Both the position numbers and the translations under genes were made by a program. Below, piece after piece: positions 1 through 48,828 of a stretch of DNA of 48,828 nt. Source of the stretch: an uncultured Clostridia bacterium (GTDB lineage Bacteria; Bacillota; Clostridia; Oscillospirales; Ruminococcaceae); assembly GCA_947629945.1 (NCBI GenBank), contig CANRFR010000005.1:1-48828 (forward strand). Direction: 5' to 3'. The notes beneath the pieces were generated by a model. The model was not told the origin of the DNA, did no database searches, and was given only the letters and a program-made list of their open reading frames with translations. How positions within the stretch are numbered: the stretch's first letter is position 1; each line of letters starts with the position of its first letter.

Positions 1-1
1 G

Positions 2-493
2 GCGTTCGACCCGTTCGGCGCGTTTATAATGGCGGTTATGGTGAACGCGCGGCACCTGTTCTATGGCATTTCAATGCTCGATAAATATAAAAAAGCGGGT
101 AAGAAGCGCTTGTATCTTATTTTTGGAATGTGCGACGAAAGCTTTTCTGTGAACTGTACCGCGGACATTCCTGAAAACGTTGATAGAGTTTGGTTCTATT
201 TCTTCGTAACTCTGCTGAACCAAATATATTGGGTATTAGGCGCGTCGATTGGCTCTCTTATCGGTAATTTCTTCTCGGTCGAGGGTCTGGACTTCGTAAT
301 GACCGCGCTGATGACGGTGCTTTTTATAGAAAATCTGATTAAAGAAAAGAGCCACGCCGGCTCAATAATAGGAGTGTGCGCCGCTATCTTGTGCCTTGTA
401 TTTTTCGGCGCGGACGGGTTTATGATACCGTCAATGCTGCTGATTTTAATTGCGCTTACAGTATTCCGTAAACCTATCGAGGAGCGTCTGTGA
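2..493 (+). CDS. azlC: AzlC-type branched-chain amino acid exporter subunit, 5' end cut by window
   Basis: This is the C-terminal part (163 codons) of the large subunit of an AzlCD-type exporter, an inner-membrane pair that exports branched-chain amino acids or their analogues. The frame is open from base 2, so the real start lies outside the window. The sequence shows the AzlC signature around NARHLFYG (residues about 17-24 of the visible part), then alternating hydrophobic segments, an internal FGMCDESF stretch and a final membrane hairpin. Its stop codon overlaps the start of azlD (TGATG at 491-495), which implies translational coupling. The family is confident from sequence; the substrate is inferred. 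Confidence 0.88.
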   Translation, partial: AFDPFGAFIMAVMVNARHLFYGISMLDKYKKAGKKRLYLIFGMCDESFSVNCTADIPENVDRVWFYFFVTLLNQIYWVLGASIGSLIGNFFSVEGLDFVMTALMTVLFIENLIKEKSHAGSIIGVCAAILCLVFFGADGFMIPSMLLILIALTVFRKPIEERL

Positions 494-828
494 TGAGCGG
501 TTTTACGTTCTGGCAGTATGCGGCGGTGATAGGCGCGGCGGCACTCGGCACAATGCTTACGCGCTTTTTACCGTTTATAGCGTTCGGCAATGGAAAAAAC
601 ACGCCCAAATACATACAGTATCTTGGCAAAGCTCTTCCCGGAGCGGCTCTGGGGTTGTTGGTTGTCTACTGCGTTCGCAGCGTTGACTACTTGTCTTTGG
701 GCAGTGCGCTTCCGACATTTGCCGCGATACTCGTTATGGCGGGACTGCACGTTTGGAAGCGCAAAATGCTGTTGTCTATCGCGGCGGGCACGGCGGTTTA
801 TATATTGTTGATAAACATTATACACTGA
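493..828 (+). CDS. azlD: AzlD-type branched-chain amino acid exporter subunit
   Basis: This is the small partner subunit of the AzlC protein, about 111 residues with four hydrophobic segments. The motif TRFLPFIAFG near residue 24 is typical of AzlD, and the length is normal for the family. An in-frame GTG lies at 490, but the ATG at 493 overlaps the azlC stop by one base and is the more likely start. It probably sits in one transcript with azlC and possibly the small gene that follows 13 bases later. Confidence 0.88.
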   Translation: MSGFTFWQYAAVIGAAALGTMLTRFLPFIAFGNGKNTPKYIQYLGKALPGAALGLLVVYCVRSVDYLSLGSALPTFAAILVMAGLHVWKRKMLLSIAAGTAVYILLINIIH

Positions 829-841
829 CGGAGGTGTTTTT

Positions 842-1000
842 ATGAATATGCAGGAAACAGCGAGACTTATCCTCGGACTTCGCGCCGCGGGTTGGAGCGA
901 GAAAGAAATTAACGATTTCTTGTTATTTATTGAATCGGGCGAAGAACAATATAAGCCTAAAGCGGCTGATAAAAAAGCAGAAATCGAGCATCGAACATAA
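842..1000 (+). CDS. Small hypothetical protein (52 aa)
   Basis: This short reading frame begins at ATG 842, preceded by a GGAGGTG ribosome site at the right distance. The product starts MNMQETARLILGLRAAGW and is a charged, mostly helical peptide with no membrane segment and a Lys/Glu-rich tail. It lies between azlD and the glucokinase gene with 13 and 12 base gaps, so it is probably co-transcribed. The family is not recognised. The ribosome site and clean spacing support it being a real gene. Confidence 0.65.
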   Translation: MNMQETARLILGLRAAGWSEKEINDFLLFIESGEEQYKPKAADKKAEIEHRT

Positions 1001-1012
1001 GGAGTAATTATT

Positions 1013-1969
1013 ATGTATAATATAGGTATAGATCTGGGCGGTACGAACATAAAGGTCGGGCTGGTGAACGAAAAATACGAAATAGTGGCAAAGGCTTCAG
1101 CACCGACCAATTTACCTCGCTCTGCGGAGGAAATCGTGAAATCGATGGTGGACACGATGTGGAAAGCGCTCAACGAAGCGAAGGTGACAATCGGAGAGGT
1201 GAACAGCGTCGGCATAGGCACACCGGGCGTAGCGAACCGAAACAGCGGCACTGTGCTTTATTCGTGCAATCTCGGATTTAAGAACACCAATCTGCGAGAG
1301 TTGTTTTCAAAATTCCTGAAGATTCCGCTGTACGTTGAGAACGACGCGAACGCCGCAGCTTTTGGAGAGGTGCTTGCGGGTGCGGCAAAGGGATACAAGG
1401 ACGTCGTGGTCGTAACGCTCGGCACGGGCGTTGGCGGCGGTATCATCATTGACGGCAAGATCTACACGGGCTTCAACTTCTGCGGCGCGGAGATCGGTCA
1501 CACCGTAATCGAGCATAATGGCAGGCAGTGTTCATGCGGCAGAAAGGGTTGCTTCGAGGCGTATTCCTCGGCGACCGCGCTTATCAATATGACGAAAGAG
1601 TCAATGGAAGAGCACAAGGATTCCAAAATGTGGAAAATTGCGGGCGGCTCTCTTGACGGAGTTGACGGCAAGACCGCTTTTGATGGTATGCGTGCCGATG
1701 ACCAAGCCGCAAAGGAGGTTGTTAATATGTATATTGACTATCTGGGGTGCGGTCTTACGAACATTATTAACACGTTCCAGCCCGAAATGCTCCTTATCGG
1801 CGGCGGTATTTGCAAGGAGGGCGAAAATCTCACCAAGCCCTTGAACGAGATAATCAGGCGCGACAGCTACTGCGTCGACGCGGAGCGCATTACCAAGCTG
1901 GATATTTGCAAGCTCGGCAACGACGCGGGAATAATCGGCGCGGCGGCGTTATATACTATTGCAGAGTGA
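1013..1969 (+). CDS. glcK: ROK-family glucokinase
   Basis: Cytosolic sugar kinase that phosphorylates glucose with ATP at the entry of glycolysis. The 318-residue protein has the ROK features in order: the N-terminal phosphate loop DLGGTNIKVGLV (residues about 7-18), the catalytic region VENDANAAAFGE (about 105-116), the LGTGVGGGIII loop, and the zinc site CSCGRKGCFE (about 168-177). Length matches Gram-positive GlcK (about 320). A GGAG ribosome site lies at 1001 before ATG 1013. Other ROK sugar kinases are possible, but the zinc motif and length favour glucokinase. Confidence 0.88.
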   Translation: MYNIGIDLGGTNIKVGLVNEKYEIVAKASAPTNLPRSAEEIVKSMVDTMWKALNEAKVTIGEVNSVGIGTPGVANRNSGTVLYSCNLGFKNTNLRELFSKFLKIPLYVENDANAAAFGEVLAGAAKGYKDVVVVTLGTGVGGGIIIDGKIYTGFNFCGAEIGHTVIEHNGRQCSCGRKGCFEAYSSATALINMTKESMEEHKDSKMWKIAGGSLDGVDGKTAFDGMRADDQAAKEVVNMYIDYLGCGLTNIINTFQPEMLLIGGGICKEGENLTKPLNEIIRRDSYCVDAERITKLDICKLGNDAGIIGAAALYTIAE

Positions 1970-2033
1970 TATATTTTCGGGACGGATTGCGAAAAAATTC
2001 CGCCCCGTACTTTTGAGGGAGAATTGGGGAGTT

Positions 2034-2945
2034 ATGGATTACATAAATTTAGAGAATATCTGCGATAAGTATGGCTGCAATTATGAAAAGAACTTCAAAT
2101 TAGCCGACAAAACCACAATGAAAATAGGCGGCGAGTGCGATTTGTTTGTAGAGCCGAATTCCGAGGAGTGTGTAGCGGAACTCTTGAAAGTCTGCCGTGC
2201 GGAAAATATTTCGTACTTTATTTTGGGGCGCGGAAGCAACGTATTGATAAGGGGCTTTCACGGCGTTGTGATACACATAGACATACACATAGAACTTTGT
2301 TTGGAAACCGGTTCCGCGAATGAATACACGATAACCGCAGGTGCGGGAACTTCTTTGGGGCACGTCTGCAATTCCGCGCTTTACTATTCTCTTGCGGGAA
2401 TGGAGAACCTCTGGGGCATACCCGGCTCGGTAGGCGGCGCGCTTTATATGAACGCGGGCGCGTTCGGTTCTGAGATGAAAGACGTGGTGAAATCCGCGCG
2501 GTGTATCGACAAAGAGGGAAATATAGTTGAAATTTCCGCCGAGGAGATGGAGCTTTCTTATCGTCACAGCGTGTTCTCCGAGAACGGAATGGTAATAATT
2601 TCGGTGACGCTTGGACTTACAAAAGGCGAAAAAGACGAGATTTCCGCGAGAATGAGAGAGGTAACACAAAAGCGCCGCGCAAAACAGCCGCTTGAGTATC
2701 CGTCTTGCGGCAGTACTTTTAAAAGACCGCAAAACGGCTTCGCGGCGGCTCTTATTGAAGAGTGCGGGCTAAAGGGTTATTCGATAGGCGGCGCGCAGGT
2801 CAGCGAAAAGCATTCGGGGTTCGTCATCAATAAGGGCGGCGCGACCTTTGAAGATGTAATTCGGCTCGTCGAGCACATAAAACAGACGGTTCGTGAGCAA
2901 AAGGGCGTTGAACTGGAATGCGAAATGCTGATCGTTGATAGGTGA
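2034..2945 (+). CDS. murB: UDP-N-acetylenolpyruvoylglucosamine reductase
   Basis: FAD enzyme that reduces UDP-GlcNAc-enolpyruvate to UDP-MurNAc with NADPH in the second step of peptidoglycan precursor synthesis. The 303-residue protein shows the FAD-binding segment ILGRGSNVLIRG (residues about 63-74), GMENLWGIPGSVGGALYMNAGA (split here as GIPGSVGGA plus MNAGA), and the C-terminal PSCGSTFKRP block with the catalytic Ser, typical of type II MurB. The frame is open from 1959, but ATG 2034 follows a GGGGAG ribosome site and gives the normal N-terminus. It begins the murB-rapZ-whiA cluster common in Firmicutes. Confidence 0.94.
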   Translation: MDYINLENICDKYGCNYEKNFKLADKTTMKIGGECDLFVEPNSEECVAELLKVCRAENISYFILGRGSNVLIRGFHGVVIHIDIHIELCLETGSANEYTITAGAGTSLGHVCNSALYYSLAGMENLWGIPGSVGGALYMNAGAFGSEMKDVVKSARCIDKEGNIVEISAEEMELSYRHSVFSENGMVIISVTLGLTKGEKDEISARMREVTQKRRAKQPLEYPSCGSTFKRPQNGFAAALIEECGLKGYSIGGAQVSEKHSGFVINKGGATFEDVIRLVEHIKQTVREQKGVELECEMLIVDR

Positions 2946-2972
2946 GTTTTATGGAAACGGACGGTGAAAGGT

Positions 2973-3860
2973 ATGGAGTTCATTATTGTAACGGGAATTT
3001 CCGGCTCGGGAAAATCCTCGTGCATACAAGTGCTGGAGGATATCGGGTTCTTCTGCATTGACAATATGCCGCCGCAGCTTATTTCCAATTTCGCCGAAAT
3101 ATGCAGTGAAAGCCACAGCGATAACCGATACGACAGCGGCGAACGAATTTCAAAAGTCGCGATAGTCACCGATATTCGCGGCGGGACGTTGTTTTTGAAG
3201 CTTTCGGAGTGTATAGCGAAACTGAAAAATACCGACGGCATAAAGCTAAAGGTTTTGTTTCTTGAAGCGACAAAAGAAGTGCTGATGAAACGTTACAGCG
3301 AGACGCGCCGCAAACACCCGCTCGACGAAGCTTCGGGCGGCGATTTGGGAAAGGCTATCGACGCGGAGATAGAGCTGCTCTCCGATATCCGCGCTCACGC
3401 CGACTACATAATCGACAGTTCCTTGCTGACTTCTTCTCAGCTTAAGGAGCAGATCGCCGAACTGTTTCTGGAAAAGCCCGAAGACCGTATGATAATCAGT
3501 TGTATGAGTTTTGGTTTTAAGTACGGAGTGCCCGGAGAAGCGGATCTGGTGTTTGATGTGCGTTGTCTGCCGAATCCGTTTTACGTGCCCGAGCTAAAGC
3601 ACAAAACGGGATTGGACAAGGATGTCCGCGACTACGTTATGGACAGCGAGATGTCTGTGGAGTTTGAGCGCAAGATCTACGATATGGTGGATTTTCTGAT
3701 ACCGCTCTACATCCACGAGGGTAAAAGCCGCCTTGTGATAGCCTTTGGCTGCACGGGCGGAAAACACCGTTCGATAACTTTCGCGCACCGTGCCGCCGAG
3801 CATTTCGGAGAAAAAGGCGGCATCGTGCGTGAGGTTCACCGAGATATTGATAAGAAATGA
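2973..3860 (+). CDS. rapZ: RapZ/YvcJ nucleotide-binding adapter
   Basis: P-loop nucleotide-binding protein of the RapZ/YvcJ family. In E. coli RapZ guides RNase E to the GlmZ sRNA and in Bacillus YvcJ affects competence and cell-wall metabolism. The sequence has Walker A GISGSGKSS (residues about 9-17) and the C-terminal family block IAFGCTGGKHRS followed by HRDI. A GTG at 2964 is in frame, but ATG 2973 has GAAAGG at a good distance and gives the usual short N-terminus. It lies 27 bases after murB and 9 bases before whiA; yvcK, which usually separates rapZ and whiA, is absent here. Confidence 0.92.
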   Translation: MEFIIVTGISGSGKSSCIQVLEDIGFFCIDNMPPQLISNFAEICSESHSDNRYDSGERISKVAIVTDIRGGTLFLKLSECIAKLKNTDGIKLKVLFLEATKEVLMKRYSETRRKHPLDEASGGDLGKAIDAEIELLSDIRAHADYIIDSSLLTSSQLKEQIAELFLEKPEDRMIISCMSFGFKYGVPGEADLVFDVRCLPNPFYVPELKHKTGLDKDVRDYVMDSEMSVEFERKIYDMVDFLIPLYIHEGKSRLVIAFGCTGGKHRSITFAHRAAEHFGEKGGIVREVHRDIDKK

Positions 3861-3869
3861 GCGATAAAA

Positions 3870-4757
3870 ATGTCTTTCTCATCGGAGGTTAAAAAGGAGC
3901 TTTGTTCTGTTTCGGAGCTGCCGTTAAATGAAAAGCGCGCCATGCTTTACGGAATGTTTTACGCGGGGCGCGTCGTTGACGGCAAAACGGTAATCCAAAC
4001 CGACAAAGCCGAGCTTGCGGGGGCGGCGGCAGCGCTTTCCGAAAGCGTTTTTTCCGGCGAGCGGTTCGAGACGAAACGTTTGGTGCGAAACGACGGTTCG
4101 CTGTTCACATTTTCGGTGAAGTCGCCGAAATTCAAAGCGGACTTCGGCGATTTTTCCGAGATACTTCCGTCGATAGTGTCGGGCAACGACGCAGACGCGG
4201 GCGCGTTTCTGCGAGGAGTTTTCGTATGCTGCGGCTCTGTGACCGACCCGAATAAGGAGTATCATCTCGAGATGGTGCCGCCGCTTGGTGAGCGCGTAGA
4301 ACCGCTCCGCCGATTTATTACGGAGCACGGGATGTCGGTAAAGCAGACGAAACGCGGCAAAACGCCCGTACTCTACATCAAGGAAAGCGAACTTATCGAG
4401 GACTTCCTTACATATATCGGCGCGGGAAATCACGCGCTTGAAATAATGCGGGTGAAAGTAGAAAAAGACTTTCGCAACCGCGTAAACCGCTCTGTAAACT
4501 GCGACAGCGCGAACCTCGACAAGATAGTCGCCGCAAGCGAAAAGTCGCGCCGCGATATTGAATATATCATCTCCGCTGTTGGAATAGACGCGCTCAATCC
4601 TCAGCTTCGCGAAACGGCGCGGCTGCGGCTGGAAAATCCCGAAAGTTCGCTTGCGGAATTGTGCGAGATGTTCGACCCGCCCATTTCGAGAAGCGGCTTA
4701 AATCACAGGCTTAAAAAGCTCTCGCAAATTGCGGGGGAGCTTCGTAATAAAGAATAA
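3870..4757 (+). CDS. whiA: DNA-binding regulator WhiA
   Basis: WhiA is a bacterial regulator built from a degenerate LAGLIDADG homing-endonuclease fold and a C-terminal helix-turn-helix; it acts in sporulation and division control in Actinobacteria and in division and chromosome segregation in Bacillus. The 295-residue protein begins MSFSSEVKKEL and has the LAGLIDADG-like RGVFVCCGSVTDP (residues about 114-126). It ends with the HTH block MFDPPISRSGLNHRLKKL (about 268-285). Length is close to the family norm (about 310). The ribosome site is weak (GAG 9 bases upstream), so expression may depend on coupling to rapZ. Confidence 0.93.
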   Translation: MSFSSEVKKELCSVSELPLNEKRAMLYGMFYAGRVVDGKTVIQTDKAELAGAAAALSESVFSGERFETKRLVRNDGSLFTFSVKSPKFKADFGDFSEILPSIVSGNDADAGAFLRGVFVCCGSVTDPNKEYHLEMVPPLGERVEPLRRFITEHGMSVKQTKRGKTPVLYIKESELIEDFLTYIGAGNHALEIMRVKVEKDFRNRVNRSVNCDSANLDKIVAASEKSRRDIEYIISAVGIDALNPQLRETARLRLENPESSLAELCEMFDPPISRSGLNHRLKKLSQIAGELRNKE

Positions 4758-4776
4758 CAATATTGGAGGTATTACA

Positions 4777-5397
4777 ATGAAAGTTATGTTGGTAAACGGT
4801 TCGCCGCACGAGAACGGCTGCACGAACGCCGCTCTTTGCGAGGCTAAAAAGGTTTTCGAGAAAAACGGCATTGAGGCGGAGATATTTTGGATAGGAAACA
4901 AACCGATCTCGGGCTGTATAGGCTGCGGCACTTGTCGAAAAATAGGAAAATGTTGTATCGACGATGTTGCAAATGAATTTATAGAAAAAGCGAAATCGGC
5001 GGACGGCTATATATTCGGTTCGCCCGTGCATTACGCGGCGGCAAGCGGCGCTATCACTGCGTTTATGGACAGAGCGTTCTACAGCGGCGGCGCGGCTCTG
5101 CGAGGAAAGCCTGCGGCGGCGGTAGTCTCCTGCAGACGCGGCGGAGCTTCGGCGGCGTTCGATCAGCTCAATAAATATTTCACGATAAACTGTATGCCAA
5201 TCGTATCTTCTAACTATTGGAACCAAGTCCACGGCAGCGCTCCTGACGAGGTCTTGCAAGACGCGGAAGGAGTTCAGACTGTGCAGATACTCGCCGAAAA
5301 TATGACGTGGCTTTTGAAATGCATAGAGCTGGGTCGTCAAAACGGCGTGCCGTTCCCCGAACCCGCAGCGAAAATCAAGACAAACTTTATCCGCTGA
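4777..5397 (+). CDS. Iron-sulfur flavoprotein / NADPH-dependent FMN reductase family protein
   Basis: Cytosolic flavodoxin-fold oxidoreductase of 206 residues. It has the FMN phosphate loop NGSPHENGCT near the start, then a cysteine cluster CIGCGTCRKIGKCC (residues about 46-59) that fits a [4Fe-4S] site as in the archaeal and clostridial Isf family, then FGSPVHYAAASG, the flavin-contact segment. A GGAGGT ribosome site at 4765 fixes the start at ATG 4777, 19 bases after whiA. The ferredoxin 61 bases downstream is a likely electron partner. The physiological substrate cannot be told from sequence. Confidence 0.85.
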   Translation: MKVMLVNGSPHENGCTNAALCEAKKVFEKNGIEAEIFWIGNKPISGCIGCGTCRKIGKCCIDDVANEFIEKAKSADGYIFGSPVHYAAASGAITAFMDRAFYSGGAALRGKPAAAVVSCRRGGASAAFDQLNKYFTINCMPIVSSNYWNQVHGSAPDEVLQDAEGVQTVQILAENMTWLLKCIELGRQNGVPFPEPAAKIKTNFIR

Positions 5398-5458
5398 TGA
5401 ATAATCCGCTCCGTTTCGCGTAATAATACCGAATAAATACCGCGAAAGGAGATTCGTT

Positions 5459-5644
5459 ATGAACGTTGATATCGACCGCGACGGTTGTATCGGCTGCGGA
5501 GTTTGCGCGCAAGTCTGTCCGGAAGTTTTTAAAATAGCCGATGACGGTTTGTCCGAGATTATCGCCGAGCCGACAGGCTTTGAGGATCAGGTCAAGGAAG
5601 CCGCCGACTCTTGTCCCGTTGAGGTTATTCACACAGAAGAATAA
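5459..5644 (+). CDS. Single-cluster [4Fe-4S] ferredoxin
   Basis: Small (61 aa) acidic electron carrier. It has CIGCGVCAQVCP (residues 10-21) with three cluster cysteines and CPVEVI near the end, where the fourth ligand lies; this is the one-cluster Fer4_13 type of about 60 residues rather than the 2[4Fe-4S] clostridial type. The ribosome site AAAGGAG lies 9 bases before ATG 5459. A strong hairpin follows directly, so this gene closes the transcript. Confidence 0.92.
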   Translation: MNVDIDRDGCIGCGVCAQVCPEVFKIADDGLSEIIAEPTGFEDQVKEAADSCPVEVIHTEE

Positions 5645-5647
5645 GTT

Positions 5648-5672
5648 TTCCCCCGCATTGGCGGGGGAATTT
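5648..5672 (+). terminator. Intrinsic terminator after ferredoxin gene
   Basis: The stem TTCCCCCGC (5648-5656) pairs perfectly with GCGGGGGAA (5661-5669) around an ATTG loop, followed by TTTATT. It starts 3 bases after the ferredoxin stop codon. It belongs to a family of similar C5/G5 hairpins found at several gene ends in this window. Confidence 0.85.
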
Positions 5673-5735
5673 ATTGTTTATCCTAAATTAATATGTCGCT
5701 GAAATCCGCGTTTTAAAATTCAAATAAATTCCGAG

Positions 5736-5763
5736 ACCGCTCTTCGATAAGGGCGGTTTTTTT
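5736..5763 (+). terminator. Second intrinsic terminator
   Basis: ACCGCTCT (5736-5743) pairs with AGGGCGGT (5750-5757), with one G-U pair, followed by seven T. It lies about 65 bases downstream of the first hairpin and may act as a back-up terminator. The stretch from here to 5872 holds no other clear signal. Confidence 0.8.
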
Positions 5764-5872
5764 CGCTCTTAATAAACCCGTTATATCGCACCGATGAACC
5801 AATCATGCCGTTTCGGCATAGAATAAGTAGACTTGAAAAGCGTGATAATTGATTTACGGAAAGGGGAATGTT

Positions 5873-6088
5873 ATGGAGATCGATTGGAAACGCAAATTGA
5901 CCTCGCGCAAATTCTGGATATCAATAGCGGGCTTTGTTGCGGGAATTGTGGTGTTATTCGGCGGCTCTCAGGAGAGCGCCGATAAAATAAGCGGCGCTGT
6001 TTTGAGCGGAGCGTCTGTCGTAGGCTACGTGCTCGGCGAGGGGCTTGCCGACAACGGAAACGTCGGCGGCAAGGGGAAAGGAGCGTAA
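5873..6088 (+). CDS. Holin-like small membrane protein
   Basis: This 71-residue protein starts MEIDWKRKLTSRKFW, has one clear hydrophobic segment (ISIAGFVAGIVVLFGG, residues about 16-31), a second weaker one (AVLSGASVVGYVLGEGLA), and a charged glycine-rich tail. The layout resembles small phage holins found before lysozyme genes. AAAGGGGAATGTT before ATG 5873 is a good ribosome site; an in-frame TTG at 5849 is less likely. The lysozyme gene starts 2 bases after its stop. The role as a holin is inferred from size and partner. Confidence 0.68.
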   Translation: MEIDWKRKLTSRKFWISIAGFVAGIVVLFGGSQESADKISGAVLSGASVVGYVLGEGLADNGNVGGKGKGA

Positions 6089-6090
6089 TT

Positions 6091-7014
6091 ATGTCCGTCA
6101 AGCTTAGTGGTATTGATGTCAGCGGATATCAGGGAAACATTGATTTTAAGAAAGTAAAGGCAAGCGGCGTGGATTTCGTTATTGTAAAAGCCGGGTATTC
6201 TACCTCAACGGTGGACACATGGGAAACTAATTTCGCAAACGCCAAAAACAACGGACTTAAAACGGGCGCGTATTGGTACAGTTACGCAAGCTCCATAGAG
6301 CAAGGGAGAGAGGAGGCTCGTGCGTTTGTCAAGGCTCTTAAAGGCAAGCGGCTCGATTTTCCCGTGTACCTTGATCTGGAGGAAAAGCAGCAGTTCGATA
6401 AGGGCAAGGGATTTTGCACTCAGCTTGTCGAAGCGTTTTGCGGCGAGCTTGAAAAGGCGGGCTATTATGCGGGAGTTTACTGTTCTACATATTGGTACAC
6501 GAATTTCGTAGAGGAAAGCGTCCGCGAAAAACGTCCCGCATGGATAGCGGATTACCGTGCCGAGTGCGGCTATACGGGCACTTACGGCATTTGGCAGTAC
6601 GGTACCGGAAAAGTCAGCGGTATTGCGGGAGACTGCGACCTCGATTGGGGTTATGTAGACTACTCGGACTATATAAAGTCTCACGGCTTGAACGGTTATC
6701 CCAAGGAGAGCGCGCCGCCCGACGCGAAAAAAACGGTCGATGAGCTTGCCGCCGAGGTGATAAACGGCGATTGGGGCGCGGGTCAGGAGCGCTATGATAA
6801 GCTCACTGCCGCGGGGTATTCTTACGATGAAGTACAAAATCGCGTAAACGAGCTTCTTTACGGCACACAGCCTAAAAAAGCGCTTGACGAAGTGGCTGAC
6901 GAGGTCATACGCGGCGAGTGGGGCGCGGGCGAGGAACGCTACAAAAAGCTGACCGATGCGGGATATAATTACGAGCAAGTTCAGCGGCGCGTCAATCAAA
7001 AGCTTTACAAATAA
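6091..7014 (+). CDS. GH25 lysozyme (N-acetylmuramidase) with two CW_7 repeats
   Basis: Peptidoglycan hydrolase of 307 residues with no signal peptide. Residues about 4-205 form a GH25 muramidase: GIDVSGYQG carries the N-terminal catalytic Asp and YLDLEE the DxE catalytic pair. Two C-terminal repeats of about 40 residues follow, each with the pattern ELAAEVINGDWGAGQERY ... AGYSYDEVQNRVNELL, which matches the CW_7 (Cpl-7) cell-wall-binding repeat. Lack of a signal peptide and the adjacent holin-like gene fit a phage-type endolysin. No other phage gene is nearby, so it may be a domesticated lysis pair. Confidence 0.92.
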   Translation: MSVKLSGIDVSGYQGNIDFKKVKASGVDFVIVKAGYSTSTVDTWETNFANAKNNGLKTGAYWYSYASSIEQGREEARAFVKALKGKRLDFPVYLDLEEKQQFDKGKGFCTQLVEAFCGELEKAGYYAGVYCSTYWYTNFVEESVREKRPAWIADYRAECGYTGTYGIWQYGTGKVSGIAGDCDLDWGYVDYSDYIKSHGLNGYPKESAPPDAKKTVDELAAEVINGDWGAGQERYDKLTAAGYSYDEVQNRVNELLYGTQPKKALDEVADEVIRGEWGAGEERYKKLTDAGYNYEQVQRRVNQKLYK

Positions 7015-7020
7015 TTTTTT

Positions 7021-7042
7021 CGGCTGCCGTTCAGGGCAGCCG
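7021..7042 (+). terminator. Hairpin after lysozyme gene
   Basis: CGGCTGCC (7021-7028) pairs perfectly with GGCAGCCG (7035-7042). The run after it is AATTATTT, weak in T, but TTTTTT precedes the stem. It is placed 6 bases after the stop codon of the lysozyme gene, as expected for a terminator. Confidence 0.75.
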
Positions 7043-7146
7043 AATTATTTAACAGCATCCCCAAAATATATGGTTTGGAATTTCTCTGCATAATTTAACC
7101 TAAATTTCCAATAATAGGAACGAAAAAGAAACGGAGGAAAATTGCT

Positions 7147-9471
7147 ATGGGAAATCAGAACGCCACACCCGCTTTTTCTAACGAAGCAGCCGAAGCCTTG
7201 GGCTGCGCCATAACTATCGCGGGACAAATGGGACACACATATATCGGCAGCGAGCACCTGCTGTGCGCGTTGGCAAAAAGCACCGAAAGCGCTGCGGGAG
7301 CGCTTTTGGCACGGCACCGCATTCGTTTCCGCGATCTTATTCTGCAGCTTAAAGGGCGCGTAGGGATAGGAACAGGCTCGTCGCTTTCCGAAAACGATTT
7401 TTCGCCGCGTTTGCGAAAGCTTTTAATGAACGCACGGAGCAGCGCCACAGCCAGAAACGACAGCTACGTCGGCACGGAGCATATCCTTTTGTCTATGCTG
7501 ACCGACCGCGACTGTACCGCGTATTCTATGTTGTGTGAGCGCGGCGATAACGTCGCGAAGCTTTACGGAAGCATTTCGGTGAAGAGTTACGAGCCGCCGA
7601 AATTCGACAGCGCTCCGAAACGCTCGGCAACTAAAAAAGCAGACACGCAGCGCGGAGAATTGCCGCAATTGACGAAATACGGTGTAGAACTTACCGTCGA
7701 AGCCCGCGACGGCAAGCTTGATCCCGTTATCGGGCGTGACACTGAGATCGAGCGTATGGTGCAGATACTATTAAGGCGCAGTAAAAACAACCCGTGTCTC
7801 ATCGGCGAGGCGGGCGTGGGGAAAACCGCGGTGGTGGAGGGTTTCGCGCAAAGAATAGCTTGCGGCAGCGTGCCGCCCGAGCTTGCCGAAAAGCGCGTTT
7901 TCGCGCTGGATCTGTCGGCGATGCTGGCGGGGGCAAAGTACCGCGGCGATTTTGAGGAACGCTTAAAAAGCGCGTTGGACGAAGCCGCCGCAAATCCCGA
8001 CGTGATATTGTTCATTGATGAAATTCACATGATAGTCGGCACGGGTGCAGCCGAGGGCGCTATCGACGCGGCAAGTATCCTAAAGCCCTTGCTTTCGCGA
8101 GGAAAGATTTGTCTTATCGGCGCAACCACCACCGACGAATATCGGCGGTTTATCGAAAAGGACAGCGCTTTGGAGCGGCGTTTTCAGCCTATCACCGTTC
8201 TACAGCCCGATGAGGCGGGCGCAGTGTCTATTTTAAGCGGACTTCGCGGCAGACTTGAGGAACATCATCACGCCGTGATAACGGACGGCGCGATAAAAGC
8301 CGCAGTCTCGCTTTCCGAGCGCTATTTGAACGACCGCCGTCTCCCTGACAAGGCAATAGACCTTATTGACGAAGCCGCCGCCAGAGCGCGTACGGAACGC
8401 TTCGGTACAAAGACCTCGTTATTCCGTACGATAAAGGAGAAAATTCCGCGCGAACGCGTGATAGTCGACGAAGAAGACGTTGCCGCAGCCGTTTCCGCGA
8501 TAACGGGTATCCCCGCGGCACGGCTCTCCGAGGATGAGGGGCGCCGTTTGGCAAATCTGGAGGAGATATTGCAAAAGCGCGTTATCGGTCAGGAAAATGC
8601 GGTGAAGCTTGTCGCCAACGCCGTTCGCCGCGGCAGGGCGGGGCTTCGCGACCCCGCGCGTCCGATAGGCTCGTTTCTGTTTTTGGGTCAGACGGGCGTC
8701 GGCAAAACCGAGCTTTCAAGAGCGCTTGCCGAGGGAGTTTTCGGCGATGTGAAGCGTCTCATACGTTTTGATATGTCGGAATTTTCCGAAGCACATTCGG
8801 TTTCAAAGCTGATCGGTTCGCCGCCCGGATATGTCGGCTACGAAGAACAGGGACGGCTTATCAAGGAGGTACGGCAGCGCCCGTATTCGGTGGTGCTGTT
8901 TGACGAGGTGGAAAAGGCTCATCCCGATATACTGACAATATTGCTGCAAATTCTGGAGGACGGCAAGCTGACCGCTTCGGACGGCAGCGTCGCAGATTTT
9001 AAGAACACCATCGTAATTATGACAGGCAACATTGGCGCGGAGGAGCTGCAAAAGCGCGCTTTGGGCTTTGGCGGCGCGAAAGGCGGAAGCGCGGAGGTTA
9101 TGTCCGCGCTCAAAAAGCAATTCCGTCCCGAACTGCTCAACCGAATTGATAATATTGTGGTTTTTGAGCGGCTGTCATCGGAAAATATGCTCAAAATATG
9201 CGGCAAAATGTTGGACGAGGTAGCCAAACGAGCCGCTTGTCGAGGTATTTCGCTGAGTTTCCCGGACGATATCAAAACGCGGTTGTGCGAAAGCGTCTCC
9301 GATGAGGACATGGGCGCACGTCCGCTTCGCCGAAAGATAACCGCGCAGATCGAGGATATGTTGTCTAAACACATTGTCTCCGGAGAACTGCACGGCGGCT
9401 GCTCGGCGGAGGTAGTTGCCAAAGACGAGGGCTTTGATGTAATGGTGCTTCAAAGTTCCAAAACGATATAA
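7147..9471 (+). CDS. clpC: ClpC-type AAA+ unfoldase
   Basis: Hsp100 ATPase that unfolds proteins and feeds them to the ClpP peptidase. The 774-residue protein has a double Clp-N domain (residues about 1-150), AAA1 with Walker A GEAGVGKT and Walker [13 protein letters not shown]2 with GQTGVGKT and [12 protein letters not shown], and a D2 small domain. The loop KRALGFGG holds the LGF-type tripeptide used to dock ClpP. The stretch between IDLIDEA (end of AAA1) and VIGQ is about 40 residues shorter than in Bacillus ClpC, so the coiled-coil M domain (with UVR motif) is missing. It stands alone, without ctsR-mcsAB. ATG 7147 follows GGAGGAAA. Confidence 0.88.
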
Positions 9472-9473
9472 AT

Positions 9474-9507
9474 AAGGCGGCGCGTAATTTTTTTTACGCG
9501 ACGCCTT
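9474..9507. terminator. Bidirectional terminator between convergent genes
   Basis: AAGGCGGCGCGTAA (9474-9487) pairs with TTACGCGACGCCTT (9494-9507) with a single mismatch. T runs lie in the loop and after the stem. It separates clpC (+) from the ABC exporter genes (-). Confidence 0.85.
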
Positions 9508-9523
9508 TGTTTTACATAATAAA

Positions 9524-10318
9524 TTATTGCAAATCGGCTTTCATTTTACTTTTGAACACGATAATGGAAAGCGCTGTCAGAACTGCCGCGTATGCCGTTG
9601 ATATTAAAAGATGAGACGGTATATTTTCGAAATCCAGTGCGCACGCAAATCGTGCCGCTTTTACAGAGTGAATAAACGGAAGAACGTCACAGAGCTTTTT
9701 CAGAAAACCGCCCGTGCTGTCCGCGTCAAACCAAATTCCTCCCAAAAACGACGCAAGCGAGATAACTATCGAGCAAAGTCCGGGAGCGGATTTGTCGCTG
9801 AACAGCGTGCCGAATAAAACGCCCAGAGCGATAAACATTATCACGGTCGGGATAAGAATGACTACGCTTAAAGCCAAGCCGCCAACGTTCAGGTCAACAC
9901 CCTTGACCAGCGCGATAACCAGTGAAGCGGCAAGTGTTATGATTATTTGAATTATTCCCAAAACGAACGTGGGCAGCATATAGCCCGCGATAAAGCTGCC
10001 CGAGCGCATAGGAGTTGCGTAAAGCCGCATAAGGAACGCGCCCGAGCGGTCTTTCGCGACGGTAAGGCAAGTGAACAGCATAAGAAACGTCAGCCCAAAC
10101 ACAGCTATGCCGCCCGCTAATTTGTCAATTTGGAAGATGGTCGGAGCGGCGGATACCGCTCCGGGCGGCAGCTCGGCGGTGCTGCTTTCTATGCCGTTGT
10201 TTACGAGCGTCATCACTATCAGCATTACCAACGGGAATCCCAAGCAGAATAAGTAGCTTAACGGATCCCGAATAAGTTCCTTTAAATTACGTTGTGAAAA
10301 AGCGGTCGTTTTGCTCAT
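9524..10318 (-). CDS. ABC-2 type transporter permease
   Basis: Membrane subunit of an ABC exporter, 264 residues from the start chosen here. It has an N-terminal helix after a short cytosolic segment (SQRNLKELIRDPLSYLF), a long first external loop, then five further membrane segments, the ABC-2/DrrB-like layout. The frame is open 19 codons upstream, but ATG at 10318 overlaps the stop of the ATPase gene by one base and gives the normal family N-terminus. It works with the ATPase encoded directly upstream; a drug or peptide substrate is likely but unproven. Confidence 0.86.
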   Translation of the reverse strand: MSKTTAFSQRNLKELIRDPLSYLFCLGFPLVMLIVMTLVNNGIESSTAELPPGAVSAAPTIFQIDKLAGGIAVFGLTFLMLFTCLTVAKDRSGAFLMRLYATPMRSGSFIAGYMLPTFVLGIIQIIITLAASLVIALVKGVDLNVGGLALSVVILIPTVIMFIALGVLFGTLFSDKSAPGLCSIVISLASFLGGIWFDADSTGGFLKKLCDVLPFIHSVKAARFACALDFENIPSHLLISTAYAAVLTALSIIVFKSKMKADLQ

Positions 10319-11046
10319 TACTCTTCCCCTCCCTCGGCAATTTTTACAAAAACATTTTCCAAGCCCTGTTCGCATGTTTTAGCTTCAAGTTCGGACAGCG
10401 TGCCCTCCGCTTTAAGTTCGCCGTTTATCATTATTCCTATGCGGTCGGAGAGCTGTTCCGCTTCTTCCATATAGTGAGTTGTAAGTATTATCGTAATTTT
10501 GCTTTTTAACTTTTCGATTACTTTCCAAAGCTCCCGCCTTGCCAGAACGTCAAGCCCGAGCGTCGGTTCGTCGAGAAACAGCACTTTAGGTTCTCCGATA
10601 AGCGCCATCGCGATGGACAGCTTGCGCTTCCAGCCGCCCGAAAGCGTTTTCGCGCGGGCGTTTTTGTATTCTTCCAACGAAAACAGTTTGATTATCTTGT
10701 CAACGCTCTCATTGGTTTTCTCGGGCGGGAACTCGTATACCCCGCAAATAAACTGCAGATTTTCGGTGACCGTCAGATTTTCGGCGACGGCGGTGTCTTG
10801 CGGCGATATTCCCGTCAGCTTTTTCACCTCGGAACTTTCCGAAACGCAGTTTTTTACGCATACGAAGCACTCGCCGTCCGTCGGACTTGAAAGGCACGTC
10901 AGCATTCTAATGGTAGTGGTCTTGCCCGCGCCGTTTACGCCCAACAATGCGTAGATCTCTCCCTCGTTTACCTTCAGATCAAGACAATTAACGGCGGTTT
11001 TCGTCTTGTATTTTTTAACAAGCTTTTTCGTTTCAACAGCAAGCAT
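10318..11046 (-). CDS. ABC transporter ATP-binding protein (DrrA/CcmA type)
   Basis: Nucleotide-binding subunit (242 aa) for the adjacent permease. Visible motifs are Walker A GVNGAGKTTT (residues about 36-45), the Q-loop region GISPQD, signature LSGGWKRKLS (a W replaces the common Q), Walker B VLFLDEPTLGLD and the H-loop TTHYMEEAE. AAAGGAG lies 8 bases before ATG 11046. A regulator gene ends 11 bases upstream, so regulator-ATPase-permease form one transcript. The DrrA-like class suggests export. Confidence 0.92.
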   Translation of the reverse strand: MLAVETKKLVKKYKTKTAVNCLDLKVNEGEIYALLGVNGAGKTTTIRMLTCLSSPTDGECFVCVKNCVSESSEVKKLTGISPQDTAVAENLTVTENLQFICGVYEFPPEKTNESVDKIIKLFSLEEYKNARAKTLSGGWKRKLSIAMALIGEPKVLFLDEPTLGLDVLARRELWKVIEKLKSKITIILTTHYMEEAEQLSDRIGIMINGELKAEGTLSELEAKTCEQGLENVFVKIAEGGEE

Positions 11047-11057
11047 AATTTTCTCCT

Positions 11058-11434
11058 TTACAGTGCGTCAATTTTCACCAACGCGATACCTCTGTCCTCG
11101 TCGCCCAGCAATAACAGTGTATCGCCGCTTTTTATGTCAAAGACGTCACGGCATTTTTTCGGAAGCGTTATCTGCCCCTTGTCGTTCACCTGCACCACTC
11201 CGAACACATGCTTTTTTCGGACGATTCTCCCGCGTACGAAGCCACGTTCCGCACCAGCGAATCTATTGTTACCCCGTAAATGTCAGCTAGAGCGACTAAA
11301 TTATCAATGTCGGGAAGAGCGTCGCCGTTTTCCCATTTCGCGATAGCCTGTCGCGATACTCCTACCTGTTCGGCAAGCTGCTCTTGAGTTAATCCGCTTT
11401 TTTTGCGAAATAATTTTAAATTATTAAAGTCCAT
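11058..11434 (-). pseudogene. XRE-AbrB two-domain regulator split by a -1 frameshift
   Basis: Reading from ATG 11434 (after AGAGGTG) gives an XRE helix-turn-helix domain: LTQEQLAEQVGVSRQAIAKW, then DIDNLVALADIYGV. In this frame the protein runs into an unrelated tail and stops at 11186. In the -1 frame, from the A6 run at 11212-11217 (T on the + strand), the sequence continues as KHVFGVVQVNDKGQITLPKK and ends GDEDRGIALVKIDAL, a SpoVT-AbrB domain, with stop at 11058. XRE-AbrB fusions of this layout are known in Firmicutes, so one base is missing here: a true mutation, a slippery frameshift, or a homopolymer sequencing error. It probably controls the downstream ABC exporter. Confidence 0.82.
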
Positions 11435-11453
11435 TTTTTCACCTCTTAAATAT

Positions 11454-11482
11454 ATTATAACGCGACTTTCTTCGTTTTTCAA
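11454..11482 (-). promoter_or_regulatory. Sigma-A promoter of the regulator-ABC operon
   Basis: On the minus strand TTGAAA (11477-11482) and TATAAT (11454-11459) are separated by 17 bases. The start codon of the XRE regulator lies 20 bases downstream of the -10 box. Confidence 0.82.
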
Positions 11483-11640
11483 CCAATCAAGCGTTACAAA
11501 AATGTTAGCTTTGGTTTACATTTTATGAAAAGTTGGAAAAATCGTAATATCGACATTGCGTGGTGAAGCGGCTTTTCGTGCGCTGCTGCGAACTGCGGCT
11601 CCACGCAGTTCAAAGACCAAGCGAAACCCGCTCGGTGGGG

Positions 11641-11730
11641 CGGCTTGTCCGCGTTTTGCGGCTGCGCTTACGCTTCGCTGCAAAACTGCCGCTGCGCGGC
11701 AAATTCGCTGCGCGAATTGCGGACAAGCCG
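11641..11730. repeat. Nested inverted-repeat element
   Basis: CGGCTTGTCCGC (11641-11652) and GCGGACAAGCCG (11719-11730) are perfect inverted repeats. Inside lie further palindromes: GTTTTGC with GCAAAAC, GCCGC with GCGGC, and AATTCGC with GCGAATT. This GC-rich block sits between the divergently spaced regulator promoter and the 3' end of the cysteine desulfurase gene; a weaker AATATCG/CGATATT pair (11546, 11729) may mark wider borders. It could be a terminator remnant or a small palindromic mobile element. The remaining 11483-11640 shows nothing else clear. Confidence 0.6.
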
Positions 11731-11737
11731 ATATTGA

Positions 11738-12868
11738 TTATAACGCGTTCCTTAGCCGCTCTACGCAATCTTTGACAAGCTCGGCGGCTTTGAGGATCTC
11801 CGAGCGCGTATTGCTCTCCGAAAGCGTCAGGCGAAGCGAACCGAGCGCGTATTTTTCGGGAGTTCCGATAGCGCGGAGAACATGCGACGCGGTTTGCTTG
11901 CCCGAACTGCAAGCCGAAGCCGCCGACGCGCACACTCCGAACAGGTCAAGGCTTTGCACCAGCGCTTCTCCGTCGATATTTTCAAACGAGAAGTTTACGT
12001 TTCCGCATAACCGCGCGGTTTGGCTGCCGTTCAAACGCGAGTGCGGAATTTCGGAAAGCCTTGATATCAGCATATCGCGCAGTTCGGCGATCTTCACGGC
12101 GCGTTTTTCAATATCGTGCGTGATATCCTCGATAGCCGCGCCCAGAGCGGTTATCGCCGCGACGTTCTCCGTGCCGGAACGTATTCCGCGCTCCTGACCG
12201 CCGCCAAAGATCATTGGAGAAAGCGGTGCGCCCTTTCTCGCGAAAAGCAGACCGCCGCCCTTTATCCCGCCTATCTTGTGCGCGGAGACGGATAGGTAGT
12301 CCGCGTTTAGAATCCGCATATCAATGGGAAGCGAGCCGACCGCCTGAACAGCGTCTACATGGAACAAAACGCCGCGTTCTTTACATATTTCGGCAATTTC
12401 TCCGACGGGTTGAATAGTTCCGATTTCATTGTTAGCCGCCATAACGGACACCAGCGCGGTGCAGTCGTCAATTGCTTCGGCAACCTGTTCGGCGTTTATC
12501 AAGCCGTCCGCGTTTGGTTCGAGATAAACGGCTTCAAAGCCTCGTCTTTCGGCTTCACGAAACGCGTTCAGCACAGCGTGATGCTCTATCCGCGTGGTAA
12601 TCATCCTGCGCCGACCGCCCCTGTTTAGTGCGGAGAATATCGCAAGGTTATCGCTCTCGGTGCCGCCGCTTGTGAAAATAATTTCATCGGGAGCCGCCCC
12701 CAAAGCCGCCGCGCACTTTTCCCGCGCTTCAATTATAGCCAGAGCCGCTGACTGTCCCGCGCCGTGCGGGGAAGACGGGTTCGCGAAATTTGCCGTTAAA
12801 AACGGCAATGCCGCTTCCAATGCCTTGGGATTAATTGGCGCGGAAGCGGCATTGTCCAAATATATCAT
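11738..12868 (-). CDS. Cysteine desulfurase, NifS/IscS family
   Basis: PLP enzyme (376 aa) that takes sulfur from L-cysteine to form a persulfide for Fe-S clusters or tRNA thiolation. It has the N-terminal YLDNAASAP block, the PLP lysine in SVSAHKIGGIKG (residue about 196), and the catalytic cysteine loop in SAASACSSGKQTASHVL (about 320-330). No iscU, nifU or thiI gene is adjacent. The gene begins 4 bases after dtd. The class (NifS-like group I) is clear; the sulfur acceptor is not. Confidence 0.93.
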   Translation of the reverse strand: MIYLDNAASAPINPKALEAALPFLTANFANPSSPHGAGQSAALAIIEAREKCAAALGAAPDEIIFTSGGTESDNLAIFSALNRGGRRRMITTRIEHHAVLNAFREAERRGFEAVYLEPNADGLINAEQVAEAIDDCTALVSVMAANNEIGTIQPVGEIAEICKERGVLFHVDAVQAVGSLPIDMRILNADYLSVSAHKIGGIKGGGLLFARKGAPLSPMIFGGGQERGIRSGTENVAAITALGAAIEDITHDIEKRAVKIAELRDMLISRLSEIPHSRLNGSQTARLCGNVNFSFENIDGEALVQSLDLFGVCASAASACSSGKQTASHVLRAIGTPEKYALGSLRLTLSESNTRSEILKAAELVKDCVERLRNAL

Positions 12869-12872
12869 TGTT

Positions 12873-13304
12873 TTACTCCAAAATTATAGTGAACGGTCCG
12901 TCGTTTACAAGCTCCACTTTCATATCGGCGCCGAAAACGCCTTTTTCAATGTGTATCTCCCGAGCGCAAAGTTCGCAGAAATACTCATAGAGCCGTTCGG
13001 CTTCTTTAGGCTCCATAGCCGCGAGGAAGTTCGGTCGGTTTCCTTTTCGACAGTCGGCGTACAGCGTGAATTGCGAGATTATCAATAATTCTCCGTTCAC
13101 GTCCTTTAAAGAAAGGTTGGTCTTGTCATTTTCATCGGCGAAAATCCGCAGTCCTATCAGCTTTTTTGAGAGCCGTGCGCAGTCCGATTCGGTGTCCTCC
13201 GCGCCCGCCCCGAACAGTACCAAAAAGCCGTTCTTTATCGCGCCGACCGTTTTTCCGTTTACCGAGACGCTTGCACGCTCCACTCTTTGTATAACCAGTT
13301 TCAT
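12873..13304 (-). CDS. dtd: D-aminoacyl-tRNA deacylase
   Basis: Enzyme of 143 residues that removes D-amino acids (and glycine mischarged on tRNA-Ala) from tRNA. The two family motifs are present: SQFTLYAD (residues about 77-84) and the C-terminal NDGPFTI, the Gly-cisPro motif, where F replaces the usual V. The GNRPNF block matches G-RPSF of homologues. ATG 13304 follows AGGAAAATT. It is translated just before the cysteine desulfurase gene. Confidence 0.93.
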
Positions 13305-13356
13305 AATTTTCCTTTATCGTAAACTGTCACTCACAGCGTAATTTTCAAAACGGCAA

Positions 13357-14319
13357 TCATCTGTGGTGACCACCTCCGCCGCCATGGTGACCTCCTCCGC
13401 CACCGCCGCCGTGATGTCCGCCCGAAGAGCTGGAGTGGGTGTGCGAGGTGGTGTATTCGCGAACAAATTGGTCTACTTGCCTTGTAACGTTGGTGCAGCG
13501 CCTGTCGACGTAGCTTGAAGCGCTTACCGGGGCTTTTTTCTTATATCCCTTAACTTTACCGTGCACAATGGCAACGCTTATAAAAACGGACACCGCGATG
13601 ATCATTAGGAATCCCGTCGGGTGCTGAATGATAAAATCTCCGAAAAGAACCAAAACTGCGGTAAAGCCGCTGCCGCCGTAGCGTTTTACACATTTCGCGT
13701 ACTCGTTGACCGCCGAGGCGTAATCATAGCCGCCGTATGTGTGAGTACTCTCGTTGTAGGCGTATTTGTTGCCTTGCGGTTCTCCGAGCTTGTCGTATAT
13801 CCTGTTGAGCATTCGGGTGGTTTTGCCTTGAAATTTTTTAACCGCGCCGCCGTCGGTGGATATCCAGTCCTCATAAGTACTGTATAGCGGAACGTTATAG
13901 CTGTTCAAAAACATCAGCATTATCGATTTTGTATACGCTCCGAATACCTCGTCGGAAAAGTCGTCTGTGAACATTTTGTCGCTTTTGCCTTCCAGATCTC
14001 TCGTAATGACCACTCCGACATTCGTGTGAGTTTTCTTTGCGGTTTTTTCGAGAATTTCCAAAAGAGCGCTTTCCTCGGAGTCGGTAAGGCAGTTGTCGAA
14101 GTCGGCAATCAGCGCGTATTCACCGGCAAAGCCCGTTTTCTTTATCAAAGAGCGGTCGTTATAGGTGGATTCGATAAAGTTTTCGTCGTATGACGTTTTA
14201 ACAAGTCTGCCGTCCGCGTTCGCCCGTCTGTCCGTAAAAAGCACGGCTGTCAGCGCGGTAATAAGTGCGAACATTGTAAGGAGAATTGCCGCCGCGCGTT
14301 TCATTTTATGTTTAACCAA
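13357..14319 (-). CDS. TPM-domain membrane protein with Gly/His-rich tail
   Basis: This 320-residue protein has an N-terminal membrane segment (AAAILLTMFALITALTAVLF, residues about 8-27), an external TPM/YgcG-like domain (about 65-185, with LIADFDNCLTDSEESALLE), a second membrane segment (about 230-255), and a tail made only of Gly, His and Ser that ends the protein. The start is TTG 14319 because GGGAGGG lies 8 bases before it; the ATG at 14304 is too far from this site. The TTG overlaps the end of the zinc-ribbon gene. Such tails may bind metal, but the function is unknown. Confidence 0.78.
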   Translation of the reverse strand: MVKHKMKRAAAILLTMFALITALTAVLFTDRRANADGRLVKTSYDENFIESTYNDRSLIKKTGFAGEYALIADFDNCLTDSEESALLEILEKTAKKTHTNVGVVITRDLEGKSDKMFTDDFSDEVFGAYTKSIMLMFLNSYNVPLYSTYEDWISTDGGAVKKFQGKTTRMLNRIYDKLGEPQGNKYAYNESTHTYGGYDYASAVNEYAKCVKRYGGSGFTAVLVLFGDFIIQHPTGFLMIIAVSVFISVAIVHGKVKGYKKKAPVSASSYVDRRCTNVTRQVDQFVREYTTSHTHSSSSGGHHGGGGGGGHHGGGGGHHR

Positions 14320-15403
14320 AGAACAGCCCTCCCAACAATGCAGCGATAATAAAAATGCCCAAAAACAGCCCTGCGCCGAAGAAAAATTTCTTAACGGGAG
14401 AGACCGGCAATTCTCCGAACATAGTGCCCGTTTGTCCGTTCATCGCGAACTCGTAATCCTTGCCTTTGTAGGTGTAGTTCAGAAACCATACGGGCAGCAT
14501 CGCGTATATGTATTGCTGATTTTTGTAAATTACGCTGCAATTCACGTCGGTGAGCTTCGTGTATACCGAAGCCAGTCTGCGTATCTCTTCCTCGGCGGCC
14601 TTGCCTATGCGCTCGTCAAGACGCGGCGCGGCATCCTCCTTGGTAACGTCGTATTTTTCTGCGGCGCAGCCCGAAAGGTAACTCATGTTGAACGGCTTTA
14701 AACCGCCGTAATCAAACGGTTCAATGCTCTCCATAAGACTGTCGTCAATGCGTTTTGAACCGTCGTACGGCACGCGCACGAAAACCATATCGCAGTCGCG
14801 CTCCACATTATAAACTTTTGTGTGAGTGTATGTGGTGTTACCCGTGCTCCACGAACGGACGGTAAGTCCCGTAGCGGTGAGGTGCGCTTCGGTTTGTCCG
14901 CTTTTCAGCCAATACGGAACATACAGCGCCGAGATGTTCTGCAGCTGCGCTTCGGTTTTGAAACCGTTTGGCAGAAGAAATTTTCCGCTTGTAAACTTCT
15001 TAAAGTTTTCTTCCGCTTGCTCGCGCGTAGTTTGAAACGGAATTATCACATCGGGTTTGAATTCTCCCGAGAGCCGTCCCGAAAGTATAACGGGCGTGTG
15101 GCAGAAATGGCACCTCGTCGACGCGGTAAGCGAATCGCAGATAACGTTCGCGCCGCAGTTCGGACAGGAATACAAAGCGCTTTGTCCCGTGAACTCTTCG
15201 TCGGTTATCTGCTGCTCGGTAAGCTCCGGTTCGTTGGTTTCCAAGTCAACGTTCGAGTCGCGCTTTAAGAAAATCTCTCGAATTTCATCGTCCGTAAACG
15301 TGCTGTCGCAATAAAAGCATTTAAAACGCCGCAGCGCGTTGTCGTATTCCAATGCCGCATTGCAGTTCGGGCATTGATATGTAACGGTCTGTACTGTATC
15401 CAT
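14312..15403 (-). CDS. Zinc-ribbon membrane protein, conserved hypothetical
   Basis: Protein of 363 residues with two zinc ribbons: CPNCNAALEYD...CFYCDS (residues about 11-34) and CPNCGANVICD...CHFCHTP (about 81-104). A long beta-rich domain follows, with VPYWLKSGQTEA and LPVWFLNYTYKG blocks. A single C-terminal membrane helix (about 340-360) is followed by only a few residues. Homologues in clostridia are annotated as zinc-ribbon or TFIIB-type proteins, and no function is established. It is coupled to the TPM gene by an 8-base overlap; the two may form a membrane complex. Confidence 0.75.
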   Translation of the reverse strand: MDTVQTVTYQCPNCNAALEYDNALRRFKCFYCDSTFTDDEIREIFLKRDSNVDLETNEPELTEQQITDEEFTGQSALYSCPNCGANVICDSLTASTRCHFCHTPVILSGRLSGEFKPDVIIPFQTTREQAEENFKKFTSGKFLLPNGFKTEAQLQNISALYVPYWLKSGQTEAHLTATGLTVRSWSTGNTTYTHTKVYNVERDCDMVFVRVPYDGSKRIDDSLMESIEPFDYGGLKPFNMSYLSGCAAEKYDVTKEDAAPRLDERIGKAAEEEIRRLASVYTKLTDVNCSVIYKNQQYIYAMLPVWFLNYTYKGKDYEFAMNGQTGTMFGELPVSPVKKFFFGAGLFLGIFIIAALLGGLFFG

Positions 15404-15420
15404 ATTTTCCCCTCATACTT

Positions 15421-16134
15421 TTAACAATTTACCTTGATTTCCTTGAGCACTTTGCCAATGCTGTCGTTAATGACCAAATCGGCGTTGGCGGAAAGTTCGC
15501 TTTTGTTTATTACAACTATGTATTTGCCCTTAAAGTATCCCACAAGACCCGCAGCGGGGTAGACGGCAAGCGACGTACCGCCAATTATCAGCGTATCGGC
15601 GGCGGATATCTCGCGGATAGCGTTCTCGATGTCCTCGGTTTTAAGGCTCTCCTCATAAAGCACCACGTCGGGTTTTATCGTTCCGCCGCATTCGCATTTC
15701 GGAATACCCCCACACTCCGTTCCCGCCGACAGAGGAAAGAATTTTCCGCATTGCATACAGTAATTACGGTGAACGCTGCCGTGAAGTTCGATAACGTTTT
15801 TGCTTCCCGCCGCCTGGTGAAGCCCGTCGATATTTTGCGTTATCACCGCATGGAGCTTTCCCGCTTTTTCCAGTTCCGCCAGCTTTTTGTGAGCCGCGTT
15901 TGGCTTAGCATTCGGAAAAATCATTCTATCCTTGTAGAACCTATAAAATTCCTCGGTTTTATGCGTGAAAAACGTGTGCGAGACTATCTGCTCGGGCGGG
16001 TAGTCATATTTCTGATTGTACAAGCCGTCTTGGCTTCGGAAATCGGGTATCCCGCTTTCCGTTGAAACGCCCGCGCCGCCAAAAAACACTATGCGGCTGC
16101 TTTCATCAATTATCTCCTGTAATGTTTTAGCCAT
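15421..16134 (-). CDS. cobB: NAD-dependent protein deacylase, sirtuin
   Basis: Cytosolic Sir2-type enzyme of 237 residues that removes acyl groups from lysines using NAD. The sequence shows GAGVSTESGIPDFRS (NAD pocket, residues about 19-33), TQNIDGLHQAAG, the catalytic His in ELHGSVHRNYC, and four zinc cysteines (CMQC and CECGG). The frame opens earlier at GTG 16152, but CAGGAGG sits 5 bases before ATG 16134, so that is the start. It lies in an operon with an ABC ATPase upstream and the zinc-ribbon gene 17 bases downstream. Confidence 0.93.
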   Translation of the reverse strand: MAKTLQEIIDESSRIVFFGGAGVSTESGIPDFRSQDGLYNQKYDYPPEQIVSHTFFTHKTEEFYRFYKDRMIFPNAKPNAAHKKLAELEKAGKLHAVITQNIDGLHQAAGSKNVIELHGSVHRNYCMQCGKFFPLSAGTECGGIPKCECGGTIKPDVVLYEESLKTEDIENAIREISAADTLIIGGTSLAVYPAAGLVGYFKGKYIVVINKSELSANADLVINDSIGKVLKEIKVNC

Positions 16135-16148
16135 TTTTTCCTCCTGTA

Positions 16149-16814
16149 TCACGGCACCAGTCTGCCGTCGGAAATTCGCACTAATCTCTGCGCTTTCCGA
16201 GCGGTTTCCTCGTTATGAGTTATCATCACTATCGTTTTACCTTTTTTGCTTAAATTGTCAAGAATTTCCAGTACTTCCGCGCCCGAGCGGCTGTCGAGAT
16301 TTCCGCACGGCTCATCGGCAAGTATGATCTGCGGGTCGGCGGCGATGGCTCTGGCGATTGCCACTCTTTGCTGCTGTCCGCCCGAAAGTTCGCTTGGACG
16401 GTGCAGCGCTCTGTCCGAAAGCTTCACGCTGTCAAGCGCATTAAGAGCTATCTCGCTTCGTTTGTTTTTCGGAATCTTTCTGTAAAGAAGCGGCAGCTCG
16501 ACGTTTTCCAACGCCGTAAGGCTCGGGATAAGATTGAAACTTTGGAACACAAAGCCGATCCTGCGGCTGCGTATTTCCGAAAGCGCCCTGTCCGACAGAC
16601 CCGCGACATCCTCGCCGTCAAGAAAGTATTTTCCCGAGGTCGGCGTGTCAAGACATCCGAGAATGTTCATCAGCGTCGATTTTCCCGAGCCGGAACTGCC
16701 GATTATCGTTACATATTCGCCGTCCGCTATATCGAGCGACACGCCGTCCAGAGCCTTAACAATTTGTCCGCCCGTTTTGTAATGCTTGTGAAGATTTTCC
16801 GCGCGAATTGCCAT
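16149..16814 (-). CDS. ABC transporter ATP-binding protein, MacB/LolD type
   Basis: ATPase of 221 residues with Walker A GSSGSGKST, the FQSFNLIPSLTALENVELP block typical of the MacB/LolD/BceA class, signature LSGGQQQR, Walker B IILADEPCGNLD and H-loop ITHNEE. The matching FtsX-like permease is not adjacent on either side, so it is an orphan ATPase or partners with a distant permease. Its stop codon lies just before the sirtuin ribosome site. Family assignment is firm; substrate unknown. Confidence 0.9.
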   Translation of the reverse strand: MAIRAENLHKHYKTGGQIVKALDGVSLDIADGEYVTIIGSSGSGKSTLMNILGCLDTPTSGKYFLDGEDVAGLSDRALSEIRSRRIGFVFQSFNLIPSLTALENVELPLLYRKIPKNKRSEIALNALDSVKLSDRALHRPSELSGGQQQRVAIARAIAADPQIILADEPCGNLDSRSGAEVLEILDNLSKKGKTIVMITHNEETARKAQRLVRISDGRLVP

Positions 16815-16866
16815 ATTTACACACTCCTAAAGAAAATTATCTTTAGTGTGCGCGTTTTTCGGCAAA

Positions 16867-17691
16867 TTATTCGCGCGTACTCTCGATTATGTCCGCGATA
16901 TATGAATATTCGGGAAAATCGTTTAACAGACGTTTTTTGCATTTTGCAAGAAAATCCGTGCGAAGCTCGGGGTGGTCGCGCATGGCTTGTTTGGCGCCCC
17001 AAAGGTGCGTGAAGTCGCTCTGCGGACGGAAAAGATCGTCCTTGTTGAGAAGCGTTTTAACGGGAGTGTCGGTGAAGTCCGCGCACATAGCGACAAGACG
17101 CTGCTCTGCGAACACCATATATTTCAGGAAATCATCGCATTTTACCGCAGACTTCATAAACGATATCGCCTGCGAGGTGTAAAATTCTTTGAAGTCGTTA
17201 TCGGGAATGTAAAGAAACGCAGTGTTAAGCGGCAGAACGCTTTCGGAGAAATTCGGAAGAACGTGCCCGCGCGTTTTGAAAAAAGAGAGCGGCGGGTAAA
17301 TGCCGTCGGAAATGTCTTCGCGGTGCGCCGCGATTATCTCATTGCCGAATTCGGGATTTTTCCACGCGATGAAGTCGGTGTCAATCATCACGATTGGCGC
17401 GTTCATTCCGCGCAGAGCCAGAAGCTTCGCGCCCGCCCAGAACATCTTCGGGTCAATGCCCTCTAAATCGTCCGCGACGCAGACGTTAACGCCGTTCCAG
17501 ACATCTGTAAAACCTATTTTGCGGTAGTATTCGGCGAACGCTTTGTCGCAGCATAGAGTTATACAGCCGCCGTTTTTTCGCCATTGCAAAGCGGAAAAAG
17601 CCGTACAGTACAAATCAAAATCCTCCGCGTGGGGAAATCTCGCCCCTTTAGCCGCCGCGGGCGCAAACGACGCGATGTGAATGGCGTTCAT
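16867..17691 (-). CDS. GT-A-like hypothetical protein (DxD motif)
   Basis: This 274-residue soluble protein lacks a signal peptide and membrane segments. It contains NAPIVMIDTDFIAWKNP (residues about 96-112), with an Asp-Thr-Asp motif like the metal/sugar-nucleotide site of GT-A glycosyltransferases, and PLNTAFLYIPDNDFKEFY, which also recalls that fold. The family is not firmly recognised. AAGGAGCACTT before ATG 17691 overlaps the end of the membrane protein gene upstream. A sugar-transferase role is inference only. Confidence 0.65.
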   Translation of the reverse strand: MNAIHIASFAPAAAKGARFPHAEDFDLYCTAFSALQWRKNGGCITLCCDKAFAEYYRKIGFTDVWNGVNVCVADDLEGIDPKMFWAGAKLLALRGMNAPIVMIDTDFIAWKNPEFGNEIIAAHREDISDGIYPPLSFFKTRGHVLPNFSESVLPLNTAFLYIPDNDFKEFYTSQAISFMKSAVKCDDFLKYMVFAEQRLVAMCADFTDTPVKTLLNKDDLFRPQSDFTHLWGAKQAMRDHPELRTDFLAKCKKRLLNDFPEYSYIADIIESTRE

Positions 17692-17700
17692 AAGTGCTCC

Positions 17701-18375
17701 TTAACAGTACTTGTGCTTTTGCTTATAGGTCACGACCGCGACGATAGCAAACGCTGCCGCGCTTGCCAAAGCCACGGATCCTCCCACGATTATCGCCGTT
17801 AAATAACTGTTATCCGTGCCGTTTTTGACGTAGATGGCATAGGGAATAATATTCTTGTCTACATTTTTATGGTTATAGATGTTGTATTCCGTGTCGTATA
17901 TCTCCCAGAGCCTATTATACATATTTGTTCTTATCGTGGGAGTTATGTCCATAGATATCCCGCGGAACTCGAACCTCGGCGCGTTGGGATCAAGCGGCAC
18001 GGGTTCCGATTTGTCCAGACTTTTCAAAAGCTCGATATCCTCCGGTTTGTCAGCCGCGAGAACCGCGTATTTCTGATCGTCGATATTTTCCTCATAGCCA
18101 AGCTGAATCAGAAAATAATACCTCAATGTGTCTTTTCCCACCGGTATACCGAAAACGGTGTTCGTAACGTGATCGTAACCCAGCTTGCCCAGTGTAGTCT
18201 CAACGCTGCCTTTGACGTTCAAATTATGCTGAAGCTCATTGGGAGCCATAATATTGAGATCGCGTTCAACTCCGGAGTACATTAGGCAGCCTTTTATACC
18301 AAAAACCATGATATAGCCGCCCGTGTAGCAGATCAGCAAAAGCAGCACAAATATCAAAATTTTTTTAATGCTCAT
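17701..18375 (-). CDS. Bitopic membrane protein, hypothetical
   Basis: Protein of 224 residues with one membrane helix at each end: ILIFVLLLLICYTGGYIMVF (residues about 6-25) and LTAIIVGGSVALASAAAFAI (about 195-214), and an external domain of about 165 residues between. ATG 18375 follows GAGGTTATTT; an earlier in-frame codon at 18387 overlaps the upstream gene and is less likely. It lies between the repeat protein and the GT-A-like protein with gaps of 8 and 9 bases, so the three are co-expressed. The family is not recognised. Confidence 0.7.
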   Translation of the reverse strand: MSIKKILIFVLLLLICYTGGYIMVFGIKGCLMYSGVERDLNIMAPNELQHNLNVKGSVETTLGKLGYDHVTNTVFGIPVGKDTLRYYFLIQLGYEENIDDQKYAVLAADKPEDIELLKSLDKSEPVPLDPNAPRFEFRGISMDITPTIRTNMYNRLWEIYDTEYNIYNHKNVDKNIIPYAIYVKNGTDNSYLTAIIVGGSVALASAAAFAIVAVVTYKQKHKYC

Positions 18376-18383
18376 AAATAACC

Positions 18384-19325
18384 TCAAATGTTGTGTATTC
18401 CGTATCCGAAGCGGTCAAGCGGGCATTTTATCAGCGTTTCCAGCATTATGCGGTCGTATTCGTCCAACGCGGACAGTTTCGATAACGCCGCGGCAAGAGG
18501 GAAACTCCCGAACAGTCCGTTTAAAAATTCAAACGAACTTCCGAAGCTGCCATATCGGAATGAGCCGTAGTTCTGCGGGAACAGTCGGAACAGCCACTCC
18601 CATTCCCACTCGGAAAATCCGGCGAAGCTGCCGAAGCTGCCGTATCGGAACGAACCGTAGCCTTGCGAGAACAAGCGGAACAACCACTCCCATTCCCACT
18701 CGGAAAATCCCGCGAAGCTGCCGAAGCTGCCATATTGGAAAGAGCCGTAGTTCTGCGAGAACAGTCGGAACAGCCACTCCCATTCCCACTCGGAAAATCC
18801 CGCAAAACTTCCGAAACTGCCATATCGGAATGAGCCATAGTTCTGTGAAAATAGGCGGAACAGCCATTCCCATTCCCATTCGGAGAAGCCTTTGAAGCTC
18901 CCGAATTTAAAGGAGCCGAATAAGCTTCCAAAATTTCGGAAAAGCTCCCAAAGGTTGCCATACGATGTAAATTGCGTATACGAAAACGACCCGCTCCCGT
19001 AACTTATAAATTCAAAAGAACCGTGCGGCGTGCTTGACGGGTATTCGGGGCGGCTTTCTTGCTCTGTTTCGCCGCCGGAGGAACCGAACGTCTTGACGGG
19101 CAGCGGCTTTCCTCCGAATATCTCGGCAAGCTTTTCATTCAGTCTCTCATCGTCCGCAGAGAGTTTTTCCAGTTTTTGGGCGTATTCCTCACCGCCGTGC
19201 TCTTTCAGCCATTTTACAAGGCTGCCCGCGAGAAAATATCCGCGCAGCGACGCAATATCAAGATTTTCCGCTATTTCACAGGCCTTCAGCACTTTTTTCT
19301 TGTTAAGCCACAAAGCACAATTCAC
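18384..19325 (-). CDS. Protein with four 30-residue aromatic repeats
   Basis: This 313-residue protein starts at GTG 19325, set by AAGGAGG 7 bases upstream. Residues about 1-75 form a helical domain (LDIASLRGYFLAGSLVKWL) seen at the front of other clostridial proteins that carry variable repeats. Then comes a Ser/Gly linker and four near-identical 30-residue repeats built as GFSEWEWEWLFRLF, SQNY, GSFRYGSFGSFA, extremely rich in W, F, Y, G and S. A short C-terminal domain (about 285-313) ends in GIHNI. No signal peptide is seen. The function is unknown; the repeats could self-associate or bind a surface. Unusual composition marks it apart from its neighbours. Confidence 0.72.
   Translation of the reverse strand: MNCALWLNKKKVLKACEIAENLDIASLRGYFLAGSLVKWLKEHGGEEYAQKLEKLSADDERLNEKLAEIFGGKPLPVKTFGSSGGETEQESRPEYPSSTPHGSFEFISYGSGSFSYTQFTSYGNLWELFRNFGSLFGSFKFGSFKGFSEWEWEWLFRLFSQNYGSFRYGSFGSFAGFSEWEWEWLFRLFSQNYGSFQYGSFGSFAGFSEWEWEWLFRLFSQGYGSFRYGSFGSFAGFSEWEWEWLFRLFPQNYGSFRYGSFGSSFEFLNGLFGSFPLAAALSKLSALDEYDRIMLETLIKCPLDRFGYGIHNI
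18531..18890 (-). repeat. 90-bp tandem repeat, four copies, in frame
   Basis: The anchor CATTCCCACT recurs at 18601, 18691, 18781 and (one base different) 18871, giving an exact 90-base period. Copies differ mainly by single bases, many silent, and length stays a multiple of three so the reading frame is kept. This is a coding minisatellite that could gain or lose units. Confidence 0.92.
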
Positions 19326-19396
19326 AGGCAACCCTCCTTTCATATAATACAAACCATATATGTATGATCAATTCTCGGACAATTTGATACATAATA

Positions 19397-19425
19397 ATTA
19401 TAACACAAACCGCAGAAGTTTTCAA
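19397..19425 (-). promoter_or_regulatory. Promoter for the repeat-protein operon
   Basis: On the minus strand TTGAAA (19420-19425) and TATAAT (19397-19402) are 17 bases apart, about 72 bases before GTG 19325. The rest of 19426-19608 is AT-rich with no clear feature. Confidence 0.78.
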
Positions 19426-19609
19426 CATATTTTATAAAAAATATTTTTTCGCAAACGTTTTTTTGAGATTTTTAAGGAAATCATACGCAAAATAGAAATG
19501 TTTTGGTGTGCGTCGAATACGTGCTCACGCCGCATTGGGGCGCTCTGCTGTGCGTGAGGAAAAGCCGCTTACCGAAGCCGTTGTTCGGCGCAGAGTCAAA
19601 AACGGAGAA

Positions 19610-19632
19610 TTCCCCCGAAAGACGGGGGAATG
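19610..19632 (-). terminator. Intrinsic terminator of the AGCS symporter gene
   Basis: ATTCCCCCG (19610-19618) pairs perfectly with CGGGGGAAT (19624-19632). On the minus strand it follows the symporter stop codon by 8 bases. Same C5/G5 hairpin type as at 5648. Confidence 0.8.
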
Positions 19633-19640
19633 AAAAAAAT

Positions 19641-21266
19641 TTAAGATCTAACCTGTTCCAAATCTTCAAGTTCTTCCTTTTCCTCAAGCTCCACGTCTTT
19701 GGCGTGAGCGGCTTGTATTTCGGGGTCGAAAGAGAGCATAGGCTCAACGTCGGTCTTGTGCAAAATACGGCGGTCAACGTAGTTTTTGGTAAGTTTTACG
19801 ACTACAGGCAGAAGTGCGATTACGCCGATGAGGTTCGGAACCATCATAAGTCCGTTGAACGTGTCGGAAATGTCCCAAGCCAGCGAGCTTGTCATAACTG
19901 CGCCCGAAATCATCATAAGTACGAAAAATACCTTGTAACCCTTAGCTGCTTTAGTACCGAACAGATACTCGAAGGACTTGGAGCCGTAATGCGACCAGCC
20001 GACAACGGTCGTAAACGCGAACAGCAGCAGTGCAACGCTCACAAATACTGTACCGAACGGTCCGAAGTATTTGCCAAAGCTGTCCGCGACCAGAGTGGCG
20101 TCGTTGGTGCCTTCGGCGACCGCGCCCGTGTTAAGGTCTATTTTGCCGCTGGAAAGCACTACCACTGCGGTCATCGTGCAGACTACCATCGTGTCCGCAA
20201 ACACCTCAAAAATGCCCCACATACCTTGCTTTACGGGTTCGCGAACGTTGGAAGCGGAGTGCACCATTACAGATGAGCCGAGACCCGCTTCGTTTGAAAA
20301 AACGCCCCGCTTGCAGCCTTGCGTTATGATTTCTTTTATCGTCACTCCCGCAAAGCCGCCCGCGACCGCCTTTATACCGAATGCAAATTTGAAAATGCTG
20401 CCAAAAATAGCGCCGAGATTTGAAACGTTCATAAAGAAAATGATAAGGCAGCCGAGTATATAAGCGCACGCCATAAACGGCACAACGCGCTCTGCGAAAG
20501 ACGCTATCCTTTGCAGACCGCCTAGTATGATAAGTCCGCCCAAAATCATCAGCACAACGCCGATTATAATGCGGGTCCATTTAATGTTTCCGAAAGCCGT
20601 GCCCAAGTCCGCGCCCGCAGGCAGAACATTGTCGAGGTTGATGACTATTTTGTTTATCTGCCCCATATTTCCAATGCCGAACGACGCGAGTATGGCGAAC
20701 ACCGAGAATATGCACGCGAGTACTTTGCCGAGCATTTTACAGTGCTTATAGCTGCCCAAGCCGTCCTGTAAGTAATACATCGCTCCGCCGCTCCACTCGC
20801 CCTCGGAGTTCTTGCGTCGGTAGTAGATTCCGAGAACGTTCTCGGAAAAGTTAGTCATCATACCGAAGAACGCCGCGATCCACATCCAAAAGACCGCGCC
20901 CGGACCGCCGATAACAATAGCGGAAGCCACGCCCGCTATGTTGCCGGTGCCTATAGTCGCGGCAAGCGCCGTGCAAAGCGCCTGAAACTGCGATACTGCG
21001 CCGTCTTCCTTGTTCTTGCGCGCCTTGCTCTTTCTGGAGAACAGACCGCCTATCGTGTTCATCCACCATGTTTTCAGGTGAGATATCTGGAAGAATTTTG
21101 TTGAGCAAGTGAGAATTATTCCCGCGCCGATAAGCAGGATAAGTCCCATTTTTGTCCAAACGAAATCCTTAATAAGCTCGTTTACTTCGGCAATTTTGTC
21201 GGCAAGCGTGGGAGCTGCTTGAGCGGCTTCTTCGCTCATTGCAACCAAGCCTGACAAAAAATTCAT
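19641..21266 (-). CDS. Sodium:alanine/glycine symporter, AGCS family
   Basis: Inner-membrane symporter that brings in alanine or glycine with sodium. The 541-residue protein has about ten membrane segments and the AGCS signature region ALAATIGTGNIAGVASAI (residues about 103-120), GGPGAVFWMWIAAFFGM, and the EAGLGSS block. A longer soluble N-terminal part and an acidic C-tail (ELEEKEELEDLEQ) are present. GAGGTGG lies before ATG 21266; the upstream ATG at 21281 contains that ribosome site and is therefore not the start. Confidence 0.93.
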   Translation of the reverse strand: MNFLSGLVAMSEEAAQAAPTLADKIAEVNELIKDFVWTKMGLILLIGAGIILTCSTKFFQISHLKTWWMNTIGGLFSRKSKARKNKEDGAVSQFQALCTALAATIGTGNIAGVASAIVIGGPGAVFWMWIAAFFGMMTNFSENVLGIYYRRKNSEGEWSGGAMYYLQDGLGSYKHCKMLGKVLACIFSVFAILASFGIGNMGQINKIVINLDNVLPAGADLGTAFGNIKWTRIIIGVVLMILGGLIILGGLQRIASFAERVVPFMACAYILGCLIIFFMNVSNLGAIFGSIFKFAFGIKAVAGGFAGVTIKEIITQGCKRGVFSNEAGLGSSVMVHSASNVREPVKQGMWGIFEVFADTMVVCTMTAVVVLSSGKIDLNTGAVAEGTNDATLVADSFGKYFGPFGTVFVSVALLLFAFTTVVGWSHYGSKSFEYLFGTKAAKGYKVFFVLMMISGAVMTSSLAWDISDTFNGLMMVPNLIGVIALLPVVVKLTKNYVDRRILHKTDVEPMLSFDPEIQAAHAKDVELEEKEELEDLEQVRS

Positions 21267-21307
21267 AAAATTCCACCTCATTTGTGTTTTGTTAAAATAT
21301 TAAAATT

Positions 21308-21336
21308 ATTATAACATATTTCTTTCGTAATTGCAA
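21308..21336 (-). promoter_or_regulatory. Promoter of the AGCS symporter gene
   Basis: On the minus strand TTGCAA (21331-21336) and TATAAT (21308-21313) are spaced by 17 bases, 42 bases upstream of the start codon. Confidence 0.78.
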
Positions 21337-21446
21337 TGGTTTTTTCGACATTTGTGTATTTTTTGCCAAACTTTTGCAAAAAAGGAAGAACTTGTAGATA
21401 TGCTGCGAAATTGCAATCGATCGCCAAGAGACTACAGTGCGTTAAA

Positions 21447-21630
21447 ACTTAAGGCAATACCGCACAGAGATTGTCGTTCGATTGCGCCGCAGATTTTTTG
21501 GCAGATTGTACAAATCTGACGCAGACGGGCTGACGCCCGTCAAGGAAGATTTGTGCAAGATGACGGAAAATATGCAAGCAAGCGGACGGCAAAGCGCGAA
21601 GCGCGGTCTTTGTGCGGTGTTGCCTTAAGT
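21447..21630. mobile_element. MITE-like element, 184 bp, 24-bp terminal inverted repeats
   Basis: The ends read ACTTAAGGCAATACCGCACA (left, from 21447) and, inverted, ACTTAAGGCAACACCGCACA (right, ending 21630); the match continues to 24 bases with two differences. Inside are smaller palindromes, GACGGGC with GCCCGTC and CAGATT with AATCTG. There is no coding capacity. It fits a small non-autonomous element between the divergent symporter and pyruvate kinase genes. The parent transposase is not in the window. Confidence 0.75.
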
Positions 21631-21693
21631 CGTCTCCGTTTTTGAAATATCGTATATAATAAAGGCGGAGCACAATTAAATCACGAAAATCTC

Positions 21694-21723
21694 TTGACAA
21701 ATCACAGCGAAATGGGTTATAAT
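21694..21723 (+). promoter_or_regulatory. Promoter of pyruvate kinase gene
   Basis: TTGACA (21694-21699) and TATAAT (21718-21723), 18-base spacer, 38 bases before the start codon; both boxes match the sigma-A consensus exactly. Confidence 0.88.
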
Positions 21724-21760
21724 AAATAATAAGTGAATAATTCCCCAAAGGAGATAAAAT

Positions 21761-23527
21761 ATGAGAAGAACAAAAATAGTATGTACAATGGGTCCCGCAA
21801 CGAAGACCGACGAGGTTCTGCGTCTGCTTATCGAGAACGGAATGAACGTAGCGCGGCAGAACTTTTCGCACGGCACTCAGGAGAGCCAAAAAAAGGCTCA
21901 CGACCAGATCGTGCGCGTGGCTAAAGAGCTTGGAAAGCCCGTGGCGACCTTGCTTGACACAAAAGGTCCCGAAGTGCGGCTGAAGAAATTCAAGGGCGAT
22001 AAAAAAGTCGAGATAAAAACGGGCGACACGTTTGTGCTTACTACCGCCGACGTCGAGGGTGACAGCTCACGCGTTTCCATAACTTATAAGGAACTTCCCG
22101 ACGATATCGAGGTCGGTACGGAGATTCTTATAGACGACGGCAACGTTATCATTCGATGCTCGGATATAATCCGCAATTCCGACGGCACCGCTGAGATCGT
22201 CTGCACCGTGCTGAACGGCGGAGTTCTCTCAAACAACAAGGGCGTGAACGTTCCGGGCGTGAAGCTTTCCATGCCGTATCTCTCCGAGGCGGACATTTCC
22301 GATATACGATTTGCGGCGCGTGAGGGTTTCGATTTTGTCGCGGCTTCGTTTGTTACTTGTGCCGACGATGTTATGGCGGTGCGTAAGATCCTTGAGGAAG
22401 AGGGCAGAGCGGATATACGCATTATCGCGAAAATCGAGAACGGCGAGGGCGTAAAAAATATCGACGATATCCTCCGTGTTTCCGATGGAATAATGGTCGC
22501 GCGCGGCGATATGGGCGTGGAAATTCCGTTCGAGCAGATACCGCAGATACAGAAAATGCTCATTAAAAAGGGCTATAACGCCAATAAGCAGGTCATCACG
22601 GCTACGCAGATGCTTGAAAGTATGATACACAATCCGCGTCCGACAAGAGCCGAGACAACCGATGTCGCGAACGCTATTTATGACGGCACATCGGCGATTA
22701 TGCTGTCGGGCGAGACGGCGGCGGGCGATCACCCCGTCGAGGCGGTCAAGACGATGGCGCTTATCGCGGAGACCACCGAGAACGCGATAAATTACAAAAA
22801 GCGCTTTCACGCTCTGGAGGCGAAGAGTACGGTGAATGTGTCGTCGGCTATCTCGCACGCGACCGTTGCCGCCGCGATCGACCTTGGCGCTACGGCGATA
22901 ATCACGGTAACGAAAACGGGAACCACGGCGCGTATGATATCGCGCTATCGCCCCGAATGTCCGATAATCTCCTGTACGACAAGCGAGGTCACATGGCGGC
23001 AGATGGCGCTGTCGTGGGGCGTAATACCTCTGATGACCGAGGAAACGATGACCAACACCGACGACCTCATTCACCAGGCTGTGCAAAAGGCTGTGGAGGC
23101 GGGACTTCTGAAAAACGGCGATCTTACGGTTATTACGGCGGGTGTGCCGTTGGGCGTTTCGGGAACCACAAACCTTATGAAAGTGCACATAGTCGGAGAC
23201 GTGCTTGTTACGGGAACAGGTGTTACGAAAGGCTCTGTGACGGCTCCGGTTTGCGTAGCGCAGACCGAAGAGGACGCTCTCGGTCGTTTTGAAGCGGGGC
23301 AGATACTCGTTATCGAGAAAACGTCAAACGCCATTTTGTCCGTAGTTAAAACGGCGGCAGGTATCATTACGGAAGAAGACGGCGCGGACAGTCACGCCGC
23401 TATAGTCGGAATGACGCTTGATATTCCCGTTATCGTGGGCGCGAAGAATGCAGTGCAGATACTCAGGAGCGGTACGGCGGTCACTATCGACGCGGATAAA
23501 GGAATAGTTTCATCGGGGAACGCTTAA
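21761..23527 (+). CDS. pyk: Pyruvate kinase with C-terminal PEP-utilizer domain
   Basis: Glycolytic enzyme that makes pyruvate and ATP from PEP and ADP. The 588-residue protein has the start RRTKIVCTMGPAT, the substrate/metal region RQNFSHG, the active-site block IIAKIENGEGVKNIDDIL, MVARGDMGVEIP and TATQMLESMI. Beyond the usual 475 residues it carries the extra domain found in Bacillus-type enzymes, with GADSHAAIVG (near residue 545) resembling the PEP-synthase swivelling domain. CAAAGGAGA is the ribosome site. Confidence 0.96.
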   Translation: MRRTKIVCTMGPATKTDEVLRLLIENGMNVARQNFSHGTQESQKKAHDQIVRVAKELGKPVATLLDTKGPEVRLKKFKGDKKVEIKTGDTFVLTTADVEGDSSRVSITYKELPDDIEVGTEILIDDGNVIIRCSDIIRNSDGTAEIVCTVLNGGVLSNNKGVNVPGVKLSMPYLSEADISDIRFAAREGFDFVAASFVTCADDVMAVRKILEEEGRADIRIIAKIENGEGVKNIDDILRVSDGIMVARGDMGVEIPFEQIPQIQKMLIKKGYNANKQVITATQMLESMIHNPRPTRAETTDVANAIYDGTSAIMLSGETAAGDHPVEAVKTMALIAETTENAINYKKRFHALEAKSTVNVSSAISHATVAAAIDLGATAIITVTKTGTTARMISRYRPECPIISCTTSEVTWRQMALSWGVIPLMTEETMTNTDDLIHQAVQKAVEAGLLKNGDLTVITAGVPLGVSGTTNLMKVHIVGDVLVTGTGVTKGSVTAPVCVAQTEEDALGRFEAGQILVIEKTSNAILSVVKTAAGIITEEDGADSHAAIVGMTLDIPVIVGAKNAVQILRSGTAVTIDADKGIVSSGNA

Positions 23528-23545
23528 ATCGGCGAATGGTTGGCA

Positions 23546-23591
23546 GTATGCGGTTATGCCGCGGGTCGTAATTGCTCTTTTACCCGCATAC
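23546..23591 (+). promoter_or_regulatory. Structured leader/terminator region between pyk and glmS
   Basis: GTATGCGG (23546-23553) can pair with CCGCATAC (23584-23591), while GCGGGT (23561-23566) can pair with ACCCGC (23582-23587) and GCGG (23550-23553) with CCGC (23559-23562). These pairings compete. No T run follows, so it is a weak terminator or an attenuator-like leader. Downstream, TTGTCAAC occurs twice, 20 bases apart (23613, 23633), before the glmS ribosome site. Confidence 0.4.
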
Positions 23592-23663
23592 AATATTATT
23601 AAGGCAAAGCACTTGTCAACCAAAGGTTTATATTGTCAACTATGTTTTTTGGGGGTAAATTTT

Positions 23664-25493
23664 ATGTGCGGAATAGTTGGATATTTGGGGAGCCGCGACT
23701 GCACTTCGGTGCTGATGGACGGTTTGGAAAAGCTGGAGTATAGGGGCTATGACAGCGCCGGGATAGCGGTATTTGAGGGTAAGGAGATAAAGACCGTAAA
23801 AACGCGCGGCAAGCTCTCGGCAATGAAAGAGAAGCTGGAAATCGAGGGCAGACCGATTGGGCACTGCGGTATCGGGCACACGCGTTGGGCGACTCACGGC
23901 GAACCCTCGGACGTGAACTCGCATCCGCACTCTAATGGGCGCGTGACGATCGTACATAACGGAATTATCGAAAACTACGCGGAGCTTAAAGAGTTTTTGA
24001 CCGAGCAGGGTTATACGTTTCTTTCACAGACGGATAGCGAGGTTGTGGCGTGTCTTTTGGATTACTACTATTCCGAACGCAATCCCGGACGCGCTATCAC
24101 GGAAACAATAAAAGAACTTCGCGGAAGTTACGCTTTGGGCATAATTTTCAAGGATTTTCCCGAAAGAGTGTACGCGGCGCGGCGCGGAAGTCCACTTATT
24201 GTCGGAGTGGGCGAGGGCGAAAGCTTTATAGCCAGCGACATACCCGCGTTTTTGAAGTACACGAAAAACTACGTGCTTCTCGAGGATAACGAAATAGTTC
24301 GTCTTGACGCGGAGGGCGCGAAATTTTACGACGTTCACGGTATCCCGATAAAAAAGGAAGTGCAAACAGCCGAGTGGGATATTGAACAGGCGCAGAAATG
24401 CGGTTTTCCGCACTATATGCTCAAAGAGATACACGAGCAGCCCGACGTTGTACAAAAAACGCTTGACAGCTTGGTAAAGGACGGCGTTCCCGATTTTTCG
24501 GAGATAGGTCTTACCGACGAAATGCTCCGCGGCGTTCACAGAGTGTTTATTGTGGCTTGCGGAACGGCAATGCACGCGGGAATTATTGCACGTTACGCAA
24601 TTGAGAAGCTGGCGCGCGTTCCCGTCACCGTTGAGATAGCCAGCGAATTCCGCTATATGGAGCCGATCGTCGGCGAGGGAGATCTTGTGATTGTTGTGTC
24701 GCAGTCGGGCGAGACCGCCGATACAAAGGCGGGCTTGGAGCTTGCGAAATCGCTTGGCGCGAAAACTCTGGCGGTCGTCAACGTAAAATACTCCGCGATA
24801 GCCCGCGAAGCGGATATGTGCATAAACACTTTGGCGGGTCCCGAGATAGCGGTGGCTTCCACAAAGGCATATTCCGTGCAGATAGCCTCGCTTTATCTGT
24901 TGGCGTTCCGATTTGCTTACGCGCGCGGAATAATACTCGAAAGCGAGCTGAAACGTCTTACGGCGCAGCTCTGCAAAACGCCCGACGCGATACGGCGGGT
25001 GATCGCGCAGGAGGACGAGTGCCAATTCATCGCGTCGCAGCTTATCAATACAGAAACGCTGTTCTTTATCGGTCGCGGGTTCGATTACGCGTTGTCGCTT
25101 GAAGGTTCTCTGAAGTTGAAAGAGATAACCTACATTCACTCCGAAGCGTATGCGGCGGGAGAATTAAAGCACGGTACAATCTCGCTTATAGAGCATAACG
25201 TTCCGGTTATCACCGTTGCCACGCAAAGCAAGGTTTTGGAAAAGACCATAAGTAATATGGAGGAGGTTAAGGCGCGCGGCGCGTTTATTATAGCGCTTTG
25301 CCGCCGTGAGACAACCTTCGCCGAGGGCACGGTGGATTTAAGACTGAACTTCGATTTCGGCGGACTTGACGATATGCTCGTACCTTTGCCTACGGTTTGC
25401 GCTTTGCAGCTTATCGCGTACTATTCAAGCGTTCTGCGCGGCAACGACCCCGACAAGCCCCGCAATCTTGCGAAGTCGGTTACGACCGAATAA
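23664..25493 (+). CDS. glmS: Glutamine--fructose-6-phosphate aminotransferase
   Basis: First enzyme of UDP-GlcNAc synthesis: makes glucosamine-6-phosphate from fructose-6-phosphate and glutamine. The 609-residue protein begins MCGIVGYLG, so Cys2 becomes the N-terminal nucleophile of the glutaminase domain (residues 2 to about 220). Two SIS sugar-isomerase domains follow (about 290-420 and 460-595), with VSQSGETADT and the final KPRNLAKSVTTE. An open frame reaches upstream to 23556, but ATG 23664 after GGGGGT is fixed by the catalytic Cys2. No glmS ribozyme core is seen upstream. Confidence 0.97.
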   Translation: MCGIVGYLGSRDCTSVLMDGLEKLEYRGYDSAGIAVFEGKEIKTVKTRGKLSAMKEKLEIEGRPIGHCGIGHTRWATHGEPSDVNSHPHSNGRVTIVHNGIIENYAELKEFLTEQGYTFLSQTDSEVVACLLDYYYSERNPGRAITETIKELRGSYALGIIFKDFPERVYAARRGSPLIVGVGEGESFIASDIPAFLKYTKNYVLLEDNEIVRLDAEGAKFYDVHGIPIKKEVQTAEWDIEQAQKCGFPHYMLKEIHEQPDVVQKTLDSLVKDGVPDFSEIGLTDEMLRGVHRVFIVACGTAMHAGIIARYAIEKLARVPVTVEIASEFRYMEPIVGEGDLVIVVSQSGETADTKAGLELAKSLGAKTLAVVNVKYSAIAREADMCINTLAGPEIAVASTKAYSVQIASLYLLAFRFAYARGIILESELKRLTAQLCKTPDAIRRVIAQEDECQFIASQLINTETLFFIGRGFDYALSLEGSLKLKEITYIHSEAYAAGELKHGTISLIEHNVPVITVATQSKVLEKTISNMEEVKARGAFIIALCRRETTFAEGTVDLRLNFDFGGLDDMLVPLPTVCALQLIAYYSSVLRGNDPDKPRNLAKSVTTE

Positions 25494-25497
25494 ACTG

Positions 25498-25524
25498 ATG
25501 CGCCGAGAATGATTTTCGGCGCAT
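25498..25524 (+). terminator. Terminator of glmS
   Basis: ATGCGCCGA (25498-25506) pairs perfectly with TCGGCGCAT (25516-25524), 4 bases after the stop codon. The following TATT is a short T-rich tail. Confidence 0.8.
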
Positions 25525-25543
25525 TATTGCGTCAAAAAATCGC

Positions 25544-25572
25544 TTGCAATTTTTACTTGTATATGTTATAAT
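25544..25572 (+). promoter_or_regulatory. Promoter of the BrxD-like gene
   Basis: TTGCAA (25544-25549), 17-base spacer, TATAAT (25567-25572). The leader to the start codon is about 145 bases long and contains a small GCCG/CGGC hairpin near 25582; no known riboswitch is recognised. Confidence 0.8.
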
Positions 25573-25724
25573 AAAGTGATAGCCGTAAAGCGGCGTATAA
25601 TAAAGAAAACGTTGGAAACGTACAGAGAAAGCGTTAAAATTTCAATGGGCATAACATTGGTATTGAAAAAACATAATTTTTTTGTTTATATGAACACTTT
25701 TAAGAAGAATAAAGGGAGATAAAA

Positions 25725-27038
25725 ATGCAAATTCCGAAGCGAATAGCAAGCGGGCTTATAAACGCGCTGAAAGGCGGAGTAGTTCCGCGTGTTGGTTTGG
25801 GTTATATAGCGGTGGGTCGCGACAGCGAGATAAACGCGCTGCTGCACGACGTGGCAATAGCCGAGGACGGCGGCGCGTTTTTCCGTTTTATTGTGGGAAA
25901 ATACGGCAGCGGAAAGAGCTTTCTGCTGCAAACAATGCGTCAGCACGTTATGGACAGAGGTTTCGCTGCGGCGGACGCGGACTTGTCTCCCGAGCGGCGG
26001 CTTATGGGAACGAAAGGGCAGGGCTTGGCGACTTACCGTGAACTGATGATGTCACTGTCCGTCAAGGCCAAGCCCGACGGAGGGGCGCTGTCGCTGATAC
26101 TTGAGAAGTGGATAAACGGCGTTCGCACAGAGGTTCTGGGGAGCGGTATGGCGGCGGACAACCCGTTTTTCGACGTTGAAGTGGAAAAGCGCATTTTCGC
26201 GAAAATAAACGGACTGAACGATATGGTTCACGGCTTTGATTTCGCGGCGGTCATCGCGGCTTATTACAGAGCCTTCCGCGACGGCGACGACGAAAAGTCC
26301 GCGAAAGCCGTGCGCTGGCTGCGCGGCGAGTACTCTACGAAAACAGAAGCCAAAGCCGACCTCGGCGTGAACGTCATTATTTCCGACGACAACTGGTACG
26401 ATTATATTAAGCTGATGTGCGCGTTTCTGGTAAGCGCGGGATACAAAGGCTTGGTGGTGATGATAGACGAACTTGTTAACGTGATGAAGATACCGAACTC
26501 CACGACGCGTCAGTACAATTATGAAAAAATACTTATGATGTATAATGATTGTATGCAGGGAAAGGCTTCACACCTTGGAATTATTATGGGCGGTACGCCG
26601 CAGTGTATCGAGGACACGCGGCGCGGAGTGTTCAGCTATGACGCTTTGCGCTCGCGTTTGGAGCGCGGACGTTTCGCAACGGACGAGGTTCACGATATGC
26701 TAGCGCCGATAATCCGCTTAAATCCGCTGACCTACGAGGAACTCACCGTGCTTACGGAAAAGCTATCGGAAATTCACGCGGGACTGTACGGCTACGAGCC
26801 GCGCATTACTCTCGAGGACAGAATTTATTTCGTCAAAGCGGAGTTTGAGCGCGTGGGAGCACAGACTAACGTAACACCGCGCGAGATGATACGCGATTTT
26901 ATAGAGCTTTTGAATATCGCCTACCAAAATCCCTATAAAACCATTCCTCAGCTTATGGGCGAGGACGAATTTACATTCTCCGAGGGCGAGGGAGAAAACG
27001 CCGACGGCGCGGACGGGTTTGAGGACTTTGAGCTATGA
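25725..27038 (+). CDS. brxD: BrxD-type ATP-binding protein (DUF2791 P-loop ATPase)
   Basis: P-loop ATPase of 437 residues of the BREX ATP-binding class (former DUF2791). It starts MQIPKRIASGLINALKGG, the typical beginning of this family, has Walker A GKYGSGKS (residues 58-65), and Walker B-like GLVVMIDELVNV (about 240-251). IIMGGTPQCIEDTRRG and RLERGRF are further conserved family blocks. The C-tail is acidic and low-complexity. In type 2 BREX and in related stand-alone clusters this ATPase pairs with the Lhr-like helicase BrxHI, also present here 1.4 kb downstream. AAAGGGAGA is the ribosome site. The exact role is unknown. Confidence 0.86.
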   Translation: MQIPKRIASGLINALKGGVVPRVGLGYIAVGRDSEINALLHDVAIAEDGGAFFRFIVGKYGSGKSFLLQTMRQHVMDRGFAAADADLSPERRLMGTKGQGLATYRELMMSLSVKAKPDGGALSLILEKWINGVRTEVLGSGMAADNPFFDVEVEKRIFAKINGLNDMVHGFDFAAVIAAYYRAFRDGDDEKSAKAVRWLRGEYSTKTEAKADLGVNVIISDDNWYDYIKLMCAFLVSAGYKGLVVMIDELVNVMKIPNSTTRQYNYEKILMMYNDCMQGKASHLGIIMGGTPQCIEDTRRGVFSYDALRSRLERGRFATDEVHDMLAPIIRLNPLTYEELTVLTEKLSEIHAGLYGYEPRITLEDRIYFVKAEFERVGAQTNVTPREMIRDFIELLNIAYQNPYKTIPQLMGEDEFTFSEGEGENADGADGFEDFEL

Positions 27039-27059
27039 ACTTTTTAATGGAGCGTTAAA

Positions 27060-27737
27060 ATGAATAAAAAAAGCGTTTACATCATGGCGTCCATGCTGGC
27101 GTTTTCAATAATGGTCAATTTGTTGGACGCCGTGTTTCACCCTAATTATTTTGTGAAAGTACCGATAAAAATCGTGTTCTTTTTGGCTTTGCCCATACTC
27201 TTTTTTGCGGTAAATAAAACGGAGTTTTCGGAATTTAAAAAACTGTTCGTTTTCAAAAAACGCGGGATTTTAAAATCGTTATTGCTCGGCGCTGCGGTTT
27301 ATGCGGTCATAATGGGCGCGTACTTTTTGTTGAGAAATATAATCGATTTCTCAAGAGCCGCGCAAAGCCTTACCGATGGTATGGGGATTACGGCGGGCAA
27401 TTTCATTTATGTTTCGTTGTATATTTCGCTTATGAACTCGTTTTTGGAAGAGTTTTTCTTCAGAGGTTACGGGTTTATTGCCCTGAAAAAATACACAAGC
27501 CGCAAATTCGCGTACATATTCAGTTCGGGGGTGTTCGCGCTCTATCATATCGGTATGCTTATCGGAATGTTTAACCTTGGCGCATTGCTCCTGTTGCTTT
27601 TCGGGCTTATCGCGGGCGGCTGTATTTTCAATTACTTAAACGAGAAAAACGGGAATATTTACTCGTCATGGTTTGTGCATATGTTCGCCAATTTCGCTAT
27701 AAATACTATCGGAATGATTTTGTTCGGCGTGATTTGA
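27060..27737 (+). CDS. CPBP (CAAX/Abi) intramembrane metalloprotease
   Basis: Integral membrane protein of 225 residues with about seven hydrophobic segments. The CPBP motifs are present: motif 1 SFLEEFFFRGYGF (the EE..R triad, residues about 124-136), motif 2 FALYHIGML, and motif 3 WFVHMFANFAIN, together giving the two Glu and two His of a Rce1-like site. Family members include bacteriocin immunity and peptide maturation proteins. The gene lies between the brxD gene and a copy of the brxD 3' tail, so it looks inserted. Ribosome site GGAG lies 9 bases before ATG 27060. Confidence 0.88.
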   Translation: MNKKSVYIMASMLAFSIMVNLLDAVFHPNYFVKVPIKIVFFLALPILFFAVNKTEFSEFKKLFVFKKRGILKSLLLGAAVYAVIMGAYFLLRNIIDFSRAAQSLTDGMGITAGNFIYVSLYISLMNSFLEEFFFRGYGFIALKKYTSRKFAYIFSSGVFALYHIGMLIGMFNLGALLLLLFGLIAGGCIFNYLNEKNGNIYSSWFVHMFANFAINTIGMILFGVI

Positions 27738-27742
27738 TATAA

Positions 27743-27790
27743 AACGCGGACGGAGCTCGTCCGGCGGACGGGTTTGAGGATTTTGAACTG
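27743..27790 (+). pseudogene. Ghost copy of the brxD 3' end
   Basis: In frame this stretch reads N-A-D-G-A-R-P-A-D-G-F-E-D-F-E-L, while brxD itself ends N-A-D-G-A-D-G-F-E-D-F-E-L before its stop at 27038. The shared 26 bases (27009-27034 and 27764-27789) differ at only two sites, both silent third positions, and the next Leu codon also differs silently. The copy has no stop after Leu and no gene body. It is therefore a coding-derived remnant of a related brxD allele. Confidence 0.82.
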
Positions 27791-27819
27791 TACCATGGTA
27801 AAAATACGGAGGATAAAAT

Positions 27820-28179
27820 ATGGAACTTATTATGCAGCCGACTACTTCAACGTGCGGACAGGCGTGTATCGCTATGATCGCGAAAAAGAGCGTTGAGGAA
27901 GTAATAAAAGATATGAAAACAGACGCGCCGACAAGTATCGGTCAACTTATAGAGATACTTGATTTTTATGGTATCAAACACGCGGAAAAAAATAAGCGTA
28001 TCTCCAAAAAAAATCCCGCACCTTATAAATACTCTATATTAACAGTCCATACAAACGAGGGATATACACATTGGACGCTGTTTTGCGACGGTCGGTATTT
28101 CGATCCGGAGTTCGGTTTGGTTGAGGGCGAGTATACTCACGGGAAAATCACGTCATTTTTAGAGATATATGACGACTGA
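27820..28179 (+). CDS. C39-like (papain-fold) cysteine peptidase domain protein
   Basis: Protein of 119 residues consisting of one C39/BtrH-like domain. The N-terminus MQPTTSTCGQACIAMIA has the Gln and nucleophile Cys (residue about 13) of the C39 active site; YTHWTLFCDGRYFDP (about residues 86-100) carries the catalytic His and Asp. No transporter part is attached, unlike bacteriocin ABC exporters. ACGGAGG precedes ATG 27820. Stand-alone C39-like proteins occur as toxins, processing enzymes or vitamin-K-type thiol proteins; the role here is unknown. Confidence 0.78.
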   Translation: MELIMQPTTSTCGQACIAMIAKKSVEEVIKDMKTDAPTSIGQLIEILDFYGIKHAEKNKRISKKNPAPYKYSILTVHTNEGYTHWTLFCDGRYFDPEFGLVEGEYTHGKITSFLEIYDD

Positions 28180-28275
28180 CCGGTCGCATATTTTTAACGG
28201 AACAATAGTGATGTAAAGATCATATAATAAAGCGAGGGAAATTCCCCCCAATCCAAAAAGAAAGGAGCTTTAAGT

Positions 28276-28374
28276 ATGTTCTTCTTCGGTTTTCCTATCG
28301 GCAGACGTTTGAACCGCTCTTGCGGCTGCAATCGCGACAACGATAACCGCAACAACGGCTGCTGCTGCCGATAA
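28276..28374 (+). CDS. Cys-rich micropeptide (32 aa)
   Basis: ATG 28276 follows the strong ribosome site AAAGGAG. The peptide begins MFFFGFPIGRRLNRSCGC and ends NNGCCCR, with five cysteines and an Asn/Asp/Arg-rich middle. It is too short for most gene finders. It lies after the C39-like gene and before a strong hairpin. It could be a metal-binding or secreted peptide, or a substrate of the adjacent proteases; none of this is shown by sequence. Confidence 0.6.
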   Translation: MFFFGFPIGRRLNRSCGCNRDNDNRNNGCCCR

Positions 28375-28387
28375 TTGATTTTTCGCG

Positions 28388-28443
28388 GCGCACTTTAATT
28401 GTCAACTGTCAATTGTACATTGTCAATTGTAAAGTGCGCCGTT
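28388..28443 (+). terminator. Long hairpin, terminator-like
   Basis: CGGCGCACTTTA (28388-28399) and TAAAGTGCGCCG (28432-28443) form a perfect 12-bp stem followed by five T. The 32-base loop is made of three near copies of TGTCAATTGT, which can pair among themselves. It should stop transcription after the micropeptide gene and lies only 25 bases before the helicase start. Confidence 0.75.
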
Positions 28444-28468
28444 TTTGAAAGGGGCTTTCGGACGGGCT

Positions 28469-30679
28469 ATGGACGTTTTTTACAGATACGCGCCGTTTAT
28501 TCAAGATTACATTTACCGAAACAAGTGGGAAGAATTGCGCGAAATTCAAGTGGCGGCGGCAAATGTTATCTTTGACACGGAAGATAATTTGCTGTTGACT
28601 TCCGGTACGGCGAGCGGCAAGACGGAAGCCGCGTTTCTTCCCGTTTTAACGCAATTGTGGGAGAACCCCTCGGGCAGCGTGGGCGCGTTGTACATCTCGC
28701 CGTTGAAGGCTCTGATAAACGACCAGTTTGAGCGTCTGGAAGAACTTTTGGAGGAAGCGGATATCCCCGTGACGAAATGGCACGGCGACGCGTCTCAAAC
28801 TCAAAAGAAAAAGCTGCTTAAAAACCCGCGCGGAGTTATGCAGACCACTCCCGAAAGCCTTGAAAGTCTGCTTATACGAAACAGTTCGGGAGTTCACCGG
28901 CTTTTTTCCGACCTGCGGTTTATAATTATTGATGAGGTGCACTACTTTATGGACAGTGACCGAGGTCTACAGCTTTTGTCCGTTTTGGAGAGATTGCAGC
29001 GTATTATCGGCTTTGAGCCGCGCCGTATCGGACTTTCGGCAACGCTCGGCGACCCGTCCAACGCCGAAAAGTGGCTTTCAATGGGAAGTCATGCCGCTTG
29101 CGTTACTCCGCTCGTTACCGAAAAAGGACGCAAAGTTCGCTTATCGGTGCGGTTTTTCCCCGTTGCCGAAAAAATACCGCACAAGGACAGCAAGGTGCTG
29201 CTTGAAAATTACTACAACTATTTATACGAGACAACCCACGGTAAACGCTGTATCTTGTTTTCAAACAGCAAGGGCGAGGTCGAGGAGAACATCGCGCATT
29301 TGAAGCGTATTTCCGCGGAAAAGCACGCGAGCGACTGCTACTTGGTTCACCACGCGAATATTTCTCCCGCCTTGCGCGAATTTGCCGAACAGCGTATGAG
29401 GTCGGGAGAATTGCCCGTTTGTACGGGAGCTACCGTAACGCTGGAACTCGGCATAGACCTCGGGCATTTGGAACGAATAGTCCAGACGGGCTGTCCGCTG
29501 ACGGTCTCGGGGTTTGTACAGAGACTTGGACGGACGGGGCGGCGCGGCGGTACGGGCGAGATGTATTTCGCGTTCCGACAGGATATGAGCGTGCCGCAAA
29601 ACGTTTTTTATAAAGATATCAACTGGGATTTCGTTATGTGCATAGCCGAAATTCTTCTTTACACCCGCGAAAAATGGGTAGAGCCTATGTATCTTCCCAA
29701 ACTTCCGTACAGTCTGCTGTATCACCAGACAATGGCGATAATGGCGGCTTCGGGAAGCGTTCAGCCCAAAGACCTTGCGCGCCGTATACTTACGCTTTCC
29801 GTATTTTCGCACGTCACCAAAGAGGACTACACGTTTTTTCTGAAATATCTGCTTGAAAACGGACATCTTGAACGATGTGAGGACGGCGGTTTGCTTATCG
29901 GTGAAAAAGGAGAGGCTGTCGTTAATAATTATGAGTTTTTGGCGGTGTTCTCCGTGCCGTTGGAATTCACCGTGCGGCACAATTCCGAGGTTATCGGTAC
30001 TGTGCAAAATCCGTTTCCGCCGAAGTCGCAGTTTGCGCTTGCGGGACAAGCATGGGAAGTGACGGAGCTTGACAAAAAAGCGCTTATCATCTATGTAAAG
30101 AAAATCGAGGGAATTTCCGCGAATATGTGGACGGATACGGGAAATGAGTACGTACACACAAAGGTGATGAAGAAAATCCTCGAAATTATCCGTTCGGACG
30201 AGCAGTACGCTTTTCTGGACTCGAGCGCGCAAAAACGGCTGAACGATATTCGAACGCTTTGCCGTAATGCGGCGGGCGGAGAACTTATCACGGACAAAAT
30301 GCTGAGCGGCGGAGTTCTTTCAACAGGCGAGAGAATGGTTCTGCCGATAACGGGGACAAGCTGCGCTGTTTTTCCGTTTCTCGGAACGCGCGGCACCATG
30401 GCTTTGATGTACGCTTTGCGCGAACACGGATTTCAAGCGAACGCGTATTTATCGCGGTATATTCCCGTTTGTATCGAGGTGCAGACGGATAAAGGCAGAG
30501 ACGCGCTTATTTCGGTTTTGAACGCGATAAAAGAAAAGGGCGCGGATAAATATTCTTTCAAGATACCCGAGAATTGCGAAATTTCGGGAAAGTACAACGA
30601 TTTTATTCCGCGTGAACTGCTCACCAAACAGTATGTTGAGGACTATTTGGATACAACGGAGCTTAAAGCTATGGAATGA
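28469..30679 (+). CDS. brxHI: BrxHI / Lhr-like DEAD-DEAH helicase
   Basis: Superfamily 2 helicase of 736 residues. It has motif I SGTASGKTEAAF (residues about 44-55), motif II IIDEVHYF, motif III LSATLG and motif VI QRLGRTGRRGGTGE, followed by a long C-terminal part like that of Lhr-type helicases and of BREX type 2 BrxHI. ATG 28469 with GGACGGG nearby is the best start; the frame opens at TTG 28445 but no ribosome site precedes that codon. With BrxD it forms the core pair of BREX-like systems. No methylase PglX, PglZ phosphatase or TerB protein is seen in the window. Confidence 0.85.
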   Translation: MDVFYRYAPFIQDYIYRNKWEELREIQVAAANVIFDTEDNLLLTSGTASGKTEAAFLPVLTQLWENPSGSVGALYISPLKALINDQFERLEELLEEADIPVTKWHGDASQTQKKKLLKNPRGVMQTTPESLESLLIRNSSGVHRLFSDLRFIIIDEVHYFMDSDRGLQLLSVLERLQRIIGFEPRRIGLSATLGDPSNAEKWLSMGSHAACVTPLVTEKGRKVRLSVRFFPVAEKIPHKDSKVLLENYYNYLYETTHGKRCILFSNSKGEVEENIAHLKRISAEKHASDCYLVHHANISPALREFAEQRMRSGELPVCTGATVTLELGIDLGHLERIVQTGCPLTVSGFVQRLGRTGRRGGTGEMYFAFRQDMSVPQNVFYKDINWDFVMCIAEILLYTREKWVEPMYLPKLPYSLLYHQTMAIMAASGSVQPKDLARRILTLSVFSHVTKEDYTFFLKYLLENGHLERCEDGGLLIGEKGEAVVNNYEFLAVFSVPLEFTVRHNSEVIGTVQNPFPPKSQFALAGQAWEVTELDKKALIIYVKKIEGISANMWTDTGNEYVHTKVMKKILEIIRSDEQYAFLDSSAQKRLNDIRTLCRNAAGGELITDKMLSGGVLSTGERMVLPITGTSCAVFPFLGTRGTMALMYALREHGFQANAYLSRYIPVCIEVQTDKGRDALISVLNAIKEKGADKYSFKIPENCEISGKYNDFIPRELLTKQYVEDYLDTTELKAME

Positions 30680-30744
30680 TACGTTCTTTGACTTGATATT
30701 TCACTGCCGAGCGCCGGATTCGGCTTGTAGAAAAAGTGTATTTT

Positions 30745-30777
30745 CGTTCTCTCCCCCGCGAAGCGGGGGAGAGAACG
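30745..30777. terminator. 15-bp perfect hairpin downstream of helicase gene
   Basis: CGTTCTCTCCCCCGC (30745-30759) and GCGGGGGAGAGAACG (30763-30777) form a perfect stem with a GAA loop. A T-poor tail makes it a poor classic terminator, but position and a second hairpin after it fit a 3' end. Confidence 0.7.
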
Positions 30778-30806
30778 CTGTTATAAACCGGTTTTTATAC
30801 AGACTG

Positions 30807-30827
30807 TTCCCCCGTTGAGCGGGGGAA
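30807..30827 (+). terminator. Second C5/G5 hairpin
   Basis: TTCCCCCG (30807-30814) pairs with CGGGGGAA (30820-30827), followed by ATTTTATAAAAATTTTT. It shields the GntR-ABC operon from upstream transcription. Confidence 0.75.
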
Positions 30828-30855
30828 ATTTTATAAAAATTTTTATAAAAACCTC

Positions 30856-30907
30856 TTGACAAAATTGTGATAATATGATATATTGTATATATGAGATATA
30901 CACAATA
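30856..30907 (+). promoter_or_regulatory. Promoter and operator of the GntR-ABC operon
   Basis: TTGACA (30856-30861), 17-base spacer and TATATT (30879-30884) form the promoter. A near-perfect palindrome, TATTGTATATAT and its partner ATATACACAATA (30881-30907), overlaps the -10 box and start site. This is the expected place for autorepression by the YtrA-type regulator encoded next. Confidence 0.8.
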
Positions 30908-30981
30908 TACTCTTAACCGGTAAATCTTTGCAAAGGAAAGCCGAGGCTCTGTGCACAAGAGCGCGGCAAACGGTAAAAATT

Positions 30982-31350
30982 ATGAATATTATAATCACGA
31001 ACACGGGCGGCGTTCCCATTTATGAGCAAATCGCCGTCCAAATCAAAGGAATGATACTGAACGGTACGCTGAAAGAGGGCGACGCTTTGCCGAGTATGCG
31101 GGCGCTTGCACAGGACTTGCGCGTGTCGGTTATTACAACGAAGCGCGCGTATGAGATACTCGAAAGCGAGGGTTTTATTCAGTCGTTTACGGGGCGGGGA
31201 AGCTTTGTTTCCGCCGCCGACCCCGAAATGCTGAAAGAGCAAAACCTACGCGAAATCGAGGAACATCTTGGCAAAGCCGCCGAGATTGCCAAGCGCAGCG
31301 GCGTTTCGCTCGACGAACTTTGCGATATTCTGAAGCTGTTATTTGAGTAG
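30982..31350 (+). CDS. GntR-family regulator, YtrA subfamily
   Basis: Transcription factor of 122 residues with an N-terminal winged helix: PIYEQIAVQIKGMILNG, LPSMRALAQDLRVSVITTKRA and the wing GFIQSFTGRGSFV, followed by a short helical dimerisation tail, the YtrA layout. Members repress ABC exporter operons in Firmicutes, often in response to cell-wall antibiotics. The frame opens at 30928, but ATG 30982 begins exactly at the conserved N-terminus; its ribosome site is weak. The ABC ATPase gene starts 13 bases after the stop. Confidence 0.9.
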   Translation: MNIIITNTGGVPIYEQIAVQIKGMILNGTLKEGDALPSMRALAQDLRVSVITTKRAYEILESEGFIQSFTGRGSFVSAADPEMLKEQNLREIEEHLGKAAEIAKRSGVSLDELCDILKLLFE

Positions 31351-31363
31351 GAAAGGATTCATT

Positions 31364-32206
31364 ATGGAAAACTGTATCGAAGTTAAGGGCGTTTGCAAAA
31401 ATTATCCGCAGTTCAGCCTAAAGGACGTGTCGTTCACCGTGCCGTGCGGCTCTGTTGTGGGTTTTATCGGAGAAAACGGCGCGGGAAAGTCAACGTCCAT
31501 AAAGGCGATTTTGGGGCTTATAAAACCCGACGGCGGCGAAATCACCGTACTCGGTGAGAACTCGCTTAAACTAACCGCCGAAGCTAAGGAGAAAATCGGC
31601 GTGGTGTTCGACGGGCTGACGTTTCCCGAAAACCTCACCGTAAAGCAGCTTGACAAGGTTATGAGCGGTATTTACAAGACGTGGAGCAGCGAAAAGTTTT
31701 TCGGATTTATGAGCAAATTTGAATTGCCGTTAAATAAAAAATTCAAGACGTTCTCGAGAGGTATGGTAATGCGGCTTTCTATTGCCGCGGCTCTGTCGCA
31801 CGCCACCGAGCTGTTGGTTCTCGACGAGCCGACAAGCGGTCTGGATCCCGTAATGCGCGCGGAGATTCTCGATATTTTTCTTGATTTTATGCAGGACGAA
31901 ACGCACTCGATACTTATATCAACGCACATTACAAGCGACCTCGAGCATATTGCGGACTACATCTGCTTTATCCACAAGGGCGAGATAATTTTCACCGAGG
32001 AACGCAATGAAATGCTCGAGAAGCACCGTATTCTCAAGTGCACCGAGGAACAGCTCGCCAAAATCGACAAGTCGGACATAATCGGATTGCGAAAAGGACG
32101 TTTCCAAAACGAAGTGCTTACGACCAAAGCCGAAAAGTACCCCGATATCCCCGCGGACGCGCCGACTATCGAGGAAATAATGGTGTTCTACGTTAAGGAG
32201 GGATAA
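31364..32206 (+). CDS. ABC transporter ATP-binding protein (YtrB-like)
   Basis: ATPase of 280 residues with Walker A GENGAGKST (residues about 35-43), a signature replaced by FSRGMVMRLSIAAAL, Walker B LLVLDEPTSGLDP and H-loop STHITSDLE. A C-terminal extension of about 60 residues follows. GAAAGGA lies 7 bases before ATG 31364. It forms the operon GntR-ATPase-permease-permease, similar to ytr/bcr exporters. The substrate is unknown. Confidence 0.9.
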   Translation: MENCIEVKGVCKNYPQFSLKDVSFTVPCGSVVGFIGENGAGKSTSIKAILGLIKPDGGEITVLGENSLKLTAEAKEKIGVVFDGLTFPENLTVKQLDKVMSGIYKTWSSEKFFGFMSKFELPLNKKFKTFSRGMVMRLSIAAALSHATELLVLDEPTSGLDPVMRAEILDIFLDFMQDETHSILISTHITSDLEHIADYICFIHKGEIIFTEERNEMLEKHRILKCTEEQLAKIDKSDIIGLRKGRFQNEVLTTKAEKYPDIPADAPTIEEIMVFYVKEG

Positions 32207-32208
32207 CA

Positions 32209-32912
32209 ATGCGCGGACTTTTATACTGCGGTTTTACTCTTAACAAAAAGTGGTTTCTTTTTTCGGGAATTGTCGCGGCAGTCGGCGCGGCGGTCGGAGC
32301 GGTGCTTTTGAACGTTCCGGACGGCGAGGAAAACGCGCAGCTTATCGACACGACCATTCTTTTGTTTGAACTCATAGCGATGCTCCTTTGCCCCGAATGG
32401 ACGGGTCGCAACCTTGACGCGAACCTCAAAAACAGATTTGCAAATTACATTTTGGCAAGCCCCGTTTCGCGCAATTCGTTTGTTTTGACGGAACTTATCC
32501 AAAATTTTATCTGCACGGCGACCGGGTTTGTGATGTGTCTAGCAATGCGCGGAATTATATGCATTTTCGAAAATTCTTTTTGGGATACGAACCATTTGAA
32601 ATTGCTCGGCGGTATGGCGTTATTTGTGATAGTGTTCAACTTTGCTTTAACTCCGCTAACCATAAAACTTAAAAGCTCCGAAAAAGCGGGGGCGCTCGTT
32701 GGAGTGATCGCGGGCTCGGCATTGTATGCCCGGTGATTTTTGGGTACAAAATATCTCACACCGACGATAACGCTTTCAATTTGTTGGACACAATTACGTT
32801 CGTTACCGACAAAGCGTGGTTCGCGCCCGCTTATATCGGAGTGTGCGTTGCTCTGCTGGCGGTATTCTACGCTATAACATATCATACGCTTAAGAGAGGG
32901 GACGTTTGCTGA
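32209..32912 (+). pseudogene. ABC-2 type permease with one-base frameshift
   Basis: From ATG 32209 the frame encodes about 170 residues with four or more membrane segments and stops at 32736 after SALYAR. In the -1 frame, VIFGYKISHTDDNAFNLL continues directly, ends with one more membrane segment and KRGDVC, and stops at 32912, giving a total near 234 residues. One base lost in the CCCGG stretch (about 32728-32732) explains this. The stop then overlaps the next start codon by one base, as expected for the intact operon. It is either a mutation or an assembly error. Confidence 0.82.
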
Positions 32913-33601
32913 TGAAAGGTTTGGTTCTGAAAGATGTTTACAATGTGCGGTTTCAGATGTTTTCGGGAATGGCGATATTGATGTTTCCGTATATTCTGAT
33001 GTTGATATGTGGAATGTTCGACAGCTCCGAGGATAATATCCTGAACGATGAGATTTTTGGCATAAACGGTGGCGTGGTCATGCTTATATTGCTAAGTTAT
33101 GTTTCAATAACTATGAACTCCTCGTTTATGCTGAACACCATTGTTGACGACAAGCGGAGCGGCTGGGCGAAAATGCAGCGCACCATGCCCATTTCAAGCG
33201 CTAAAATAATCGGCGCGAAAATGATAGCCAACGGCGTTATAGTAGGCGGCTTGACGCTTATCGTTATCGTGGTAAATATGATAGGATTTTTCACGCTTGA
33301 TCTGCCGCTTGAGTTGCTTATCACCGCGCCGCTCGTGTTCGGGTGTCTGCAAATGATAACGCTCTCGGCGGCGACGGTAATGGGATACCGATTCGGGAGC
33401 GCGGGAACTATCGTTGGGTATCTCGTTATGGTGCTTTGCATTGCGGCGGGAGCTATCGCGCTGATTTACAATTTGTTAGTCGAAAACATTGACGAGATTG
33501 CGTTCCGTGTTATCTGCTATGTGGGAATATCGGCGTTTACCGCCGCTGTGATTATGGCAAGCTGCGCGATAGGAAAAAAGGCGGTCGAACGGGATGTATA
33601 A
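32912..33601 (+). CDS. ABC-2 type permease, second subunit
   Basis: Membrane protein of 229 residues with six hydrophobic segments, beginning MKGLVLKDVYNVRFQMF, of the ABC2_membrane_5 type that occurs with YtrB-like ATPases. DDKRSGWAKMQRTMPISS is the conserved cytosolic loop of that family. The frame opens at 32906, but ATG 32912 overlaps the upstream stop by one base. It is the last gene of the operon. Confidence 0.86.
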   Translation: MKGLVLKDVYNVRFQMFSGMAILMFPYILMLICGMFDSSEDNILNDEIFGINGGVVMLILLSYVSITMNSSFMLNTIVDDKRSGWAKMQRTMPISSAKIIGAKMIANGVIVGGLTLIVIVVNMIGFFTLDLPLELLITAPLVFGCLQMITLSAATVMGYRFGSAGTIVGYLVMVLCIAAGAIALIYNLLVENIDEIAFRVICYVGISAFTAAVIMASCAIGKKAVERDV

Positions 33602-33608
33602 AAGCTTG

Positions 33609-33644
33609 GCGCAAAGCGTGTGTGACACGGTTTGCGCTTTTTTT
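33609..33644 (+). terminator. Terminator of the GntR-ABC operon
   Basis: GCGCAAA (33609-33615) pairs with TTTGCGC (33631-33637), with inner CGTGT/CACG pairing, followed by seven T. Confidence 0.86.
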
Positions 33645-33678
33645 GTTAGGTATAATGACGTACACGCGAAATTTCCTC

Positions 33679-33707
33679 TTGATTTTATTCGCCGAATGTT
33701 GTATAAT
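33679..33707 (+). promoter_or_regulatory. Promoter of ppa-maf-rhomboid operon
   Basis: TTGATT (33679-33684), 17-base spacer, TATAAT (33702-33707), 40 bases upstream of ppa. Confidence 0.82.
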
Positions 33708-33746
33708 AGTAGTAAAGACGAAATTTTTGGGAAAGGACATTGAAAT

Positions 33747-34322
33747 ATGAATATTTGGCATGACGTAAACCCGGCAAGAATAACCCCCGAGGACTTTATA
33801 GCTATCGTAGAGATAGAAAAGGGGAGCAAGAAAAAGTACGAGCTTGACAAGCAGACCGGCTTTATAATCCTTGACAGGATTCTTTACACCTCAACGCACT
33901 ACCCCGCGAACTACGGCTTTATTCCGCGTACTCTCGCGGACGACGGCGACCCGCTGGACGTGCTCATTCTCTGTAACGAGCCTATCGACCCGCTTGTTGA
34001 GGTGCGGTGTTATCCAATTGGCGTTATAACAATGCTGGACGGCGGCAAAAACGACGAGAAGATAATCGCTATCCCGTTTGAGGACCCGACTTATAACGCG
34101 TATCGCGGCATTGAGGCTCTGCCGTCGCATTTGTTCGAGGAAATGCGGCACTTCTTCTCGGTATACAAACAGCTTGAGGGCAAGACTACCGCAGTGAACG
34201 AGGTTCAGGGTCGTGACCAGGCAGTGAATGTTATCAAGCAGTGCATAGAAAATTACAATGAGATCTACGCGCCCGATCATCCTTTCACTCCCGATCATAA
34301 GCCGAGCGGAGATAAGAAATGA
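33747..34322 (+). CDS. ppa: Inorganic pyrophosphatase, family I
   Basis: Soluble Mg-dependent enzyme that hydrolyses pyrophosphate. The 191-residue protein has the core PANYGFIPRTLADDGDPLDV (residues about 52-71), including the DxDxxD-like metal motif, and YPIGVITMLDGGKNDEKIIA. Length is close to the bacterial norm (about 175). GAAAGGACATT precedes ATG 33747. It is the first gene of an operon with maf. Confidence 0.95.
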   Translation: MNIWHDVNPARITPEDFIAIVEIEKGSKKKYELDKQTGFIILDRILYTSTHYPANYGFIPRTLADDGDPLDVLILCNEPIDPLVEVRCYPIGVITMLDGGKNDEKIIAIPFEDPTYNAYRGIEALPSHLFEEMRHFFSVYKQLEGKTTAVNEVQGRDQAVNVIKQCIENYNEIYAPDHPFTPDHKPSGDKK

Positions 34323-34870
34323 TATTGGCAAGTCAAAGTCCGCGCAGACGGGAGCTTCTAAGCTACATAACCGAGGATTTTACGGTGATGCCCGCCAAGG
34401 GAGAAGAAAAAATATCCGAGGGAGCGTCTCCCGAAGAAACTGTGAAAGCGCTTTCTCGTCAAAAGGCGGAGGAGATTCACTCGGAGCACAAGGGCGAGAT
34501 AATCGTCGCGGCGGACACCGTTGTGGCGATAGACGGTGAAATTCTCGGCAAGCCGCGCGATAAGGAACACGCCGCCGAAATGCTGCGGAAACTTTCGGGG
34601 CGCGTTCACAGTGTGTTTACGGGAGTGTGCGTTATCTTTGAGGACGGAAGCGCGGCGAACTTCGCCGAAGAGACCAAGGTCGAGTTTTATCCGCTGTCCG
34701 ACAAGGAGATAGCCGACTATATAGCCACGGGCGACCCGATGGACAAGGCGGGAGCCTACGGTATACAGGAAAGGGGCGCGGCGAACGTCAAGGGCATAGT
34801 CGGGGATTTTTATAACGTGATGGGTCTGCCGGTAGGCAGATTGGCGCGGCTGCTGCGCGGACATATTTAA
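34319..34870 (+). CDS. maf: Maf-like nucleoside triphosphate pyrophosphatase
   Basis: House-cleaning enzyme of 183 residues that hydrolyses dTTP, UTP or modified nucleotides. It begins with the Maf motif MILASQSPRRRELL, then VAADTVVAIDGEILGKPRD, and the C-terminal DKAGAYGIQERGA. The start ATG overlaps the ppa stop (ATGA, 34319-34322), so translation is coupled; removal of pyrophosphate by Ppa would pull the Maf reaction. Confidence 0.93.
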   Translation: MILASQSPRRRELLSYITEDFTVMPAKGEEKISEGASPEETVKALSRQKAEEIHSEHKGEIIVAADTVVAIDGEILGKPRDKEHAAEMLRKLSGRVHSVFTGVCVIFEDGSAANFAEETKVEFYPLSDKEIADYIATGDPMDKAGAYGIQERGAANVKGIVGDFYNVMGLPVGRLARLLRGHI

Positions 34871-34882
34871 TAGGAGGAGATC

Positions 34883-35485
34883 ATGGCAAAGACTTCATAC
34901 AGTTATTCTACAAAACAGCATAAATACAAATTGACCTACAATTCACCGGTGATTTTAACGTTCGCAGCGATGTGTCTCGTGGTGCTGATACTGGATTGGC
35001 TGACAAGAGGCTTCACGAACCGTCTGCTGTTTATTTGTTACGGGCACGGCAATCCGCTGAATCCGCTCACCTATCTTCGCGCGTTCACATATGTTTTCGG
35101 GCACTCGGGTTTTTCGCACTTCGCGGGAAATATGACGATGCTTTTGCTCGTAGGTCCCATTGTCGAGGAGCGCTACGGAAGCTGGAATCTTGCCATTATG
35201 ATGTTCATTACGGCGGTTGCGGGCGGTATTTTAAACACGGTATTCTTCTCAACCGGTATTCTGGGCGCGTCTGGTATAGTATTCTTGCTTATCATTTTGA
35301 GCGCGTTCGGTAATATGAAGAAGGGTGAAATTCCGTTGACGCTGATACTTATTGCGGTCGTCTATCTCGGACAAGAGATTTACTTGGGCATTACCGCCAA
35401 TGACGATATTTCCCATTTCGGACATATCTGCGGCGGCGTTTCGGGACTCGGGTTCGGTATCTGGTTCCAGAAGAAAACAACTTAA
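34883..35485 (+). CDS. Rhomboid-family intramembrane serine protease
   Basis: Polytopic membrane protease of 200 residues with six hydrophobic segments. The first cytosolic part is Lys/Tyr/Ser-rich. HFAGNMTMLLLVGPIVEERYG (here noted in pieces HFAGNM and EERYG) is the rhomboid L1/TM2 motif, LGASGIVF carries the catalytic Ser, and HFGHICGG the catalytic His. AGGAGGAGATC precedes ATG 34883. Substrate unknown. Confidence 0.92.
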   Translation: MAKTSYSYSTKQHKYKLTYNSPVILTFAAMCLVVLILDWLTRGFTNRLLFICYGHGNPLNPLTYLRAFTYVFGHSGFSHFAGNMTMLLLVGPIVEERYGSWNLAIMMFITAVAGGILNTVFFSTGILGASGIVFLLIILSAFGNMKKGEIPLTLILIAVVYLGQEIYLGITANDDISHFGHICGGVSGLGFGIWFQKKTT

Positions 35486-35544
35486 GAATTTTTTCTCACA
35501 GTACAGTTGTGCGGATTTTCGAGCACAAGCTTACACAGCAATAA

Positions 35545-35570
35545 AAGGCGGAACAATCTCGTTCCGCCTT
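35545..35570. terminator. Bidirectional terminator
   Basis: AAGGCGGAAC (35545-35554) and GTTCCGCCTT (35561-35570) pair perfectly; A and T runs flank both sides. It lies between convergent genes. Confidence 0.88.
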
Positions 35571-35600
35571 AATTATTTAATTACAGAAAATCTCGGCGCA

Positions 35601-37574
35601 TTAACCGAAACGGGACAAATGCTCTTTCAGCAATGCCGCTTGACTGTCAAGTTCCTCGCTTGCGGCGGCGGAATTTTGCGCTGTGGAGTCCGTTTTTTCA
35701 ATGACCGCCTCAACCTCGCTGAGCTTAACGGATATATCCGCAAGCATAGATTTCTGCTCCTCGGAAACATCGGCTATCTGTGAAACCGAACCGGAAATCG
35801 ATTTCGTTTCCACAACGATTCCTCCGAGCATTTCAGCCGTTGAGTTCACCGCGTCGGTGCCGTTTTCAATCGCCTTTACGGTATGTTCGATAAGCTCCGC
35901 CGTTATCTTAGAAGCTTCTGAGGATTTCGCCGCTAGGTTGCGAACTTCCTCCGCTACAACTGCGAAACCCTTGCCCGCCGCTCCGGCGCGGGCGGCTTCA
36001 ATGGACGCGTTGAGCGCGAGTATATTCGTCTGGAATGCTATGTCCTCGATCGTGGAATTTATCTTGACTATCTCGTCCGCAGAGCGCGAAATGCTGTCCA
36101 TTATATTGACAAGGTCCTGCATTTTTTCGTTGCCCGCGCTTACCGTGCCGGCGGCTTTGAGCGCCTTTTCCTTGACCGAGAACGCGTTTTCCGCGGATTG
36201 TGATACCCTGTTGTTTATGTCGCTGAGATTATCGGAGACCTCAACGATAAGTCTTGTTTCGTCATTGACGGCATGGGCAAGCTGCGACGCTCCTACGGAT
36301 ACGCTGCTCGAACCGTCCGATATCTGTTCCGATACCGTGTTAAGCTCTGTAAAAGTGGAGTTCATGGCTTCGCAGATATGTCTTATGGATTGTTCCATAG
36401 CTGTAAATTCGCCGACAAATTCAACAGAACTGTTATATGCGAACCTGCCGTCCGCCATATCCGAAAGTATCTTCTCTATGCCGTCTATGTAGGATTTCAG
36501 CGACTGATTTGTCCTCATAAGCGCGCTGCAGATAGTGCCGATCTCATCGTTTTCGGCTTTGGGGTAGTTGTGCTCCAGAACGCCGTTGGACATATTTGTT
36601 ACAATATTTTCTATCGCCGACAGCGGCTTCAGACGCTTCGTGAACTTCAGCCAGAAGAACAGACCTCCGCCGAATATCGCCACAAGTGAAACGATCACCG
36701 CAAAAATAATAATATTGTTCAGCTTCGACATCGCCTCGTTGTAATCCGCCGCGTAAAGCACTTTCCAACCTGTATCTCCAATCGGAACTACGGGGAAATA
36801 GCGCATTGTACCGTCATAGCCTTTTCCCGAAACAACATTTGTACTTCCCGAAGCCGCAAGAACCTCGCTGTAAATAGGCGCGATGTCGACCAGCTTTGTA
36901 ACCTTTTCGGTTTTGCCGTCGTCAAGCAGTTTGTGTGAATAATCCTGATTTTCGGCGTGAGCCACTATGTTATCGCTGCCGTCAACCAATACCGCGTATC
37001 CGCCCTCGTCTGCTTTAAGACCTTGGCTTACCGAAACCAGCTCGTCTATCTCAATGTCCAAACCGCACACGCCCAGCACCTCGTTCCCGGACAGCAGCGG
37101 ACTTATAACGATTTTTCCTGTTATCGCGTCAATGTACGGGTCGGTAACTATTGTGGCGCGGGTGCTTTTGGCGCTTTGATACCAGCCGCGCTCCTGTGCA
37201 ACGTAATCCTCGGCTACGGGATAAACGCTGCATACCATTCCAACCGTATCGGTCTCCCACGCGAGATATCCGTTCATAATGCTCTCCGAAGTCGTGTGAA
37301 CAACGTCCAGCATATGTTTTTGCAGTTCGTCGCCGTGAAGCTGCTGTTCCGTTGCAGTCTTGGCAAAATCCTCCGCTATAGTGGTGTGCTTGGTGAACCA
37401 CGTGTCCATTTTCGCCGATTCTGCCGCGACTGTGTGATACAGATCCGATTTAATCGAACTTGTGTACCTTATATTAACGTTCACGGAAAATATAAGACAA
37501 ACCACTATCAGCGCTGCCGCCAACATTCCCGCCGAAGACAACAAAATGCTTGTGAGCAGACTTTTCTTTTTCAT
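35601..37574 (-). CDS. Methyl-accepting chemotaxis protein with dCache sensor
   Basis: Chemoreceptor of 657 residues. Order: membrane helix 1 (residues about 11-33), a periplasmic-side dCache domain (about 40-280; RGWYQSAKS and TDPYIDAITGKIVIS are typical), membrane helix 2 (about 287-308), HAMP (about 310-365), and the signalling domain whose tip reads [19 protein letters not shown]. Cache domains of this type commonly bind amino acids or organic acids. The ribosome site GGAGG lies inside the stop region of the diguanylate cyclase gene 3 bases upstream, so the two are coupled. Confidence 0.94.
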   Translation of the reverse strand: MKKKSLLTSILLSSAGMLAAALIVVCLIFSVNVNIRYTSSIKSDLYHTVAAESAKMDTWFTKHTTIAEDFAKTATEQQLHGDELQKHMLDVVHTTSESIMNGYLAWETDTVGMVCSVYPVAEDYVAQERGWYQSAKSTRATIVTDPYIDAITGKIVISPLLSGNEVLGVCGLDIEIDELVSVSQGLKADEGGYAVLVDGSDNIVAHAENQDYSHKLLDDGKTEKVTKLVDIAPIYSEVLAASGSTNVVSGKGYDGTMRYFPVVPIGDTGWKVLYAADYNEAMSKLNNIIIFAVIVSLVAIFGGGLFFWLKFTKRLKPLSAIENIVTNMSNGVLEHNYPKAENDEIGTICSALMRTNQSLKSYIDGIEKILSDMADGRFAYNSSVEFVGEFTAMEQSIRHICEAMNSTFTELNTVSEQISDGSSSVSVGASQLAHAVNDETRLIVEVSDNLSDINNRVSQSAENAFSVKEKALKAAGTVSAGNEKMQDLVNIMDSISRSADEIVKINSTIEDIAFQTNILALNASIEAARAGAAGKGFAVVAEEVRNLAAKSSEASKITAELIEHTVKAIENGTDAVNSTAEMLGGIVVETKSISGSVSQIADVSEEQKSMLADISVKLSEVEAVIEKTDSTAQNSAAASEELDSQAALLKEHLSRFG

Positions 37575-37577
37575 AAC

Positions 37578-38600
37578 TTATCCTCCGTTATATTGGTTTA
37601 TATCCTTGTGTGAATTATCTTTTTCCTTATACATCAGCGTTTCCGCTTCATCGATAAGCTTTTGCCAATCGTTTCGTAAATTGTTGTTCCAGACCGCTCC
37701 GATCGCCAGATTTACCGAATTTTCAACCGAGCTTTTCCGCAAAAGCTCCAAACGTTTTTGCAAAGTATCCTCGTCAATATCCAAGCAAACGGCAAGCAGC
37801 TCGTCGCCGCCGAGACGTATCAGGACGTATTCTCCAAACGCGCTTTTCAGGCTTTCGGAAGCGCGGCAGATCAGTTCGTCTCCGGCTTTATGCCCCAAAG
37901 TATCGTTGGTTCTCTTTAACCCGGTAATATCGCAGTATACTATCCCCAGACTCTGCCTGTTTTTAATATCGGAAACCAATTCGTCCAGCGCGTATCTGTT
38001 TCCCAGACCCGTCAGATGGTCGCGTTGACTGATTTCACAAAGCTTATTCATCATATCGCGCTGCTTTATCATTGAAACGATAAAATCTCCGACTGCCCGA
38101 AGCGTTTTCAAGGTTCTTTTCATGCTGCGTTTCGGAGGATTGTCTATACCGTAAAATCCAATGACATTTTCACCGTTGAAAAGCGGAACGACAATAATCG
38201 AATGAATATTCTGACTTTTCAGCTTTTGGTATTGCAGCGGATAGTTGGGAAGCATTTCCTCTATGTCGTCAAAAATGACATCTTTGTTCTCGCTGAAAAA
38301 ATTATACCAGTTTTCGCAGACATTTGGCGGCAGATTCTGAAGATTTTCTTTTTCGGAAGTTACTCCCGCGGCAGTCCATTCGTATGTATTATCATCTCCG
38401 CCGCGCGAATTTTTTTCAAAAACATAGGTCCTTTCTCCGTTCAGCTCTTTTCCGAGAAATTCAAGGATAATATCAATGGATTTCTCCGGATCAGGTTCGC
38501 ACGCGGCGCGTTTTATTCCGCTGTTTACGCGGGTTTCGATTTTCCTTTCCGCTGTAATGTTTTTAAACAGACCTTTCTCCCTCATAAAATTGTTCTCCAT
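37578..38600 (-). CDS. GAF-GGDEF diguanylate cyclase
   Basis: Predicted soluble enzyme of 340 residues that makes cyclic di-GMP. A GAF-like sensor domain (residues about 35-185, SIIVVPLFNGENVIGFYGI) is followed by a GGDEF domain (about 190-330) with RDHLTGLGNRYAL, the substrate block TNDTLGHKAGDEL and the active-site loop RLGGDELL, a GGDEL variant found in active enzymes. The I-site RxxD is not evident. Start ATG 38600 is used; ATG 38585 is an alternative. It is the first gene of a two-gene unit with the chemoreceptor. Confidence 0.9.
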   Translation of the reverse strand: MENNFMREKGLFKNITAERKIETRVNSGIKRAACEPDPEKSIDIILEFLGKELNGERTYVFEKNSRGGDDNTYEWTAAGVTSEKENLQNLPPNVCENWYNFFSENKDVIFDDIEEMLPNYPLQYQKLKSQNIHSIIVVPLFNGENVIGFYGIDNPPKRSMKRTLKTLRAVGDFIVSMIKQRDMMNKLCEISQRDHLTGLGNRYALDELVSDIKNRQSLGIVYCDITGLKRTNDTLGHKAGDELICRASESLKSAFGEYVLIRLGGDELLAVCLDIDEDTLQKRLELLRKSSVENSVNLAIGAVWNNNLRNDWQKLIDEAETLMYKEKDNSHKDINQYNGG

Positions 38601-38641
38601 TCAGAAGAGTTTTCAACCGCTACATAAAAAATCTCCAATAT

Positions 38642-38670
38642 ATTATAACAAAATCCGTTGCGATTTTCAA
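38642..38670 (-). promoter_or_regulatory. Promoter of the diguanylate cyclase-chemoreceptor unit
   Basis: On the minus strand TTGAAA (38665-38670) and TATAAT (38642-38647), 17-base spacer. Confidence 0.82.
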
Positions 38671-38675
38671 TATTT

Positions 38676-38730
38676 ATCACTTAATTGACAGAAAAATCAC
38701 TTAATTGACAGAAAAATCACTTAATTGACA
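38676..38730. repeat. 20-bp direct repeats, nearly three copies, upstream of a promoter
   Basis: The unit ATCACTTAATTGACAGAAAA repeats at 38676, 38696 and 38716 (the last copy is partial). The array ends 5 bases before the -35 box of the diguanylate cyclase promoter. A 20-base period places each copy on the same face of the helix, as for activator sites; a chance minisatellite is the alternative. Confidence 0.85.
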
Positions 38731-38756
38731 TTGCTGTAATCATAAAAAAATTCAGT

Positions 38757-39011
38757 TTGTATAAAAAGTCGGTTATAAAAAAGGAAAAATGGTCAACCTC
38801 ATTGAGTGGCATAGGGGGAAAATGGGGAGGGAGAGAGGAAAAGGGAGCGCGAGGGCGAGTGACCGCAAGCGGTCCCCCTAACCCATCCCGAAGGGTTGTC
38901 CCCTTGCAACAGGCGCATAACATTACAAATCAACATATAAAAAACGAAAAGTTTTCCTCTCGCAACAGGCGCGTAAAGTTTACAAAAACGTGAAAAGGAC
39001 TTTTTATACAA
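38757..39011. mobile_element. MITE-like element, 255 bp, 14-bp terminal inverted repeats
   Basis: TTGTATAAAAAGTC (38757-38770) is repeated inverted and without mismatch as GACTTTTTATACAA (38998-39011). Inside are a G-rich block, the hairpin GACCGC-AA-GCGGTC (38861-38874), and two direct repeats of GCAACAGGCGC (38915 region and 38961 region). Base composition differs sharply from flanks. No meaningful protein is encoded. It lies in the divergent promoter region between the diguanylate cyclase and response regulator genes. Confidence 0.65.
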
Positions 39012-39061
39012 GCTGCGTAAAAAAAATTATTTTTTCCTATATTTGTAACGCCTAACAGGTA

Positions 39062-39090
39062 TTGACTTATTAATTTTTTTGTGATACAAT
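39062..39090 (+). promoter_or_regulatory. Promoter of the LytTR response regulator
   Basis: TTGACT (39062-39067), 17-base spacer, TACAAT (39085-39090). The sequence TTTGTGATACAATA around the -10 box is identical at the promoter at 42306-42334. Confidence 0.75.
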
Positions 39091-39102
39091 ATAAAAAAGG
39101 GG

Positions 39103-39849
39103 ATGAACCGTTTGACTAAAATAAAGCTTGTATTATGCGATAATAACGGCGCCGATTTGAGGGAGTTGTGTGAATCGGCGGACGATTACATAAACCAACG
39201 CGGTTTTTACGGGGAAACTATATGCTTTTCACAATCGGAAGATGTTTTGAATTATTCTGAGAAAAGCGATGAAAACAGCGTTACAGTGTATCTTCTTGAT
39301 GTGATAATGCCGGAAATTGACGGCATTGCTCTTGGCAGAAAAATACGTGAGCGCGACAAAAACTCGGTGATCATCTATATCAGCACCTCGCGGGAGTACT
39401 CCCTGGACGCGTTTTCCGTGCGGGCGTTTTCATATCTGATAAAACCGTATTCGCGTGAAAAATTGTTCTCGGAGCTTGACGAGTGCCTGAACCGAGTCGA
39501 GGTTGAACCGCAAAAGCTCTCAATAAAAACCACCGAGAGCACGATGCTTCTTTCAATGTCGGATATTATTGCCGTAGAGTACCTTAATCACAGATTGATC
39601 TTTCACACTGTGAACGGAGAAAAAATTGAAAGTGCGTACCGCAGGCAGTCGTTTGACATTCAGGCGGAGTTGATTTTACAGACAGGGGTATTTTTGAAGA
39701 TTTCCGCAAGCTATCTGGTAAATTTGCGGAATATTCAGGGGATAAAGGGCGACGAGTTTGTTATGTGCGACGGTTCTCAATACAAGATCACTCGAAAATA
39801 TGCCGCCGCAAGACAGCGATATATAAATAATGAAGTGTCAAATGATTGA
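39103..39849 (+). CDS. LytTR-type response regulator
   Basis: Two-component regulator of 248 residues: receiver domain (residues about 5-125) with acidic pocket, phosphorylation Asp in YLLDVIMPEIDG (residue about 66) and the conserved Lys in LIKPYSREKL, followed by a LytTR DNA-binding domain (about 140-240; FLKISASYLVNLRNI). The first ATG (39103) directly touches its GGGG ribosome site; TTG 39112 is spaced better and gives the receiver-typical start TKIKLVLCDN, so it may be the true start. It is likely the partner of the histidine kinase encoded 187 bases downstream. Confidence 0.92.
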   Translation: MNRLTKIKLVLCDNNGADLRELCESADDYINQRGFYGETICFSQSEDVLNYSEKSDENSVTVYLLDVIMPEIDGIALGRKIRERDKNSVIIYISTSREYSLDAFSVRAFSYLIKPYSREKLFSELDECLNRVEVEPQKLSIKTTESTMLLSMSDIIAVEYLNHRLIFHTVNGEKIESAYRRQSFDIQAELILQTGVFLKISASYLVNLRNIQGIKGDEFVMCDGSQYKITRKYAAARQRYINNEVSND

Positions 39850-40010
39850 GAGCATGTATTCATAGGATATTGCACGCGTCTTTTCGGCAGATTTTACCGC
39901 TGACTGCGTTAAAATTTCTTGACTTGCGACAGCAAGCCCGCGAAATTTTGCCTTGTCAGCGACAAAATCTGCTCGAAAATCCACGCACAAATCCTATGAA
40001 CACAAGCTCT
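39849..40010. mobile_element. MITE-like palindromic element, about 162 bp
   Basis: The left arm GAGCATGTATTCATAGGAT (from 39850) matches, inverted, GAGCTTGTGTTCATAGGAT at the right end (to 40009), and the match continues to CAGATTTT on both arms with small gaps, about 46 bases in all. The centre holds AAAATTTC/GAAATTTT and TTGTC/GACAA palindromes. It starts exactly at the stop codon of the response regulator gene and fills the gap to the kinase gene, so it likely inserted into a former operon junction. Confidence 0.7.
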
Positions 40011-40035
40011 GATTTTTAATGTGTAAGGTGATGTA

Positions 40036-42078
40036 ATGTTAGCATTTGTAACAACGGTTTTCTCAGAAGCGGTAAATTTTGTTTTGTACATATTCGTGTG
40101 CTTAACTCTTATGAAGCCGCGGTTTTCGTTTGGCGCACGTGTTTTGAGCTGCGGTCTGACGATCCTTTGCTCGTGCGGCGCGGTGGCGGTTCTCACGCTT
40201 TTGGGCAGCGGTATGGCGGCGCTTACGCTGCTGCCGCTTATCGCGTATCTGCCCTTTTCGATTTGCGCGTTTATTATTTCCGAGGGCAGCCTGTTTGAAG
40301 CGGCGGCAGCGTGTTCGATCGCGGCGCTGACGGCGTTGATCGTCAAGCTGTTCAAGAAAATTATGTTGTCGCTGTTCAGTCAATTATTTTCAGGCGTGGT
40401 ATTTGATATTGTCGTTGCGCTTATGGTGCTTATTCTCGCGGCGGCGGAGTCGTTTATCGTGTCCCGATATGTTCGTAAGCCATTTGAAGTATGCACCGGC
40501 TCGGACGTGAAAAGCCGGATGTTGGTTTTAATTCCCGCTGCGGCGCTTTCACTGATGATTTTTGTTAATTTAAACAGCTTGCCGTCCACCATGACGCTTA
40601 TTATAATTTTGATGATCGTGGTATCTTTTTTTGTGATAACATCGCGGCTGTTTATATATTCTGCAAAAATTGCCGCGGCTGATGAGAACGAAAAAAAACT
40701 GTTTGAAAGTTTGAATTTGCAGCGGAAAAACTTCGAGCAGCTTTCGCAAAACGTTGACTCGGAACGGGTTTACCGTCATGATATGCGGCATCATCTCAAG
40801 GTGTTGAGCGGTATGGCACAGCAGAGCAAGTCCGCGGAAATTCTGGAATATATTGAGAATTTGAACGATACCGCCGAGCTTTGCACGCCCGAGATATTCT
40901 GCAAAAATCCCGCGATAAACGCGGTAATATCGGAATATATAAACCGAGCGAAAAATAACGGCTGCCGTATTGAATATAAAATTTTCATACCGGAGGAGCT
41001 TCCGTTCGAGCTGCCGGACGTTTGCATTATTCTCTCAAACGCGCTTGAGAACGCGCTGAACGCGTGTGAAAAAAGCCCCGAGGATAAGCGTTATGTAAAA
41101 TTTCTGGCGGATTTTTCGGACGACCGCAAGCTGAAAATTTCAGTAAGAAATTCTTGCTTGGGAACGGTGGAGATCGACGCAGACGGTCTGCCCGTTGTTG
41201 AAGCGCGGACCGACGGTCACGGTATCGGACTTCGCAGCGTGAAAAAAACGGTTGAGAAATACAACGGCTTTATATACTGCTCATGTGAAAACGGGGAATT
41301 TCTGTTTTGCGCCGAGGTATTCCGTAATCCAAACGGCAGCTCTCAAAGCAGTAAAAAAACCGAACAAAAGCTAAAATGCTCAAAGGCTCTGCCCGCTTTA
41401 CTTACATCGTTTGTCTGTGCGATAGGTCTGCTGAATTTCTCGCCGGAAACCGCAAGCGCGTTATCCGATATTTTTTCCGTAGACATCAAAACTCTAAGCT
41501 ACGGTTGGGGCGATAACGTTTTTAATGCGCAATATCCCGAATTTTCAGGAGACAACTCAGAAAAGCTTAACCAAGCCGCCGAAGATTTTATCTCCGAAGC
41601 AAGAGAAAATTTCCAAAAGTACGCGCTTCAAAAATATGAGGGGTATGTTGCGGAGGACGCGGGATATCGTATTATTATTAATGATAGAAAGTACCTGTCG
41701 GCAAGATTTTACGCCACGATAAACGCAGGCGGTTCTATGGAATACAGCCGCTGTGTGGTGCTCGATAAGGAAAGCGGCGAGGTTCTTGCTCTGTCCGACT
41801 TGTTTGATGAAAATTATAATTATATTGAAGAAATAAGCGCGGAGGTGCTAAGCCAGATGGAGTTCGGCGTACAATATATGGGCGCAAATTATTTTATCCC
41901 CGGAGGTATCTGGAGCGACGACGAGTGCTTCAAAGAAATTTCACCCGATCAGGAATTCTATCTGAATTCGGACGGAAAACTGGTGATCGTTTTTGATGAG
42001 TATACGGTCGCGCCCGGAACGGAGGGTTCTCCCGAATTTGTAATGCCCGATGAGATTTTTCGTTACAACGGGAATTGA
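40036..42078 (+). CDS. GHKL sensor histidine kinase fused to an RsiV-like extracellular domain
   Basis: Membrane kinase of 680 residues. Residues 1 to about 210 hold six hydrophobic segments; a coiled linker leads to the phospho-acceptor block YRHDMRHHLKVLSG (His about 246), then the ATPase domain with N-box LSNALENALNACE and G-box GHGIGLRSVKK (to about 440). Beyond the usual end of AgrC/LytS-type kinases lies a further membrane helix (KALPALLTSFVCAIGLLNF, about 448-467) and a 200-residue domain. This domain resembles the DUF4163/DUF3298 part of RsiV: KYLSARFYATINAGG, VVLDKESGEVLALSDLF, FYLNSDGKLVIVFDEY, and PEFVMPDEIF. RsiV senses lysozyme in Bacillus. The fusion is continuous in one frame. 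Confidence 0.86.
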   Translation: MLAFVTTVFSEAVNFVLYIFVCLTLMKPRFSFGARVLSCGLTILCSCGAVAVLTLLGSGMAALTLLPLIAYLPFSICAFIISEGSLFEAAAACSIAALTALIVKLFKKIMLSLFSQLFSGVVFDIVVALMVLILAAAESFIVSRYVRKPFEVCTGSDVKSRMLVLIPAAALSLMIFVNLNSLPSTMTLIIILMIVVSFFVITSRLFIYSAKIAAADENEKKLFESLNLQRKNFEQLSQNVDSERVYRHDMRHHLKVLSGMAQQSKSAEILEYIENLNDTAELCTPEIFCKNPAINAVISEYINRAKNNGCRIEYKIFIPEELPFELPDVCIILSNALENALNACEKSPEDKRYVKFLADFSDDRKLKISVRNSCLGTVEIDADGLPVVEARTDGHGIGLRSVKKTVEKYNGFIYCSCENGEFLFCAEVFRNPNGSSQSSKKTEQKLKCSKALPALLTSFVCAIGLLNFSPETASALSDIFSVDIKTLSYGWGDNVFNAQYPEFSGDNSEKLNQAAEDFISEARENFQKYALQKYEGYVAEDAGYRIIINDRKYLSARFYATINAGGSMEYSRCVVLDKESGEVLALSDLFDENYNYIEEISAEVLSQMEFGVQYMGANYFIPGGIWSDDECFKEISPDQEFYLNSDGKLVIVFDEYTVAPGTEGSPEFVMPDEIFRYNGN

Positions 42079-42090
42079 TTTGAATAAGAC

Positions 42091-42122
42091 AATTATCCGT
42101 GAGCGGTCGCCGTCGGATAATT
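42091..42122 (+). terminator. Hairpin after kinase gene
   Basis: AATTATCCG (42091-42099) pairs perfectly with CGGATAATT (42114-42122), 12 bases after the stop codon. No T run follows, so termination efficiency is uncertain. The region 42123-42305 shows no other clear signal. Confidence 0.6.
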
Positions 42123-42305
42123 CATTGCTCTAATACATGGCTTTCTTGCTGTTATGCAAGCGTATCAAGCTGTCCGGACATTTTCCATATATGCCCTCGT
42201 GCGTTTTCTAGCGTAAATATGCTTTTCGGTTAAGCTGTGATATAAAAATATGTCATTATGTTACAAAATGTGTTGTGCATAATTAACAAATCTGTTTGAG
42301 CTTGA

Positions 42306-42334
42306 TTGAAATATTTGGAAGTTTGTGATACAAT
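42306..42334 (+). promoter_or_regulatory. Promoter of the second chemoreceptor gene
   Basis: TTGAAA (42306-42311), 17-base spacer, TACAAT (42329-42334), 82 bases upstream of the start codon. Confidence 0.78.
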
Positions 42335-42416
42335 AATAATTAAGAAAATACAGAAAACCTTATTCGGCGAACATCTCCTTGACAGACAGGATCGCTAACC
42401 GAAAGGACGGGTATAT

Positions 42417-44720
42417 ATGGATAACTTAAAAAAGCAAAAAGGCTCTGATAAAGAGCAAAAGCCTAAGGATAACTTAAAAAGGCAAAAAGGTTCTGATAAA
42501 GAGCAAAAGCCTAAGGATAACTTAAAAAAGGAAAAACGCTCTGTAAAAGAGCAAAAGCCTAAGGATAAATTAAAAAAGCAAAAAAGCTCTGCTAAAAAGC
42601 AAAAGCCTAAGGATAACTTAAAGAAGCAAAAAGGCTCTGCTAAAAAGCAAAAGCCAAAGGATAACTTAATAAAGCAAAAAGTCTTTGCTATAAAGCAAAC
42701 GCTTATTGATATCCTAAAAAAGCCGAAAGATCTGTTTAAAAAGCAAAAGCCTATTGATAACTTTAAAAAGCGAAAAGGCTCTATTAAAAAGCAAATGACG
42801 CTGATAGTCAGCTGTATAATCGTGCTGCTTGTCGCAGGACTGCTTGTGGCGGGGATAATTTCGGGACGCTCTGCTATTGAAAGCACCGTATTGCAGGACT
42901 TTAATACTATGACGCAGTTTGCGGATCAAACGTTCCGCACGGCTATTTCCAACTTAAAACGTGATATCACGGATTTTACCAAGGAATTCAACAGAACTTT
43001 AGGCTTCGGTCCGAGAAACGCTTTGCAGTACGCGTCGCAGCTTGACGTTGAAAGTTCGTTCTTGGAATTCGCATATGCGGGCGAAGACGGAACGTTCTTC
43101 ACGACCGATGAGATTATCGACCAAAGCGTTGCCGAACAGGATTTTGCGCAAAGAGCTTTTGAAGGTGAGACCACTGTTTCCACGTCGATACAGTGCGGCG
43201 ATACGCTGCGGTTTATCGTTACGTCTCCATGCAAAGGCGGCGTACTTATGGGTACTATTGACATGGAGTTCTTCAGCGATCTTGTTTCCGATAAGAAGAT
43301 ATGCGATACGGGCAGCATTTTCATGATAGACTCAAACGGCGTTATGATAGCGTCCGTTGATACGGATCAGGTGTTTGAACGTCAGAACTTTATTGAAATG
43401 GCTGAGACCGACGGTTCGTATGAGTCAACGGCGAACCTCTTTATTCAAATGACCGAGGGAGCGTCGGGTATTGACAAATATAATTATTTGGACATAAAAA
43501 TGCTGTGCGCTTACGGTACGGTAACCGATTCGGACGGATGGTCTTACGGTATTTCCGCTCCCGAAAATGAAATCTACTCGGCAATACAGCCGATGGTGAT
43601 AGCGCTGCTTATTTGTGCGGCAGTTGCTTTGGCGCTCGGTATACTCGCGATAACGGCGTATGCGAGCAAGCTCTCAAAGCCGATTATCCAGATGTCAAAG
43701 CGTATGACGCAGTTGGCGCAGGGCGACCTGTTCACGCCGGTCAACGTAAACGACCGTAAAGATGAGATTGGGATTCTGGCAATGCAGTTTGGCGATTCGC
43801 TGTCTTCTCTCAAATCCTACATTCGCGACCTCAGCGAGGTGCTTCAGGATATGTCGGACGGCGATATGCTTACACGACCGCAGATTCATTATGCAGGCGA
43901 CTTTGTCGCAATAGAGAAGTCGCTTAAAAAGATACTTGGCTCGTTTAACGGCATTTTCAGCGAGATCAACAAAGCCGCCAATAAAGTGGCGGACGGTGCG
44001 CAGACGGTTTCCGAAGGTTCGGAAAAGCTCGCCGAAGGTTCGGAGCAGCAGGCGGACGTTGTATCTCGGCTTATGTTGACGCTTCAAGAGCTTTCCGAAG
44101 CGTCGTCCGATAACGCGCTTACCACACAGAGCGCCGGGAAGAACGCCGACAAGGCGGGAGAACAGGTGAAGGGCTGCAACCAAAGGATGCAGGACGCTGC
44201 CGAAGCTATGACGGATATCAGCGATTCGGCTGTGCAGATAGAAAAAATTATCGTTACTATTGAGGATATCGCATTCCAGACCAATATTCTCGCGCTGAAC
44301 GCCGAAATAGAGGCCGCAAGAGCGGGAGAAGCAGGCAAGGGCTTTGCTGTTGTAGCCGACGAGGTTCGTAACCTCGCTAATAAGTCCGACAAAGCTGCCA
44401 AGGCTACAAAACAGCTTATCGATCACTCGCTTGACGCGGTAAACCGCGGTTCCGCAGTAGTCACCGACGTTTCCGAGCAGCTCAGCCAATCCACCGAGAG
44501 AGTGCTGCAAGCAGTTGACGACATGAAGAGCGTTTCCGAAGCCGTACGCCAGGAGGACGAACGCATTCAGCAGATAAGCGAGAGCATTATGCGGATAAAC
44601 GATGTCGTTCAGTCTAACACCGAATCTGCTTCGCAAAGCGCCGAGACAAGCCGCGAGTTGTCTATCCAAGCGGAGAACCTCAAAAAGCTTATGGAGAATT
44701 TCCGCTGCAGAGACATTTGA
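42417..44720 (+). CDS. Methyl-accepting chemotaxis protein with Lys-rich N-terminal repeats
   Basis: Chemoreceptor of 767 residues. Residues 2-129 are eight tandem 16-residue repeats ([16 protein letters not shown] and variants), very basic, on the cytosolic side before the first membrane helix ([18 protein letters not shown], about 130-147). A Cache-like external domain (about 160-375), a second membrane helix (about 392-415), HAMP, and the signalling domain with tip [19 protein letters not shown] follow. Normal receptors have only a few residues before the first helix, so the basic repeat tail is a clear addition. GAAAGGACGGG precedes ATG 42417. Confidence 0.92.
42420..42803 (+). repeat. 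48-bp coding tandem repeat, eight units
   Basis: The unit encodes D-N-L-K-K-Q-K-G-S-x-K-x-Q-K-P-K. Units 1-5 are nearly identical in DNA, units 6-8 are progressively diverged toward the membrane helix, as expected if the array grew outward from the old start of the receptor. Confidence 0.92.
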
Positions 44721-44742
44721 TCGAATTGTTCAGGTAAAACGA

Positions 44743-44771
44743 AATTCCCCTCGTCATTGACGGGGGGAATT
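44743..44771. terminator. Terminator between convergent genes
   Basis: AATTCCCCTCG (44743-44753) pairs with CGGGGGGAATT (44761-44771), with one G-U pair, followed by TGTCTGTTT. Same C/G-run hairpin type as elsewhere in the window. Confidence 0.78.
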
Positions 44772-44777
44772 GTCTGT

Positions 44778-44942
44778 TTACAGCGAGTCCATAAAATTTC
44801 CGAGTACCTTAAACGCTTTTGCGGTGGCTCTGCGCTTAAAGCGGCGGTTTTTTGAAAGCGACCTCGCGGCGAGGAACGCCAGTCCTCCGGTGACGACTGC
44901 TGCCGCCGCGCCTGCGGCGAGACCTTGTGCCTGTTTGCTCAT
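44778..44942 (-). CDS. Small glycine/alanine-rich membrane protein (54 aa)
   Basis: On the minus strand ATG 44942 follows AGGAGATGTTTTTAT. The product begins MSKQAQGLAAGAAAAVVTGG, has one hydrophobic helix (residues about 7-26) rich in small residues, and a basic C-terminal half (KNRRFKRRATAKAF). The layout fits a small bitopic membrane protein; the family is not recognised. It reads toward the chemoreceptor gene and shares its terminator. Confidence 0.65.
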   Translation of the reverse strand: MSKQAQGLAAGAAAAVVTGGLAFLAARSLSKNRRFKRRATAKAFKVLGNFMDSL

Positions 44943-45200
44943 ATAAAAACATCTCCTTTAAAGAAATTGAAAGTTTACGTGTGTATTTTCTGCAAAAAAG
45001 CAAGAAATATCCGAGCGAAGCGATAGAGAAAATAAGGAAAAATTGTAAGAAACAGCCATCTGATATTCCAATTTAGATGTGCTTTTTTATTTATATTTAG
45101 CAAAATTTGTGAATTATTAAGTAATCGGGATAAAAAATCGTATGCATTTTGTGAAATTATACAAAATGCAAGTTCAATTAATAGAAATTGCAAAAATTGC

Positions 45201-45229
45201 TTGACAATTTTGTGAAAACGGAGTATAAT
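45201..45229 (+). promoter_or_regulatory. Promoter of amt-glnB
   Basis: TTGACA (45201-45206), 17-base spacer, TATAAT (45224-45229): consensus match. The predicted start at about 45235-45237 coincides with the base of the first leader hairpin. The region 44943-45200 is AT-rich and shows no other clear feature. Confidence 0.9.
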
Positions 45230-45234
45230 GTAAA

Positions 45235-45323
45235 CATAGCAAAGAGGCTATGACATAGAATTGAAATTCAAAGCGGTTCAATGTTGCACCGCGGCGGTTC
45301 AAGCTAATGTCATAGCCTTTTTT
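45235..45323 (+). promoter_or_regulatory. Attenuator leader of amt-glnB with two ANTAR-type hairpins
   Basis: Hairpin P1 is CATAGC-AAAGAG-GCTATG (45235-45252), a perfect 6-bp stem with hexaloop AAAGAG. Hairpin P2 is GCGGTTC-AATGTT-GCACCGC (45273-45292), 7 bp with one mismatch and hexaloop AATGTT. Both loops have A at position 1 and G at position 4, the pattern known for ANTAR-protein RNA targets. A terminator, AGGCTATGACAT (45245-45256) with ATGTCATAGCCT (45307-45318) and a T6 run, uses the 3' half of P1. Therefore P1 and the terminator exclude each other; binding of an ANTAR protein to P1-P2 would allow read-through. Confidence 0.75.
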
Positions 45324-45365
45324 GTTAAAAAATTATGTTGTAGAAACGGAAAGGAGCGGTCTTTA

Positions 45366-47192
45366 ATGAACGCGGTATTAACGGTGGTAATGGAAGCGGC
45401 GGCAGCCGCAGAACCGACCGCCGAAGAAGTCGTCAACAAAACAATGTTTAACGTCGGCGACGGCAACGGTATATGGTATTTGATAGGAGCAGCGCTGGTA
45501 TTCTTTATGCAGGCGGGCTTCGCGATGGTGGAAACCGGTATGACAAGAGCGAAAAACGCCGGCAACATCATAATGAAAAATCTTATGGATTTCTGTATCG
45601 GCACGGTGGTTTTTGTGCTGATAGGTTTTGGTTTAATGCTTGGCGAGGACGCACTGGGCGGTCTTATCGGACTTCCGACGCTGGACATTTTGTCCAACTT
45701 TCAGAGCTTCGACAGATGCGCGGAGTTCGTGTTCAACTTGGTGTTCTGCGCGACCGCCGCGACGATAGTTTCCGGCGCTATGGCGGAGCGCACCAAATTC
45801 ATCAGCTATTGCATTTACTCGGGCGTGATTTCGGCGATCGTTTACCCGATAGAAGCGCACTGGGTATGGGGCGGCGGCTGGCTTTCACAGCTCGGCTTCG
45901 TTGATTTCGCGGGTTCCGCGGCGATACATTACTGCGGAGGAGTATGCGCTCTGATAGGCGCGGCAATGGTCGGTCCCCGTATCGGCAAGTTCGGCAAGGA
46001 TAAGAAGCCGCGTGCAATCCTCGGTCACTCGATGACCTTGGGCGCTTTGGGCGTGTTTATTTTGTGGTTCGGCTGGTACGGTTTCAATGGCGCGGCAGCG
46101 GACAGCGTGGAAAGTCTTGCGAGAATTTTCCTTACCACAACGGTTGCGCCCGCGGTCGCGACTTGCACTACAATGATATTCACATGGCTCAAGAACGGCA
46201 AGCCCGATGTTTCAATGTGTCTTAACGCTTCGTTGGCGGGTTTGGTCGGCGTAACCGCTCCGTGCGCGGACGTTGACTGTCTCGGCTCCGCAATAATTGG
46301 TTTGGTGTCGGGTTTCATCGTTGTATTCGGCGTTTGGCTGCTCGATTATAAACTCCACATCGACGATCCCGTCGGCGCTGTAGGCGTTCACTTCTGTAAC
46401 GGTATCTGGGGCACGCTTGCGGTAGGTTTGTTTGCTACCGGTACGGGTCAAAACGTCGGCGTAGGCGGCGAAAAGGTAAAGGGTCTGTTCTACGGCGGCG
46501 GCTGGAGCCAGCTTGGCGTACAGGCGCTCGGACTTTTGGCGATAGGCGTGTGGACGGCTGTTGCGATTTCGCTTACATTCCTTATTATTAAGAAAACGAT
46601 AGGCTTGCGGGTATCCCGTCACGAGGAGATCGTAGGCTTGGACGCTACAGAACACGGTCTCCCCAGCTCCTATGCGGATTTTATTCCCACAATGCAGGTT
46701 GAGGTTACCGCTTCGGGCCGCGATAAAGAGGTCGATACTCTTACGCAGGTCGAGGCGAAAGCCGCCGACGCCGTTACTTCGGCGGACGGCAAAGATGTTC
46801 CTGTTATCCGCAAGAAGTACACGCCGTCTAAGGGAGACCGTATGTCGAAAGTCGTTATCATCACAAAACAAGAGCATATCGAGGCTCTTAAAAACGCGAT
46901 GTCGGCTATCGGAATTACGGGCATGACGGTAACAAATGTGCTCGGCTGCGGTATGCAGAAAGGCGCTACGGAATATTACCGCGGAGTTCCAATCGAAACG
47001 CATTTGCTGCCAAAAATCAAGATGGAAATCGTTGTATGTAAAGTTCCCGTTGAAGCGGTAGTGGATACCGCGAAGAGCGTGCTTTACACAGGCAAGATAG
47101 GCGACGGCAAGATATTCGTTTACGATGTGGCGGACGTTGTTAAGGTACGCACGGGCGAAAGCGGTTACGACGCTCTTCAGGACAACGAATAA
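45366..47192 (+). CDS. amt: Ammonium transporter fused to a PII domain
   Basis: Ammonium channel of 608 residues. Residues about 25-440 carry the eleven membrane helices of Amt with GFAMVETGMTRAKNAGNI, the TMAERT-like AMAERTKF block and HSMTLGALGVFILWFGWYGFN (given in pieces: HSMTLG, FGWYGFN). After a linker, residues about 490-608 form a complete GlnB/GlnK-type PII protein: KVVIITKQEHIEALKNAM, the T-loop GATEYYRG and LLPKIKMEIVV. PII normally blocks Amt as a separate protein; here it is tethered. GGAG lies 10 bases before ATG 45366; the open frame upstream to 45261 is leader sequence. Confidence 0.94.
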   Translation: MNAVLTVVMEAAAAAEPTAEEVVNKTMFNVGDGNGIWYLIGAALVFFMQAGFAMVETGMTRAKNAGNIIMKNLMDFCIGTVVFVLIGFGLMLGEDALGGLIGLPTLDILSNFQSFDRCAEFVFNLVFCATAATIVSGAMAERTKFISYCIYSGVISAIVYPIEAHWVWGGGWLSQLGFVDFAGSAAIHYCGGVCALIGAAMVGPRIGKFGKDKKPRAILGHSMTLGALGVFILWFGWYGFNGAAADSVESLARIFLTTTVAPAVATCTTMIFTWLKNGKPDVSMCLNASLAGLVGVTAPCADVDCLGSAIIGLVSGFIVVFGVWLLDYKLHIDDPVGAVGVHFCNGIWGTLAVGLFATGTGQNVGVGGEKVKGLFYGGGWSQLGVQALGLLAIGVWTAVAISLTFLIIKKTIGLRVSRHEEIVGLDATEHGLPSSYADFIPTMQVEVTASGRDKEVDTLTQVEAKAADAVTSADGKDVPVIRKKYTPSKGDRMSKVVIITKQEHIEALKNAMSAIGITGMTVTNVLGCGMQKGATEYYRGVPIETHLLPKIKMEIVVCKVPVEAVVDTAKSVLYTGKIGDGKIFVYDVADVVKVRTGESGYDALQDNE

Positions 47193-47243
47193 AAAGATAT
47201 CATATAACTTCCTAATAGATAATAGTGTAGAACAAAAGTCAAA

Positions 47244-47267
47244 CCCTCGCGGCAAACGCTGCGGGGG
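47244..47267. terminator. Terminator after amt-glnB
   Basis: CCCTCGCGGC (47244-47253) pairs with GCTGCGGGGG (47258-47267) using two G-U pairs; a short T-rich tail follows. Confidence 0.65.
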
Positions 47268-47273
47268 CTTGCG

Positions 47274-47696
47274 TTATTTAAGCAGAGTTTCCGCGGCGAA
47301 AGCCGCCATTCTGTCGTATTCGGACAAGCTTGAATTATTATCCGACGGCAGTCTTATCGGCAGTTCAAACGGTTCGCAGACGCCGCTTTTTCCGCGCACA
47401 GAGCGGTTCAGCGATAATGTGAGCACTTCGGGAGTGCGCGACGTCACCGACACTGTGTTCTTTGCCGAAACGCCGCAGGATATAAGCTGTACCGACCGTG
47501 GGTGCTCGGCAGGTTCGTCGCCGTCCACTATCACACCAAGCGCCGCGCGGATATCGGCTTGAGCGTTTTTTCCCATTATAACTACCGCGTTTTCGCAGTC
47601 TACTACCGCGCGGCTCAAAGCCTTTACAGTTGAATAGCCCTTTAAAATCTTCTCGGCTTCGCTTTCACCGACTATTATTATCGTTCCCGTTTTCGC
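47274..47696 (-). CDS. Hypothetical protein with unclear start
   Basis: An open frame of up to 140 codons on the minus strand. Its readable part runs TIIIVGESEAEKILKGY, then CENAVVIMGKNAQADIRAAL, and ends AAFAAETLLK. The beginning has no ATG, GTG or TTG near the only good ribosome site (GAGGTGAG, about 47698-47705); GTG 47700 is one base out of frame. Starting at TTG 47618 would remove the conserved-looking first strand. So it may be frameshifted at the 5' end or use an unusual start. The family is not recognised. Confidence 0.45.
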   Translation of the reverse strand, partial: AKTGTIIIVGESEAEKILKGYSTVKALSRAVVDCENAVVIMGKNAQADIRAALGVIVDGDEPAEHPRSVQLISCGVSAKNTVSVTSRTPEVLTLSLNRSVRGKSGVCEPFELPIRLPSDNNSSLSEYDRMAAFAAETLLK

Positions 47697-47791
47697 TCAC
47701 CTCAATAATGCGCTGTTTTGAAGATAGTTTGCGGATATTATCCGAAATTATTACTCGAAATATATTTTTTAAAAAAATCTAAAAAAACTAC

Positions 47792-47820
47792 TTGACAAAT
47801 TGAAAATGATATGATATAAT
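47792..47820 (+). promoter_or_regulatory. Promoter of the tRNA-Thr array
   Basis: TTGACA (47792-47797), 17-base spacer, TATAAT (47815-47820). It is the only clear promoter ahead of the three tRNA-like units. Confidence 0.88.
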
Positions 47821-47849
47821 AGATATCGTTAAGGGCAATGTTAATATTT

Positions 47850-47947
47850 GCTGTTTTAGCTCAGTCGTTAGAGCACATCCTTGGTAATGATGTGGTCATT
47901 AAAAATCTCTCGAACGAGATTTTTTCGTTCGACTGTGATTAAACAGT
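47850..47947 (+). other. tRNA-Thr-like unit 1 with hairpin inserted in T arm
   Basis: The acceptor, D arm and anticodon loop TTGGTAA match the intact tRNA-Thr(GGT) at 48094, but the anticodon stem has one mismatch, there is no CCA end, and the 5' T-stem strand is replaced by a hairpin: AAAAATCTC (47901-47909), loop TCGAAC, GAGATTTTTT (47916-47925). TCGAACGA can instead pair with TCGTTCGA just downstream. It cannot fold as a normal tRNA. Confidence 0.75.
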
Positions 47948-47970
47948 TGTGAAGTGTATTGTGGATATTT

Positions 47971-48069
47971 GCTGTTATAGCTCAGTTGGTAGAGCACATC
48001 CTTGGTAAGAATGAGGTCATTAAAAAATCTCTCGAACGAGATTTTTTCGTTCGACTATGATTAAACAGT
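47971..48069 (+). other. tRNA-Thr-like unit 2 with hairpin inserted in T arm
   Basis: Same design as unit 1, 121 bases downstream: tRNA-like D arm and anticodon loop TTGGTAA, one anticodon-stem mismatch (at a different place), hairpin AAAAAATCTC (48022-48031) with GAGATTTTTT (48038-48047), retained T-loop TTCGACT, no CCA. Flanking spacers of both units are also similar, so units arose by tandem duplication. Confidence 0.75.
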
Positions 48070-48093
48070 TATGAAGGATATTGTGAATATTTT

Positions 48094-48169
48094 GCTGTTA
48101 TAGCTCAGTTGGTAGAGCACATCCTTGGTAAGGATGAGGTCATCAGTTCGACTCTGATTAACAGCTCCA
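48094..48169 (+). tRNA. tRNA-Thr(GGT)
   Basis: A 76-base tRNA including encoded CCA (48167-48169). Acceptor stem GCTGTTA/TAACAGC, D stem GCTC/GAGC, anticodon stem CATCC/GGATG with loop TTGGTAA and anticodon GGT at 48127-48129, T stem ATCAG/CTGAT with loop TTCGACT. All stems pair fully. Confidence 0.96.
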
Positions 48170-48178
48170 AAATTTTTT

Positions 48179-48207
48179 ACCGCTTTCTCGAAAGAGAGAG
48201 CGGTTTT
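48179..48207 (+). terminator. Terminator of the tRNA array
   Basis: ACCGCTTTCTC (48179-48189) pairs with GAGAGAGCGGT (48194-48204) around a GAAA tetraloop, with one G-U pair, followed by TTTG. Confidence 0.82.
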
Positions 48208-48235
48208 GTTTGCGAATTTAAGGGGAGAGAATGAA

Positions 48236-48828
48236 ATGGCTAAAAATCATACAATGGATTTAACAAGCGGCGCTGTGCTGCCGAAAATGGTGCGGTTCTC
48301 GCTGCCGATAATGGCTTCGGGAGTGCTGCAGCTTTTGTTTAATGCCGCGGATATAATTGTCGTCGGACGGTTCGCCGGAGATAACTCGATGGGCGCAGTC
48401 GGTTCGACCACCGCGCTCATCAATTTGTTTACCAATTTGTTTATCGGTCTGTCGGTAGGTGTGAACGTTATTGCCGCGCGCAGTCACGGCGCCAACTCAA
48501 AGGACGATATGCAAGACATCGTTCACACGTCCGTGCTGTTGTCGGTGATATGTGGCGTGTTACTGGCGGCTGTCGGAGCGGTTTTCGCTCCCGAAATGCT
48601 TGAAATTATGGAAACTCCGCCCGAACAGCTTCCGCTTGCCGTTACATATTTGCGTATATATTTCCTTGGAATGCCCGCCATGCTGCTGTATAACTTTGGT
48701 TCGGCGGTATTGCGCGCGGTCGGCGATACTAAGCGTCCGTTGTATTTTCTTATAACTGCGGGCATTGTGAACGTTTTGTTAAATTTGCTGTTCGTAATCG
48801 TATTTAAGATGGACGTTGCGGGAGTTGC
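48236..48828 (+). CDS. MATE-family efflux transporter, 3' end cut by window
   Basis: First 197 codons of a multidrug/toxin exporter driven by Na+ or H+. It begins MAKNHTMDLTSGAVLPKMV, has LFNAADIIVVGRFAG in helix 1-2 region and ARSHGANSKDD in the following loop, then continuous hydrophobic helices; these are typical of the MATE/DinF group in Firmicutes. AAGGGGAGAG precedes ATG 48236. An ATG at 48231 is out of frame. The gene continues past the window. Confidence 0.92.
   Translation, partial: MAKNHTMDLTSGAVLPKMVRFSLPIMASGVLQLLFNAADIIVVGRFAGDNSMGAVGSTTALINLFTNLFIGLSVGVNVIAARSHGANSKDDMQDIVHTSVLLSVICGVLLAAVGAVFAPEMLEIMETPPEQLPLAVTYLRIYFLGMPAMLLYNFGSAVLRAVGDTKRPLYFLITAGIVNVLLNLLFVIVFKMDVAGV

Follow-up and report, generated by a model that had tools for sequence, protein, structure and literature searches.

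A histidine kinase encoded in the window (the whole stretch of DNA analysed, 48,828 nucleotides) carries, behind its ATPase domain, an additional membrane helix and an ectodomain of the type found in RsiV, the anti-sigma-V factor of Bacillus subtilis. Judged by sequence, the ectodomain is a true RsiV homologue and the RsiV anchor was transferred along with it, a point missed by the preliminary description of this DNA. The explanation that we put forward, tentatively and with a little under even confidence in it as a whole, is a two-component sensor of lysozyme or muramidase in which a transplanted RsiV ectodomain governs a LytTR-driven regulon. From an RsiV-like anti-sigma factor the kinase would have acquired the outer half, comprising the membrane helix, the signal-peptidase site, the segment that follows and the ectodomain. 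Lysozyme or a lysozyme-like muramidase would bind in the saddle between two ectodomain loops, and binding would alter the anchor helix, which is joined directly to the kinase ATPase domain. Phosphorylation of the adjacent LytTR regulator would be altered by this change, and the regulator, bound to paired 12-bp direct repeats just upstream of a -35 box, would activate chemoreceptor, diguanylate cyclase, CheY-like and surface-protein genes, and perhaps the kinase gene too. Transfer of phosphate from kinase to regulator and activation by LytTR are assumed here from known families. The sequence itself establishes the domain identity, the architecture, its conservation, the partner and the layout of operator and promoter, whereas ligand class, topology, switch and direction of regulation are inferred. 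The kinase gene and its parts are:

40036..42078, + strand: histidine kinase with C-terminal RsiV-type ectodomain, P0001, 680 aa
40057..40656, + strand: membrane region at the N-terminus with six or seven helices, residues 8-207 (hydropathy)
40771..40794, + strand: H-box YRHDMRHH, residues 246-253, presumed phospho-acceptor H248 (invariant, 44 aligned fusions)
41014..41307, + strand: GHKL ATPase domain HATPase_c_5, residues 327-424 (Pfam, E=6e-16)
41386..41442, + strand: extra membrane helix behind the kinase, residues 451-469 (hydropathy)
41452..41460, + strand: A-S-A resembling a signal-peptidase motif, residues 473-475, where RsiV has site-1 (sequence, with other-helix control)
41461..42075, + strand: RsiV-type ectodomain (DUF4163/DUF3298), residues 476-680 (Pfam, RsiV model, fold match)

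The reading frame starts with ATG, has AAGGTG upstream and contains zero internal stops. Genome contigs were scanned for relatives, and the best-ranking 80 among 258 yielded 54 distinct fusions besides that of the window, with duplicate copies left out of the count and a few proteins cut at one end. The continuous frame and the search for the same fusion in other genomes, both raised in the preliminary description, thus had clear outcomes: the join recurs in all 54. Forty-four of the 55 fusions could be aligned in full, and in all 44 R244, Y246-H253 (YRHDMRHH), N335, N339, G396 and G398 were invariant, so that the H-, N- and G-boxes read in the preliminary description hold in all of these; together with the GHKL ATPase domain they mark the window protein as a GHKL histidine kinase. 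It had been called a six-helix GHKL kinase, of which the GHKL core stands but exactly six N-terminal helices are not required: seven hydropathy peaks imply six or seven helices in the window protein, and relatives with an intact N-terminus show 4 to 7. The N-terminal polytopic region is conserved in part in the fusion alignment. The extra helix was above the hydropathy threshold in 54 of the 55 fusions (L044 narrowly below), and the segment on its kinase side has a net charge of +4. Since the kinase must be inside and one helix follows it, the ectodomain should lie outside the cell, as had been supposed, provided that the kinase is cytoplasmic.

The assignment of the ectodomain to RsiV was confirmed in several ways. 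DUF3298 was matched above the Pfam cut-off (residues 587-671, E=8e-13). The DUF4163/PdaC half was below it (E=0.003) but was covered by the NCBIfam RsiV model, which spans residues 441-675 (128 bits, under the 250-bit equivalog cut-off), and by a fold match to RsiV (PDB 5JEN). There was no Pfam match in the kinase to a metalloprotease or penicillin-binding sensor domain.

For the ligand, the two loops flanking the saddle were located by alignment to RsiV:

41716..41751, + strand: saddle loop 1 (RsiV 163-174), window T561-R572, TINAGGSMEYSR
42001..42027, + strand: saddle loop 2 (RsiV 255-263), window Y656-G664, YTVAPGTEG

Lysozyme contacts in 5JEN were taken from Table 2 of PMC5014341, with P259 added from the mutants in that paper; contacts E88 and S93 fell outside the alignment, and 15 positions were compared. 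Twenty-four free RsiV proteins picked from the class search (the seven nearest 5JEN and 17 others) served as reference. The window protein keeps 4 of the 15 contacts: S169, the most important contact in RsiV, and Y255, P259 and G260 (window S567, Y656, P660 and G661). Over the 55 fusions S169 was retained in 54, P259 and G260 in 50 each and Y255 in 46. Individual fusions keep 2 to 6 contacts, against means of 9.4 for the seven nearest free RsiV proteins and 6.6 for the other 17. Identity of the fusions to 5JEN was 31% at contacts and 30% elsewhere; the corresponding values for free RsiV were 63% and 52% (seven nearest) and 44% and 32% (other 17). The few kept contacts and the lack of extra likeness to RsiV at the contacts count against the lysozyme explanation, and the number kept makes that explanation, and with it the reading of lysozyme-driven shedding as a positional cue, less likely, and a different ligand or an ectodomain that does not sense more so. 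Within the fusions, contact columns were nevertheless more conserved than the remaining columns (p=0.002); in the 24 free RsiV proteins they were not significantly so (p=0.16). Five contact columns hold fusion-type residues in the fusions, near-invariant among them N165 (54/55), Y139 (52/55) and G168 (45/55). Conserved contact columns that show no extra RsiV-likeness point to a strongly selected binding site with a shifted partner, and the fusion ligand may be another lysozyme type or something else.

It is accordingly quite possible, if on the doubtful side, that the ectodomain senses a peptidoglycan fragment or other surface ligand, not lysozyme, in the same saddle. The near-invariant fusion-type residues and the lost likeness to RsiV at the contacts suggest as much, and a regulon of chemoreceptors and surface proteins fits a positional cue. 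DUF4163/3298 proteins need not bind lysozyme, since one of them, Rv1980c, did not (PMC5014341). The retention of S169, Y255, P259, G260 and the fold speaks against this reading, and the altered E163 and D225 carry little weight, because both positions vary in free RsiV too and changes there are uninformative.

In RsiV, lysozyme binding releases an amphipathic segment, and signal peptidase then cuts at A-x-A just outside the membrane helix (PMC4183432, PMC6066255). This stretch is retained in fusions, as is seen by setting RsiV-type protein R118 (NVSPTFAHA/MAEVPVLGSVARVLTF) beside fusion L039 (NCMPTLALA/LEQIPVLGAAVRIVDL). The window protein reads NFSPETASA/LSDIF, with the site motif present and the PVLG core of the protective segment absent; PVLG is missing throughout the window clade. 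A signal-peptidase-like motif followed the anchor in 44 of the 55 fusions (29 with strict A-x-A) and 11 failed the test, which 18 of 24 free RsiV proteins passed. As a control, A-x-A was counted after the anchor helix (36/55 proteins) and after other helices (48/332). The 11 failures and the loss of PVLG in the window clade weigh against the full explanation. Six related kinases (L076, L077, L079, L081, L084 and L086; five from Oscillibacter or Oscillospiraceae, one from Firmicutes, with kinase genes at 5.3-7.2 kb) have the anchor and the following segment and then stop, without ectodomain; the site motif is A-D-A in four and A-D-T in L079 and L081.

These features bear on a switch that is compatible with either ligand, in which binding would free the anchor, signal peptidase would shed the ectodomain and the shortened kinase would change state. 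We consider such a switch rather unlikely. It is favoured by the retained RsiV anchor-cleavage stretch, by the six short kinases that end right after it as if already cut, and by BlaR1, whose sensor domain is reported to be removed at a signal-peptidase-like site (PMC4183432). The motif is, however, absent in 11 of the 55 fusions and is A-D-T, not A-x-A, in L079 and L081; descent alone would preserve some sequence, and cleavage is a prediction. Because the anchor stands behind the ATPase domain, the kinase would receive the effect of movement or shedding driven by the ligand at its C-terminal side, unlike the usual N-terminal input. A more specific form, in which a lysozyme-type protein causes the ectodomain to be cut off and the kinase so controlled acts through the phosphorelay on chemoreceptors, a diguanylate cyclase and surface proteins, host lysozyme being a positional cue for gut commensals, seems improbable; the gut habitat is suggested by several record titles.

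The proposed sensor was next to a regulator gene, from which it is separated by a repeat:

39103..39849, + strand: LytTR response regulator P0003 (Pfam)
39853..40010, no strand assigned: palindrome repeated in the genome, lying between the genes of regulator and kinase (genome search, folding)

The true start of P0003 may be the TTG at 39112, which is common to relatives. The pairing of the kinase with an adjacent LytTR regulator, noted at the outset for the window, was found in 42 of the 54 relatives. Among the remaining 12, the regulator overlaps the kinase by 113 bp (L043), is divergent (L074), lies 0.8 kb downstream (L068) or 2.1 kb upstream (L036), or is about 1.4 kb away on the other strand (L045, L047 and L050); none was present within the stretch covered in L028, L061 and L073, and L039 and L071 are near contig ends. 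The repeat of about 158 bp has 46 matches in the genome, 18 nearly full length, and folds with -72 kcal/mol (z -8.6). Relatives with an upstream regulator have a gap of 97 bp or less between the two genes, so the insertion may weaken their co-expression in the window. A neighbouring ECF sigma factor gene and a cytoplasmic anti-sigma region were absent; a kinase stands in place of the latter, with LytTR, GGDEF and MCP neighbours. No lysozyme-resistance genes were found beside fusion systems in the neighbour clusters or by Pfam on ten of the many neighbours, which comprised three chemoreceptors, a GGDEF protein, an ABC transporter, a solute-binding protein, a GGGtGRT protein and three without family.

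Genomes G021 and G033 pair a window-type regulator (69% and 67% identical) with a plain GHKL kinase of 434-436 aa; there the sensor is a different one, regulator and operator having stayed. Both also have a fusion kinase elsewhere, which makes cross-talk possible. Plain kinases with the same type of regulator argue against the full explanation. They count in favour of an ectodomain that takes no part in sensing but blocks lysozyme or stabilises the protein, the N-terminal region sensing a peptide as in AgrC. That region is indeed polytopic and partly conserved, and RsiV itself inhibits lysozyme (PMC5014341). We nevertheless give this reading little chance, given that the contact columns are the more conserved ones and that the fusion was maintained in 55 proteins of one clade. 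An assembly or frame artefact, for which nothing spoke, has a negligible probability and is ruled out by the 54 further distinct fusions, two of them from records titled as strains rather than MAGs (Faecalicatena orotica, L064; bacterium 1XD42-1, L038). A window-type regulator with a plain GHKL kinase lacking the ectodomain was seen at L161 2623-4673 and L171 339-2401.

The regulon of the proposed lysozyme or muramidase sensor was approached through a candidate operator upstream of the regulator gene:

38678..38730 (start also taken as 38676), no strand assigned: candidate operator for the LytTR regulator, made up of three direct repeats with period 20 (repeat pattern)
38642..38670, - strand: TTGAAA-17-TATAAT promoter, set off from the repeats by exactly 7 bp and directed towards the divergent GGDEF-MCP pair (sequence)
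37578..38600, - strand: GAF-GGDEF protein, candidate target (Pfam)
35601..37574, - strand: methyl-accepting chemotaxis protein, candidate target, its gene 3 bp away from that of the GGDEF protein (Pfam)

The repeats lie between the regulator gene and the divergent GGDEF-MCP pair, and the candidate operator was defined as two 12-bp direct repeats with a period of 20. Published LytTR sites are pairs of 9-11-nt repeats spaced 11-13 nt apart (PMC4847170); in sequence layout the window-type sites fit this rule, with a 20-bp period and a promoter close by. The paired repeat (<=3 mismatches) was found in 7 of 61 related genomes (G000, G014, G020, G021, G028, G031 and G033), and a reversed-pattern control over the 61 gave 0. 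The same seven have the best regulator matches (better than 1e-57; next 1e-36), with 55-100% identity to the window's regulator in six and only 38% in G031. Co-occurrence gave Fisher p 2e-9 (1e-7 within the genus), values that are optimistic because the seven genomes are related and the separating E-value line was drawn after the list was seen. This relatedness and the 38% match in G031 weigh against the full explanation. A promoter (>=9 of 12) started exactly 7 bp after the second repeat at 17 of 22 distinct sites; offsets 0-6 and 8-14 had none and offsets 15-28 one to three in places, and the rate in shuffled sequence was 0.7%. In two of the five exceptions the promoter is displaced by a further 11 or 21 bp, which corresponds to roughly one or two turns of the helix. 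The operator is no general feature of the fusion family: among loci L020-L099 it was found in L020, L021, L023, L024 and L026 only (<=5 mismatches; shuffled control 0), and L022, although closely related to the window, had none at that threshold. Loci with a different type of regulator (L144, L158) have it as well, so that it may be common to related LytTR proteins.

In the window's genome there are sites ahead of the GGDEF-MCP pair, of a chemoreceptor gene on C1, which is unlinked, and of a secreted repeat protein on C80 whose reading frame is broken. G014 and G020 have a site in front of the fusion kinase, but there the promoter does not keep the standard 7-bp distance. Genes behind the sites code by Pfam for chemoreceptors, a GAF-GGDEF protein, a CheY-like protein and large secreted proteins (L168 416-3775, L166 2336-6016 and L169 523-3063). 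One secreted protein has Listeria-Bacteroides repeats and one a terminal NPATG, which we take to be a sortase-like signal. Chemotaxis receptors and surface proteins are thus probably turned on by the partner regulator. The preliminary description had implied a lysozyme or cell-wall defence output; the operator sites that could be followed gave chemoreceptor, GGDEF, CheY-like and surface-protein genes and no cell-wall defence gene, which again counts against the full explanation. A similar repeat protein with an NPSTG end (L172 6-1964) is encoded near a regulator, not behind an operator site.

The fusion is patchily distributed: at E below 1e-100 it was found within the window's genus in 10 of 37 genomes, and in 0 of 24 others of the order. 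With the best 2 or 3 candidates per genome scored, one other full match was obtained from 393 genomes at class level and one partial match from 299 at phylum level. The window's genome (97.75% complete) has no second DUF3298 match. Fifty-six fusion sensor domains (the 55 and one from L062) formed one clade with ultrafast bootstrap 100, so that the kinase-RsiV fusion probably arose once. In this tree, rooted by our choice on one distant DUF3298 protein, the fusions are nested among free RsiV proteins, with inner branches supported by only 60. In the kinase tree (unrooted, no outgroup) the sensorless kinases group together with support 0.90; the tree does not separate loss of the ectodomain from original absence, and loss is preferred because these kinases retain the RsiV anchor.

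Each part of the system belongs to a known kind; what is new to us is their combination, together with the transplanted anchor and the regulon. With RsiV it shares the homologous ectodomain and fold, the membrane helix, the position of the putative signal-peptidase site, the following segment (its PVLG core lost in the window) and, in the window, the four contacts. It differs in having a histidine kinase in place of the cytoplasmic anti-sigma part, in the absence of a sigma factor gene alongside and in the changed contact loops. AgrC/LytS-like GHKL kinases with LytTR regulators have the same polytopic N-terminus, GHKL core, LytTR partner and paired direct-repeat operator, but no further membrane helix and large ectodomain behind the ATPase domain. 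BlaR1 beta-lactam sensors have a cytoplasmic effector between membrane helices and a C-terminal external sensor domain. The likeness to BlaR1 is one of analogy only, in this layout and in sensor removal at a signal-peptidase-like site, reported there (PMC4183432) and predicted here; the effector there is a metalloprotease and the sensor penicillin-binding, whereas here they are a kinase and RsiV-type. The architecture had been thought undescribed, and no account of an RsiV-type or DUF4163 histidine kinase was found in open-access full text (wider lysozyme, LytTR and sensor-kinase searches covered the top-ranked matches; subscription papers and preprints lay outside). RsiV has been described as an anti-sigma factor; here its sensor and anchor have moved, probably once, onto a different signalling machine. 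The family is thus a natural test of the portability of the anchor-cleavage device, of what the RsiV fold recognises after changes at its contacts and of the way in which a kinase can be driven by a sensor placed behind its ATPase domain, and the operator and target list make the system testable by reporter.

Several variants were observed. Longer fusions (L054, L057, L059, L060, L063-L068, L070, L071 and L073-L075; 754-876 aa except the shortened L071) contain an insert that separates the anchor helix from the RsiV domain. In Candidatus Ventrousia (L062 6061-8045 and 12329-13770) the kinase fusion is split over two frames, and 4 kb away an ECF sigma factor gene, identified by eye, is followed by a free RsiV-type gene. 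At L078 5872-7785 a fusion-type kinase frame continues past the anchor into unrelated multi-helix membrane sequence, possibly an assembly chimera. In the window itself, the MCP gene 42417-44720 carries at its 5' end a 48-bp unit repeated about 7.9 times (42419-42795), which encodes a lysine-rich repeat of 16 residues ahead of the first membrane helix.
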